Below, one piece after another: positions 1 through 47,858 of a stretch of DNA of 47,858 nucleotides. The stretch is from assembly GCA_020072655.1 (NCBI GenBank), contig JAIQGH010000026.1:1-47858 (forward strand), written 5' to 3'. The notes under the pieces are model-generated. The model was given only the letters and a program-made list of their open reading frames with translations, was not told the DNA's origin and made no database searches. A program made the position numbers and the translations under genes. This DNA is from Terriglobia bacterium. GTDB lineage: Bacteria > Acidobacteriota > Terriglobia > UBA7540. The first letter of the stretch is position 1; every line of letters begins with the position of its first letter.

Positions 1-59
1 GCAAACTTGTCCGTGAAAAGGCGGGTCGGGCGGTGGAACGGGGCGGGAGCCCGGAGAGC

Positions 60-122
60 GCCCCTACACGGCAATGATAAACCGCCGCTACAGCAAGAAG
101 CTTTCAGACTCTTGTAGGGGGC
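60..122. repeat. Short inverted repeat upstream of ctaA
   Basis: GCCCCTACA at 60-68 pairs with TGTAGGGGGC at 113-122, just before the ctaA start. The GTAGGGG end resembles the termini of other palindromic elements in this window (45802-45829). It could form a hairpin in the ctaA leader. The right arm also supplies the AGGGGG stretch that may serve as the ctaA ribosome binding site. Confidence 0.45.
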
Positions 123-128
123 AAAGCA

Positions 129-1073
129 ATGAGTCACAAAGAGACGAATGAGGATCACTACAATGCCGGGCTGCACGCTTATGCCATCTTCGTCGCCTGC
201 GCGACATTCCTGCTCATCATTGCCGGCGCACTAGTAACCTCGAACGACGCGGGGCTCTCGGTCCCCGATTGGCCGACGACCTTCGGGACGTTTCGCATGC
301 CACGCATGGTGGGCGGAGTTCTTTATGAGCACGGACACCGCCTGATCGCCGCGACGGTCGGCCTGCTCACCGTCATCCTGGCGGTTTGGGTATGGCGGAG
401 GGAGCCGCGGCGCTGGGTGCGGCGGCTGGCTGGCGTTGCGGTGCTCGCGGTCATCGCGCAAGGCGTGCTGGGCGGGATCACCGTGTTGTTCTACCTCCCG
501 GTCACGGTCTCGGCCGGACACGCTACGCTGGCGCAGACGTTCTTCTGCATCGTGGTCAGTCTGGCGCTGTTCACGGCCCGCGATTGGCGTTGGGACGAAC
601 CGAGAGTTGAAGACCCGACCGCGCCCTCGCTGCGGCACTTGGCGGTGGCGACAGCGGGCACGATTTACATCCAGCTCATCCTGGGTGCGGTGTTTCGACA
701 CAAGGGCTTCGGGATTCTTCCCCATATTGTGGTGGCCATGATTGTCGCGCTCCTGGTGGCCTGGTTGGCCGTGCGCATCTTCTCGCGCTTCTCTTCGGAG
801 AGGCGGCTCGTGCGTTCGATGGGACTGCTGCTCGGGCTTGTCATTGTGCAGATCTTCCTGGGGATCGGCGCCTACATGATGCTTCTTGCTACGCGCGACG
901 CCCCGCAGCCGCTGCCGCCGGTCGTCGACCTCACCACCGCGCACGTCGCCCTGGGAGCCTTGGTGCTGGCCGCGAGCGTGATTCTCACCTTGCAGATTTT
1001 CCGTCGAGTGGCGGCGCCGCAACGTTCCCGCGAGCCCGCCCACTTGGGCTCCGAGCAGAAAGCAATCGGATGA
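129..1073 (+). CDS. ctaA: Haem A synthase, CtaA/COX15 family
   Basis: This 314-residue polytopic inner-membrane protein should oxidise the C8 methyl of haem O to the formyl group of haem A for cytochrome c oxidase. It has the family's two-fold repeat of four-helix units (about eight hydrophobic segments). The first half has an EHGHR motif at residues 67-71 and His131. The second half has an RH pair at 190-191, His199 and His272, the usual haem-binding histidine positions. The ATG at 129 follows a GGGGG-rich site. The stop overlaps the first possible ctaB start (ATGA at 1070), so the pair is probably translationally coupled. Haem O made by the next gene is its substrate. Confidence 0.93.
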   Translation: MSHKETNEDHYNAGLHAYAIFVACATFLLIIAGALVTSNDAGLSVPDWPTTFGTFRMPRMVGGVLYEHGHRLIAATVGLLTVILAVWVWRREPRRWVRRLAGVAVLAVIAQGVLGGITVLFYLPVTVSAGHATLAQTFFCIVVSLALFTARDWRWDEPRVEDPTAPSLRHLAVATAGTIYIQLILGAVFRHKGFGILPHIVVAMIVALLVAWLAVRIFSRFSSERRLVRSMGLLLGLVIVQIFLGIGAYMMLLATRDAPQPLPPVVDLTTAHVALGALVLAASVILTLQIFRRVAAPQRSREPAHLGSEQKAIG

Positions 1074-2059
1074 ACGAACAACCAGGATTCAGGAGTCAGG
1101 ATTCTGTGGTTAGGCGCGGAGCGGAGAGTCATCGGATGAGTGCACAGATAGGCTTTTCACGCATGGACACGAAGACGCAGCCCATGAGCCTCGGCTGGCT
1201 GCGGGGCCTCCGCGATTATTGGGTGTTGACGAAACCGGAAGTCAACTTCCTCGTGGTCATCAGCACGCTGGTGGGGTTCCACCTCGGAACTCGAGGCTCG
1301 CTCGATGGGGCGCGGCTCGTGCACACCCTGCTCGGCACGCTGCTTGTGGCCAGCGGCACGGCGACGCTGAACCAGCTCATGGAGCGCGACGCCGACGCGC
1401 GCATGCGACGCACCGCCGCTCGTCCGCTGCCTTCTGGAAGGCTTTCAGCCGCGAGCGCGCTAGGGTTCGGCTTGGTGCTCTCGGTTGTGGGCGGCGTCTA
1501 TCTCTGGCTGGCCGTAAATGCGCTGGCGAGTCTGCTGGCGCTCTCGACGCTCGCGAGCTATCTGCTGATTTACACGCCACTCAAGAAGCGAACACCCTGG
1601 TGCACGTTCATCGGTGCCTTCCCGGGCGCGATGCCTCCACTCATTGGCTGGGCGGGCGCCGCCGGTCACCTGAGCCGCGAAGCGTGGGTGCTTTACGCCA
1701 TGCTTTTTCTTTGGCAATTCCCGCATTTCCTGGCGATTGCCTGGATGTACCGCGAGGATTACGGCCGGGCGGGGCTGCAAATGTTGCCGCGCGGCGACAC
1801 GGAAGGCCGCGCCATGGCTCGCCTGCTCGTCGGCTATTCATTAGCGCTTTTGCCGATCAGTTTGCTCCCCACGTGGATGGGACAGGCTGGAATGCTGTAC
1901 TTCCTCGGCGCACTCGCCCTGGGCCTGATGTATGTACACTCCAGCGCGCGCTTGGCACGCGCCCGGACGAACGCGCTGGCGAAGCGGCTGCTTCTTGCCT
2001 CCGTGGTTTATCTGCCGCTGGTTTTTGCGCTCTTGATGCTGGACAAGACTGTGGGCTAA
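1070..2059 (+). CDS. ctaB: Protohaem IX farnesyltransferase (haem O synthase), CtaB
   Basis: A UbiA-family prenyltransferase that adds farnesyl to protohaem IX to give haem O. The Asp-rich motif NQLMERDAD lies at residues 101-109, followed by the conserved RRTAARPLP. A second acidic motif (YREDYG) lies in the second half, and many membrane helices are visible. Homology starts near residue 44 (LRGLRDYWVLTKP). The start is uncertain: ATG 1070 overlaps ctaA, but ATG 1136 (after GGAGAG) or ATG 1163 give the usual length of about 300 residues. The extra N-terminus encodes a repeat-like stretch at about 1083-1104 (AGGATTCAGGAGTCAGG), resembling the degenerate arrays elsewhere in the window. Confidence 0.92.
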   Translation: MNEQPGFRSQDSVVRRGAESHRMSAQIGFSRMDTKTQPMSLGWLRGLRDYWVLTKPEVNFLVVISTLVGFHLGTRGSLDGARLVHTLLGTLLVASGTATLNQLMERDADARMRRTAARPLPSGRLSAASALGFGLVLSVVGGVYLWLAVNALASLLALSTLASYLLIYTPLKKRTPWCTFIGAFPGAMPPLIGWAGAAGHLSREAWVLYAMLFLWQFPHFLAIAWMYREDYGRAGLQMLPRGDTEGRAMARLLVGYSLALLPISLLPTWMGQAGMLYFLGALALGLMYVHSSARLARARTNALAKRLLLASVVYLPLVFALLMLDKTVG

Positions 2060-2442
2060 GCTTCGCCCGGCCGCTCGCCTCGCCGGGCCATCTCTTCAAG
2101 ATGCGCGATCGTCCTTTCGAGCCAGTCGAGCAGGGTTTGTTCGGCGCGGTCGCGGTCGCCGATTTCTTCGAGCCCGGCGATGGTGTCTCCATCATCGTTC
2201 AGGGGAATGAAATGGCAGGGGATGTCTTCGTTCTGGCGATCCTCGGGAACCCACTCCCAGAGTGAGCACTCGTTGCACGGATGTTTCTTGACGGTCTCGC
2301 CGAAATTCAGGCAGGTGACGGAGTCGCGGAACAGCTCTGTGGGCTGCCAGGGCGTGCGAACTGAGCGGCCATAGCCGCCATCGCGCAGGATGTCCCTTTC
2401 CAGTTTGAGTTGCTCTATAATTTCTTTGAGGTTGCTCGCCAT
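2056..2442 (-). CDS. Conserved hypothetical protein with Cys-rich centre
   Basis: About 128 residues, acidic and soluble, no signal peptide. A longer reading frame begins at 2499, but the start at 2442 (MASNLKEIIEQLKLERD) fits better because the predicted helix begins there. The middle has a CLNF...HPCNECSLW pattern with three cysteines that could bind a metal. The C-terminus is a charged helix (LLDWLERTIAHLEEMA). It converges on ctaB and the two stop codons overlap by a few bases. I do not recognise the family. The position suggests, but does not prove, a link to the oxidase genes. Confidence 0.6.
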   Translation of the reverse strand: MASNLKEIIEQLKLERDILRDGGYGRSVRTPWQPTELFRDSVTCLNFGETVKKHPCNECSLWEWVPEDRQNEDIPCHFIPLNDDGDTIAGLEEIGDRDRAEQTLLDWLERTIAHLEEMARRGERPGEA

Positions 2443-2666
2443 GGCTGGGCCTCCTCGGGCAAATGCGTCCTGTCCCGCCGGCCAGGCTGGTGGGCGCACC
2501 TACTGGGACAGCAATTTCGTGACCACTTATAAAAATCCTAAAATCAGTTGGTTAGATCACGGAAGGTGATGGGACTCTTCCTCCGACTGGGTCAAAAAGC
2601 CCTATTCTTATCCCACCCGGCGCGAACAAACTAGCCCCCCTCTCGGGGCCTAGGAGCATCACACGA

Positions 2667-2984
2667 ATGGCGAACCGTGACGGTGTACTGCAATTCGCGC
2701 GAGGCGGTGGGGAAATGGTCCAGGCTGCCGTGCTTTTGGCCGTGTGCCTTCTTATCGGATTGATTTCATTGGCCCTTTCCGCCTGGGTCGTGATTTCCGG
2801 TCAGTTATTCACGATAGACGGGCTGCTGATGCTCGCTCTCAGCCTCACCGTGGGTGCATTCTTCGTGGGAGACTTTGCTTGGTCGGTTCACAAGGGCGAA
2901 GTCCGCGGAATCCTGGACCAGCTCCGCAGCCGAAAGAAGGAGTCCGGCCCGGAGGGCACCACAGCTCGTGAAGGGAAGGCCTAA
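2667..2984 (+). CDS. Small two-helix membrane protein, unknown function
   Basis: A 105-residue protein with two hydrophobic segments (about residues 17-45 and 50-70) and a basic, hydrophilic C-terminus (LRSRKKESG). The ATG at 2667 follows an AGGAG at about 2652. It ends 13 bases before the DUF420 gene, so the two are probably co-transcribed downstream of ctaA-ctaB. I do not recognise a family. An accessory role in oxidase assembly is only a guess from position. Confidence 0.55.
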   Translation: MANRDGVLQFARGGGEMVQAAVLLAVCLLIGLISLALSAWVVISGQLFTIDGLLMLALSLTVGAFFVGDFAWSVHKGEVRGILDQLRSRKKESGPEGTTAREGKA

Positions 2985-2997
2985 CCGCCGCCAATCG

Positions 2998-3423
2998 ATG
3001 GGACTTGAGCTCTCCGACCTGCCGACCGTCGATGCGGCACTCAACGCCGCCAGCGCCGCCCTGCTGACGCTGGGGTTCATCTTCATCCGCCGCAAGAACA
3101 TCCGAGCCCACAAGGCTTGCATGCTCTCGGCCGTGGCGACGTCCATGCTTTTTCTCGTCTGCTACCTGACCTACCATTACTTTCATGGGACTACGCACTT
3201 CACGGGCCACGGCGCCGTTCGCCCCCTGTACTTTGCCATTCTGATTTCGCACACGATCCTCGCCGCAGCGATCGTGCCCTTGGTGGCAACGACGCTCTAT
3301 CGCGCGCTGCGCCGGCGCTTCGACCTCCATCGCCGCATCGCGCGTTGGACGCTGCCCGCCTGGCTCTATGTGTCGGTGACGGGGGTGGTGGTCTACTGGA
3401 TGCTGTACCACCTGGGCCGGTAG
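2998..3423 (+). CDS. DUF420 membrane protein (YozB-like)
   Basis: About 141 residues with four predicted membrane helices. The start at 2998 was chosen over an upstream in-frame ATG at 2854 because homology begins at MGLELSDLPTVDAALN and the upstream part is a shadow of the previous gene. Family hallmarks include the FIRRKNIRAHKACM loop, the TYHYFHG segment, and the C-terminal LHRRIARWTLPAWLYVSVTGV. DUF420 proteins often lie beside cytochrome oxidase assembly genes, as here with ctaA and ctaB. Their biochemical role is not established. Confidence 0.82.
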   Translation: MGLELSDLPTVDAALNAASAALLTLGFIFIRRKNIRAHKACMLSAVATSMLFLVCYLTYHYFHGTTHFTGHGAVRPLYFAILISHTILAAAIVPLVATTLYRALRRRFDLHRRIARWTLPAWLYVSVTGVVVYWMLYHLGR

Positions 3424-3488
3424 CCGCGAGCCCGCCGGATTTGAAGATGGCCATCCGCTGTGGCATGATGACAACAGGGGAGAAACCG

Positions 3489-3695
3489 ATGAAGTTCCTC
3501 ATCACCATGTTTCGCGACGAGGACGGGATGTACATTGCCGAATGCCCGTCCATTCCTGGCTGTGTCAGTCAGGGAAGGACGGAGGAAGAGGCGGAACGTA
3601 ACGTCCGTGCGGCGATCCAAGAGTGCCTGGAAGTCCGTGCTGAGAAGGGCCTGCCCCTCACCGTTACCACTCGCGAAGTGGAAGTTCCCGTCTAA
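3489..3695 (+). CDS. hicB: HicB-type antitoxin
   Basis: A 68-residue protein with the partial RNase H-like HicB fold: MKFLITMFRDEDGMYIAE, then the CPSIPGCVSQG loop, then TEEEAERNVRAAIQECL. HicB neutralises the HicA mRNA interferase and usually represses its own promoter. The ATG at 3489 follows a GGGGAG site. The stop overlaps the hicA start (TAATG). The partner gene is broken, so this antitoxin is probably an orphan here. The C-terminus (TTREVEVPV) is that of the short HicB form without a DNA-binding tail. Confidence 0.85.
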   Translation: MKFLITMFRDEDGMYIAECPSIPGCVSQGRTEEEAERNVRAAIQECLEVRAEKGLPLTVTTREVEVPV

Positions 3696-3932
3696 TGCCC
3701 AAAGTTCCTTTGTTGAGGCCCCGATGAACTTCATCGGGGTCGTGAAGGCTTTCGAGAGGCTCGGCTGGCAGGTTGCACGCCAAAAGGGAGTCACATTATC
3801 TTGACCAAAACGGGCCATATTGCCACCCTCTCCGTTCCCAATCACCCGCAAGTCGCACGCGGGACGCTGCGGACTCTGATTGCGCGCGCCGGACTCGCGG
3901 TTGAAGAGTTTCTCGCCGCGCTGAACGAGTGA
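3695..3932 (+). pseudogene. hicA: hicA toxin remnant with an inserted palindrome and a frameshift
   Basis: Read across three frames, this is a complete HicA mRNA interferase: MPKVPLLRPR, then VVKAFERLGWQVARQKG, then SHIILTKTGHIATLSVPNH with the catalytic SH motif, then GTLRTLIARAGLAVEEFL and a TGA at 3930. Two lesions break it. A palindromic insert at 3719-3739 puts a TGA straight after MPKVPLLRPR. A missing base near 3788 shifts the frame just before the catalytic His. An internal ATG at 3724 gives only a short peptide. The ATG at 3695 overlaps the hicB stop. The toxin is almost certainly inactive unless the sequence has errors. Confidence 0.8.
3719..3739. repeat. Palindromic repeat unit inserted in hicA
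   Basis: CCCCGATG and CATCGGGG arms with a five-base centre. The same palindrome core occurs at 15055-15072, 22367-22384 and 45839-45859. Here it interrupts the conserved RPR-E-VVKAFE stretch of a HicA gene, so it is best read as a recent insertion of the repeat unit. Confidence 0.7.
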
Positions 3933-3978
3933 CAAGCAATGTTGGCCGCAGTAGGCCGATGTAGAGGCTGAAGTCGAA

Positions 3979-4833
3979 ATGCAGTTGCCAGCCATGGCTG
4001 CGCCTCGCTCGACACCGAAACGAAATCTCTCCATTGCGCTCGTTCCCGTGCTGCTGGTCGTCATCACATTTCTTTTCTGGCGCGAGACGTGGTTCGGCCG
4101 GCGGCTCACGGACCGGGAAATGAGCCAGTACCTCACGGACACTTCTGTTCCGCACAAAACGCAGCACGCGCTCGCCCAACTCGCCGAGCGCATCACGCGC
4201 GGCGACGCCTCAGCGCGGCAATGGTACCCGCAAGTGCTGGCGCTGGCCGAGAACCGCGAGGCGGAATTTCGTCTGATGGCGGCCTGGGTGATGGGCCAGG
4301 ACAACCGAGCGCAGGAGTTTCACGAGTCGCTGCGCAAGCTGCTCGACGACCCTGAGCCCATGGTGCGCCGCAACTCCGCGCTCGCGCTGGTGCGCTTTGG
4401 CGATGCCTCGGGACACGTGGAATTGCGCGCCATGCTCGAGCCGTTTTCACTCCGCGCGCCGCAGGCCGGGACTATCACCTTCCGCCTGCGCGAGGGCGAG
4501 CCGGTGCGCCGCGGCACGGTCGTCGCGCGCATCGAGAGCAGCGCGAGTCGGCCCGTGGATGTCGTTTCACCGGTCGCCGGCGAGTTCGGCCGCCGAACGG
4601 TGGCCGATGGGGGAACCGTCGCGGCGGGTGCCGTGGTGGCGGAGACCTCGCCCGATGAAGGTCAAGTGTGGGAAGCGTTGCGCGCTCTCTACCTCGTGGG
4701 TACCCAGGAGGATTTGGCGGATGTGGAGCGCTTCGCCGCGATGCCGTTGACCGGCGCTCCCGCCATGCCCGCGCGCGTTCGCGAGCAGGCCGCCCTCACC
4801 GCCGAGTCCATCCGCCGGCGTGCGCGGGATTGA
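3979..4833 (+). CDS. Membrane-anchored HEAT-repeat protein with a lipoyl/HlyD-like hairpin domain
   Basis: A 284-residue protein. A single N-terminal hydrophobic anchor (about residues 18-35) is followed by helical HEAT-like repeats (about 45-160, e.g. EPMVRRNSALALVRFGD). Next come two half-motifs of a biotinyl-lipoyl/membrane-fusion hairpin (LRAPQAGTITFRLREGEPVRRG and VDVVSPVAGEFGRRTVADGG, about 165-220), then a further helical repeat. There is no EAMKM or DKA lysine motif, so it is probably a structural hybrid domain like those in HlyD-type adaptors. It has no adjacent transporter gene. The mix of HEAT and lipoyl-like domains is uncommon and the role is unknown. Confidence 0.65.
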   Translation: MQLPAMAAPRSTPKRNLSIALVPVLLVVITFLFWRETWFGRRLTDREMSQYLTDTSVPHKTQHALAQLAERITRGDASARQWYPQVLALAENREAEFRLMAAWVMGQDNRAQEFHESLRKLLDDPEPMVRRNSALALVRFGDASGHVELRAMLEPFSLRAPQAGTITFRLREGEPVRRGTVVARIESSASRPVDVVSPVAGEFGRRTVADGGTVAAGAVVAETSPDEGQVWEALRALYLVGTQEDLADVERFAAMPLTGAPAMPARVREQAALTAESIRRRARD

Positions 4834-4968
4834 CTTTCGTGATAGGTCGTTCTATGTGAAAGCCCCGTGAGCGCAGGGCACCGGGCAGTGAGCGTGAGCC
4901 TACCGGCCGGTCGGTCGGGGCAGCCGTGGCTCATTCCGTTCCCGTGACTGACTGAGTTCCCGCCTCTT

Positions 4969-5053
4969 GATCAACCCGATGATCAATGTATGAGGCATGA
5001 TCAATCTCTGACGATTGATCGCCTTGACAAGCAACCCACCTCGATCAACGATC
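4969..5053. other. Cluster of six GATC sites upstream of the restriction-modification island
   Basis: Within the gene-free stretch 4834-5136, GATC occurs at 4969, 4981, 4999, 5017, 5043 and 5050. Chance would give about one per 256 bases. Three of them are TGATCA and one lies in the palindrome TTGATCAA. They lie directly before the methyltransferase stub and the BglII-type endonuclease. They could be a methylation-sensitive control region or simply a degenerate short repeat. The rest of 4834-5136 holds no gene I can support, only a GCGCCCCGATGGGGCG-like palindrome near 5063. Confidence 0.5.
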
Positions 5054-5136
5054 CCGTAGAGGCGCCCCGATGGGGCGTCTCCTGAGAGGTTCCACCGGAA
5101 CGTCTCTACGTCATCCCATCTGGGCCATCTGCGGAT

Positions 5137-5400
5137 ATGACCGAATTCGCCGCTCCAAAATCCCGACTCCCGACTGCCGACTCCCAACTCCCGGCTCCTG
5201 TCTTCCACGACCCCAAGCACCACATCAAAATCTATCAGGGCGATTGCCTGGAGATTCTCGCGGCGATTCCGGCGGACTGCGTGGACCTGATTTTCGCCGA
5301 CCCGCCGTATTTTCTCTCGAACGACGGCATCACCTGCCACGCCGGGCGGATGGTGAGCGTCAATAAGGGCGAGTGGGACCGTTCTCGCGGCCCGGACCTG
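5137..5400 (+). pseudogene. 5' stub of an N6-adenine DNA methyltransferase
   Basis: The first about 86 codons encode the start of a beta-class adenine methyltransferase: IYQGDCLEILAAIP, catalytic motif IV DPPY (DLIFADPPYFLSNDG) and the following CHAGRMVSVNKGEWD segment. Homology stops at about RSRG. Motif I (FxGxG) and the target recognition domain, which follow in this class, are absent. The frame runs on without a stop into the BglII-like endonuclease, so a 302-residue chimera could be made. The first 26 residues come from a CCCGACTCCCGACTG-type repeat array, so the native start may be near the HHIKIYQG codons. The gene appears cut by arrival of the endonuclease/MT-A70 pair. Confidence 0.72.
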
Positions 5401-5469
5401 TCCGCCATGCGGCCTTTGATTTGCTTTCCTACCGTGGTAGGATCTCGCGCCAATATGGGTACCGGGAGA

Positions 5470-6045
5470 ATGCCGAAGAGGGTAAGAGCAAGGTTCCACT
5501 TTGACGAGCGTGGGCACGCCTGTTCGATTCTGGCCTCAGATTTCCCCGCCGAGTTTAGGGACATCATCGACTGCTTGGATTCTTTTGTCTTGCGGAAGAC
5601 TCATATCCTCACTCCAGGAGGAGGAAAGTCGCCAATCTCAACGGCGATAGACAAGTTCCTTCGAGAACGCGGCTGGGCAGAGAAAGCGTTCGACATCAAA
5701 ATCCTGATCGACGGGGAGCCGATACCCACACCAACCCATAAAATCGACAATTTCAGGAATCGTGTTGGCTTGGAGGTCGAGTGGAACAACAAAACCGAGT
5801 TCTACGACAGGGATCTCAATAACTTCCGCCTGTTGAAGGAGCTTAGGGTCCTGGATGTGGGCGTGATAGTTACGCGTCTCAGCGAATTGCAGGGACTTTT
5901 CGACAAATTGGGGAAAGGGGCTTCATACGGCGCGTCAACTACTCATTGGGATAAGCTTATTCCAAAAATAGACGGGGGTGGCGCTGGAGGTTGCCCGCTG
6001 CTTCTAGTCGGCCTGGGGATGAATTGCTACGATCCTGACTCGTAG
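5470..6045 (+). CDS. BglII/BstYI-family type II restriction endonuclease
   Basis: About 191 residues from ATG 5470. An alternative ATG lies at 5455, and the frame is open upstream into the methyltransferase stub. The active-site pattern is D93 (HKIDNF), E102 and E104 (VGLEVEWNNK). The 9- and 2-residue spacing matches the catalytic D-E-Q of BglII and BstYI (PD-(D/E)xK superfamily). Further family features are FYDRDLNNFRLL, DVGVIVTR and the C-terminal GGGAGGCPLLLVGLG. Known members cut GATC-cored sites (AGATCT, RGATCY), and a similar target is inferred. It converges on and overlaps the MT-A70 methyltransferase, which should protect the host. The codon composition looks less GC-rich than the neighbours, consistent with transfer. 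Confidence 0.82.
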   Translation: MPKRVRARFHFDERGHACSILASDFPAEFRDIIDCLDSFVLRKTHILTPGGGKSPISTAIDKFLRERGWAEKAFDIKILIDGEPIPTPTHKIDNFRNRVGLEVEWNNKTEFYDRDLNNFRLLKELRVLDVGVIVTRLSELQGLFDKLGKGASYGASTTHWDKLIPKIDGGGAGGCPLLLVGLGMNCYDPDS

Positions 6046-6700
6046 TCCAAGCGTAGGCCTTGAATGGAGGCGGCTCGTAGGTGCCCAGCTCGTCTCCCCA
6101 CTGAGTCCAGCCCTTGACACGAGAGCGGGCAAAAAGCTCCAAATAGGGACCTGGGCTGCAACGCTGGATCAAGTCGTACACTTGATCGGGCTTCTTGGAG
6201 TGCTCTTCTTTACGGCTGATCAGGACGTTTACTTGGCTCCTTCCCGGCTGAAGGGTTCGCAGTTTGCCCCTGGTACCGAACAGAAGAAGCTCTGTCACAT
6301 TCCGGAAGTAGAATCCGACGCCTCGACCATCTGGCCCACCGTCCTTACGAACCTTGTACCAAACGACGTTCGTCTTGTAGGTGAAGCCCCAAGCTCTCAT
6401 GGTCGTCAGGGCTTCAAGAAGCAAGGCGTTTGGGGACCAAAGGTACAGGTGGCTTTTCGGCAACGCGAGTTCTCTGACTGGCAAGGCTGCAATGTCGTCG
6501 AATGACATCGTTTCGTAACGATGAAGCCTTTTGTGCTCAGGCCCGACCTTGCCTGTCCGATTGGAAAACCGCCAAGGAGGGTCAATTAAGATTGCCCCAT
6601 ATTTGCCTTTGACGGCATTCAATAGGTTTTCCAAGGTTGCATGCCTCGTGCCGAGGTCGAGAATCACTCCTTCGGATGGCCGAACATTAACCCAATGCAT
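5957..6700 (-). CDS. MT-A70-family adenine methyltransferase, partner of the BglII-like endonuclease
   Basis: A 247-residue N6-adenine methyltransferase of the MT-A70 family. The catalytic DPPW is at residues 40-43 (GAILIDPPWRF), followed by HRYETMSFDDIAALP, SHLYLWSPNALLLEAL, WGFTYKTNVVWYK and the SRKEEHSKKPDQVYDLI and YLELFARSRVKGW segments typical of this fold. The ATG at 6700 is preceded on its strand by AGGA. It converges on the endonuclease gene with an 89-base overlap, a compact restriction-modification layout. The last about 40 residues beyond GDELGTYEPP are family-atypical and lie in the overlap. Confidence 0.85.
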   Translation of the reverse strand: MHWVNVRPSEGVILDLGTRHATLENLLNAVKGKYGAILIDPPWRFSNRTGKVGPEHKRLHRYETMSFDDIAALPVRELALPKSHLYLWSPNALLLEALTTMRAWGFTYKTNVVWYKVRKDGGPDGRGVGFYFRNVTELLLFGTRGKLRTLQPGRSQVNVLISRKEEHSKKPDQVYDLIQRCSPGPYLELFARSRVKGWTQWGDELGTYEPPPFKAYAWTTSQDRSNSSPGRLEAAGNLQRHPRLFLE

Positions 6701-6878
6701 AGAATCCTGTCAAGAAAATAGCCCAATATATTGTATCCGTCTGGGTGACCAGCAGGACGCGCTCAACGTCATTTTGCGGCTGACCCTTGGTGCGCATACT
6801 TGGCTTGCAGGTCCGCGGCCGTTGATTCCATGCATCAGACGCCATCAAGCAGGCGCGAACTTACAGACCCACTCCGCG

Positions 6879-7343
6879 CTAGACGCTACTTCGGCCTTCC
6901 CCTCTCTTATGCCCACAGCGCCCGCAGGTCACGGGCCTTAGAATGTTGAGTTCCATTGGGCGAGGAACCTTCCCTAGGGTCGCAAACGTACGAAACCTGG
7001 GTGTGCTCATCATGACTATCGAGTCGTACCCTTTGCGAAGCGCAACCCGCCGCATCTTGGCGTCAAGAGCCAGCCGTTGCTGGATTACGTGTCCGTCTGG
7101 CCAGTCCTTGTTGATCTCGCGTCCGAATAGCGCGCGTTCGACGGTTGGCTCGTCCCCGACCAGCGGATTTTGGATGTAGACCCTCACAGGTTGATCCAGT
7201 GGCCTCCCGTAAAATTCAGCCGCGCCGAAACTCCAGGCTAGGAACTTGCCCCGCTTCTCGTAGGCGCGCGGGTCAACAGGCGGGACGTGCCACCAATCCT
7301 TGCGGTTGATATACCGGATCAGCTCTACAAGCCAGCGTGACAT
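6879..7343 (-). CDS. Hypothetical protein, possible ADP-ribosyltransferase-like fold
   Basis: About 154 residues from ATG 7343, which has a strong GGAGGT site. An in-frame start at 7355 is weaker. The segments FLAWSFGAAEFYGR, VRVYIQNPLVGDEPTVERALFG and VALRKGYDSIVMMS resemble the core strands of ART-PolyVal-type phage proteins, where a 'KGYDGI' strand follows an 'NPL' strand. This is pattern memory, not a search result. The C-terminus has a CGRCGHK pair that could bind metal. It sits between the MT-A70 methyltransferase and the DpnI-type remnant and is read in the same direction as the methyltransferase. It may belong to the inserted cargo. Confidence 0.5.
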   Translation of the reverse strand: MSRWLVELIRYINRKDWWHVPPVDPRAYEKRGKFLAWSFGAAEFYGRPLDQPVRVYIQNPLVGDEPTVERALFGREINKDWPDGHVIQQRLALDAKMRRVALRKGYDSIVMMSTPRFRTFATLGKVPRPMELNILRPVTCGRCGHKRGEGRSSV

Positions 7344-7380
7344 AGCTACCTCCATCCTGTGACTATCGGCTAGAGGGTGA

Positions 7381-7632
7381 TCCCACTTTAGCGAGTCCGG
7401 CGCGTGGACGCTCGATGTGCTGAATGCCGTGCAGGGCATCGAGCGGCGGGAGTTCAGCCTGCCCGAGGTTTACGCGCACGAAGCGGCGTTGGCGCGGCTG
7501 CACCCACAGAACCGCAACATCCGCCCGAAAATCCGGCAACAATTACAGATTCTGCGCGACCTGGGGTTCGTGGAATTCCTGGGGCAGGGGAAGTATCGGA
7601 TCTCGGGATTGGGGTTTGGGGAATCACCCTAA
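7381..7632 (+). pseudogene. DpnI-type restriction endonuclease, C-terminal winged-helix fragment, copy 1
   Basis: Only the C-terminal DNA-binding winged helix remains: WTLDVLNAVQGIERREFS, VYAHEAALARLHPQNRN, then IRPKIRQQLQILRDLGFVEF. This is the DpnI_C domain of DpnI/Dam-replacing endonucleases. The frame has a TGA at 7378-7380 and no start codon, so the nuclease domain is gone. The adenine-methyltransferase stub at 5137 and this fragment probably bracket what was once a single locus, now interrupted by the BglII-type pair. Related partial copies are at 8232 and 8906. Confidence 0.75.
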
Positions 7633-7663
7633 GGGCGCGGTGCGCCGTGGCCCCGGCGTCGAA

Positions 7664-7876
7664 TCATGCCAGCATGAGGCGTTCGCCCTTGGGCTCGGGG
7701 ACCGGGTCCCCAAACTCGCGCGCGGTGTCAATCCAAAGCTGGATCGCTTCATGGGCGTGAGCGAGAGCTGACTCTTGCGTATCCCCATGGGCCATGCAGC
7801 CGGGCAGCTCGGGGACTTCCGCGACGAAGACTTGGTCCTCATTGCTCCAATAGAGGATGATCTCGTACTTGTGCAT
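7664..7876 (-). CDS. hicB: HicB-type antitoxin
   Basis: Seventy residues: MHKYEIILYWSNEDQVFVAE, then VPELPGCMAHGDTQESALAHAHEAIQLWIDTARE, the standard HicB partial RNase H fold with the PGC loop. The C-terminus ends at GERLMLA with no extra DNA-binding domain. It lies two bases downstream of its toxin gene on the minus strand, in toxin-antitoxin order. The module sits between copies 1 and 2 of the DpnI-type winged-helix fragment and is read against them. Confidence 0.85.
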   Translation of the reverse strand: MHKYEIILYWSNEDQVFVAEVPELPGCMAHGDTQESALAHAHEAIQLWIDTAREFGDPVPEPKGERLMLA

Positions 7877-7878
7877 CT

Positions 7879-8157
7879 TTACCTCTCACCGCCCAGGAGC
7901 CCGTAGCGAACGATGATGCGGCGCACTTGGCGGACCTGATACACTTTAGCTTTGTTTCCTTCTTTCTGCAAATTGATCAGTTCCCCGACACCTTGCTTTC
8001 TGAAGATGTGATGGCTCCCGCGAACGCGCTCCTTGAATCCCAGCCACGCCAGCAGGCGGCACAGGTCATCGAACCTTATGTTGGCATCCGACCCTCCCAA
8101 GAGAACTCGATGCCGGAGCTCCTCATGATCCACAGGCGATAATCTACCACACCTCAA
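7879..8157 (-). CDS. hicA: HicA-type mRNA interferase toxin
   Basis: Up to 92 residues; homology begins near VDHEELRHRVLLGGSDANIRF. The core is LCRLLAWLGFKERVRGSHHIFRK with the conserved SH catalytic region, then GVGELINLQKEGNKAKVYQVRQVRRII. The predicted activity is ribosome-independent mRNA cleavage, held in check by the following HicB. The start is uncertain: TTG at 8157 or GTG at 8133, neither with a strong ribosome binding site. Of the four HicA genes here, this one and the one at 9397 look intact. Confidence 0.78.
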   Translation of the reverse strand: MRCGRLSPVDHEELRHRVLLGGSDANIRFDDLCRLLAWLGFKERVRGSHHIFRKQGVGELINLQKEGNKAKVYQVRQVRRIIVRYGLLGGER

Positions 8158-8231
8158 AACAAACCCACGGTTAATCGCCCAAACGGATTAGCCGTGGCTA
8201 CCCTTGAATCCGCCGGCCGGCGGACGGGGGC

Positions 8232-8408
8232 CTCGGGCGGCGGGAATTCACATTGGCGCAGGTTTACGCGCAGGAGGCGCAGTTGGCGCGGCTGCACCCA
8301 CAGAACCGCAGCATCCGCCCGAAAATCCGACAACAATTACAAATTCTGCGTGACCTGGGATTGATAGAATTCCTGGGTGGGGGCACATATGGCATAATAG
8401 GGCCATGA
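8232..8408 (+). pseudogene. DpnI-type winged-helix fragment, copy 2
   Basis: This encodes LGRREFTLAQVYAQEAQL, then ARLHPQNRSIRPKIRQQLQ and ILRDLGLIEFLGGGTYG, ending at a TGA. By eye it is about 84 percent identical to copy 1 over about 160 bases with no gaps, so it is a duplicate, not convergence. There is no start codon and no nuclease domain. Its TGA overlaps the ATG of the next hicB (ATGA at 8405), so the toxin-antitoxin module abuts this 3' end exactly. A CATAAT in its last codons may act as the hicB promoter -10. Confidence 0.75.
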
Positions 8409-8662
8409 GCAGAGCCAGGAAGGGTTACTCATACCAGATAAATCTGGTTCCGGAGCCCGAAGGCGGTTATACCGTGCTGGTCCCCGCCCTGCCCGGATGC
8501 GTGTCCTACGGGGCAACCGTCGAGGAGGCTACCGCCCATGCCCGCGCGGCCATCGAGCTGCATCTCGAAAACCTGGCCGCACATCGCGAGCCCCTCCCGG
8601 CCGGAAATGAGTCCGCCCCGGTTTTCACAACCCTCGTTCATGTGACCCTGTCGCATGTCTAA
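8405..8662 (+). CDS. hicB: HicB-type antitoxin
   Basis: Eighty-five residues: YSYQINLVPEPEGGYTVLVP, then ALPGCVSYGATVEEATAHARAAIELHLENL, the HicB fold with the PGC loop. The C-terminus (PVFTTLVHVTLSHV) matches this subfamily. The ATG overlaps the stop of the DpnI-type fragment. No ribosome binding site is visible, and a TGGCATAAT extended -10-like element ends 6-7 bases before the ATG, so the mRNA could be leaderless (inference). Its toxin gene overlaps the 3' end and is frameshifted. Confidence 0.85.
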   Translation: MSRARKGYSYQINLVPEPEGGYTVLVPALPGCVSYGATVEEATAHARAAIELHLENLAAHREPLPAGNESAPVFTTLVHVTLSHV

Positions 8663-8877
8663 AGAGCTCCCCGCGCTGCGCGCCGGCGAGCTGGCGCGAA
8701 TTCTCGAGAAGGCGGGTTCAGAAAGGCAGCCATCTCACGATGTACCGGGCTGCTGACCACCGGGCCCTCACCGTCCCCATGCATTTTAGCAAGACGATTC
8801 CTAGAGGGACACTGCATGCCGTCATAAAGCAGGCGGGTTTCACGACGGCGCAGTTTGTCCAACTGATGGAGGACTGA
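8655..8877 (+). pseudogene. hicA: hicA toxin remnant, frameshifted
   Basis: The ATG at 8655 overlaps hicB by 8 bases and opens [21 protein letters not shown]. The frame then breaks. In another frame the rest of a HicA follows: QKGSHLTMYRAADHRALTVP, then MHFSKTIPRGTLHAVIKQAG and FTTAQFVQLMED with a TGA at 8875. About four or five residues between KAG(F) and QKGSH are missing, so a short deletion with frameshift at about 8716-8720 explains it. The catalytic SH region survives but is out of frame. Confidence 0.78.
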
Positions 8878-8905
8878 CCCGCTGGCCCCGACGCGTCGGG
8901 GCAGG

Positions 8906-9056
8906 CCGAGGCTTACGCGCACGAGGCGGCGCTGGCGCATGAAGGGCAGTGACGAGTGACCAGTGACGAGGAAGAATCGCGGCTGCGCGACCTGGGGTGC
9001 GTCGAATTCCTGGGCGGGGGGACGTATCGGGTTTCGGGGGCCGGGTTTTGGGAATC
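8906..9056 (+). pseudogene. DpnI-type winged-helix fragment, copy 3 (badly decayed)
   Basis: Two short blocks match copies 1 and 2: AEAYAHEAALAH at about 8906-8940 and LRDLGCVEFLGGGTYRVSG at about 8977-9040. The helix with PQNR..RPKIRQQ between them is replaced by unrelated sequence (GTGACGAGTGACCAGTGACG). It follows the second hicBA module, as copy 2 follows the first. It cannot encode a working domain. Confidence 0.6.
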
Positions 9057-9134
9057 GGGCGGCACGGAACGGGACGGGTTATCGCGTTCCAATTACCGAT
9101 GACTGCGAAATATGGTGACATGACGAGGCGAAAG

Positions 9135-9269
9135 GGCATGGCTTCAGCCATGCCGTGGCGGCAGCCCTTCCACCCCTTTTTGAGCCCTCCGCCGCCCGTC
9201 CAAGCGGGCGGCGGAGGGCACCCAGATCAGAAATAAACCACGGGTTTTCGGCACGACTAAAGTCGTGCC
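9135..9269. repeat. Two perfect palindromes in a gene-free stretch
   Basis: In the gap 9057-9396 there is no gene I can support. It holds GGCATGGC-TTCA-GCCATGCC at 9135-9154 and GGCACGACT-AA-AGTCGTGCC at 9250-9269. Each is followed by CCTTCC or CCCTTCC, suggesting members of one REP-like family. Sequence between them is GC-rich (CCGCCGCCCGTC) with no reading frame of note. Confidence 0.6.
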
Positions 9270-9396
9270 CTTCCGCTTACGCCTGTCACCGCATTATGCA
9301 GTCCTCGATAAATAGCCCTACGACCCATGACGTCGATCACACCCAATCTGCAAGGGCCTCGACGCTAACGGCGACGCCAAACAAGCTGGAACGGCA

Positions 9397-9627
9397 CTAG
9401 CGCGCCCGCCAGTCGGAGAATTGTTCCGGAGAGCTTTCAGCGTCGCGCGGAATCTTGGCGAGGAGGCCGCGGCCCAGATCCTCCCCGCGGTGGTCGGGGA
9501 CGGTGGCGGTTCGGCCGTCGGGATGTCGGAAGAACTTGTGGCTGCCTCTCTGGCGGACTTGGTGGAAGCCAAGGAACTCCAGGAAGCGGATGGCCTCGCG
9601 CGCGCGAACCGGGTGGAGTCGTGTCAA
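9397..9627 (-). CDS. hicA: HicA-type mRNA interferase toxin
   Basis: Seventy-six residues: LHPVRAREAIRFLEFLGFHQ, then VRQRGSHKFFRHPDGRTATVP with the catalytic SH, then DHRGEDLGRGLLAKIPRDAE. The fold is complete. The start is a TTG at 9627 that overlaps the hicB stop (TTGA), which fits translational coupling. The C-terminus (SSPEQFSDWRAR) is slightly divergent. This appears to be an intact module with the antitoxin first. Confidence 0.82.
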   Translation of the reverse strand: MTRLHPVRAREAIRFLEFLGFHQVRQRGSHKFFRHPDGRTATVPDHRGEDLGRGLLAKIPRDAESSPEQFSDWRAR

Positions 9628-9857
9628 GCGCTGACCTCGACCTGCTGTACGCCGACAAATTTCATGCGGGGTGCTTTCTGTTCAGCCAGGCAGAGCGCAA
9701 TGACTTCCCGAACTCTCGGCGCAAGCTCCTCGAGGGTTCGCGCCTGGGTGTAACAACTGTGCAGCGCCGGAACGCTGGCGACATAGTAGCCGTCTTCATC
9801 GCGCTCGATCACCACGGTGAATTCTCGCAGGCGCGTCTTCTTGCGTGCTTTTCTCAT
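9624..9857 (-). CDS. hicB: HicB-type antitoxin
   Basis: About 77 residues from ATG 9857 (MRKARKKTRLREFTVVIERD); an upstream in-frame extension to 9965 is repeat-derived and not used. The HicB core is DEDGYYVASVPALHSCYTQA, then RTLEELAPRVREVIALCLAE. The family's PGC loop is HSC here. A TGTTATAAT extended -10 sits 7 bases before the ATG on this strand (9865-9873), so transcription probably starts at or next to the start codon. Confidence 0.83.
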   Translation of the reverse strand: MRKARKKTRLREFTVVIERDEDGYYVASVPALHSCYTQARTLEELAPRVREVIALCLAEQKAPRMKFVGVQQVEVSA

Positions 9858-9864
9858 AACCGGA

Positions 9865-9873
9865 ATTATAACA
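9865..9873 (-). promoter_or_regulatory. Extended -10 promoter element for hicB-hicA
   Basis: TGTTATAAT on the minus strand, with its last base 7 bases before the hicB ATG. There is no good -35 box. The same nonamer occurs before hslV and before the transaldolase gene. Confidence 0.55.
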
Positions 9874-9888
9874 CCAACCTGCGGGCCG

Positions 9889-9981
9889 CCCATGAAGGGT
9901 GCCCCTGCGATTGCCGGCGCACCCGTAGGGGCGGGGCTTGTCCCCGCCCTGTGTTGGGCACCCATAAAGGGCGCCCCTGCG
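9889..9981. repeat. Direct repeats flanking a GC hairpin
   Basis: CCCATGAAGGGTGCCCCTGC at 9889 and CCCATAAAGGGCGCCCCTGC at 9961 differ at two positions. Between them is a perfect hairpin (GGGCGGGG-CTTGT-CCCCGCCC, near 9934-9954). The GGGCCGC/GCGGCCC outer ends are inverted. It fills the gap between the hicB promoter and the rplU promoter and looks like a composite palindromic element. Confidence 0.55.
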
Positions 9982-10013
9982 GCCCGCCCGTTAACTCATC
10001 TGGAATCACTTCG

Positions 10014-10042
10014 TTGACAGGAGGGCGGGGGGCCGATATAAT
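10014..10042 (+). promoter_or_regulatory. Consensus sigma-70 promoter of rplU
   Basis: TTGACA at 10014-10019, a 17-base spacer, then TATAAT at 10037-10042. This is a perfect housekeeping promoter with optimal spacing, 34 bases before the rplU ATG. The short leader leaves no room for a classic L21 autoregulatory RNA. Confidence 0.88.
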
Positions 10043-10076
10043 GAGGGGTTGCGGTACTCCCGAAAGAGGCAACTGA

Positions 10077-10388
10077 ATGTACGCAATTTTCCGCACGGGC
10101 GGCAAGGAATACAAGGTATCCCCCGGGGACGTGGTTCGCGTCGAGCAACTGCCGGGGGAGCCGGGCGCGGGCGTGGAGTTCAACCACGTCTTTGCCGTCC
10201 GCAAGCAGAGCCTGACGGTGGGCACGCCACTGGTCGATAAAGCCAAGGTGAAGGGCGTGATTCTGCGCAACGGGCGTTCGCCCAAGGTGCGCGTGCTCAA
10301 GTACAAGCGCAAGAAGCAGTATCGCCGGACCATCGGGCACCGGCAGGCGTTCACGGAAGTCCTGATCAAGGACATTCTCACCGCCTGA
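10077..10388 (+). CDS. rplU: 50S ribosomal protein L21
   Basis: A 103-residue L21: MYAIFRTGGKEYKVSPGDVV, then FNHVFAVRKQSLTVGTPLVD, then VRVLKYKRKKQYRRTIGHRQ, all family hallmarks. It binds 23S rRNA in the large subunit. The order rplU-rpmA-obgE is strongly conserved in bacteria. Length is as expected and the start follows GAGGCAACTGA. The gap to rpmA is 138 bases and contains no gene. Confidence 0.97.
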   Translation: MYAIFRTGGKEYKVSPGDVVRVEQLPGEPGAGVEFNHVFAVRKQSLTVGTPLVDKAKVKGVILRNGRSPKVRVLKYKRKKQYRRTIGHRQAFTEVLIKDILTA

Positions 10389-10526
10389 ACAGGCTTCGCT
10401 GTCATCCTGAGCGGAGGGAAGGATCTTTGTCATTTCCTTTCAATGCAATGCAGGGGTGCTTCGCTTCGCTCAGCAGGACAAAACCGAATTCTTCATCACG
10501 CTATTAGAGATTCGAGGCATTAAGGC

Positions 10527-10790
10527 ATGGCTCACAAGAAAGGCCTGGGAAGCTCGCGAAACGGGCGCGACTCGAACGCCCAGCGGTTGGGTGTGAAGCG
10601 GTTTGACGGGCAAAGCGTCTCCGGCGGGTCCATCTTGGTCCGCCAGCGCGGGACGCGGCTCAAGCCGGGCGAAAACGTCGGCTTGGGCAAGGACGACACG
10701 CTCTTCGCCAAGGTGGCGGGCGTCGTGCGGTTTGAGGATAAGGGTCGCCTGGGCCGCTTCGTCCACATTTTGGTTCCTTCCGCGAACTGA
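10527..10790 (+). CDS. rpmA: 50S ribosomal protein L27
   Basis: Eighty-seven residues: [20 protein letters not shown], then [22 protein letters not shown] and [20 protein letters not shown]. The N-terminus starts directly with AHKKG, so it lacks the cleavable extension seen in Firmicutes. That flexible tail reaches the peptidyl-transferase centre. A hairpin with a T-rich tail follows the stop. Confidence 0.97.
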
Positions 10791-10796
10791 TCTCGG

Positions 10797-10850
10797 AGCG
10801 GTGAGGGTGGCCGTCGGTTGACGATCCACCCCGCCGCTTTTGTTGTTTCT
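10797..10850 (+). terminator. Probable intrinsic terminator after rpmA
   Basis: GCGGTGAGGGTGG (about 10798-10810) pairs imperfectly with CCACCCCGCCGC (10826-10837), followed by TTTTGTTGTTTCT. It would separate the rplU-rpmA transcript from obgE, possibly as a partial stop. Confidence 0.55.
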
Positions 10851-10860
10851 GGCGCCTTCT

Positions 10861-10938
10861 TCGGGATTCGGGACTCGCGACTCGGGGTTCGGGAAGGTCG
10901 CCGAGTCCCAATTCTCGACTCCCGATTCGCGAATCCCG
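10861..10938. repeat. Degenerate G-rich/C-rich 7-8-mer inverted array before obgE
   Basis: A run of GGGATTCG/GGACTCG/CGACTCGG units is followed by its inverse (CGAGTCCC, CTCGACTCCCGATTCG). Perfect pairs are CGGGATTCG at 10862-10870 with CGAATCCCG at 10930-10938, and GGGACTCG with CGAGTCCC at 10902-10909. The array ends exactly at the obgE ATG. Similar arrays lie at 5157-5200, 18515-18545 and inside tgt at 41364-41537. Confidence 0.7.
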
Positions 10939-12009
10939 ATGTTCATTGACGAGGCCAAAATCTACGTGGCGGGCGGCGGCGGCGGCAACGGCTGCGTAGC
11001 TTTCCGCCGCGAAAAGTCCGTGCCGCGGGGTGGCCCGAGTGGCGGCGACGGCGGACGCGGCGGCAGCATCTACCTCGAGAGCAGCGAGCACCTCAACACG
11101 TTGCTCAAGTTCCGTTACAACCGGGAATTCCACGCCCCACGCGGCGGGCACGGCGAAGGCTCGAACCGCCACGGCGAGGATGGCGAGGACCTTACCATCC
11201 AGGTCCCGGTGGGCACCGTGGTGTGGGATGAAGCCACGGGCGAGAAGTTCTGGGATTTCACTGCGCCGAGCCAGCGCTTCCTCGCGGCGCAAGGCGGGCG
11301 CGGGGGCCGAGGGAACGCCCGGTTCGCCACCTCGACCCATCAGGCGCCGCGCAAGTCCGAGCCAGGCGGCCCCGGCGAAGAAAAGAATTTGCGCCTGGAA
11401 TTGAAGCTCCTGGCGGATGTAGGATTGGTCGGCTTCCCGAACGTCGGGAAATCTACGTTGATTTCGCGGGTCAGTGCCGCGCGCCCGAAGATCGCCGACT
11501 ATCCCTTCACGACGCTTGAGCCCCATCTGGGCGTGGTGGCGCTCGATCCGGATCGCTCTTTCGTCATGGCGGATATTCCCGGGTTGATCGCGGGAGCGCA
11601 CGCGGGGCGCGGCCTGGGCACGCGTTTTTTGCGACACGTGGAGCGGACGCGGCTGCTTCTGCACTTGATCGATGTGGCGGAACACTCGGGCCGCGACCCT
11701 GTCGAGGATTACGAAACCATTCTGAAGGAGCTGGAGAGCTTCAGCCCGACGGTGGCCGCCAAGCCGATGCTGCTGGTGGCCTCGCGCATCGATGCCGCGG
11801 GTGAAGGCTACCGGCTCGTCACGCTGCGCGAGTTTTGCCAGGAGCAGCGCCGGCCGCTTTACGAAATCTCTTCGACGACCGGCGAAGGGCTCGACGAGCT
11901 GCTGCGGGCCGCCTGGGCGATGCTCGAGCAAATTCCCCGGCCGGCCCCCACCGCCGAGGAGGCCGGGCCGAGCCACGAGATTGGAACCACGCGCCTAAAC
12001 CAGCCATAG
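10939..12009 (+). CDS. obgE: GTPase ObgE/CgtA
   Basis: A 356-residue protein. The Gly-rich Obg domain covers residues 1-158 ([20 protein letters not shown]). The GTPase domain has G1 GFPNVGKST at 165-173, G2 TT at 191-192 and G3 DIPG at 212-215, with G5 SSTTGEG near 314-320. The G4 motif, normally NKxD, reads SRID at 282-285, an unusual but conservative change at the guanine-specificity loop. There is no C-terminal OCT domain. ObgE takes part in 50S assembly and stress signalling. The start at 10939 (MFIDEAK) is fixed by homology; the open frame upstream is repeat DNA. Confidence 0.95.
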
Positions 12010-12022
12010 GACTCGCCTTCTG

Positions 12023-12694
12023 GTGAACATCGCACTGTTCGGCGGAACGTTCGATCCCATCCACTCCGGTCACCTGCGGGCGGCGCGCGCTGCCGTTCGC
12101 CAGTTCCGCCTCGACCGGGTGCTTTTCGTGCCGTCCGGGAATCCTCCTCACAAAACACACAACCGGCTCACGTCGTTCCATCATCGCTTGGCGATGGTGG
12201 CGCTGGCTTGCGCGCGCGAGCCAAGATTCGTCCCCTCCTTGCTTGAGGCGCCGCGGGCCGACCGGCGGCCGCATTTTTCGGTGGAGACGGTGCGCCGGGC
12301 AAAACGCTTGCTCGGCGCGCGCCACCGCCTGTTTTTTCTGATTGGCGCCGACGCCTTCCTGGATCTTCCCAATTGGAAGGACTATCGCCGGCTGCTCGCC
12401 TCGGTGGACTTCATCGTGGTCTCGCGGCCGGGATTCTCCGAGAAGGAGATTTGGGAAACCATCCCGCGCGACCTCTGCCCAGCAAGGAGCGCGGGAAATT
12501 CGAAGGCGACGGCGAAATTGCGTCGGACTTCGGTCTCGATCTTGCGCGGCGTAAATGTCCCGGTCGCCTCGCGCGAAATTCGCGAGGCGGTCCGCGCCGG
12601 ACGCCCTACGACTGGCCTTGTTCCCCCGCTTGTGGAACAATACATCGTGAAGGAGGGCCTGTACCGCCCCGCTCGGCGGGGATCCACGCAATGA
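12023..12694 (+). CDS. nadD: Nicotinate-nucleotide adenylyltransferase
   Basis: A 223-residue nucleotidyltransferase that makes deamido-NAD from nicotinate mononucleotide and ATP. The HxGH-containing N-terminus reads LFGGTFDPIHSGHLRAA (GGTFDP at 7-12, HSGH at 14-17). FVPSGNPPHKT, FLIGADAF and a C-terminal SREIREAVRAG (the ISSTxIR equivalent) follow. The start is a GTG at 12023. The 3' end overlaps rsfS by four bases, the conserved nadD-rsfS pairing. Confidence 0.94.
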   Translation: MNIALFGGTFDPIHSGHLRAARAAVRQFRLDRVLFVPSGNPPHKTHNRLTSFHHRLAMVALACAREPRFVPSLLEAPRADRRPHFSVETVRRAKRLLGARHRLFFLIGADAFLDLPNWKDYRRLLASVDFIVVSRPGFSEKEIWETIPRDLCPARSAGNSKATAKLRRTSVSILRGVNVPVASREIREAVRAGRPTTGLVPPLVEQYIVKEGLYRPARRGSTQ

Positions 12695-13041
12695 TGACGC
12701 CGCACCTTCGCCAGGCGGTCCGCGCGGCCCTCGACCGGAAGGCCCTCGACCTGGACGTTCTCGAATTGACGGGAATCTGCTCGTTCACCGACTACTTCCT
12801 GATCTGTACCGGCACCTCGACGCGCCACACGCAGGCCATCTGCGATGCCGTGGTCGAGGAGCTCGAGAAGTCCGGAGTCTCCCCCACGCATGTGGAGGGA
12901 TATGCGCGCGCGGAGTGGATTCTGCTCGATTACCTGAGTTTTGTGGTGCACATTTTCTCCTCGCAGGCGCGCCTTTTTTACGACCTCGCGCGCCTCTGGA
13001 AGAACGCCAAGCGCCTCGCCGTCGAGGAGGCGGAACTTTAG
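12691..13041 (+). CDS. rsfS: Ribosomal silencing factor RsfS (Iojap family)
   Basis: A 116-residue protein that binds L14 on the 50S subunit and blocks subunit joining under starvation. Signatures are LDVLELTGICSFTDYFLICT, GTSTRHTQAICDAVVEELEK, and EGYARAEWILLDYLSFVVHIF followed by YDLARLW. The ATG at 12691 overlaps the nadD stop (ATGATGA). rlmH follows after 25 bases, the common nadD-rsfS-rlmH order. Confidence 0.95.
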   Translation: MMTPHLRQAVRAALDRKALDLDVLELTGICSFTDYFLICTGTSTRHTQAICDAVVEELEKSGVSPTHVEGYARAEWILLDYLSFVVHIFSSQARLFYDLARLWKNAKRLAVEEAEL

Positions 13042-13066
13042 TCGGGTCGCGCGGGACGGAAACATC

Positions 13067-13528
13067 ATGCGCATTCGAGTGATCTGGGAAGGCAAGACCA
13101 AGGACGCGCACTTGCGCGCCCTGCAGGCTGACTACACGGCCCGCATCGCGCGCTTCAACGAGATTGCGGTCGAGGAAATGTCTTCCCAGCGTCGGCCGAA
13201 GGCGCCCGGCCGGAAGCTTTCCCCTCCGGAGCAGCGCTGGATCGAGAAGCTGAAAGGGAGCTCGAAAGTCGTGCTGGACGCGCGCGGGCGGGAATGGACT
13301 TCGGAAGAGTTCGCGGAATGGCTGGGCCAGCAGGCGGTGCGCGGCACGCGGGAAGTCGCCTTCCTGGTGGGCGGGCCGGACGGATTTTCTACGGCCTTCC
13401 GTGAGCAGGCTGACCTGTTGCTTTCTCTCTCGCGGCTGACGCTCACCAGCGACTGGGCGCGGACGCTGCTGCTCGAACAAATCTATCGCGGCTTCACGAT
13501 TCTGCGGGGTTTCCCTTACCCCCGGTAG
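13067..13528 (+). CDS. rlmH: 23S rRNA pseudouridine-1915 N3-methyltransferase RlmH
   Basis: A 153-residue SPOUT methyltransferase. The SAM-binding knot is marked by FLVGGPDGFS (99-108) and the C-terminal LLEQIYRGFTILRGFPYPR. The usual closing RGxPYHx is RGFPYPR here. RlmH modifies helix 69 on assembled 70S ribosomes. The start at 13067 (MRIRVIWEGKTKD) gives the expected length. The middle has a short basic stretch (SSQRRPKAPGRK). Confidence 0.94.
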   Translation: MRIRVIWEGKTKDAHLRALQADYTARIARFNEIAVEEMSSQRRPKAPGRKLSPPEQRWIEKLKGSSKVVLDARGREWTSEEFAEWLGQQAVRGTREVAFLVGGPDGFSTAFREQADLLLSLSRLTLTSDWARTLLLEQIYRGFTILRGFPYPR

Positions 13529-13553
13529 CCCGTCGGCTGCGAGTGAGGTACAC

Positions 13554-14093
13554 TTGCCTGGCACGCGCAAAGGCCTGATCATCGTCCACACGGGCCCGGG
13601 AAAGGGAAAAACGACCGCGGCGCTGGGGACGGCTCTGCGCGCCGTGGGCCAGGGGCTCAAGGTTTTGATGGTGCAGTTCATCAAGGGTTCCTGGCATTAC
13701 GGCGAGCTCGACGCCGCGCGGATGCTAGGCGAAGACCACCTGCGCATTCTCCCCATGGGCAGAGGCTTCGTGAAGGTCGGCGCGGAGAAGCCGGACCCGG
13801 AAGATGTCCGTCTCGTGCAAGAGGCCTGGCAATTCGCGAGTGACAAGATCCGCTCGGGCGAGTTCGACCTGGTGATTCTGGACGAGATCAATTACGCCAT
13901 CAGCTATAAGATGCTCGAGGCGGACAAAGTCGTCGAAGCCCTGAAGGAAAAGCCGGAGATGGTGCACGTGATTTTGACCGGCCGAAACGCTCATCCCGCG
14001 ATCATCGAATGCGCCGACTTGGTCACGGAGATGCGCGAGGTCAAGCATCCTTACTCGCGAGGCATTCCGGCCCAGCGAGGCATCGAGTACTGA
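13554..14093 (+). CDS. cobO: Cob(I)yrinic acid a,c-diamide adenosyltransferase (CobA/CobO/BtuR type)
   Basis: A 179-residue P-loop enzyme that transfers adenosyl from ATP to the corrinoid cobalt. The Walker A variant GPGKGKTT is at residues 14-21. GLKVLMVQFIKGSW, FDLVILDEINYAI and VILTGRNAHPAIIECADLVTEM are typical. The start is a TTG at 13554 after GTGAGGT. No cobalamin synthesis genes are nearby, so it probably serves salvage. This matches the B12 need of the methylmalonyl-CoA route implied by the propionyl-CoA-type carboxylase below (inference). Confidence 0.93.
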   Translation: MPGTRKGLIIVHTGPGKGKTTAALGTALRAVGQGLKVLMVQFIKGSWHYGELDAARMLGEDHLRILPMGRGFVKVGAEKPDPEDVRLVQEAWQFASDKIRSGEFDLVILDEINYAISYKMLEADKVVEALKEKPEMVHVILTGRNAHPAIIECADLVTEMREVKHPYSRGIPAQRGIEY

Positions 14094-14198
14094 GCCCTGC
14101 GGCCGATGGGCCGAAGAACCGATGGGCGACTAAATTACGGACCGTGTCATCGTGGTTTTCAATGACTCAATGACCCGATGACGCAATGAACAAATCCT
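14094..14198. repeat. Degenerate 8-mer repeat array before accD
   Basis: Iterated units of the ATGACTCA / ATGACCCG / ATGACGCA type occur at about 14160-14190, with GTCATCG and CGATGAC as inverted ends. Related CCGATGGGC units are near 14103-14130. It fills the gap between cobO and accD and holds no gene. The same unit consensus is found at 17322-17393, 17756-17807 and, in a variant form, 23447-23536. Confidence 0.65.
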
Positions 14199-15047
<849 letters not shown>

Positions 15048-15053
<6 letters not shown>

Positions 15054-15150
15054 CGCCCCGATTCATCGGGGCATGCTGGGTCTCGATGGCGCGGGGACAA
15101 GCAAGCCGGGCTCCCGACCGTGTCGGGACGAGTTCCGCCCGGCGCTACTG
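15048..15150. repeat. MITE-like palindromic element between accD and folC
   Basis: Ten-base terminal inverted repeats CAGTAGCGCC (15048-15057) and GGCGCTACTG (15141-15150) bound about 103 bases. Inside is the GCCCCGATTCATCGGGGC palindrome (15055-15072). The left end overlaps the accD stop codon. No open gene lies inside, so it is non-autonomous. Shorter relatives are at 22339-22391 and 27569-27640. Confidence 0.7.
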
Positions 15151-15172
15151 GCGCGGTTCGAGTTCGCAGGCC

Positions 15173-16525
15173 ATGACCTATCAAGAGTGTTTAGATTATC
15201 TTGCCGGCCTCGGGCACGAACTGCTCGGGGTGGAGTTCCGGCTTGAAACGATCACCTCCATCCTGGCATCGCTGGGTGATCCGCATCTGAAGTACCCGAC
15301 CGCGATTGTGGCGGGCACGAACGGGAAGGGCTCCACCTCGGCAATTCTGGCCTCCATTCTTAGCCGCGCCGGCTACCGGACGGGCCTCTACACCTCGCCT
15401 CACCTGATACGGGTCAACGAGCGCATTGCCGTGGATGGTGAAGAAATCTCCGACGAGGACTTCGCCCGCGGCTTCCGCGAGGTCCGGCAAGCCGTGGAGC
15501 GCCTGCTGGCGGCGCGGACGTTGCCCGCGCGGCCCAGTTTCTTCGAGTTCCTCACCGCCGTGGCTTTCTTGCACTTTGCGCAGGCCCGCGCGGGCTTCGC
15601 CGTGCTGGAAGTCGGTTTGGGAGGACGCCTCGACGCGACCAACGTCACCGAGCCCCGCGTCGCGGTGATTACCAATATCGAGCTCGATCATCAGGAAATC
15701 CTCGGCAAGACCCATGCCGCGATCGCCCGTGAGAAGGCGGGAGTCATCAAGCCCGGCCGGCCCGTCGTCTCTGGGGTCTCCCATCCCGAGGCGGCGGAGG
15801 TCATCCGCCAGCGGTCGAAGGAGCTTGGCGCTCCGCTCATCGAGACCGCCAGCCTCTCCCGCATCCTCAATCTGCACAGCCGCCAGGGTCGTTATCAGTT
15901 CGACTTTGCCCTGAACGGGGACCACTTCACGAATCTGATTCTCCCGTTCCTCGGCCGCTTTCAGGTTGAGAATGCGGTGGCGGCAGTGACGGCGGCGCTC
16001 GAATTGCGCCAGGAAGGACTGCGCATCGACCGCGCGGCGATCTTCGAGGGTCTGCGTTACGCCTCCTGGCCGGGCCGCCTCGAGGCAGTTCGCGAGCGCC
16101 CGCTGGTTCTGCTCGATGGCGCGCACAATCCCGCCGGAGCCGCGGAGGTTGCGGCCTTCGTCCGGGAGCACCTTTCCGGCCGCGTGCTGCGGCTGGTTTA
16201 CGCCTCACTGCGCGACAAGGACATCGGCGAAATCAGTAAGATCCTCTTCCCGCTGGCCGCGGAAGTCTATCTCACGCGACTTCCCCAGGCTCGCGCGGCC
16301 ACTCCTCAGGAAATTCTTGCCGCCGCCCGCTGGCAGTCCTCCCGCCTAACCATTGAGCCGGACCCGGGACAAGCCCTCCGCCGAGCCCTGGAGGCGAGCG
16401 CCCCGGACGACGTCGTTCTAGCGGCCGGCTCGCTGTACCTGGTCGGCGCACTCAAGACGGCCCTGCGCGCTGCGGACTTCGAGACTTTCGCAACCCCGCA
16501 ATCCCGTCCGGCGACGCGGGCTTGA
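15173..16525 (+). CDS. folC: Folylpolyglutamate synthase / dihydrofolate synthase
   Basis: A 450-residue Mur-ligase-family protein from ATG 15173 (MTYQECLDYLAGLGH). The in-frame region upstream to 15038 is repeat DNA. The P-loop is GTNGKGST, followed by the omega-loop region YTSPHLIRVNERI, then VLEVGLGGRLDATN, ITNIELDHQEILG and LLDGAHNPAGA. It adds glutamate to dihydropteroate and folates. It ends 7 bases before plsC. Confidence 0.94.
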   Translation: MTYQECLDYLAGLGHELLGVEFRLETITSILASLGDPHLKYPTAIVAGTNGKGSTSAILASILSRAGYRTGLYTSPHLIRVNERIAVDGEEISDEDFARGFREVRQAVERLLAARTLPARPSFFEFLTAVAFLHFAQARAGFAVLEVGLGGRLDATNVTEPRVAVITNIELDHQEILGKTHAAIAREKAGVIKPGRPVVSGVSHPEAAEVIRQRSKELGAPLIETASLSRILNLHSRQGRYQFDFALNGDHFTNLILPFLGRFQVENAVAAVTAALELRQEGLRIDRAAIFEGLRYASWPGRLEAVRERPLVLLDGAHNPAGAAEVAAFVREHLSGRVLRLVYASLRDKDIGEISKILFPLAAEVYLTRLPQARAATPQEILAAARWQSSRLTIEPDPGQALRRALEASAPDDVVLAAGSLYLVGALKTALRAADFETFATPQSRPATRA

Positions 16526-16532
16526 ATCGAGC

Positions 16533-17321
16533 ATGGGAACCCCTTCGGCCATTTCCGGCAAAAGAGGCCTCACGGCGGCAGACGTGAAAGATTTCTTCAG
16601 CTATCTGCGATCGCTGATCTTCACCAACAACCTCATCTATCTCTATACCGCCGTGATGGGGACGCTATCACTCGCTGGCTCGCTCTTCGACTCGCGCGGA
16701 CGGTGGCAGCATGGTTGCGCGCGCTTCTGGTCCTGGCTCATCCTGAAGACCAGTGGCATTCGGGTGAGCGTCGAGGGCCTGGAGCACGTCCGCCAACCGG
16801 CGGACACGCCGATGATTTTCTGCGTGAACCACCAGAGCGCTATGGATATCCCGGTGCTGCTCGTCCATTTCCCTTTCCAGTTCCGCTTCCTCGCCAAGCG
16901 CTCGCTTTTTCATTACCCTTTCTTGGGCTGGCATCTGCGCCGGTCGGGCCACATCGCCGTGGTGCGCGAACGCGCCAGTCAAGCCCGGCGGAGTCTCGAG
17001 GTGGCGGTCCGAAAAATCCGCGAGGGTTATCCCGTCGTGGTGTTCCCCGAGGGCGGGCGCAGTCGCACCGGAGAAATCCTGCCCTTCAAGGCCGGCGCGT
17101 TCCGGCTGGCGGTTCTCTCCGGCGTCCCTGTCACGCCCGTCACGTTGAACGGAACGCGTGCGGTGTTGAAGCCGGACACGCTTCATGTCCGGCCGGGCCG
17201 CGTGGAGATGATCGTGCACCCCGCCATCCCTACGGCGGGTCTCAAGGCGACCGACGTGGACGCCCTTGTGGAGCGGGTGAGAAAACAGATTCTCGCGCGG
17301 TTCAAGCGCCCTGCGGGCTGA
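16533..17321 (+). CDS. plsC: 1-acyl-sn-glycerol-3-phosphate acyltransferase
   Basis: A 262-residue PlsC-like acyltransferase that makes phosphatidic acid at the inner membrane. The catalytic NHQSAMD (HX4D) is near residues 98-104 and block III FPEGGRSRTG follows. An N-terminal hydrophobic segment (NNLIYLYTAVMGTLSLAGSL) anchors it. It is probably co-transcribed with folC (7-base gap). An octamer repeat cassette begins at the base after its stop codon. Confidence 0.9.
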   Translation: MGTPSAISGKRGLTAADVKDFFSYLRSLIFTNNLIYLYTAVMGTLSLAGSLFDSRGRWQHGCARFWSWLILKTSGIRVSVEGLEHVRQPADTPMIFCVNHQSAMDIPVLLVHFPFQFRFLAKRSLFHYPFLGWHLRRSGHIAVVRERASQARRSLEVAVRKIREGYPVVVFPEGGRSRTGEILPFKAGAFRLAVLSGVPVTPVTLNGTRAVLKPDTLHVRPGRVEMIVHPAIPTAGLKATDVDALVERVRKQILARFKRPAG

Positions 17322-17807
17322 GTGAGTCATCGGGCGATTGAGCCATCGGGCCATTGAAGAACAGATCGGCCAGGATTCGGTGGAGCAAACTAAATGAGTA
17401 CGCAGCCGGAAGAGCTTCGAGCCAGGACAAAGCAGTTTGCCTTAAGGATTGTTCGGCTGTTCAAATCGCTTCCGAGATCTAGTGAAGCGTTCATTCTCGG
17501 CAAGCAACTGCTCCGCTCAGGGACAGCCGTAGCTGCGAATTACCGAGCTGTCTGCCGGGCAAGATCGAAACCTGAGTTCGTCGCGCGCATGGGCGTAGTC
17601 GTCGAAGAAGCCGACGAGACCGTTTTCTGGATCGAGATGTTGGGGGACGCCGGGGTCATGCCGCGGTCTCGCTTAGAAAGCCTTCTGGCTGAGGCGAACG
17701 AGTTGTTGGCGATCTTCGCCGCTTCGCACCGCACGGCCAGGGCCAGATAGGGACAGCCAATGGCCCGATGACTCAATGGCTCAATGACTCAATCGCTCAA
17801 TAAAGCT
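17322..17807. mobile_element. IVS-like cassette: inverted octamer arrays around a four-helix-bundle gene
   Basis: Left array (17322-17360) units read AGTCATCGGGCGATTGAGCC..., and right array (17756-17807) units read ATGGCCCGATGACTCA... in the opposite sense. The perfect pair is CATCGGGCCATTG at 17344-17356 with CAATGGCCCGATG at 17758-17770; the flanking CTCAAT/ATTGAG units also pair. The enclosed DNA is essentially one gene (17394-17750). Intervening sequences in 23S rRNA have this same plan: a terminal stem with a four-helix-bundle reading frame in the loop. Here the host is an intergenic site between plsC and an SDR gene. Mobility is inferred. Confidence 0.55.
17394..17750 (+). CDS. Four-helix-bundle protein of the 23S rRNA intervening-sequence (S23) family
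   Basis: A 118-residue all-helical protein. Signatures include FALRIVRLFKSLPRSSEAFI, LGKQLLRSGTAVAANYRAV, CRARSKPEFVARMGVVVEEA and DETVFWIEMLGDAG, which define the family found in 23S rRNA intervening sequences and related to the Avd accessory protein of diversity-generating retroelements. No reverse transcriptase or template repeat is near, so a retroelement role is unlikely. The start at 17394 follows GGTGGAGC. It lies alone between inverted octamer arrays. Its biochemical function is unknown; nucleic acid binding is suspected for the family. Confidence 0.88.
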   Translation: MSTQPEELRARTKQFALRIVRLFKSLPRSSEAFILGKQLLRSGTAVAANYRAVCRARSKPEFVARMGVVVEEADETVFWIEMLGDAGVMPRSRLESLLAEANELLAIFAASHRTARAR

Positions 17808-17808
17808 C

Positions 17809-18497
17809 ATGCAGATTCGCCTTGAGAACCAAGTCGCGGTCGTGACCGGCGGGTCGCGCGGGATCGGTCGGGCGACGGTGAAGCTGCTCGCCGCCGCGGG
17901 CGCTCGCGTCGTTTTCAGCTACCGGAGAGCAGCCGGGGCGGCGCGGGAGGTTGTGAGAAAGAGCGGGGCGGAGGCCGGCAACGTGGTGGCCGTGCGGGCC
18001 GACGTCGCCAGGATGGCGGGCGCGAAGAAACTGGTCAGCGAGGCGCTTCGCCGCTTCGGCCGGCTTGACATCCTCGTCGCCAATGCCGGAATCTGGAATG
18101 TTCGACCGGCGCCCATCGAGCGGCTGAGCGAGCGCCAGTGGGACGAAATGATTGACGTGAATCTCAAAGGGACCTACTCCGTCATCCACTTTGCGGTTCA
18201 GCAAATGATCCGGCAGAAGTCCGGGCGAATCATCGTGGTCTCCTCGACGGCCGGGCAGCGCGGAGAGGCATTCCACAGCCACTATGGCGCCAGCAAGGGG
18301 GGCGCAATCAGCTTGGTGAAGGGGCTGGCGGCGGAACTTGCGCCGCACGGCATCCTGGTGAATTGCGTCGCACCCGGGTGGGTGGACACCGACATGTGCA
18401 CGCCGCCATGCCTATCCTGTTCCTGGCGTCAGAAATGGCATCCTACATGACGGGGGAAATAGTGAATGTCAACGGCGGGAGCGTTCTCTGTGGGTAA
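17809..18497 (+). pseudogene. Short-chain dehydrogenase/reductase with internal deletion
   Basis: The first about 198 residues are a good FabG-like SDR: Rossmann TGGSRGIG, NNAG-equivalent VANAGIW, catalytic Ser in VVSSTAG, YGASK (YxxxK), then VNCVAPGWVDTDM. The frame then runs into unrelated residues and stops at 18450. The proper C-terminus (PILFLASEMASYMTGEIVNVNGG) is present in another frame from 18408 to 18497. About 25-30 residues (the flexible substrate loop and IPLGR segment) are missing, so a deletion with frameshift at about 18396-18408 is the simplest reading. All catalytic residues precede the break, but the loss of the tetramer-forming end should inactivate it. Confidence 0.75.
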
Positions 18498-19329
18498 AGA
18501 GAGAGCCGGAAGCGGTGGGCAGCGGGCAGTCGGCAGTCGGCAGTTGGTCCTCCTTGCGGTCTGCCTACTGTTTGCTGCGTCCCGCGGAGTGCTTCTTGCG
18601 CAGGGTCCCGGGCGGACCCCCGCGCAGAAACCCGCCGCGCCGCCGGCTCCGCCTCCGAGAATCGACGCTAAGGCGCAAGAGCTTCTCGACAAGACCATCC
18701 AGGCGTTGGGCGGTCAGGCCTTCCTGCAGGCCAAGAGCCTGACCACGCGCGGCCGGATCTTTGCGATTTCCGAGGACATGACCTCGGGCTTCGCGCCCTT
18801 TGAGAGCACGGTGGAGTTCCCGGACAAGCGCCGGTTCTCCTACGGCAAGGACAAGCCGGTGATCCTTCTCAACGACGGCGACCGGGGTTGGGAGGTGGAC
18901 CGCTACGGCCTGATTGACCAGCCCGCCGAGCAGCTTCGCCGCTGGCGCATCAGCGTGAGGTACGGCTACGAAAACGTCCTGCGGCAGCTCCTCCACGAGC
19001 CCGGCGTGCTGGCGCAGGGCGGAGGCACTGATTTCGTCGATAACCTCCCGGCTCGCATTGTGGAGATTACCGATGCCCGGCAGGTTCACGTGGGACTCTA
19101 CTTGCACGCTTTGACCTTTCTCCCCATCCGCCTCACCTACCGGCTGCAGAATCCCCAGACGCAGGAATGGGAAGAATATGCCGATGTATATAGCGATTAC
19201 CGCCCCGCTCAGGGCATTCAGACGCCCATGCACATCGGGCGATTGCGGAACGGCGAGCGATATTCGGAGTTTTTCCGGACTTTTGCGGAATACAATACGG
19301 CTCATCCCCCGGATTACTTCCGCCCGTGA
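18466..19329 (+). CDS. Secreted hypothetical protein, LolA/outer-membrane-lipoprotein-sorting-like
   Basis: Up to 287 residues with a signal peptide (LVLLAVCLLFAASRGVLLAQ), then a Pro-rich linker, then AKAQELLDKTIQALGGQAFL and a beta-rich domain ending HPPDYFRP. The repeated strand pattern (VEFPDKRRFSYG, GWEVDRYG, FLPIRLTYRL, YADVYSDYRP) is that of the LolA-like half-barrel proteins common in Acidobacteria. The start is unclear: ATG 18466 lies inside the SDR remnant, and GTG 18490 is possible. The first about 25 codons read through a CGGCAGTCGGCAGTTGG repeat array, so the signal peptide gene start may have been remodelled. The specific function is unknown. Confidence 0.6.
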   Translation: MSTAGAFSVGKERAGSGGQRAVGSRQLVLLAVCLLFAASRGVLLAQGPGRTPAQKPAAPPAPPPRIDAKAQELLDKTIQALGGQAFLQAKSLTTRGRIFAISEDMTSGFAPFESTVEFPDKRRFSYGKDKPVILLNDGDRGWEVDRYGLIDQPAEQLRRWRISVRYGYENVLRQLLHEPGVLAQGGGTDFVDNLPARIVEITDARQVHVGLYLHALTFLPIRLTYRLQNPQTQEWEEYADVYSDYRPAQGIQTPMHIGRLRNGERYSEFFRTFAEYNTAHPPDYFRP

Positions 19330-19347
19330 GTTGAGTCGGCGGCACTC

Positions 19348-19356
19348 TGTTATAAT
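19348..19356 (+). promoter_or_regulatory. Extended -10 promoter of hslVU
   Basis: TGTTATAAT (TGn plus perfect TATAAT at 19351-19356), 18 bases before the hslV start, with a GGAGG site at 19366. A TTGAGT lies 14 bases upstream, too close for a normal -35, so the extended -10 probably carries recognition. No heat-shock (sigma-32 or CIRCE) sequence is visible. Confidence 0.65.
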
Positions 19357-19374
19357 GGATTTCCCGGAGGCCTA

Positions 19375-19929
19375 TTGAGCAAAGCGTTTTTCCACGGCAC
19401 GACGATCTTGTGCGTTCGCCGCGGCAACCGGCTGGCCATGGGTGGCGACGGCCAGGTGACGATGGGCGAAAGCATCGTCAAGCAGAAAGCGCGCAAAATC
19501 CGTCGCCTGGCGGGCGACAAGGTCATCGCCGGCTTCGCGGGCTCGACGGCCGACGCCCTCTCGCTCTTTGCGCGCTTCGAACAGAAATTGGAGGAGTATC
19601 ACGGCAACCTGAACCGCGCCGTCGTCGAGCTGGCGAAGGACTGGCGCACCGACCGCGCCTTGCGCCACCTCGAAGCGTTGCTGCTCGTGGCGGACGAGAA
19701 GAGCACCTTCCTGGTCAGCGACACCGGCGACGTCATCGAGCCCGATGATGGAATCGTGGCCATCGGCTCCGGCGGCCCTTACGCCCTCGCCGCCGCCCGG
19801 GCTCTCGCCAAGCACACCCAACTCGGCGCGCGCGAAATCGTCCAGGAAGCCATGATGCTGGCGGGCGAGATCTGCATCTTCACCAACGATCAGATCCACA
19901 TCGAGGAGCTGCAGGGCAACCCTCGTTAG
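19375..19929 (+). CDS. hslV: ATP-dependent protease peptidase subunit HslV
   Basis: A 184-residue proteasome-beta-like protease. The start is a TTG at 19375 preceded by GGAGG. Autoprocessing should remove MSKAFFHG and expose the catalytic Thr9 ([10 protein letters not shown]); the 8-residue propeptide is long for HslV, which usually loses one or a few residues. [19 protein letters not shown] and [16 protein letters not shown] are typical. It forms hexameric double rings capped by HslU, the next gene (15-base gap). Confidence 0.95.
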
Positions 19930-19944
19930 AAAGCGAAATACGGC

Positions 19945-21245
<1,301 letters not shown>

Positions 21246-21249
<4 letters not shown>

Positions 21250-22313
21250 GCGACGCGACTCGTCGAGGCGACTCCTTTCGCCAATCTCTCCCCCTTGCAG
21301 CCTTGATCAGCAGCGCCTGGGTTTGCGCCTGCGGCGTCCAGGGTCCCCCGCGCCCGCCGCGCGTTGAGCAGCCGCAAAGCGTTCGAGACCTTGCGGTCGC
21401 GCAGTCCAGCCGGACGCTCACCTTCACGTTCACCGTCCCGCAACTCGCCACCGACGGCCAACGGTTGACCAAACGGCTGGAGATGCAACTCCTGCGCGCG
21501 ATCTCGCCGGCAGGCCAGGCCGCTCCGCCGACCCGCGAGGCCCTCCAGCCTTGGGTCGCAGCAAGCGCCGAGGAGTTTGCGAAGCTCGCCAAAAACGATA
21601 AGGTTGCCGACCCCATCACACTGAGTGAAACCGAATTCCGCGAGCAATGTGGGAAGACCATCCTCTTCGCCGTGCGCACTCTGACGCGGGGATTTCGCGG
21701 GCGCCCGATCGAAAGCCAGCCCTCCAACCTCGTCTCGATGACTTTGCTCGACGTCCCTCTCGCCGTGCTCGACCTGCGTGTGACAACCACCGAGCATGCT
21801 CTGAAATTAAGCTGGAATCCGCCTGAGCGCGCTCTGAGCGGCGAGCCGGCGTCGAGCGTCTCCGCCTACCGCATCTATCGCCGGAGCGGGGAACAGGCCT
21901 CCTTCGCGAAGATCGGTGAGACCGCGGACACGGTCTTTCGCGACCCGGACTTCGCGTTCGGCCGAACCTACGCGTACAAAGTCACGGCGCTGATGAAAGT
22001 GAGCAGAGAGATCGCCGAAGGCGAGGAGTCGCCGGTGGCGGAGGTCACGCCGCGCGATACGTTCCCCCCCGCCGCCCCGACCGGTTTGACCGCGGTGTAC
22101 ACGACCAAGGCCGTGGAACTGGTCTGGACCGCGAATTCCGAGCCCGACCTTGCCGGCTACAACGTCTATCGGCGCGAAGGGAGCGCCACGGTCGAGAAAT
22201 TGAACGCGGATCTCTTGCGGACTCCGATCTTCCGCGACACCTCCGCCGCCGCTCTCGACTTTTCGAACAACGAGAGCCCGCCGTCGGAAGAAGTGAGCGT
22301 TGAGACGCGGTGA
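21246..22313 (+). CDS. Fibronectin type III lipoprotein
   Basis: A 355-residue exported protein with a GTG start that overlaps the hslU stop (GTGA). The signal peptide [13 protein letters not shown] ends in a plausible lipobox (VCAC). Two FN3 domains cover about residues 170-265 ([31 protein letters not shown]) and 275-355 ([30 protein letters not shown]). The second lacks its last strand: [17 protein letters not shown] joins without the usual GxxYxYxVTAVD, an in-frame loss of about 10 residues. The N-terminal part is unknown. It probably sits in the outer membrane or periplasm. Confidence 0.75.
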
Positions 22314-22338
22314 GCATGCGCGAACGAGACCTGTGATG

Positions 22339-22391
22339 GGTAGCGGCGGACTTTAGCCCGGCAGGTGCCCCGATGAATCGGGGCGCTACGC
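22339..22391. repeat. Short palindromic element, GTAGCGGC...GGGGCGCTAC
   Basis: GTAGCGGCGG near 22340 and CGGGGCGCTACGC at 22379-22391 form inverted ends. The inner palindrome GCCCCGATGAATCGGGGC is at 22367-22384. It is a roughly 50-base relative of the element at 15048-15150, lying between the FN3 lipoprotein gene and the tal promoter. Confidence 0.65.
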
Positions 22392-22425
22392 ACCATGGTC
22401 TCATTCTCGCCCCGCCGGAGCGGGA

Positions 22426-22434
22426 TGTTATAAT
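22426..22434 (+). promoter_or_regulatory. Extended -10 promoter before tal
   Basis: TGTTATAAT (TATAAT at 22429-22434), 43 bases before the GTG at 22477, with an AAGGAG ribosome binding site at about 22464. No clear -35 box. It is the same nonamer as before hslV and hicB (9865). Confidence 0.6.
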
Positions 22435-22476
22435 TAAGTGGATTCTAAATGGCTATCGCCTCGAAAGGAGCAGGTT

Positions 22477-23048
22477 GTGAAATTTTTCCTTGACACGGCA
22501 AATCTGGACGAAATCCGCGAGGCCGCGAGCATCGGCTTGCTGGACGGGGTCACAACGAATCCTTCCTTGGTTGCCAAGGAGGGCGCGGAGTTCAAAGAGC
22601 GGATTATCAAGATTTGCTGGCCAAGCTCCACACCTGGGTGGTCGTCAAGGTTCCGACGACCAAGGCCGGGCTCAAGGCCGCCAAGTGCCTGGTGGGTGAC
22701 GGGATCAAGGTCAACTGCACGTTGGTCTTCTCGCCCGCGCAGGCGCTGCTGGTGGCCAAGACCGGGGCCACCTACGTCAGCCCTTTCCTCGGCAGGCTGG
22801 ACGATATAGCGCACGTTGGCATGGACCTCGTCCGCGACATCGTGACGATCTATCGCAACTATTGCTACAAAACCCAAGTGCTGGCCGCTTCGCTCCGCCA
22901 TCCGCTGCATGTGGTGGACGCGGCCAAGGCTGGCGCCGATGTGGCCACCATGCCTTACAAAGTCTTCGACCAGCTCTTCAAGCATCCCTTGACGGACAAG
23001 GGGCTGGACCAGTTCCTGAGGGATTGGGAGAAAGCGAAAGTCAAGTGA
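22477..23048 (+). pseudogene. tal: Transaldolase (TalC/Fsa type) with internal deletion
   Basis: The GTG at 22477 opens [19 protein letters not shown] and [16 protein letters not shown], with the catalytic-site Asp in FLDTAN. After IIKIC (22616) the frame breaks. From 22614 in another frame the enzyme resumes at [19 protein letters not shown], with the Schiff-base Lys in VVKVP, to the C-terminus [11 protein letters not shown]. About 25 residues including the ISAEV strand are missing. The junction is GATTTGC at 22611-22617, which fits both the upstream (IC) and downstream (DLLAK) codons, so deletion between two short direct repeats is likely. Without that strand the barrel should not fold. Confidence 0.82.
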
Positions 23049-23452
23049 GTCCGGGAGAGCGTCTCACGCTGGGTCTGGCCGCGGTGGCCACGGCGACAGG
23101 ACTTGCCGCCTGGCTGATGGCGCGTTTCCGGCGCCGGCATGCGAAGAGCCCGGAGGAGATCGAGCGTCAGCGGCGCCTGGACGTCCACAACTGCGGCAGG
23201 ATCGCGCCGGGCCACATCGTGGACTTCCTCGAATCCAGCGGCGCCGATAACAACGGCCGACTGCTTCTCTACAAATACGAAGTCGGCGGCGTCACTTACG
23301 AAGCCGCGCAGGACATCTCGGCCCTGGCGAGCCTCGCCGCCACCGCCCCAGGCCTCGCCGGGCAAACCGCGAGCGTCAAGTACGATCCGAAACGTCCCAC
23401 CAATTCCATCATCGCGTGCGAGGAATGGTGCGGAATCAGGACGATCGGGTGA
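23045..23452 (+). CDS. Small membrane-anchored protein, DUF3592-like
   Basis: A 135-residue protein with a GTG start overlapping the tal stop. One N-terminal membrane helix ([20 protein letters not shown]) is followed by a basic stretch (RFRRRHAK) and a small beta domain. The pattern [20 protein letters not shown], then [13 protein letters not shown], resembles DUF3592-type domains. Function unknown. It is probably co-transcribed with tal. Confidence 0.6.
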
Positions 23453-23536
23453 TTGAGTGATTGTGTGATTGAGCGAATGAAGAAATGAATCGGTTGGGGA
23501 AATCGCTCAATCACTCAATCGCTCAATCACACAATT
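23447..23536. repeat. Gene-less octamer hairpin element before pccB
   Basis: ATTGTGTGATTGAGCGA at 23460-23476 is perfectly inverted at 23519-23535 (TCGCTCAATCACACAAT), with further GATTGAGT/ACTCAATC units around it. The 42-base centre holds no reading frame. The unit (GATTGAGN) is the complement type of the CTCAAT units at 17322-17807, so this looks like an empty version of the gene-carrying cassette. It ends 4 bases before the pccB ATG. Confidence 0.7.
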
Positions 23537-23539
23537 CCT

Positions 23540-25090
<1,551 letters not shown>

Positions 25091-25222
25091 ATCCGGGCGG
25101 ACGGACGGACGGTCTGAACCCCTACTTCAAGCCGTCCGCGCGCCGCTGCCTTCGCCAAAAAGACCCTCCGGAGCAGTTGCATAGGTTAAAATGCGGGCTG
25201 GAACCAGAGGAGCGGCAGTGCC

Positions 25223-25528
25223 ATGAACCACCACGGAATCGAAGTGCCGAAGGAAAGAATCGCGGAATTCTGTCGCCGCCACCACATCCGCAAGCTGGCA
25301 TTTTTCGGTTCGGTACTGCGGGATGACTTCCGGCCGGATAGTGACCTGGACGTGTTGGTGGACTTTGAGCCAGGGTGTACGGTCGGATTACTGAGGATGG
25401 CGGGATTGGAATTGGAGCTTGCTGCGATCCTCGGACGGAAGGTGGACCTGCGGACGCCCGCGGACCTGAGCAGGTACTTCCGTGACGAAGTGGTGCGCAC
25501 CAGCGAAGTCCAATATGCTCAAGAGTGA
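25223..25528 (+). CDS. mntA: MntA-type minimal nucleotidyltransferase antitoxin
   Basis: A 101-residue nucleotidyltransferase with the exact GSX10DXD motif: Gly29-Ser30, then Asp41 and Asp43 ([22 protein letters not shown]). In the HepT-MntA (type VII) system this enzyme AMPylates a tyrosine of HepT and silences the toxin. The ATG at 25223 follows an AGGAGCGGCAG site. Its 3' end overlaps hepT by 14 bases. The pair lies between pccB and the biotin carboxylase gene, so it interrupts a metabolic operon. Confidence 0.87.
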
Positions 25529-25862
25529 CCGGGTCAGGCTACAACACATGGTCGATGCGGCGAATGAGGCCCTTCGGTCAGCGCGGGAACGGAGTCGCGC
25601 GGACCTCGACAAGGATCGGGTATGGGCTCTGGGCTTGGTGAAATGTGTCGAGATCGCTGGCGAAGCGGCGGCGCGGGTCGGTGGAAGCACGAAAGCGAGA
25701 TGGTCTCAGATTCCTTGGGCCGAAATCGTCGCCATGCGGAATCGGCTCGTTCATGTGTACTTCGACATCGACCTGGACCAAGTCTGGAAGGCCGTCACGG
25801 AGGACTTGCCCCCATTGGTTGGAGAGTTGGCAAGAATCCTTGAGGCCGACACCGAATCCTGA
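25515..25862 (+). CDS. hepT: HepT-type HEPN RNase toxin (DUF86)
   Basis: A 115-residue HEPN protein. The catalytic and modification motif RX4HXY is intact: Arg75, His80 and Tyr82 (RNRLVHVY); Tyr82 is the expected AMPylation target. The start at 25515 gives [20 protein letters not shown]; an upstream in-frame start at 25482 lies deep inside mntA. The presence of both intact partners suggests a working module. The sequence after its stop turns into a pccB-like 3' end. Confidence 0.87.
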
Positions 25863-25884
25863 CCTGGCACTCCGGACTATCACC

Positions 25885-25992
25885 ATGCTTCTGCCAGGCG
25901 GTCGCCGCTCTGAACTCATCGTCGCCCTCCGCATCCTCGACACCTACCGCGACAACAACGGGCCAAAAGTGCACACAAATACTCCGTTGTGA
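25885..25992 (+). pseudogene. Second copy of the pccB 3' end
   Basis: In one frame this reads GRRSELIVALRILDTYRDNN, then GPKVHTNTPL and a TGA. The end of pccB reads [20 protein letters not shown], then KKHGNIPL. Aligned without gaps they share 18 of 28 residues and the stop codon. It has no start of its own and begins about 20 bases after hepT. It is either the original pccB 3' end displaced by insertion of mntA-hepT, or a relic carried in with them. Confidence 0.72.
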
Positions 25993-26057
25993 CAACTGCC
26001 ACCCCGCAGAGGAGACGATTTGAAAAAGCCGCCCGTCGCGGGTAGCATCTCCCTGGC

Positions 26058-27572
26058 ATGTTCAGGAAGGTTCTGGTAGCGAATCGGGGCGAGATTGCGG
26101 TGCGCGTGATGCGCGCCTGTCGCGAGCTAGGCATCGCCACGGTGGCTGTCTACTCCGACGTCGACCGCACGTCGCTACATGTCCGTTATGCCGACGAAGC
26201 CTGCCCGATCGGCCCGGCGCCCTCCATCGAGAGCTATCTGAACATTGATCGCCTCCTTGGCGCCGCAAAGCGCAGCGGGGCGGAGGCCATCCATCCAGGT
26301 TACGGCTTTCTGGCCGAGAATCCGGCATTCGCGCGCGCTTGCCGAGAGACCGGCATTGTCTTCATCGGTCCGCCGGTCGAAGCGATGGAGCTGATGGGTT
26401 CCAAGACTGCCTCGCGCCAGGCAGTGACCGCCGCCGGGCTTCCCGTCGTGCCCGGCACGGACCGCAACCTGGAGGCATTCGAGGAAGTCGCGCGCGTCGC
26501 TAAGGAAATCGGCTATCCGGTGATGCTCAAGGCTTCGGCGGGCGGAGGCGGCAAGGGGTTGCGGCTGGTTCAAGCCCCGGAAGGACTGGAATCCGCCTAC
26601 CGCACGGCGCGCGCGGAAGCCCAGAACGCCTTCGGGGACCCGTCGGTCTACATCGAGAAGTACCTCGAGCGCCCGCGCCACGTCGAAATCCAAATCCTGG
26701 GCGACCACCAGGGAAATCTGATCTATCTCGGCGAGCGCGAATGTTCGCTCCAGCGGCGCCACCAGAAGGTGATGGAAGAGAGCCCGTCCCCGCTCGTCGA
26801 CGACGCCTTGCGCCGCCGCATGGGAGAAACAGCGGTCCGCATTGGAAAGCTTGCCGGCTACGCGAATGCCGGCACGGTGGAATTCCTGATTGACCGCAAG
26901 CGGGATTTCTATTTCCTTGAGATGAACACGCGGTTGCAGGTCGAGCATCCAGTCACCGAATTGGTGGTAGGCATCGACCTCGTCAAGGAGCAGTTGCGGA
27001 TCGCGGCGGGCGAGCCGCTACGTTGGCGACAGGAAGACGTGGAGATGCGCGGCGCAGCCATCGAGTGCCGGATTTATGCCGAAGACCCGGCGAACGATTT
27101 TTTCCCCTGCCCCGGTTTGATCCGCCGTCTGCAAGCGCCTCGTGGGCCAGGCATCCGATCGGACAGTGGGGTCTACGAGGGCTGGACGGTGCCCCTTGAG
27201 TACGATCCGCTGCTTGCCAAGCTGGTCGTCTGGGGCAGCGACCGCACCGAAGCCATCGCCCGCTTGCGCCGTGCCCTTGCGGAATACGAAGTGTTCGGAA
27301 TTCAAACCACGATCCCGTTCTTCCGGCGCGTCGTCGAGCATCCCGAATTCCTTGCCGGCGAGATTGACACAAGCTTCATCGACCGTGCGCTCGCGGAAGG
27401 AATCCTTTGCGGAGACAAAGCCTCCCCGGAAGAGGAGCGCGTGGCCCTGCTCGCCACCGCGCTCGACGCCGCGCGCGACCGGCCGGCGGGGTCGTTTCCG
27501 GTCCCGCGCGAGAGCATGTGGAAGGCGGCGGGGCGGGACGCGCTCTTGAACCGCTGGCCGCGGCGGACGTAG
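26058..27572 (+). CDS. accC: Biotin carboxylase subunit of the acyl-CoA carboxylase
   Basis: A 504-residue ATP-grasp enzyme that carboxylates biotin with bicarbonate and ATP. It has RKVLVANRGEIAVRVMRACR, the P-loop-like KASAGGGGKGLRLV, RECSLQRRHQKVMEESPSP, and the metal site EMNTRLQVEHPVTE. The extra C-terminal about 55 residues beyond the core are common in the propionyl/methylcrotonyl-type enzymes. It follows the MntA-HepT insert and the pccB tail, and belongs functionally with pccB and the carrier protein downstream. Confidence 0.94.
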   Translation: MFRKVLVANRGEIAVRVMRACRELGIATVAVYSDVDRTSLHVRYADEACPIGPAPSIESYLNIDRLLGAAKRSGAEAIHPGYGFLAENPAFARACRETGIVFIGPPVEAMELMGSKTASRQAVTAAGLPVVPGTDRNLEAFEEVARVAKEIGYPVMLKASAGGGGKGLRLVQAPEGLESAYRTARAEAQNAFGDPSVYIEKYLERPRHVEIQILGDHQGNLIYLGERECSLQRRHQKVMEESPSPLVDDALRRRMGETAVRIGKLAGYANAGTVEFLIDRKRDFYFLEMNTRLQVEHPVTELVVGIDLVKEQLRIAAGEPLRWRQEDVEMRGAAIECRIYAEDPANDFFPCPGLIRRLQAPRGPGIRSDSGVYEGWTVPLEYDPLLAKLVVWGSDRTEAIARLRRALAEYEVFGIQTTIPFFRRVVEHPEFLAGEIDTSFIDRALAEGILCGDKASPEEERVALLATALDAARDRPAGSFPVPRESMWKAAGRDALLNRWPRRT

Positions 27573-27640
27573 CGCCGGCCGGGACTTGTCCCGATCTCAT
27601 CGGGAGGCCGGCAACGTGCCGGGTTAAAACCCGGCGCTAC
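27569..27640. repeat. MITE-like element with GTAGCGCCGG / CCGGCGCTAC ends
   Basis: Perfect 10-base terminal inverted repeats at 27569-27578 and 27631-27640 enclose two inner hairpins (GGGACTTGTCCC with GATCTCATCGGGA, and CCGGGTTAAAACCCGG). The left end overlaps the accC stop codon, as the element at 15048 overlaps the accD stop. No gene inside. Confidence 0.7.
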
Positions 27641-27644
27641 AACC

Positions 27645-28190
27645 ATGAGACTCACGCTCACTGTTCGGCGCGGTTCGGAAAACCGCGAGCACCACCTCGA
27701 ACTGCGTCCTCCGCGCGGCGCCACCGAGAAGGGAGGCCTTGCCAGGTACACACTCGACTCGGAGAGCGGTGAAATCGATTGGGCGGAGGTCGCGCCGGGC
27801 GTGTACTCGATAATCGTCGAGGGCCGGTCGTATGAGGCCCAGGTCGTCGCCTCTTCGCCCACCCCGGCGCCGGGCGACGCCAGCCGCGTCGTCACCGTGG
27901 GCACACACGACTTCCAGGTTACGGTACACGATCCGCGTCGCCGGCGGGGTGGGGTCAGAGCTGCGGGAGTTGATGGTCCCCAGGATATTGTGGCACCCAT
28001 GCCGGGGAAAATTGTCAAGGTCCTCGTCTCGCCGCACCAGCAGGTGGCGGCGGGCGCCGGGCTTCTGGTCATCGAAGCGATGAAGATGCAGAACGAGCTG
28101 CACGCGACACGCCCAGGGCGCGTCGAGGCAGTCTACGTCGAAGAAGGCAGCGGGGTGGAAGCCGGCGCTCGCCTGATACGCCTGGGGTGA
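27645..28190 (+). CDS. Biotin carboxyl carrier subunit of the acyl-CoA carboxylase
   Basis: A 181-residue protein whose C-terminal biotinyl domain (about residues 114-180) has APMPGKIVKVLVSPHQQV and the biotinylation site EAMKM with Lys147. The N-terminal about 95 residues form a beta-rich region (VAPGVYSIIVEGRSYEAQVV) like the BT domain that links carrier to carboxylase in propionyl-CoA-type enzymes. It completes the pccB-accC-carrier set. The start ATG at 27645 follows directly on a palindromic element. Confidence 0.88.
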   Translation: MRLTLTVRRGSENREHHLELRPPRGATEKGGLARYTLDSESGEIDWAEVAPGVYSIIVEGRSYEAQVVASSPTPAPGDASRVVTVGTHDFQVTVHDPRRRRGGVRAAGVDGPQDIVAPMPGKIVKVLVSPHQQVAAGAGLLVIEAMKMQNELHATRPGRVEAVYVEEGSGVEAGARLIRLG

Positions 28191-28209
28191 GTTGGCCGAT
28201 GGGCGGCGC

Positions 28210-29277
28210 TTACTTTACGAGCGCCGGATTCGCCGCGCCCGTTTCGACCTTTTCGGCCAGGTAGTTGACGACCTTGGCATGATTGTGAAGGTCTTCCAGG
28301 TACGCGGCCCGCAGTAATTGCTCGCGCTCGTTGGTCAGCGTCTGCCGGATGGAACTCTGCACTTGCGGGTCGGAGATCTGACGCTGTCCCGCTTCTTCCT
28401 TCCCCAGCAGCTTGAGGATGTGAAACCCGTCGGTGGTGCGCAGGACGGGAGTCATCTCGCCCGGTCGCAGGGAGGTGATCGCCTTCCTGAGAGCTGGGCT
28501 GGAGTCCAGCGCCGAGGCAGGCAGAAATCCCATGTCGCCGCCGTTGCTCGAGGTTCGCGCGTCCTCGGAGTACTCCTGGGCGACGGTGGCAAAATCGTCT
28601 CCGGCGCGCAAGCGCGCGTAAAGCGCCTGCACCTTGCGTTCGGCAGCCTGCGAATTCGTGGCGTCGTCGTTCTTGGTGTTGCGCACCTGGGGGTCGGCGA
28701 CCGGGGTGACGGCGATCTGGGCCAAGTGGAATTGCGTCTCCGTAATGTTGAACGCGTTCTTGTTCCGCTGGTAGTACTCGGTGACTTCCGGGTCGGTGAC
28801 CTTGATGCGCGAGACGATCTCCTTATTCACGAGCTTGGTGATGATCAGGCTGCGCCGGATTTCGTCGCGGAGGCTGCCCGAATCGAGCCCTTGCTCGGTC
28901 AGTTTCTTCTGGAACTCCTCCCGCGAGTAGGGGCTTTGCAGTTCGTTGACCTTGGTGTCGATCTCCGCTTCGGAAACGGCAACGTGGGATTTGGCCGCGT
29001 GCGCGGCGAGGATTTGGTTGTTGATGAGCTCGTCCAGAATGGTCAACTTGAAACTCAGGGCCTGCTCCTGGCTGGCCCCCTCGGCGCCTGTCGCGGTGCG
29101 GCTGCGGTAGTACCTTTCTACCTGATCGCGAAAGATGGGCACGCCATCCACATCCGCCCACACCGTGCCGTCCTTCGTCGCGCGTCGCGAGCAACCGAAA
29201 GGCACGATGGAGAGAACGAAAACGAAGAATACTGCGAGGCGAAATGCCCGATGAAAAGCATGCTGCGGTCGATTCAT
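28210..29277 (-). CDS. Peptidyl-prolyl isomerase lipoprotein (SurA/PrsA-like)
   Basis: A 355-residue exported foldase from ATG 29277. The signal peptide LAVFFVFVLSIVPFGC suggests lipidation at Cys (non-consensus lipobox). A SurA-type N-terminal helical domain (TILDELINNQILAAHAAKSH) and a parvulin PPIC domain follow (FHLAQIAVTP, then DDFATVAQEYSEDARTSSNG, GDMGFLPASAL, GEMTPVLRTTDGFHILKLL). It should help outer-membrane protein folding in the periplasm. It diverges from rpmB. The reading frame upstream of 29277 overlaps rpmB in antisense and is not part of the gene. Confidence 0.85.
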   Translation of the reverse strand: MNRPQHAFHRAFRLAVFFVFVLSIVPFGCSRRATKDGTVWADVDGVPIFRDQVERYYRSRTATGAEGASQEQALSFKLTILDELINNQILAAHAAKSHVAVSEAEIDTKVNELQSPYSREEFQKKLTEQGLDSGSLRDEIRRSLIITKLVNKEIVSRIKVTDPEVTEYYQRNKNAFNITETQFHLAQIAVTPVADPQVRNTKNDDATNSQAAERKVQALYARLRAGDDFATVAQEYSEDARTSSNGGDMGFLPASALDSSPALRKAITSLRPGEMTPVLRTTDGFHILKLLGKEEAGQRQISDPQVQSSIRQTLTNEREQLLRAAYLEDLHNHAKVVNYLAEKVETGAANPALVK

Positions 29278-29357
29278 GGAGACATTGTAGCCTGCCAGGG
29301 CATAGAAGCGCGAAAGAGTTTGTGGCCGAAGGGAAGGGCCGTCGGGGAGGAGAACCG

Positions 29358-29366
29358 TGATAGAAT
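29358..29366 (+). promoter_or_regulatory. Probable extended -10 promoter of rpmB
   Basis: TGATAGAAT (TGn plus TAGAAT at 29361-29366), 47 bases before the rpmB ATG. No clear -35. A weaker member of the extended -10 group seen at 19348 and 22426. Confidence 0.45.
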
Positions 29367-29412
29367 GAATTCTCGGCTGGAAATCGAAACTGCAACTTAG
29401 CGAGGTTGGACC

Positions 29413-29604
29413 ATGGCTCGCGCCTGTGACATCTGCGGAAAAGGTCCCGTGCATGGGAACCGCATCAGCCACGCCCACAACGTGACCAAGCGCCGCTGGA
29501 ACCCCAATTTGCGCCGCGTGCGAGCCATCGTCAACGGCGCTCACAAGACTCTCCTCGTTTGCACCGCCTGCATCCGCTCGGGCAAAGTCCAGAAGCCCGC
29601 CTGA
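29413..29604 (+). CDS. rpmB: 50S ribosomal protein L28
   Basis: Sixty-three residues: [20 protein letters not shown], then [20 protein letters not shown] and [15 protein letters not shown]. The CDIC and CTAC pairs form the zinc-binding C+ version of L28, so it is a zinc-dependent form. It stands alone, divergent from the foldase lipoprotein gene and convergent with ridA. Confidence 0.96.
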
Positions 29605-29612
29605 GCTCCTGA

Positions 29613-29993
29613 CTAGACTTCGGCCACGACATCAATCTCAAGGGAGGCGTCGCGAGGCAACCGCGCCACTTGCACTGTGGCTCGGGCCGGCGGCTGGGCG
29701 GGGAAGAATTCGCCGTAAACCTCGTTCATGGCGGCAAACTCCCCAAGGTCGCGGAGATAGACTGTCGTCTTCACCACCCGGTCGAGCCCCGACCCCGCTG
29801 CCTCAAGGATGGCGGCGAGGTTCTGGAGCACCTGGCGAGTTTGTGCGCCGATGTCGCCTTGGACCAGTTGGCCGGTCGCCGGGTCGAGTGGGATCTGCCC
29901 GGAAACGAAGAGGAGATTTCCGGCGCGAATCGCTTGCGAATACGGACCGATAGCCGCGGGCGCCGCGGCGGTGGAGATCACGCTCTTGCTCAC
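29613..29993 (-). CDS. ridA: RidA-family enamine/imine deaminase
   Basis: A 126-residue YjgF/YER057c/UK114 protein that hydrolyses reactive 2-aminoacrylate. Signatures include [31 protein letters not shown] and [20 protein letters not shown], with the substrate-binding Arg in PPARATVQV. The start is a GTG at 29993 with an AGGAGG site. The C-terminal EIDVVAEV is typical (EIEVIA). Confidence 0.94.
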
Positions 29994-30148
29994 CTCATTT
30001 CCTCCTCACTGTTGATGTTAAAGTGGGGTATGCGCCGCGCGCGTCCTGGGGATGCAACCTGTCCGCTGTAATGTGACCAGTCCAGCGCCGAGAAATGAGT
30101 ATATGGCCGATAGCTTGTGCGATCGAAAGGAATGCTGGGCCAACCTCT

Positions 30149-32296
30149 TCAGCGGTGCATCCGGCGCTCGACCTCACGAACGCCCTCAACCTTCCGCAGC
30201 GCCGAAACGATCTTCTCCAGGTGCTCGATGTCCACGATATCCAGGGTGACGTCGATGTAGGCTTTACCCTCCCCCGTATGGGTCTCCAGCGTTTGGATGT
30301 TGGAATGTCCGCCGCTGATGGCCGAGGTCACATCGGCGAGCAAGCCCTGGCGGTCCTCGGTGAAGAGCATCAGGGTTACCGGGTAGAGGCTGTACTTCGG
30401 GCCCGCCCACTCCACCTCGATGCGCCGATCCGCATCGTACATCAGGTTCTGAACGTTGGGGCAGCTCTTGGAATGGACCGAGATGCCCTTGCCGCGCGTG
30501 ATGTAGCCTGTAATCTCGTCACCCCGAATGGGATTGCAGCATTTGGCTAAGTACACCATCAGGTCGTCGTGGCCGTGGACCTGGATGGCGAGGTCGCGCC
30601 CCAAACCGAGCGGGCGCCGCGCGCCGCCGGCGGGGCGCGAGGGCTGCTCGGGCTCGGCCGGGACCGCGGGGGTGAGCTTGGCGAGCACCTGCCGGGCCGC
30701 GAACTTGCCATAGCCCACGCCGGCGTACAGATCGTCCACTTGCGTGCATCCGTACTCCCGCGAGACGCGCAGAAATTCCTCGTCCGAGATCCTCTTAAGC
30801 GTTACATCGTACTTGCGCGCCTCCTTCTCGAGCAGCCGCTTGCCGATTTCGGTAGCCTGTTTGCGCTGCGTGACGTTGATCCAATGTTTGATCTTGTTGC
30901 GCGCCTTCGAGGTCTTGACGAGCGTGAGCCAGTCGCGGCTGGGCGAATGGCTGGCCTGCGTGACGATCTCGACGACGTCGCCGTTCCGCAGCCGGGATTT
31001 GAGGGGCACGATGCGACCATTCACCTTCGCGCCTACACAGTGGTGCCCAACCTCGGTATGAATGGCATAGGCGAAGTCAATTGGCGTGGCCTCACGGGGT
31101 AAGACAATAACTTTCCCTTTGGGCGTGAAGGTGTAAACCTCTTCGGGATAGAGGTCGATCTTGAGCGTGGAAAGGAACTCGCCGGAATCGCGCATCTCCT
31201 GTTGCCATTCGACGAGGTGCCGGAGCCAGGCGAAGCGTTCGGCGTCCTGTTGGGCGGGCGGCCGCCCGTCCTTGTAGGTCCAGTGGGCCGCGATGCCTTC
31301 CTCCGCCACGCGGTGCATCTCCTCGGTGCGGATCTGCACCTCGAAGGGCTGACCATGGGGCCCAATGACGGAGGTATGCAGGGACTGGTAGAGGTTCGGG
31401 CGCGGGATGGCGATGAAGTCCTTGATGCGGCCCGGGACGGGGCGCCAGGTGTTGTGGATGACCCCGAGCGCCGCGTAGCAGTTCCGCACGCTGTCGGTGA
31501 TGATCCGCACTGCCAGCAGGTCATAGACCTGCTCGATATTGATGCGCTGCCGCTTGAGCTTCTGCCAGACGCTGAAGTTCCGCTTGATGCGGCCTTCGAC
31601 CCGCGCCGGGATGCCGTACTCGCGCATCTTGGCCTCGACCAGCCGGCGGACTTCATGAAGGAATTCCTCGCCCACCTTGCGGCGACTCTCGACGGCGCGC
31701 CTGACTTCTTCGTACGCCTCGGGCTCGAGATAGCGAAACGCCAAGTCCTCCAGCTCGCCACGCAGCTTGCCCATGCCCAGCCGGTGGGCGATGGGCGCAT
31801 AGATATCGAGCGTCTCCGCCGCGATCCGCTCGCGCTTCTCCGGGGGCAGATGGCCGAGCGTCCGCATGTTGTGGAGCCGGTCGGCGAGCTTCACCAGCAC
31901 CACGCGGATGTCGTCGACCATGGCGAGGATCATCTTGCGGAGGTTCTCCGCTTGGCGCTCCTCCGGTTTCAGTGCCTCGAGGCGGCTGATCTTGGTGACC
32001 CCCTCGACGATGCGGGCGACCTCGGGGCCAAAAGCTTCCTGCACGCGCTCGATCGTCGTCGACGTGTCCTCAACCACGTCGTGGAGGAGACCCGCGGCCA
32101 GGCACACGCCGTCCAGCTTCAGGTCGGCCAGGGTATTGACGACCTCGAGGGGGTGATAGACAAAGGGCTCACCCGAAAGTCGCTTCTGCATCCCGTGCTG
32201 CGCGGCGCTGAACTCGTAGGCGTTGCGCAGCAGCTCAACATCCTCCGCGGGCCGGTAAGCCTGGACCTTCTGGACGAGTTGTTCAAAATCCACCAT
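30149..32296 (-). CDS. rel: Bifunctional (p)ppGpp synthetase/hydrolase, Rel
   Basis: A 715-residue long RSH protein. The HD hydrolase domain is intact (HDVVED at 72-77). The synthetase domain (about 230-350) has VYDLLAVRIITDSVRNCYAA, GRIKDFIAIPRPNLYQSLHT and FEVQIRTEEMHRVAEEGIAAHW. TGS (about 390-450: FTPKGKVIVLPREATPIDFAY) and a C-terminal ACT domain (640-715) follow. It can both make and degrade the alarmone and is the only RSH gene in the window. The ATG at 32296 begins MVDFEQLVQKVQ. Confidence 0.95.
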   Translation of the reverse strand: MVDFEQLVQKVQAYRPAEDVELLRNAYEFSAAQHGMQKRLSGEPFVYHPLEVVNTLADLKLDGVCLAAGLLHDVVEDTSTTIERVQEAFGPEVARIVEGVTKISRLEALKPEERQAENLRKMILAMVDDIRVVLVKLADRLHNMRTLGHLPPEKRERIAAETLDIYAPIAHRLGMGKLRGELEDLAFRYLEPEAYEEVRRAVESRRKVGEEFLHEVRRLVEAKMREYGIPARVEGRIKRNFSVWQKLKRQRINIEQVYDLLAVRIITDSVRNCYAALGVIHNTWRPVPGRIKDFIAIPRPNLYQSLHTSVIGPHGQPFEVQIRTEEMHRVAEEGIAAHWTYKDGRPPAQQDAERFAWLRHLVEWQQEMRDSGEFLSTLKIDLYPEEVYTFTPKGKVIVLPREATPIDFAYAIHTEVGHHCVGAKVNGRIVPLKSRLRNGDVVEIVTQASHSPSRDWLTLVKTSKARNKIKHWINVTQRKQATEIGKRLLEKEARKYDVTLKRISDEEFLRVSREYGCTQVDDLYAGVGYGKFAARQVLAKLTPAVPAEPEQPSRPAGGARRPLGLGRDLAIQVHGHDDLMVYLAKCCNPIRGDEITGYITRGKGISVHSKSCPNVQNLMYDADRRIEVEWAGPKYSLYPVTLMLFTEDRQGLLADVTSAISGGHSNIQTLETHTGEGKAYIDVTLDIVDIEHLEKIVSALRKVEGVREVERRMHR

Positions 32297-32309
32297 GGCC
32301 CTGAGCTCA

Positions 32310-32400
32310 TTCTAACAGGCTGCTGAAAAAGGTGTAACGGCGGCTTTACGCCGCCAAGGCTCGTTCAAAAGGGGGGAGCGGCGGCTTCATACCGCCAAGC
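32310..32400. repeat. Hairpin repeats in the gene-free stretch upstream of rel
   Basis: The gap 32297-32631 has no gene I can support. It begins AACAGGCTGCTGAAAAA, a motif I associate with insertion-sequence ends in other genomes. Two related units follow: CGGCGGCTTTACGCCGCCAA and CGGCGGCTTCATACCGCCAA (32338-32358 and 32382-32399), each able to form a short stem. The rest, to 32631, shows nothing beyond the ribosome binding site GGGGAG of the next gene. Confidence 0.5.
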
Positions 32401-32631
32401 TCGCCTCCTGGGGGCAAATTCTAGCGCAGTTGAAGATGCGGCTCCACCTCGAGCGCCAAGTGACCTGCGCCCCGCCAGGCGTCGCGGCGGCTCGAAGATG
32501 GCACGCGCCGATTTCCTCGGCAGGAAACTTGTGGTAACCTTGCGCCGCTGCGCAATCCGTGCTCTGCGCCAAAGTCTGGAGTGGAGAGCACGGCTGGCCA
32601 GAGTGAACCGTCTTGGAGAGGGGAGTGCCTT

Positions 32632-33627
32632 ATGAAAGCGCGTCAAATGTCCGCGGTCTTGCTTGGCATCTTTCTGGCAGGGACGTTGATCTCGTGCCGG
32701 AAGCCGTTCCACCAGGAAACGGAGCACTATTACTTTGTCGCGTCCAACATCAACTTGCCTTACTGGCAAGAAGCGCAGGCGGGATTTGAGGACTCCGGGC
32801 GCGGTCTAGGTGTAAGGGTGGATTTCACCGGGCCGACAACGTATTCACCCGAGGAACAACTGGCGGCGTTCCGCGAGGCCGTGGCTGCGCACCCGTCGGG
32901 GATCGCCGTAGCTCCGACCCGGAGCGAGCTTTTCCGAAAGGACATCGACGACGCCGTGCAGGCCGGCATCCCTGTGATCTGCGTTGACTCCGACGCGCCG
33001 GAATCGCGGCGTATTCTGTTTATCGGCACGGACAATGTCCACGCCGGCAACCAGAGCGGCCGCCGTCTGGCGGAGATCCTCAAGGGGAAGGGACAGATCG
33101 CCCTGATTACGGTTCCGGGACAATTCAATCAGGAAGAGCGCCGGCAGGGCGTGGATGCCGTCTTTCAGAAGTACCCGGACATCAAGATAGTCAAGACGAT
33201 CGACGACCGGGGTGATCCCCGCATCGCCAATGATGGAATCTCGGCGATGCTCGAGAAGAAGGAGAAACTCGACGGCATCCTCTGTCTCGAGGCGGCGGGC
33301 GGCCCGGGCGCTGCCGAAGCGCTGCACCGGCTCGACATGGATGGGAAGATCCCCATCGTGGCCATGGACAAGAGCCCGGAGACGCTGGATTGGATTTCCC
33401 GGGGATCGATTTCCGCCACGGTGGCCCAGAAGTCTTACACCATGGCTTTCTATGCGCTGCGGTTTCTGGACGACCTCCACCACAACGTCGTCCATGAGTT
33501 CAAGGACTGGAAGACCGCCCCCGTGACTCCCCTGCCGACCTATGTGGACACAGGTACCGCGGTGATCGACCAGAAGAACCTGGCGGAGTTCCAGGCCGCA
33601 ACGGCGGAGCGCCGCAACCTGCAGTAA
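32632..33627 (+). CDS. Sugar-type ABC substrate-binding lipoprotein (RbsB-like)
   Basis: A 331-residue periplasmic binding protein. The signal peptide LLGIFLAGTLISC puts the lipidated Cys at 22. Type I periplasmic-binding-protein features are YYFVASNINLPYWQEAQAGF, VAPTRSELFRKDIDDAVQAG, PVICVDSDAP, FIGTDNVHAGNQSGR and VAMDKSPETLDWI. No permease or ATPase gene is adjacent, so it is an orphan; it may use a distant transporter or act as a sensor. The substrate is probably a sugar or polyol, by family only. The start at 32632 follows GGGGAG. Confidence 0.85.
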   Translation: MKARQMSAVLLGIFLAGTLISCRKPFHQETEHYYFVASNINLPYWQEAQAGFEDSGRGLGVRVDFTGPTTYSPEEQLAAFREAVAAHPSGIAVAPTRSELFRKDIDDAVQAGIPVICVDSDAPESRRILFIGTDNVHAGNQSGRRLAEILKGKGQIALITVPGQFNQEERRQGVDAVFQKYPDIKIVKTIDDRGDPRIANDGISAMLEKKEKLDGILCLEAAGGPGAAEALHRLDMDGKIPIVAMDKSPETLDWISRGSISATVAQKSYTMAFYALRFLDDLHHNVVHEFKDWKTAPVTPLPTYVDTGTAVIDQKNLAEFQAATAERRNLQ

Positions 33628-33650
33628 TGCCATCTCCCCGCGAAAACAAG

Positions 33651-33676
33651 AAGCCCTGGCCGCAAGGCCAGGGCTT
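33651..33676. terminator. Perfect hairpin between convergent genes, probable bidirectional terminator
   Basis: AAGCCCTGGCC (33651-33661), loop GCAA, then GGCCAGGGCTT (33666-33676). The 11-bp stem is perfect and the loop is a GNRA tetraloop. It is preceded by AAAACAAG, giving a U-rich tail for minus-strand transcripts. It lies between the binding-protein gene and the TPR gene. Confidence 0.7.
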
Positions 33677-33738
33677 CGGAAGGCTTCGTGACTTAACACC
33701 TGCGCGCAGCGAGCAGAGGACCGGGGGCCGATGCACGG

Positions 33739-34545
33739 CTAGCTGGTGGCCGAGGTCTTAGCTGCGCCCTGCTTCTTGATGTTCAGCGCCTTATCGACCC
33801 ACTCTTCAGCCATTTTGAGGTCCGCATCCCGCGCCGAGGCTTCCGCCTCGTAGTCGGCTTTTTCCCGGTACATGAGGTTCAAGTAGGCCATGGCGTCGGC
33901 ATCGTTCGGTTTCATATCGATGGCCTTCTGCAACGCCTGAATCCCCTCATCGACCAGCGCGCCATTGTCCTGCTCCAGCTTGACGCGGGCCTTCTCGGGC
34001 AGCGGAGGAAGGACGTCGGGCTGCTTGGGGTCCTTCGGCATCGTTAGGTTCATGTCTCTGCGAACCTGCATGCGTCGCGGATAGGCAATAGCCCAGTCGA
34101 TCACCCCGATCCAGTAGTAGGGCTCGGGATCATTCGGATCGACCTGCAAGCGGCGGCGCTGGTACTCCTTGGCCCTATCGAAGTTCTTCATGTTGTAATA
34201 GATCTGCGCAATGCTGGCGATGGCGGTGGAGTTCTTGGGGTCCATCTTCAAGACGTCTTCATACGTCCCGATCGCCTGCTTACCGATCTTGACGTTGTCC
34301 GGGGATTCCGCGCCGGGAATATATTGCTGGTGGTAAGCGGCGGCCAGGTACAAGCGGGCATTGAGCAGCGTGGGATCCAGGTCCACGGCCGTCTTGAAGT
34401 GGACGATCGCCTCCTGAAACTGGGCGTTGCGAAAGGCCCCGACCCCTTTATTCAACTGATCTCGCGCCCTCAGCCGATTGCAGGCGTTGACGGCCACGAG
34501 CAATATTAGTACCCCGCAGAGCACAACAAGCTTGTGGGGTTTCAT
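33739..34545 (-). CDS. TPR-repeat lipoprotein of the TonB cluster
   Basis: A 268-residue lipoprotein with signal peptide LVVLCGVLILLVAVNAC. Tetratricopeptide-like repeats include LNKGVGAFRNAQFQEAIVHF, LNARLYLAAAYHQQY, STAIASIAQIYYNMKNFDRA and AMAYLNLMYREKADYEAE. It is the last gene of the tonB-exbB-exbD-exbD operon, an arrangement I know from Acidobacteria. It probably acts as an outer-membrane or periplasmic scaffold for energised transport. The start follows GGGAGGAAC. Confidence 0.82.
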   Translation of the reverse strand: MKPHKLVVLCGVLILLVAVNACNRLRARDQLNKGVGAFRNAQFQEAIVHFKTAVDLDPTLLNARLYLAAAYHQQYIPGAESPDNVKIGKQAIGTYEDVLKMDPKNSTAIASIAQIYYNMKNFDRAKEYQRRRLQVDPNDPEPYYWIGVIDWAIAYPRRMQVRRDMNLTMPKDPKQPDVLPPLPEKARVKLEQDNGALVDEGIQALQKAIDMKPNDADAMAYLNLMYREKADYEAEASARDADLKMAEEWVDKALNIKKQGAAKTSATS

Positions 34546-34582
34546 TGGTGTTCCTCCCTCGACCCTGTAATCCAGACCCTTG

Positions 34583-35002
34583 CTACTGCAGCTCTTGGGT
34601 GATCAACCCGATCTTGTCGATTCCCGCCCCTTTGGCGATGTCGATGATCTGTGCGACCTCGGCGAACGGCAGCGAGGGATCACCCTTGACAAACATCACC
34701 CGTTCGTTGCGGGTCTTGAAGATATCCTCGAGCCGCGGCCCGAGGGTGCGGATGTCGACGGAATCCTGGTTGATCTTGACGCGCCGCTCGGCGTCGATGG
34801 ACACGACGATCGTCCGGTTCATCTGCTCTTCAGGCGGGGGATTCAGGTCCTTGTTGGGCTGCGGAACCAGCGCGTCCAGCCCCTTGGGTGTCAAAGGCGT
34901 GATCACCATGAAGATGATGATCAGCACGAGCAGAACGTCAATGAGCGGGGTAATGTTGATGTCCGAGAGGACACCCTTCTTGCCCCCAACAGCCATAGCC
35001 AT
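34583..35002 (-). CDS. exbD: ExbD/TolR-family proton-channel protein (second copy)
   Basis: A 139-residue protein with one membrane helix (DINITPLIDVLLVLIIIFMV) carrying the proton-path Asp (LID), and a periplasmic domain (VSIDAERRVKINQDSVDIRT). With ExbB it couples the proton gradient to TonB. Two different ExbDs in a row suggest a mixed or alternative complex. It starts at MAMAVGGKKGVLSDINITPL; the two alternative Met codons are equivalent. Confidence 0.9.
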   Translation of the reverse strand: MAMAVGGKKGVLSDINITPLIDVLLVLIIIFMVITPLTPKGLDALVPQPNKDLNPPPEEQMNRTIVVSIDAERRVKINQDSVDIRTLGPRLEDIFKTRNERVMFVKGDPSLPFAEVAQIIDIAKGAGIDKIGLITQELQ

Positions 35003-35046
35003 ACTGCTACCCTCCTCCGGGAATCAGCAATCGAGCCGGTCAGTCC

Positions 35047-35514
35047 TCAGGGGCTGACCGTTTCCGGCGCGCCCGCGGTGCCCGGCACGCTGGGTGCCCT
35101 TCGCTCGAGTTTCTCGGTGAGCAGGCCCAGCGAATCCACGCCGGCCGCCCGCACGTTATTCACGACCGCTACGACGTCGCCGTATTTGGCCCGAGCGTCG
35201 CTCTTCACGAACACCGTCTTATCGAGCTTGCTCGCGATGCGGTCCTTGACCTTGGCCGTGATCTCGTCGAGCCTCACCCTGTCCGACCCGAGGTAGACCT
35301 TCCCATCCCGCGTAACGGCCAGCAGGACCGCGTCTTCCTTGTCGGCGTCCTGCATCGGCCGCGGGTTTTCCGCCTTCGCCATGTCAACGCTGAACCCTCT
35401 TTGGAGCATGGGTGTGATGACCATGAAGATGATCAGCAACACGAGCATGACATCCGCCATGGGCGTGACGTTGATATCGGAGACCGGGCCCGCCATTGTG
35501 CGTTTGAGGGCCAT
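35047..35514 (-). CDS. exbD: ExbD/TolR-family proton-channel protein (first copy)
   Basis: A 155-residue ExbD: VSDINVTPMADVMLVLLIIF with Asp in the membrane helix, then a periplasmic domain (AVTRDGKVYLGSDRVRLDEI). The N-terminus MALKRTMAGP is basic. Its ATG overlaps the exbB stop (TAATG at 35514), so it should be coupled to ExbB. It differs clearly from the next ExbD, so the two copies are old paralogues, not a recent duplication. Confidence 0.9.
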   Translation of the reverse strand: MALKRTMAGPVSDINVTPMADVMLVLLIIFMVITPMLQRGFSVDMAKAENPRPMQDADKEDAVLLAVTRDGKVYLGSDRVRLDEITAKVKDRIASKLDKTVFVKSDARAKYGDVVAVVNNVRAAGVDSLGLLTEKLERRAPSVPGTAGAPETVSP

Positions 35515-36245
35515 TATTTCTTCCCCCTTGAGGACCGTTTGAGGAAGTAATCGATCAACTCCGAAGAGGAGTTGTCCATCTCCACATCAAAGGCCTCGAT
35601 TCTGCCGCTGAAGTAGTTGAACGCCCACACCGCCGGCACGGCCACGAACAGACCGATGGCGGTGGTGACGAGGGCTTCCGCGATACCGCCGGCGACGGCG
35701 GCCAGACCGGTGGACTTGGCGGTGGAAATGCCGTGGAAGGCGTTGATGATTCCCAGCACCGTGCCGAACAGTCCCACGAAGGGGGCCGTCGAGCCGATGG
35801 TGGCGAGGCTCGAAACGCCGCGCTTCAGCTCGGCATGGACGATCGCGCTGGCTCGCTCGAGCGCGCGCTTGGAGGCCTCGATGGTCTCCCCGGAAATCTC
35901 CGCCGAGGCCTGGTGGGCCTGGAATTCCTGCAGGCCGGCCGTGACTACCTTCGCCAAGTGACTGCGCTTGTTCTGTTCGGCGATGGCGATGGCCTCGTCA
36001 ATCTTGCCGTCTTTCAGCGCCCCGGCTACGGCGGGAGCGAACAGACGGGACTGCCTCCGGGCGGCCCGAAAGGCGATCCAGCGATCAATCATTACGCCAA
36101 TGGACCACGCCGACATGACAAACATCAGGATCACGACCGCCCGGGCAGGCCAGCCCATTCTCTGCCACATGCTGATCGGGTCCCAACCGGCGGCTTCTTC
36201 CTGCAACAGCCACAGACTCAAAGTAACTAGTTTTGCCCCTAGCAT
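35514..36245 (-). CDS. exbB: ExbB/MotA/TolQ proton-channel protein
   Basis: A 243-residue inner-membrane protein with three helices, including WPARAVVILMFVMSAWSIGV and the conserved VGLFGTVLGIINAFHGIST and AGGIAEALVTTAIGLFVAVP regions, which carry the channel threonines. It forms the pentameric ring around the ExbD helices. It lies 42 bases downstream of tonB on the minus strand. Confidence 0.93.
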   Translation of the reverse strand: MLGAKLVTLSLWLLQEEAAGWDPISMWQRMGWPARAVVILMFVMSAWSIGVMIDRWIAFRAARRQSRLFAPAVAGALKDGKIDEAIAIAEQNKRSHLAKVVTAGLQEFQAHQASAEISGETIEASKRALERASAIVHAELKRGVSSLATIGSTAPFVGLFGTVLGIINAFHGISTAKSTGLAAVAGGIAEALVTTAIGLFVAVPAVWAFNYFSGRIEAFDVEMDNSSSELIDYFLKRSSRGKK

Positions 36246-36287
36246 AGTGTTGTGTTTCCTCCTCGAAGATTTTCAAAACCTGTTGCC

Positions 36288-37316
36288 TTACTCCGCTAAC
36301 GTGAAATTGACGTCAATCTCGGTGACGACCTCCACCGGCTCGCCATTGAGCAGCGTCGGCTGATAGCGCCAGCGCTGCACCGCCTCGAGCGCGGACTTCA
36401 CCAACAGCGGGTGTCCGCTGACCACCCTCAGATCCTGGATCGTCCCGTCACGGATGATGATCGCCTCCAGGCGCACGGTGCCCTGAATGCGCGCCATCTT
36501 GGCCAGCGGCGGGTACTCCGGCGTGGGCCGGAAAATCAGCTTGGCCGCTTCCACCTGGCCGCCCACCCGAATCCGCTTGACTGCCACCGCCTTGGGAGGA
36601 GGCGGGGGTGGCGCCGCCGCGCCCGAAATGATGCTACCCAGGACGCCGCCGGGGGTGCCGCCCGGTATCCCGCCAGGCACACCACCCACGACCCCCATGG
36701 CCGATTGGGGGATCTCCTCGTCTTTGACGTGCGCAATGGTCTTGGGGATCACCGTGGGAGCGCGCATGATGTCTTCCGCCGTGACGCGCCGGATCGCTCT
36801 GACCGGCGGCGCGGCGGCCGGCGGCGGTGGGGGAGGCGGCGGAGGCGGAGGCGCCACAACGAACGTCATCAATTCGTGCTTGGGAAGCGCCTCGGTGTAA
36901 ATCAGCGGGATCAGAATCGTGACCCCCACGAGCAGCGCTTCAATGAGGTAGGCGATGGGGATCGTGGCGCGCTTCCAGTTGTCCGTCTTGGCCGCGGAAT
37001 AGATAAGATAAAGCAGGAATCCGAAAACGTTCAGCAGCAGCGTCACGATCATCCACGGGACGCTGCTGAGACCCAAATGACGGGAGTCGGCGTAGACGTA
37101 ACACAGGAAGAGCGCCATAAAAAATAGTGGTATGGCCCCGAAAATGATCGACTGGGTGATGAGCACCTTGGTTTCGGGGGGGACAAAGAGCACCGGTAAG
37201 CCAAAAAACATGGCCAGGAAGCCCACGACTCCCGCGGCGAAGATGATCGTCCAATGAATTCCGTTCAGCACAGGTGCGTTGGACGGTGAGGAATCCAGCA
37301 AACTCTCGTCAAACAT
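36288..37316 (-). CDS. tonB: TonB-family protein with a polytopic N-terminus
   Basis: A 342-residue protein. Instead of one anchor, it has about four N-terminal membrane segments (IIFAAGVVGFLAMFFGLPVL, IFGAIPLFFMALFLCYVYAD, WMIVTLLLNVFGFLLYLIYS, AYLIEALLVGVTILIPLIYT). Next come a run of prolines, a Gly-Pro-Gly linker (GGVPGGIPGGTPGG), a second Pro block, and the C-terminal TonB domain (YPPLAKMARIQGTVRLEAII, VVSGHPLLVKSALEAVQRWRYQP). The YP(P)LAK and WRYxP motifs are standard. It energises outer-membrane receptors, of which none is encoded in the window. Confidence 0.9.
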   Translation of the reverse strand: MFDESLLDSSPSNAPVLNGIHWTIIFAAGVVGFLAMFFGLPVLFVPPETKVLITQSIIFGAIPLFFMALFLCYVYADSRHLGLSSVPWMIVTLLLNVFGFLLYLIYSAAKTDNWKRATIPIAYLIEALLVGVTILIPLIYTEALPKHELMTFVVAPPPPPPPPPPPAAAPPVRAIRRVTAEDIMRAPTVIPKTIAHVKDEEIPQSAMGVVGGVPGGIPGGTPGGVLGSIISGAAAPPPPPPKAVAVKRIRVGGQVEAAKLIFRPTPEYPPLAKMARIQGTVRLEAIIIRDGTIQDLRVVSGHPLLVKSALEAVQRWRYQPTLLNGEPVEVVTEIDVNFTLAE

Positions 37317-37369
37317 GGGTCCAACCTCCTAAATCAACCGTTCGGGCTGGGGGATTCCGGCCTTGGCGA

Positions 37370-38596
37370 CTAGCGCCGCACGGCGGCCGGTTCGCGCTCA
37401 AGAGCCCGCGGCCTCACTCCGCCCCGGTTCTTCCCCACCCGCTGATAGAAGAACACCAGGATCGGACTAGCAATTGCGATCGAGGAGTAGGTGCCTATAA
37501 TAACCCCGATCACCAGGGTTAGCGCAAACCCGTGGATGACTTCCCCTCCGAACAAATACAGAGAAAGAACGGCGAGGAAAGTCAAGCCGGAAGTAAGAAT
37601 CGTTCGGCTCAGCGTCTGGTTGATGCTCCGGTTCACCAGATCGTAAAAGCTCTCCCGCTTGTTCAGATGAACGTTTTCACGAATGCGGTCGAAGACCACA
37701 ATGGTGTCATTCATCGAATAGCCCACCAGCGTCAAAAGAGCCGCAATGACGGTGAGCGAAATCTCTTTATTCAACAGGGAAAAGATTCCAAGCGTTATGA
37801 GAACATCATGAAAGGTGGCGATCACCGCCGCCACGCCATAGATTAGCTCAAACCGAAACCAAATGTAAACAAGCATCGCGCCCAGCCCCGCCAGGGTCAC
37901 ATAGACGGCCTGACGGCGCAGGTCGCCTCCCACCTTGGGCCCGACGATCTCCGTGTTGCGCACCGCATAGCTCGATAGGTAGAAGTCCTTGCCCAAAGCC
38001 TCCAAGACCGCCGGTGTGACCCCGGGGACCGCCTTCAAATCGCCGAGGTTGCCAATCAGGCCGCTTTGCGGCGCAGCATTGCGGAAATTCACCAGGGCGT
38101 CGGCGAGCTCTCGGTACGTCCGCATGGCCTCGTCGGAGCCCTTCCAAGCCACGTGCAGCGGATCGGCCACGATCAAATGCTCCGCGACGGTCTGCGGACT
38201 GGCGTTATTGAAATCCACCTTGCCTTCCGGGCCGGTGCCATAAAGTCCCGTCAGCGCCGTGACGATATCCCGCTTCCCGGCATCCAGGGCGTTGGTGGAC
38301 GTGGTCGTTTGCACATCCAGCCCGATGATGACCTCGTGCTCGCTCGCGGGACCGAAACCCTGAATCGTAGCCCCACCCAGATTCTCTTTCTTGAGCTGGC
38401 TGCGGATGGCGTCCAAGTTGGGCTGCTGCGCGAACTTCGCGTAGACGAGAGTCCCCCCCCGGAAGTCGATCCCGTAGGTCAGGCCGCGCTTGATGGCGAT
38501 GGAAGCCATTCCCGCGACCAGGAGGATCAGCGTCAGGCTGATGAAGTACCACTTCTTCCCCATCCAGTCAATGTGCGGTTCGTGGAAAAACTCCAT
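37370..38596 (-). CDS. secF: Protein translocase subunit SecF
   Basis: A 408-residue SecF, longer than the about 320 residues usual in E. coli because the first periplasmic domain is extended (about residues 60-210, with NASPQTVAEHLIVADPLHVA). It has GIDFRGGTLV, and the C-terminal helices with LVGYSMNDTIVVFDRIREN and SGLTFLAVLSLYLFGGEVIHGF. SecDF pulls exported proteins into the periplasm using the proton gradient. It follows secD by 63 bases. Confidence 0.94.
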   Translation of the reverse strand: MEFFHEPHIDWMGKKWYFISLTLILLVAGMASIAIKRGLTYGIDFRGGTLVYAKFAQQPNLDAIRSQLKKENLGGATIQGFGPASEHEVIIGLDVQTTTSTNALDAGKRDIVTALTGLYGTGPEGKVDFNNASPQTVAEHLIVADPLHVAWKGSDEAMRTYRELADALVNFRNAAPQSGLIGNLGDLKAVPGVTPAVLEALGKDFYLSSYAVRNTEIVGPKVGGDLRRQAVYVTLAGLGAMLVYIWFRFELIYGVAAVIATFHDVLITLGIFSLLNKEISLTVIAALLTLVGYSMNDTIVVFDRIRENVHLNKRESFYDLVNRSINQTLSRTILTSGLTFLAVLSLYLFGGEVIHGFALTLVIGVIIGTYSSIAIASPILVFFYQRVGKNRGGVRPRALEREPAAVRR

Positions 38597-38659
38597 AGTC
38601 CGGCCTGGTCCTTCTCCGATGCAATGGACACCGGAAACTGCCCGAAGGTTCCCTTATTT

Positions 38660-40300
38660 CTAAATGCTCAGCGCCTCGCCTTTCTCCCGACGGGAGAGCA
38701 CGTAGTCGAAAATCACTCGCGACACAAAGACCGAGGTAAAGAGGTTCGCCAGCAAGCCAATCGTCAACGTCACCGCGAAACCGCGAATCGGTCCGGTTCC
38801 GAAGGTGAATAGGATCAACGCGGAAACGACGGTCGTGACGTGGGTGTCAATAATCGTAAGGAAAGCGTGGTCAAACCCCCCCGCCACTGCCGCTCCGACA
38901 GTCTTTCCCAAGCGTAATTCCTCGCGGATGCGCTCAAAGATTAGCACGTTGGAGTCCACACCCATGCCCACCGTCAGTATCACTCCCGCGATTCCGGGCA
39001 GGGTCAGCACGGCGCCGAAATACGCCAGCGCCGCAAGCAGGATGAGCAGGTTCAGAAAGAGGGCCAGGTTCGCATTGATGCCGGAGCCGTGGTAATAGAA
39101 GAGCATAAATGCCATCACGGCAAGCAAGCCCACAATCGAAGCGATGACACCGTGGCGGATGGAGTCAGCGCCGAGTGATGGCCCTACGGTCATTTCCTGC
39201 AGATACTTGATTGAGGCAGGCAGGGCGCCGGAACGCAGCACCAGCGCCAAGTCTGACGCCTGCTGGGGCGTGAAAGAACCCGTGATCCGGCCGTTGTCGG
39301 AAATCTGGCTCTGGATGACGGGCGCGGAGACGACGCGGTTGTCCAGGATGATGGCCAGTTGCTTGCCGATGTTCGCGGCGGTCACGCGCGCGAACCGTGC
39401 CGCGCCGTCGCGGGTAAGAGAGAAATTGACGCTCGGGCGTCCATTCTCATCGGGGCGCGGCTGGGCATCGCGCAGGTCGCGTCCCGTGACGGCAGCGATG
39501 CGGTCTACGACGTACCACGCTTCCGTGGCGGCGCCCTCACTCGCGGACTCTCGCCGTCCAGGCAATAGCTCCGTATCCGGCGGAAGGATGCCACCGTGCG
39601 AGGCGAGCGCCGCTTCGCGCGTGGGGAACGGGCCATCGCGGACAATCTTGAGCGTCAGCATGGCCGTGGACTGGATGATGTCCTTCACCCGCGTGGGATC
39701 GTCCACGCCGGGCAGTTGCACGACCAGCTCGTAATCGCCCTGCCCGTAGTCGGCGATCGTCGGCTCCGTGACGCCCAGTTGATCGATGCGGTTGCGAATG
39801 GTGTTCTTGGACTGCTCCAACGCCTGATTGCGGATGTTGGCCGCCGCACTCGTCTTGAGCGACAGTTCCCGCGCGTTGGGGTCGCCGGCCCGGCGCGTCA
39901 GGTCCCAATCCTGAAACTGCTCGCTCACCAGCGTCTGGAGGTCCCCCGTTTTTTCCTGGGGAATATTGGTCAGGAGAAGATACGTCCGGCCGTTCTCGGT
40001 CTTCTTCTCAACCGTGGCGGGGATGCCGCGCGAACGCAGCTCGTCCTGAACCCGTTCCTGAGCGAGGTCGACTGTGACGTTGACGGCATCGTCGACCTGG
40101 ACCTGCAGCACCAAGTGCGTGCCGCCCTTGAGGTCCAGCCCCATCCGAATGCGGCTACGGACGTTCTCTTTCATTCGCTGCCAGGTAGTGGGGAATCCGA
40201 TGGTTTCCTGCTCGTTCCGGGGATAGCAGATGATGCCCAAGATGCAGGCCACAATGGCCACAGCGATCAGAATGACTCGGGTTCGTATCTTCTTTTCCAT
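38660..40300 (-). CDS. secD: Protein translocase subunit SecD
   Basis: A 546-residue SecD. The P1 domain begins MGLDLKGGTHLVLQVQVDDA, then DQLGVTEPTIADYGQGDYEL, VQLPGVDDPTRVKDIIQSTA and the C-terminal helices with GVDSNVLIFERIREELRLGK and ILFTFGTGPIRGFAVTLTIG. The head domain has NIGKQLAIILDNRVVSAPVI. It precedes secF and follows yajC and tgt on the minus strand, the classic tgt-yajC-secD-secF order. Confidence 0.95.
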   Translation of the reverse strand: MEKKIRTRVILIAVAIVACILGIICYPRNEQETIGFPTTWQRMKENVRSRIRMGLDLKGGTHLVLQVQVDDAVNVTVDLAQERVQDELRSRGIPATVEKKTENGRTYLLLTNIPQEKTGDLQTLVSEQFQDWDLTRRAGDPNARELSLKTSAAANIRNQALEQSKNTIRNRIDQLGVTEPTIADYGQGDYELVVQLPGVDDPTRVKDIIQSTAMLTLKIVRDGPFPTREAALASHGGILPPDTELLPGRRESASEGAATEAWYVVDRIAAVTGRDLRDAQPRPDENGRPSVNFSLTRDGAARFARVTAANIGKQLAIILDNRVVSAPVIQSQISDNGRITGSFTPQQASDLALVLRSGALPASIKYLQEMTVGPSLGADSIRHGVIASIVGLLAVMAFMLFYYHGSGINANLALFLNLLILLAALAYFGAVLTLPGIAGVILTVGMGVDSNVLIFERIREELRLGKTVGAAVAGGFDHAFLTIIDTHVTTVVSALILFTFGTGPIRGFAVTLTIGLLANLFTSVFVSRVIFDYVLSRREKGEALSI

Positions 40301-40333
40301 ACCCCCTCGATACTCGGGGAGCGGCCCTTGGCT

Positions 40334-40693
40334 CTATTTCTTGCCTTTGCCGGCCCCCTCGGCCTGCGCCGCTTCGCTCCCGGTCGGTTGAAGTCCGGTG
40401 ATCGCCGAGCGCGCCACGTCGATTCTCACCTGCTGCGCCACCTGCAACTGCACGACGCTGGCGTCGCGAAATCCCACGATCGTCCCGTAAACCCCCCCGC
40501 TCGTGATCACCCGGTCCCCGGTCTTGAGGTTGCCGAGCATCTCCTGAACCTTCTTGCGCTGCCGCTGCTGGGGCAGAATCAGGAGGAAGTAGAAGATCCC
40601 AAAGATCAAGATAAAGGGGAGAAACTGAACGAACGCTCCGCCCGTGCCCGGGTCGGCCGCTAAGACAAAAGGATGGACTGGCAGGCGAGCCAT
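40334..40693 (-). CDS. yajC: Sec accessory protein YajC
   Basis: A 119-residue protein from ATG 40693 with one membrane helix (FVQFLPFILIFGIFYFLLIL) and the family motif PQQRQRKKVQEMLGNLKTGD, then VITSGGVYGTIVGF. It binds SecDF. The C-terminal tail (QPTGSEAAQAEGAGKGKK) is low in complexity. Confidence 0.93.
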   Translation of the reverse strand: MARLPVHPFVLAADPGTGGAFVQFLPFILIFGIFYFLLILPQQRQRKKVQEMLGNLKTGDRVITSGGVYGTIVGFRDASVVQLQVAQQVRIDVARSAITGLQPTGSEAAQAEGAGKGKK

Positions 40694-40808
40694 CAAGGTC
40701 TTACAACTTTATCGGCGTCAGATTGGTAAACCCCGCCCGAACTGAGCAGGATCAGCAGGGTCCGTCCGTTTAGCTTTCCAGGATCGGCTCAGGTATGATC
40801 TAGACTGG

Positions 40809-42068
40809 TTAAGGCCTCGCACGTCCCCTAGACTGCAACTTTCCGAATTCTCCAGAATGAATAGCCTGCCTAATTTTCCGCATGGTGTCAAGGTAAAAGT
40901 AGAGATTGTGGTGGGTTGCGAGGATCCCCGCCAGCATCTCCCCCACCCCAAAAAGGTGTCGGAGGTAGCCGCGCGAATAGCGGCGACAAACCGCGCACTC
41001 GCAGGCCGGGTCGAGCGGCCGGTCGTCACGGGCGTATTGGGCGTTCTTGATGACCAGCTTTCCTTCCGAAGTGAAAACACAGCCGTTACGGGCGTTGCGC
41101 GTCGGCATCACGCAGTCGAACATATCCATGCCTCGGGCGACGCATTCCACCAAGTCCTCTGGCGTCCCGACTCCCATCAGGTAGCGTGGCTGGCCCTCGG
41201 GCAACAGCCCTGCGACGAATTCAGTCACGTCGTATGTTTCGGCCTTGGGTTCGCCGACCGAGAGCCCGCCGATCGCGTAGCCGTCGAAACCGATGTTGAG
41301 CAACTCCTCGGCGCTCCGGTGACGGAGCGGCAAGTCCGTCCCACCCTGCATGATGCCGAAGACAGCGGGATTGGGGGCTTGGGGTTCGGGGAACTGGGTT
41401 CTGGGTTCTGGGGGCCGGGGGCTGGGAGCTGGGTACTGGCTTTCTCCTGGCGCCCGATACCTGACCCCCGGCCCCTGCCCTTCCGGCGGCTCCCGATTCC
41501 CGACTTCCGATTCCCGATGCCCACCATCCTGTACTTGGAGGTGGCGCTTGCACCTTTCCGCCCACCGGCCTGTCAGCTTCACGGCGCGCTTGAGCGTTTC
41601 CTGGCTCGCCGGATACTCGACGCACTCGTCGAGGGTCATGATGATGTCCGCCCCGAGGGCCAGTTGAATTTCCACCGCGCGCTCGGGCGAGAGGAAATGC
41701 GGTGAACCGTCCAGGTGCGACCGGAACCAGACTCCGTCCTCGGTCACGCGCCCCAAACCTTTCAGGCTCATCACCTGGAAGCCGCCACTGTCCGTCAGAA
41801 TAGGGTGCGGCCAGCCCATGAAGCGGTGCAGCCCGCCCATTTCGTGCACGACTTCGTGTCCAGGCCGAAGATAAAGATGGTAGGTGTTGGCAAGTAGGAT
41901 CTGGACCCCCAGGGCTTCCAGGGTGTCCTGGGTCATGCCCTTCACGGTGCCGGCTGTGCCCACCGGCATGAAGACGGGCGTCTCCACCACGCCGTGCGCG
42001 GTGTGGAGCAATCCCGCCCGGGCGCGTGTGCTCGTATCCTGCGCCACAATCTCGAACCTGAGCGCCAT
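40809..42068 (-). CDS. tgt: Queuine tRNA-ribosyltransferase (Tgt) with an in-frame repeat insertion
   Basis: A 419-residue TIM-barrel enzyme that swaps guanine 34 for preQ1 in tRNAs with GUN anticodons. From ATG 42068 the sequence has LTDSGGFQVMSL (Asp93), VFGIMQGG (237-243), MFDCVMPTRNARNG with the nucleophile Asp318, and the zinc site Cys356, Cys358, Cys361, His387. Residues about 178-235 (LQVQDGGHRE... to ...APNPAVF) are an extra Pro/Gly/Glu-rich stretch of about 55 residues absent from typical Tgt, where WAxRC...RP(D)QALFGIVQGG is continuous. It is encoded by a G-rich/C-rich repeat array. All catalytic residues are intact, so the enzyme may still work. An internal ORF of 100 residues in this stretch is only a shadow. 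Confidence 0.93.
   Translation of the reverse strand: MALRFEIVAQDTSTRARAGLLHTAHGVVETPVFMPVGTAGTVKGMTQDTLEALGVQILLANTYHLYLRPGHEVVHEMGGLHRFMGWPHPILTDSGGFQVMSLKGLGRVTEDGVWFRSHLDGSPHFLSPERAVEIQLALGADIIMTLDECVEYPASQETLKRAVKLTGRWAERCKRHLQVQDGGHRESEVGNREPPEGQGPGVRYRAPGESQYPAPSPRPPEPRTQFPEPQAPNPAVFGIMQGGTDLPLRHRSAEELLNIGFDGYAIGGLSVGEPKAETYDVTEFVAGLLPEGQPRYLMGVGTPEDLVECVARGMDMFDCVMPTRNARNGCVFTSEGKLVIKNAQYARDDRPLDPACECAVCRRYSRGYLRHLFGVGEMLAGILATHHNLYFYLDTMRKIRQAIHSGEFGKLQSRGRARP
41364..41537. repeat. G-rich/C-rich inverted 7-8-mer array inside tgt
   Basis: Plus-strand units GGGATTGG, GGGTTCGG and TGGGTTCTG run from about 41366 to 41442, then inverse units (CCCGATTCCCGACTTCC) run from about 41455 to 41520. 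The longest perfect pair is GGGGCCGGGGG at 41411-41421 with CCCCCGGCCCC at 41465-41475. The length keeps the tgt frame. The same type of array occurs at 10861-10938. Confidence 0.7.
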
Positions 42069-42307
42069 GTGTAATGAAAGCCTAGAGGAAGGTCGAGCAG
42101 ATGGCAAGGACCGTGTGCATCGAAGATGGCGGTCCGAGCGGTTCCCGATGTGCTGAAGCCCGCGGGCCGAATTCCATGATAGCTTGTTTGGGGGGAAGTT
42201 GAGGTTGGCGACAGGCTGCAGGAGCGGAACAGCGACAGATTGTCCGGCTTTTCGAACGCTTTTGCGTCTCGGCTCGTGGAAAGTCGCACGGAGTCATCGG
42301 AACCGCA

Positions 42308-43417
42308 TTAGCCGCCGGAACTGCTCGGATATTTGGCGGGGGGGATGCCTACCCCGACCGGATAGACGACGATTTCAATCTTCCCCGCCTCACCTGTCTT
42401 TGCCTGGGCGATTTCTCCCTGGCCCAGAGTTTTCAGGTGGGCATCGTCGACCTTGAATTTCTTCACCAGGTAGTCTCGAACCACCATGGCGCGCGCCTGG
42501 CTCAGCACCAGATTCGTTTTCGCGTCCCCCTGGACTCCGGTGGAAGCGACCACGACCACCAAGCCAAACTCATTCTGTTCCAGGAATCTGCCTGCCCCAT
42601 CGAGCGCCTTCTCACCCTTGAGCTTAGCGGTATCCGGCTTGGCGAAAATCTGTTTCCCGTCGTAGGCAAAACTCCTGACAGCAGGGCCCTGGGGCAAACG
42701 AGCAATTTCGTTCTGCGTCAAGTCCTTCGTATCCGTGTAGCCGCGCTGTTTGAAAAAGCCGCGCAGAAACCAGTTGTGCTTCAACGCCTCCATGTTCTCC
42801 TGGAAGGCGGTGGCGCCGGCTTTGGCCTGGGCGGTCGCGGCGTTGGCCTGGTCGAACAGCTTCCGATCGTTGATGAGCGCGCCGACGGTCCCTTTGCCCT
42901 GATCGATCTTCGAGCCGATCGACCGGAAGTTTGCCACGGCGTCGTTGGCATGGCTGACCGTGTCCTGGGTCGTATCCAGAATCTGGTTGGCCTTCTTAAT
43001 CAGGCCGGAAAAATCCAGGGGCGGCTGGCTCCCGATGGTGTCACCATCCTTGACGCGCGGCGCATCCTGGGATCCGAAGGAGATCGCCACGTACTTGTCA
43101 CCCAAGAGCCCCTCGGTTTGGATCGAGCTAACGGAATCCGTTTTGATAATATCGTCTGTAGATTTGTCCAATTCCATAATCACGATCACCTTCCCGTTGG
43201 AAGTTGTGGGCAACTGGATCTGGTCGACCATGCCTTTGTGAATACCTCCGACGCGGACCTCGGCGCCGTTCTTGAGACCCGCGACGTTGTCGAACTCCGA
43301 CTTCAGGTTGTAGGTGGAACTGAAAAGGAACTGCTTCTTGCCGATCAGAAAGACACCCACCGCCAGAATGGTCAACGTCCCGACAATGAAAGCTCCCAAC
43401 CGCACGTTTCTCCACAT
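42308..43417 (-). CDS. mlaD: MlaD-like MCE protein fused to an OmpA-like C-terminal domain
   Basis: A 369-residue protein with an N-terminal membrane anchor (LGAFIVGTLTILAVGVFLIG), an MCE domain (about residues 38-115: VAGLKNGAEVRVGGIHKGMV, IQTEGLLGDKYVAIS), a helical stretch (QILDTTQDTVSHANDAVANF), and a C-terminal OmpA-like region (about 260-350: LVLSQARAMVVRDYLVKKFK, LKTLGQGE). MCE rings carry lipid between membranes, and OmpA-like domains bind peptidoglycan, so this fusion could tether a lipid shuttle to the wall. It follows mlaF by 10 bases in the mlaE-mlaF-mlaD order. Confidence 0.85.
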   Translation of the reverse strand: MWRNVRLGAFIVGTLTILAVGVFLIGKKQFLFSSTYNLKSEFDNVAGLKNGAEVRVGGIHKGMVDQIQLPTTSNGKVIVIMELDKSTDDIIKTDSVSSIQTEGLLGDKYVAISFGSQDAPRVKDGDTIGSQPPLDFSGLIKKANQILDTTQDTVSHANDAVANFRSIGSKIDQGKGTVGALINDRKLFDQANAATAQAKAGATAFQENMEALKHNWFLRGFFKQRGYTDTKDLTQNEIARLPQGPAVRSFAYDGKQIFAKPDTAKLKGEKALDGAGRFLEQNEFGLVVVVASTGVQGDAKTNLVLSQARAMVVRDYLVKKFKVDDAHLKTLGQGEIAQAKTGEAGKIEIVVYPVGVGIPPAKYPSSSGG

Positions 43418-43427
43418 AGGCCACCCC

Positions 43428-44171
43428 CTAAGACCCTTGCCTCAGGAACCGCGAAACGAACTCATCCTGGCTGCTTTCCAGGTCCTCAAAGGCCCCCTCG
43501 ATCAAAACGTTCCCTTCGTGGACCAGAGCCAAACGGTCGGAAATCGTTTTCGCGCCGTGCAGGTCATGGGTTACCACGATCGAAGCCGCCCTCCGCTGCT
43601 CCTGCATCCGCAGAATCAACTCCTCGATTTCTCCCGCCGTGATGGGATCCAGTCCCGTCGTGGGCTCGTCGAAGAGCAGGATGTTGGGATCCAGGGCTAA
43701 GGCCCGCGCCAGTCCCACGCGCTTTTGCATTCCTCCGGAAATCTGCGAGGGCATTTTGCCCTGGTGCTCCTCCATGCCGACCTGTTTCAGCAGCTCCCGC
43801 ACGCGGTCTCTTCGCTCGGCGGCGGACATGGACGTATGCCGTTTGAGTGGAAATGCTACGTTCTCTCCCACGGTCAAGGAGTCGTAGAGTGCCGCCTGCT
43901 GGAACAGAAACCCGATCTTCTTTCTGATCCCGTTCAACTGGTCCAGCGAGAGGCCGGCGATGTCTCGCCCCTGGATTGCTATGGACCCCGCGTCCGGTTT
44001 CAGCAAACCCACGATCAACTTGAGCAGGACACTTTTCCCCGTGCCGCTGCGCCCCAAAACCGACAGCGTCTCTCCGTACTCAACCCGGAGATTGACACCG
44101 TTCAGGACCCTCTGCGGGCCGAAAGACTTTCGCAGGCCTTCGACGACGATTGCTGGCGCATGGCCTTCCAT
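43428..44171 (-). CDS. mlaF: MlaF-like ABC transporter ATPase
   Basis: A 247-residue ATPase from ATG 44171 (MEGHAPAIVVEGLRKSFGPQ). Walker A is GRSGTGKS (40-47), the signature is ISGGMQKRVGLARAL, Walker B is ILLFDEPTTGLD, and the switch His is in VVTHD. An open frame upstream of 44171 is a shadow of mlaE. It powers MlaE. Confidence 0.93.
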   Translation of the reverse strand: MEGHAPAIVVEGLRKSFGPQRVLNGVNLRVEYGETLSVLGRSGTGKSVLLKLIVGLLKPDAGSIAIQGRDIAGLSLDQLNGIRKKIGFLFQQAALYDSLTVGENVAFPLKRHTSMSAAERRDRVRELLKQVGMEEHQGKMPSQISGGMQKRVGLARALALDPNILLFDEPTTGLDPITAGEIEELILRMQEQRRAASIVVTHDLHGAKTISDRLALVHEGNVLIEGAFEDLESSQDEFVSRFLRQGS

Positions 44172-44179
44172 CGTCTCTC

Positions 44180-44986
44180 CTAGGGAAAGAACACAAGGAT
44201 CAGCCGGACCAACAGGACGTCCGCCAGGACGATCCCGAGGCTGGACAGCACGACCGAGCTTGTGGCCGCTCGTCCGACCCCTTCGGTCCCTCCCCGCGTC
44301 CGCATTCCCTGAAAGCAGGCGATCAGCCCGACGATCAGCCCGAAGACCGCCGTCTTCAGCGTGGGCGGAAGAAAATCGTTGAACGTCAACGTCTTGGTTC
44401 CGGCCTCCAGGAACAGTTGCAGCGAGGTTGGCTCGGTAAGCGTGTTGGTGAGCCAGCCCATGAGGATGCCGCAAGCATCGGCCGCCAAGGTCAGCAGGGG
44501 AAGCATCAGGATGCAGGCCTGGACGCGCGTGGCGACCAGATATTTGTAAGGGTTGACGGCGGACGCCTCGATGGCGTCGATCTGCTCCGTGACCCTCATC
44601 GAGCCCAGTTCGGCTCCAATCCCCGCTCCCACGCGGCCCGCCACAATCAGGCCGGTAACTATCGGACCGCTTTCTTCGACCAGGGAGTGAACGATGACCG
44701 CCGGGAGCAGGGACTGCGCTCCGAATCGGCTGAAGCTGGCATAAGTTTGCAGCGACAAGACCACGCCCGTCGCCGCCCCGGCCAGCGCCACCAGGGGCAG
44801 CGATTTCGATCCCACTTCGTCAAGCTGGCGGACCAATTCTCGGCCTTCGTAGGGCGGAGAAATGGCGGCCTTCGCCAGTCGCGCGCAGAAGTTCCCCAGC
44901 TCACCAAACCACTCGAAGAGCGAAAGGGCTTTGGGAGCTTCAAAATCTGCCAGGCGTGAATTCAGCTTCGCTAAAGCACTTTGCAT
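44180..44986 (-). CDS. mlaE: MlaE-like lipid transporter permease
   Basis: A 268-residue permease with five or six membrane helices and the MlaE/DUF140 signatures: YEGRELVRQLDEVGSKSLPL, ALAGAATGVVLSLQTY, GRVGAGIGAELGSMRVTEQI, DAIEASAVNPYKYLVATRV and FQGMRTRGGTEGVGRAATSS. With MlaF and the MCE protein it should move phospholipid between inner and outer membrane. It starts at ATG 44986; a hairpin (45008-45026) lies just upstream. Confidence 0.93.
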   Translation of the reverse strand: MQSALAKLNSRLADFEAPKALSLFEWFGELGNFCARLAKAAISPPYEGRELVRQLDEVGSKSLPLVALAGAATGVVLSLQTYASFSRFGAQSLLPAVIVHSLVEESGPIVTGLIVAGRVGAGIGAELGSMRVTEQIDAIEASAVNPYKYLVATRVQACILMLPLLTLAADACGILMGWLTNTLTEPTSLQLFLEAGTKTLTFNDFLPPTLKTAVFGLIVGLIACFQGMRTRGGTEGVGRAATSSVVLSSLGIVLADVLLVRLILVFFP

Positions 44987-45007
44987 TCCGGCTCCTCAAT
45001 CCTGTAA

Positions 45008-45026
45008 GGGAGGGCTTCGCCCTCCC
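45008..45026. repeat. Perfect hairpin upstream of mlaE
   Basis: GGGAGGGC-TTC-GCCCTCCC, with outer GTAA and GCTAC, in the gap between the sortase gene and mlaE. It has no T-run. It could attenuate read-through from srtD or be a REP unit. Confidence 0.5.
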
Positions 45027-45091
45027 GCTACCGAACGCTGTAAGCGCCGCTCGGCGCCTGCCCTGACGCAGGAGGGGAGCGGCGGATTTGC

Positions 45092-45772
45092 TCACGGCGC
45101 GGCCGCCTCCACGCGTTTGGCCCGAACCACCAGGCGTTCCGGCGCCGCCCCGATGTATGAAAACGGATAACAGGTGACGAGCGTCAGTACGCCTCGGCGA
45201 GTCGGTTGGAGCGCTCCGATATCATCCGGCGCGACCACGCGCCTCCAGACGACCTCATAGTGGTCTGTGCCCTCGGGTGAAATGAGATCGATCACATCGC
45301 CCACGCGGACGTTGCGAAGCGGCCGGAAGAAGGTGTCGCGGTGGCCCGCAATCACCATATTGCCGCCCCCTCCAGGCAACCCACTGCCCGTCAGATGGCC
45401 GGCTCCCAGTTTCAGAGTGTTTCCGTCGGTCCCCTCCAGAACCATCACTGACAGTCCGATGCGAGGATTCTCCAAACTACCCACGACGGAGCCAGGAGCC
45501 GGCGCCCAACTGGAATGTGACCACGAGCCCGCGAGAAATTGCGCCCGCAGATGTTTGAGAACCTCGCGAGCGCGCGCCTGGCCGGCCGCCGCTTCCACCA
45601 TCACCATTCCACAATAGGCCAGCGCCATGACCCCGAGGCTGAGGCACAGCAGCTTGATACCCCCGAGCAGGCGCGCCACGCGCCGGTGCGGAAAACCCAA
45701 TGATCGCCCCGAACTCCACGACGATTCCTCCCAAGAGCCTGCTGCATGCGATCCAAAAAGGAAGCGTGCCAT
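45092..45772 (-). CDS. Class D-type sortase
   Basis: A 226-residue cysteine transpeptidase. One membrane helix (about residues 36-60, GGIKLLCLSLGVMALAYCGM) is followed by the sortase beta-barrel. Catalytic His144 is in IAGHRDTFFRPL, Cys201 is in TLVTCYPFSYIG, and Arg213 is in APERLVVRA. The TLVTCYPF...GxAPERLVVRA pattern fits class D and related enzymes of Gram-negatives. The gene lies 112 bases downstream of a small protein ending in a sortase-type sorting signal, its probable substrate. The Gram-negative acceptor is unknown. Confidence 0.9.
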   Translation of the reverse strand: MARFLFGSHAAGSWEESSWSSGRSLGFPHRRVARLLGGIKLLCLSLGVMALAYCGMVMVEAAAGQARAREVLKHLRAQFLAGSWSHSSWAPAPGSVVGSLENPRIGLSVMVLEGTDGNTLKLGAGHLTGSGLPGGGGNMVIAGHRDTFFRPLRNVRVGDVIDLISPEGTDHYEVVWRRVVAPDDIGALQPTRRGVLTLVTCYPFSYIGAAPERLVVRAKRVEAAAP

Positions 45773-45801
45773 CCGAGCCTCCCGGAGTTTTTGGAAGAGG
45801 G

Positions 45802-45859
45802 GTAGGGGCGCAGCATGCTGCGCCCCTACTGCAGCTCCCCCCGATGGAATTCATCGGGG
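45802..45859. repeat. Pair of palindromic repeat units
   Basis: A perfect 28-base palindrome (GTAGGGGCGCAGCA and its complement, 45802-45829) is followed by a CCCCGATG...CATCGGGG unit (45839-45859) of the family seen inside hicA at 3719. It lies between the sortase gene and its putative substrate gene. Confidence 0.75.
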
Positions 45860-45884
45860 TGAGGCGGCGATTCGACCCAACAGG

Positions 45885-46199
45885 TTAGCAGTAACGCTTC
45901 GACAAGCGGTGGGCAGCAGCCCCGGCGCCGAGCGAGGTCAATCCCAACAGCGCGATGAGGGGCAGAGGACTGGCCGTTTTGGGCATCTCGCCACCAGCAG
46001 TGGCTCCCTGTTCCGAGGATTGCGGAGACCCAGGCTGGGTGCTCGGACTGTATGGTTGCGCTGACGGCTCCGACTGCGCAGAGCTCTGTCCGCCCCCCGT
46101 GTCGGACTGCGGTGGCGCCGTTTGCCACGCCGCGGCGAGTACCCCTAAGGCCAGCGACACCAGGACGGCCAAGAACACCGAGAGTTTCTTATGCCTCAT
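45885..46199 (-). CDS. Small exported protein with a sortase-type sorting signal
   Basis: A 104-residue protein from ATG 46199 with a GGAGGAA ribosome binding site. The signal peptide is VFLAVLVSLALGVLAAAW, followed by a Ser/Gln/Pro/Gly-rich stalk, then MPKTASP (residues 72-78), a hydrophobic helix (LPLIALLGLTSLGAGAAA) and the basic tail HRLSKRYC. This tripartite end is a cell-wall sorting signal of the LPXTA type with Met in place of Leu. It is upstream of, and in the same direction as, the sortase gene. The stalk suggests a surface or linker protein; no enzymatic domain is present. Confidence 0.78.
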   Translation of the reverse strand: MRHKKLSVFLAVLVSLALGVLAAAWQTAPPQSDTGGGQSSAQSEPSAQPYSPSTQPGSPQSSEQGATAGGEMPKTASPLPLIALLGLTSLGAGAAAHRLSKRYC

Positions 46200-46530
46200 G
46201 TTTCTGGTTCCTCCATTCTGCCGAAATTGATGCGTGCGAAGCCCTTTGCCCTTCACCGCATCAGCCATTCGTTGTGCATGAGATCGGCCAAAGTGTCCGA
46301 CCTTCGCATAAGTCGTTAGGATTGAGCGACAATGGAGGACCAAGAAGTCCGGGCGGGCGCAAAATGTCACCAGGCGCCTGTAGATTTTGCCGTTCGGCTA
46401 GGGCCGTATGCGCTCGTTGATCGAGCGGGAAAACCGTGCATGCTGCGGGGAAAGGAAGGCGACATCGCGGCGCACGCGCCGCCTTGCCGAGCACGCAGTC
46501 TCGCTGCAGAGACGCAGAGGCGCAGAGATG
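46200..46530. other. Gene-free stretch upstream of the sortase substrate
   Basis: No gene found here on either strand; short overlapping frames lack coding character. On the minus strand it would be a leader of up to about 330 bases for the small exported protein. It contains GGCAAAATCTACAGG...ATTTTGCGCC-type inverted sequence near 46360-46395, but no riboswitch class I can recognise. Confidence 0.35.
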
Positions 46531-47283
46531 CTACATCAGCACCGCAAGCCCCACCTTGCCCAGCACCCACACCAGCCACGCCCCGAGATAGACCAGCGAA
46601 ACGGAGAGCGGCTTGACCTGCCGCCGCGTGACCTCTGCGTAGCCGATGCCGAGCAGAGCAAGAATCCAGAAACTAAACAGGTCCATCGATCCGGCGAAGG
46701 CCAGGAGGGGCTTCGAGGTCTCAACGGGGTTGAGAAAGTAGCCCGGGTTAGTGGGTGCCGCGTTGTTGGGGTTGAAGGTTTCAGGATCACCGAAGAGGAT
46801 CACGGCGACGGACATCAACCCGCTGATCACACCCGGGAGGGTCGCGTAGGCGGCGACCGAAAGCGAGGTCTTGAAGTCGATCTTGGCGGCAAAAATGCCG
46901 TTCACGATGACCAGCCCTAGCGCTGCCACGATCACCAGGAAAATCACCGGCCCCACCAAGGCGACAACCTGGGCAAAAACGGCGCCGACGGTCGCTCCTT
47001 GATGAATCGCCTGCTGCATCTGATCGGCGGTCATGCTGGAGGCTCGCCCGCTCTGCTCTATGGCGTGACGAACTATTCGCTCCATGCCGATCTTTGCCAG
47101 CATGGTCTCGGTCACGGCCAGCGCGCCCACCACGCCGACGATGAGGGGATAGATGAATTCCGGTTTGCGCGCGATGTCCTGAAACGCCGAACCGGGCGAG
47201 ATGTAGACGTTGAGCCATCTCCACCAGAACGAATGGGTAGGTCCTGGAGGGTCCACGCTGGCTTTAACCATGTGGGTACTCAT
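46531..47283 (-). CDS. YIP1-family polytopic membrane protein
   Basis: About 250 residues from ATG 47283. Five hydrophobic segments (FIYPLIVGVVGALAVTETML, VVALVGPVIFLVIVAALGLV, YATLPGVISGLMSVAVILFG, LFSFWILALLGIGYAEVTRR, LVYLGAWLVWVLGKVGLAVL) and the N-terminal VYISPGSAFQDIARKPEFIY are typical of bacterial YIP1-domain proteins. Their function is poorly known. It is not linked to the sortase gene. Confidence 0.78.
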   Translation of the reverse strand: MSTHMVKASVDPPGPTHSFWWRWLNVYISPGSAFQDIARKPEFIYPLIVGVVGALAVTETMLAKIGMERIVRHAIEQSGRASSMTADQMQQAIHQGATVGAVFAQVVALVGPVIFLVIVAALGLVIVNGIFAAKIDFKTSLSVAAYATLPGVISGLMSVAVILFGDPETFNPNNAAPTNPGYFLNPVETSKPLLAFAGSMDLFSFWILALLGIGYAEVTRRQVKPLSVSLVYLGAWLVWVLGKVGLAVLM

Positions 47284-47487
47284 GGGAGGGCTCCTCGATG
47301 AACTTGTTGCCCCATTATGCCGCAAACTTGAGGCGGGGACGCCAGTTTCAGAGGTTCGTTCGTGCCACCGGCCTCAGGAGCGCGCCGTGAACTGGTTCCA
47401 GGTTTGACAGCGTAGAGAAGGCCGTGCTGCCGCGCCAGGTACAGTTCCGGGGAGCACGAGGTCGCCACGAGAGGTGAGGATGACGCC

Positions 47488-47858
47488 CTATTCTTTCTCG
47501 AACCTGACACCGTACACGGTTCCCCTGGGGCTCGGCTGCGCCCGCACGATGCGCCCGCGAGTTTCGACGGGAGTAGGCTCGTCGGGGGAGGGAAGAGTCA
47601 AGAACACCACGTCACCGACCCGATACTGCCGTTTACCCAGGAAGCACACCCCGCCCCTCGACACATCCAGGGTCTGCGCCCGCTCAACTTCGTCGTGGGT
47701 GTCTCGGACACGCAATAACATGCTCAACTTCAAACGCTTGTGCTTCCGTCGCTCTTCGCCTCGCTCGGCTGGGGGAGGAGCCTGCGCAGCTACCCCGGGC
47801 GCCGGAGGGTGCTCGCGCGGCCGCCAGCGAGTCGTTTCACCGCAGCGCTCGCAGTGGC
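47488..47858 (-). CDS. PilZ-domain protein with N-terminal zinc ribbon (partial)
   Basis: The frame is open to the window edge, so the N-terminus is missing. The visible part begins HCERCGETTRWR, a CxxC zinc-ribbon-like pair, then a Pro/Ala-rich linker, then a PilZ domain with the c-di-GMP motifs RRKHKRLKLSM (RxxxR) and LDVSRGGVCF (DxSxxG). It should sense cyclic di-GMP. A shorter start at 47733 (TTG) would lose the RxxxR motif and is less likely. Its last base is in the gap before the YIP1-family gene (47284-47487), which holds nothing else I can identify. Confidence 0.8.
   Translation of the reverse strand, partial: HCERCGETTRWRPREHPPAPGVAAQAPPPAERGEERRKHKRLKLSMLLRVRDTHDEVERAQTLDVSRGGVCFLGKRQYRVGDVVFLTLPSPDEPTPVETRGRIVRAQPSPRGTVYGVRFEKE

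Follow-up and report, generated by a model that had tools for sequence, protein, structure and literature searches.

The intergenic region between plsC and an SDR gene in a Terriglobia bacterium (contig JAIQGH010000026.1) raises the question of why a small gene of the S23/IVP family is enclosed there by inverted arrays of short repeats, and whether it belongs to the same type of element as the intervening sequences (IVS) of 23S rRNA. The parts of the element are compiled in Table 1, together with repeat structures without an S23 gene found elsewhere in the window, i.e., the whole stretch of 47,858 nt that was analyzed. An earlier note, made from the sequence alone, had described an S23/IVP gene within inverted octamer arrays that include perfect arms of 13 bases, and both parts of this description are confirmed. 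The two arms of 37 nt each are 86% complementary, have a period of 8, and contain the perfect 13-mers CATCGGGCCATTG (17344-17356) and CAATGGCCCGATG (17758-17770), as verified by direct reading of the sequence. Their arm score of 24.5 exceeds the 99th percentile of 880 control ORFs (20.6), and RNA folding, which the note had recommended, yielded a minimum-free-energy structure in which the arms are paired (z=-4.05 versus shuffled sequences). The octamers of the right arm end a few bases 5' of the SDR start codon (17809). S23 is the sole gene of the cassette, which is bordered by plsC on one side and the SDR gene on the other side and contains neither a transposase nor a reverse transcriptase. 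An Rfam search of the window for rRNA gave no match, and the element is located outside of any 23S rRNA gene.

Table 1. Repeat arrays, hairpins and the S23 gene in the window.
Feature	Position	Strand	Remarks
Left arm, inverted octamer array	17320-17356	+	Units TGAGTCAT/CGGGCGAT/TGAGCCAT/CGGGCCAT...; first bases within plsC stop codon
S23/IVP four-helix-bundle gene, 118 aa	17394-17750	+	PF05635, TIGR02436; structure model
Right arm, inverted complement of left arm	17758-17794	+	Octamers run on to ~17801
Gene-less octamer hairpin, type of the 17320-17794 element	23449-23530	+	z=-7.9; just 5' of carboxyltransferase gene (ORF 23540-25090)
Mostly one-sided octamer array	14160-14189 (about)	+	Unit CAATGACTCAATGACCCGATGACGCAATGA; weak upstream hairpin partner; directly before ORF at 14199
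Gene-less hairpin, 7-nt units	10861-10939	+	Unit GGGATTCGGGACTCGCGACTCG; near start of Obg-like GTPase ORF

The encoded protein exceeds the curated cut-offs of both family profiles, PF05635 (E=1.3e-14, 54.7 bits, cut-off 33.8) and TIGR02436 (E=9.4e-23, 80.5 bits, cut-off 24), and its predicted structure consists of four helices (mean pLDDT 96); profiles and four-helix-bundle fold together place it among the S23/IVP proteins. The nearest solved structures in a comparison with VIA-align are 2RLD (Z 18.0) and 2GSC (Z 15.2), the latter being a homopentamer (PMC4990558). They are followed by the accessory protein Avd of diversity-generating retroelement (DGR) complexes with Z values of 13.1-13.7, which are near the level at which helical bundles alone may match; a likeness or homology of S23 and Avd has been noted before (PMC10053308). 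The S23 protein is under strong purifying selection, with a median dN/dS of 0.085 in 14 unsaturated gene pairs. The S23 gene is oriented like the gene 5' of it in 77 of about 90 cases, and like both of its neighbors in 56. The co-directionality with the upstream gene is as expected if S23 relies on read-through. Decaying S23 genes were also observed (L349, L156, and L144), including a frameshift (genome G431), a truncation (G010), and a partial duplication of the tail (the sucC-sucD copy of G000). A phage search with one S23 protein returned a single weak match (MT835815.1, 4690-4944, 32% identity), which could be an Avd-like protein.

The enclosure by repeats is not a peculiarity of the plsC-SDR site. 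The genome contains 17 S23 genes, and nearly all of them lie between inverted arrays of short units, each with a unit of its own. When the genomes of relatives were added, 98 S23 genes could be measured, with mismatched flanks as the null for the arm score and the 880 ORFs as controls. The 95th percentile of mismatched flanks was surpassed by 94% of the S23 genes and the 99th percentile by 60%, versus 1.25% of the control ORFs (n=880) for the latter. The unit length is 7 nt in 83 of 93 cases and 8 nt in only seven. A second set, covering many phyla, was obtained by scanning genome contigs with one S23 protein and is biased towards the subfamily of this query; it comprises 80 loci, 78 of them usable. 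Because shared units inflate the mismatched-flank null in this set, local control windows were used instead, and 66 of the 78 loci exceeded their 95th and 63 their 99th percentile. Of the 68 arms that are clear, 65 have a period of 7. The left arm is richer in G than in C in 65 cases and richer in C in two. Therefore, the octamers of the window are the exception and 7-nt units are the rule. The number of units per arm peaks at four to five according to a rough estimate, and while the array length is variable, the two arms of one element closely match each other. A few S23 genes have no recognizable arms; at one of them (L018), which is devoid of clear inverted arms, a direct repeat array (GGATTCAAGATGACAAATTCC...) is present 5' of the gene. 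The earlier note had reasoned that its view would fall if homologous genes were devoid of the arrays; in both sets the arrays flank nearly all of them. No rRNA match was found in the fetched flanks of the 80 multi-phylum loci. The association with rRNA from which the family name derives is thus atypical in this sample.

Comparison of the same sites in different genomes revealed versions with and without the gene as well as empty ones, all of which the earlier note had proposed to look for. At the plsC-SDR site, the cassette of the window is replaced by gene-less octamer hairpins in two relatives (G001, G008) and by a short bare spacer in a third (G017). At the sucC-sucD site, several genera have an S23 cassette, others have a hairpin without the gene, and still others have a short bare spacer; one genus includes both a genome with the cassette and one with a bare spacer. 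A single clade of four of the sucC-sucD copies is weakly rejected (p-AU 0.03) and a clade of three is not, and the copies of three genomes may represent one old, inherited insertion. The units at the hisH-hisF site differ between genomes, which suggests separate events. In a gammaproteobacterial genus, the accB-accC spacer is only 13-14 nt long in four genomes and contains a cassette of 470 or 483 nt with GGGAATC arms in two, and a stretch of AccC is identical in the bare genome G435 and the filled genome G431. This pattern of presence and absence fits gain and loss alike, and no clear target-site duplication was seen when bare and filled accB-accC sites were compared. The variation at sucC-sucD and accB-accC is at odds with a gene and arrays that are fixed at one locus across distant relatives, which the note had named as a second possible objection. 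Its inference that an element of the 23S IVS type can insert between protein-coding genes, perhaps as a mobile element at the RNA or DNA level, is largely supported as far as the anatomy and the gene-less and bare versions of the same sites go.

Gene-less arrays are also present at other sites of the genomes. The note had named two candidates in the window, of which the one at 23447-23536 is a strong hairpin, and that at 14094-14198 is only half convincing, as its octamer array is clear on one side only and pairs poorly with the left side (z=-1.9). The unit of the additional hairpin near the GTPase ORF recurs in the flanks of another S23 gene of this genome (L011). In the gammaproteobacterial genus, sites with GGGAATC pairs number 29 in G431, 23 in G435, 18 in G438, and four in G436, and four other genomes have none. 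Among these genomes, an S23 gene is present only in G431, where it is broken, and in G438. No S23 gene was found in G435 with its 23 sites, and therefore arrays can persist in the absence of the gene. Several of the gene-less hairpins share a common inner boundary with a gene-bearing copy, GGGAATCG-TNNNAGC, and judged from this boundary their origin as internal deletion derivatives would fit.

The repeat unit tracks the S23 subfamily, a coupling that was not visible to the author of the earlier note. Protein similarity and unit similarity are correlated (Mantel r=0.40; 1000 permutations with sd 0.033 and maximum 0.088), and the correlation vanishes when one unit of each pair is reverse-complemented (r=-0.04). 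After removal of 107 pairs with homologous flanks it is retained with r=0.354 (2000 permutations, maximum 0.115). Synonymous differences between close pairs amount to 0.45-0.89 per site (pS), mostly near saturation at about 0.65-0.89, and recent common descent alone is therefore no explanation for the likeness of the units. The shared ancestry of arms and gene accounts for part of the coupling, but freely drifting arms should have lost their likeness by then. As a spot check, S23 proteins of cyanobacterial plasmids were looked up by protein alone, and their nearest counterparts in the set have similar units, e.g., of the AGAAGTC type of Trichormus. A nearest-protein test of the units across the sets gave an observed value of 0.333 versus a label-permuted mean of 0.195 (sd 0.045, maximum 0.395); its outcome is no more than moderate, since a single protein is the nearest one for the majority of rows. 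Among the open-access papers in PMC, a description of this coupling was not found.

Several explanations can be considered for these observations. Intergenic regions often contain short inverted repeats, and terminators, MITE-like debris, or chance repeats might simply happen to enclose a gene; the weakness of the gene-less copy at 14094-14198 would fit this view. However, such arms are rare at control ORFs and in local control windows, and this explanation is very improbable. A more serious alternative is passive hitch-hiking, i.e., arms and gene descend as a block, and slippage or template switching keeps the arms alike without any recognition by the protein. Tandem inverted repeats readily undergo slippage, array lengths do vary while the arms within one element are closely matched, and part of the coupling must indeed be due to common descent. 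But the likeness of the units holds at near-saturated synonymous sites and with unrelated flanks, it is also seen between Cyanobacteria and the group of the window, and the nearly universal period of 7 nt would be left in need of a cause. Passive hitch-hiking as the whole explanation therefore seems rather unlikely.

The main rival is a domesticated regulator, slightly more credible than hitch-hiking and still improbable. S23 would then be a repeat-binding post-transcriptional regulator similar to the TRAP ring, and the arrays, whether or not they enclose the gene, its control sites at start and stop codons instead of components of a mobile cassette. The adjacency of the arrays to stop and start codons would fit, as would gene-less hairpins beside other genes with units that belong to S23 subfamilies present in that genome, the predominant co-orientation of S23 with the upstream gene, and the strong purifying selection. 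On the other hand, among close relatives a given intergenic site can be bare, contain a hairpin without the gene, or harbor the gene as well, the different units at hisH-hisF are in better agreement with turnover than with a conserved control site, and the sites adjoin unrelated operons without a common theme. Taken together, the elements are probably widespread insertable cassettes with an S23 gene between inverted arrays of its subfamily's own unit, in which the protein would recognize the repeat and of which the 23S IVS look like a special case.

A mechanism for such insertable cassettes can be proposed from the homopentameric relatives and from the fold kinship with Avd, which binds RNA and reverse transcriptase. 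An S23 ring would bind the repeat of its own arms. Our guess is that each subunit of the ring would contact one unit on a single strand of RNA or of hairpin-exposed DNA, because 2GSC is a homopentamer, arms have roughly four to five units, and TRAP is a ring-forming repeat-binding protein. A cassette within an operon might be tolerated if its stem were excised at the RNA level, in the way that RNase III removes 23S IVS, so that the cistrons on either side remained usable. The ring could promote the spread of its cassette by tagging the arms as substrates for other enzymes that copy or insert them, gene-less hairpins would be derivatives of gene-bearing cassettes, and 23S IVS would be cassettes that landed in an rRNA gene.

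The cassettes resemble several known systems. Avd (4DWL, 8UB7) has the same four-helix-bundle fold, but the sequence identity is only about 12%, and neither a reverse transcriptase nor a template or variable repeat was seen in the cassette. In REPIN/RAYT systems a gene is flanked by its own hairpin repeats, of which many gene-less copies exist elsewhere. The outline of a repeat-flanked gene with gene-less copies is shared, but S23 is not a Y1 (HUH) transposase, and the arms consist of tandem heptamer arrays. With the 23S rRNA IVS of Leptospira and Coxiella, the element has in common the stem of inverted repeats and the S23 gene in the loop. The IVS of Coxiella has tandem heptamers (GACAGAT) in the stem, at the start of S23, and is cut by RNase III, and the S23 protein is seemingly not made (PMC4990558). 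In contrast to the location within the 23S rRNA gene, the present element lies between protein-coding genes, and it differs further by many copies per genome, octamer arms, and a unit that follows the protein subfamily. Convergent inverted pairs of the heptamer GGGAATC have been described between genes of Xanthomonas and treated as G-quadruplex repeats, with S23 unmentioned (PMC4692102); going by that description, they are like the GGGAATC units that surround an S23 gene and form gene-less hairpins in the gammaproteobacterial genus.

S23 genes with repeat arms were also seen in cas operons, i.e., between cas6 and cas4 and between cas10 and cmr3, on plasmid pANA02 of Anabaena sp. 90 (L345) and a plasmid of Picosynechococcus sp. 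PCC 7003 (L347). S23 genes were counted as part of cas loci in an earlier survey (PMC3936711) and are listed in another publication (PMC10910872); this CRISPR link may reflect mere insertion. The TAACTGA repeats of Beggiatoaceae (PMC4679880) are the reverse complement of TCAGTTA, a unit of one S23 subfamily (L031, L066), and by this match are possibly one-armed relics.

A wider claim is plausible, although we would not yet call it probable, namely that the cassettes are mobile throughout bacteria, each with an S23 ring that reads a subfamily-specific word of 7 nt, sometimes 8 nt, and that IVS, many unexplained heptamer repeats, and the S23 genes of cas operons are all instances of them. This would join three loose ends, i.e., 23S IVS, the origin of which is open (PMC4990558), the unexplained over-representation of heptamer repeats in bacteria (PMC4692102), and the occurrence of S23 genes within cas operons (PMC3936711). 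The coupling predicts that each S23 protein binds the heptamer of its own subfamily but none of those of the others. If this is true, the S23 proteins would be a natural set of rings that bind repeats and can readily be compared, and a function would have been gained for a family that is present 17 times in a single genome.
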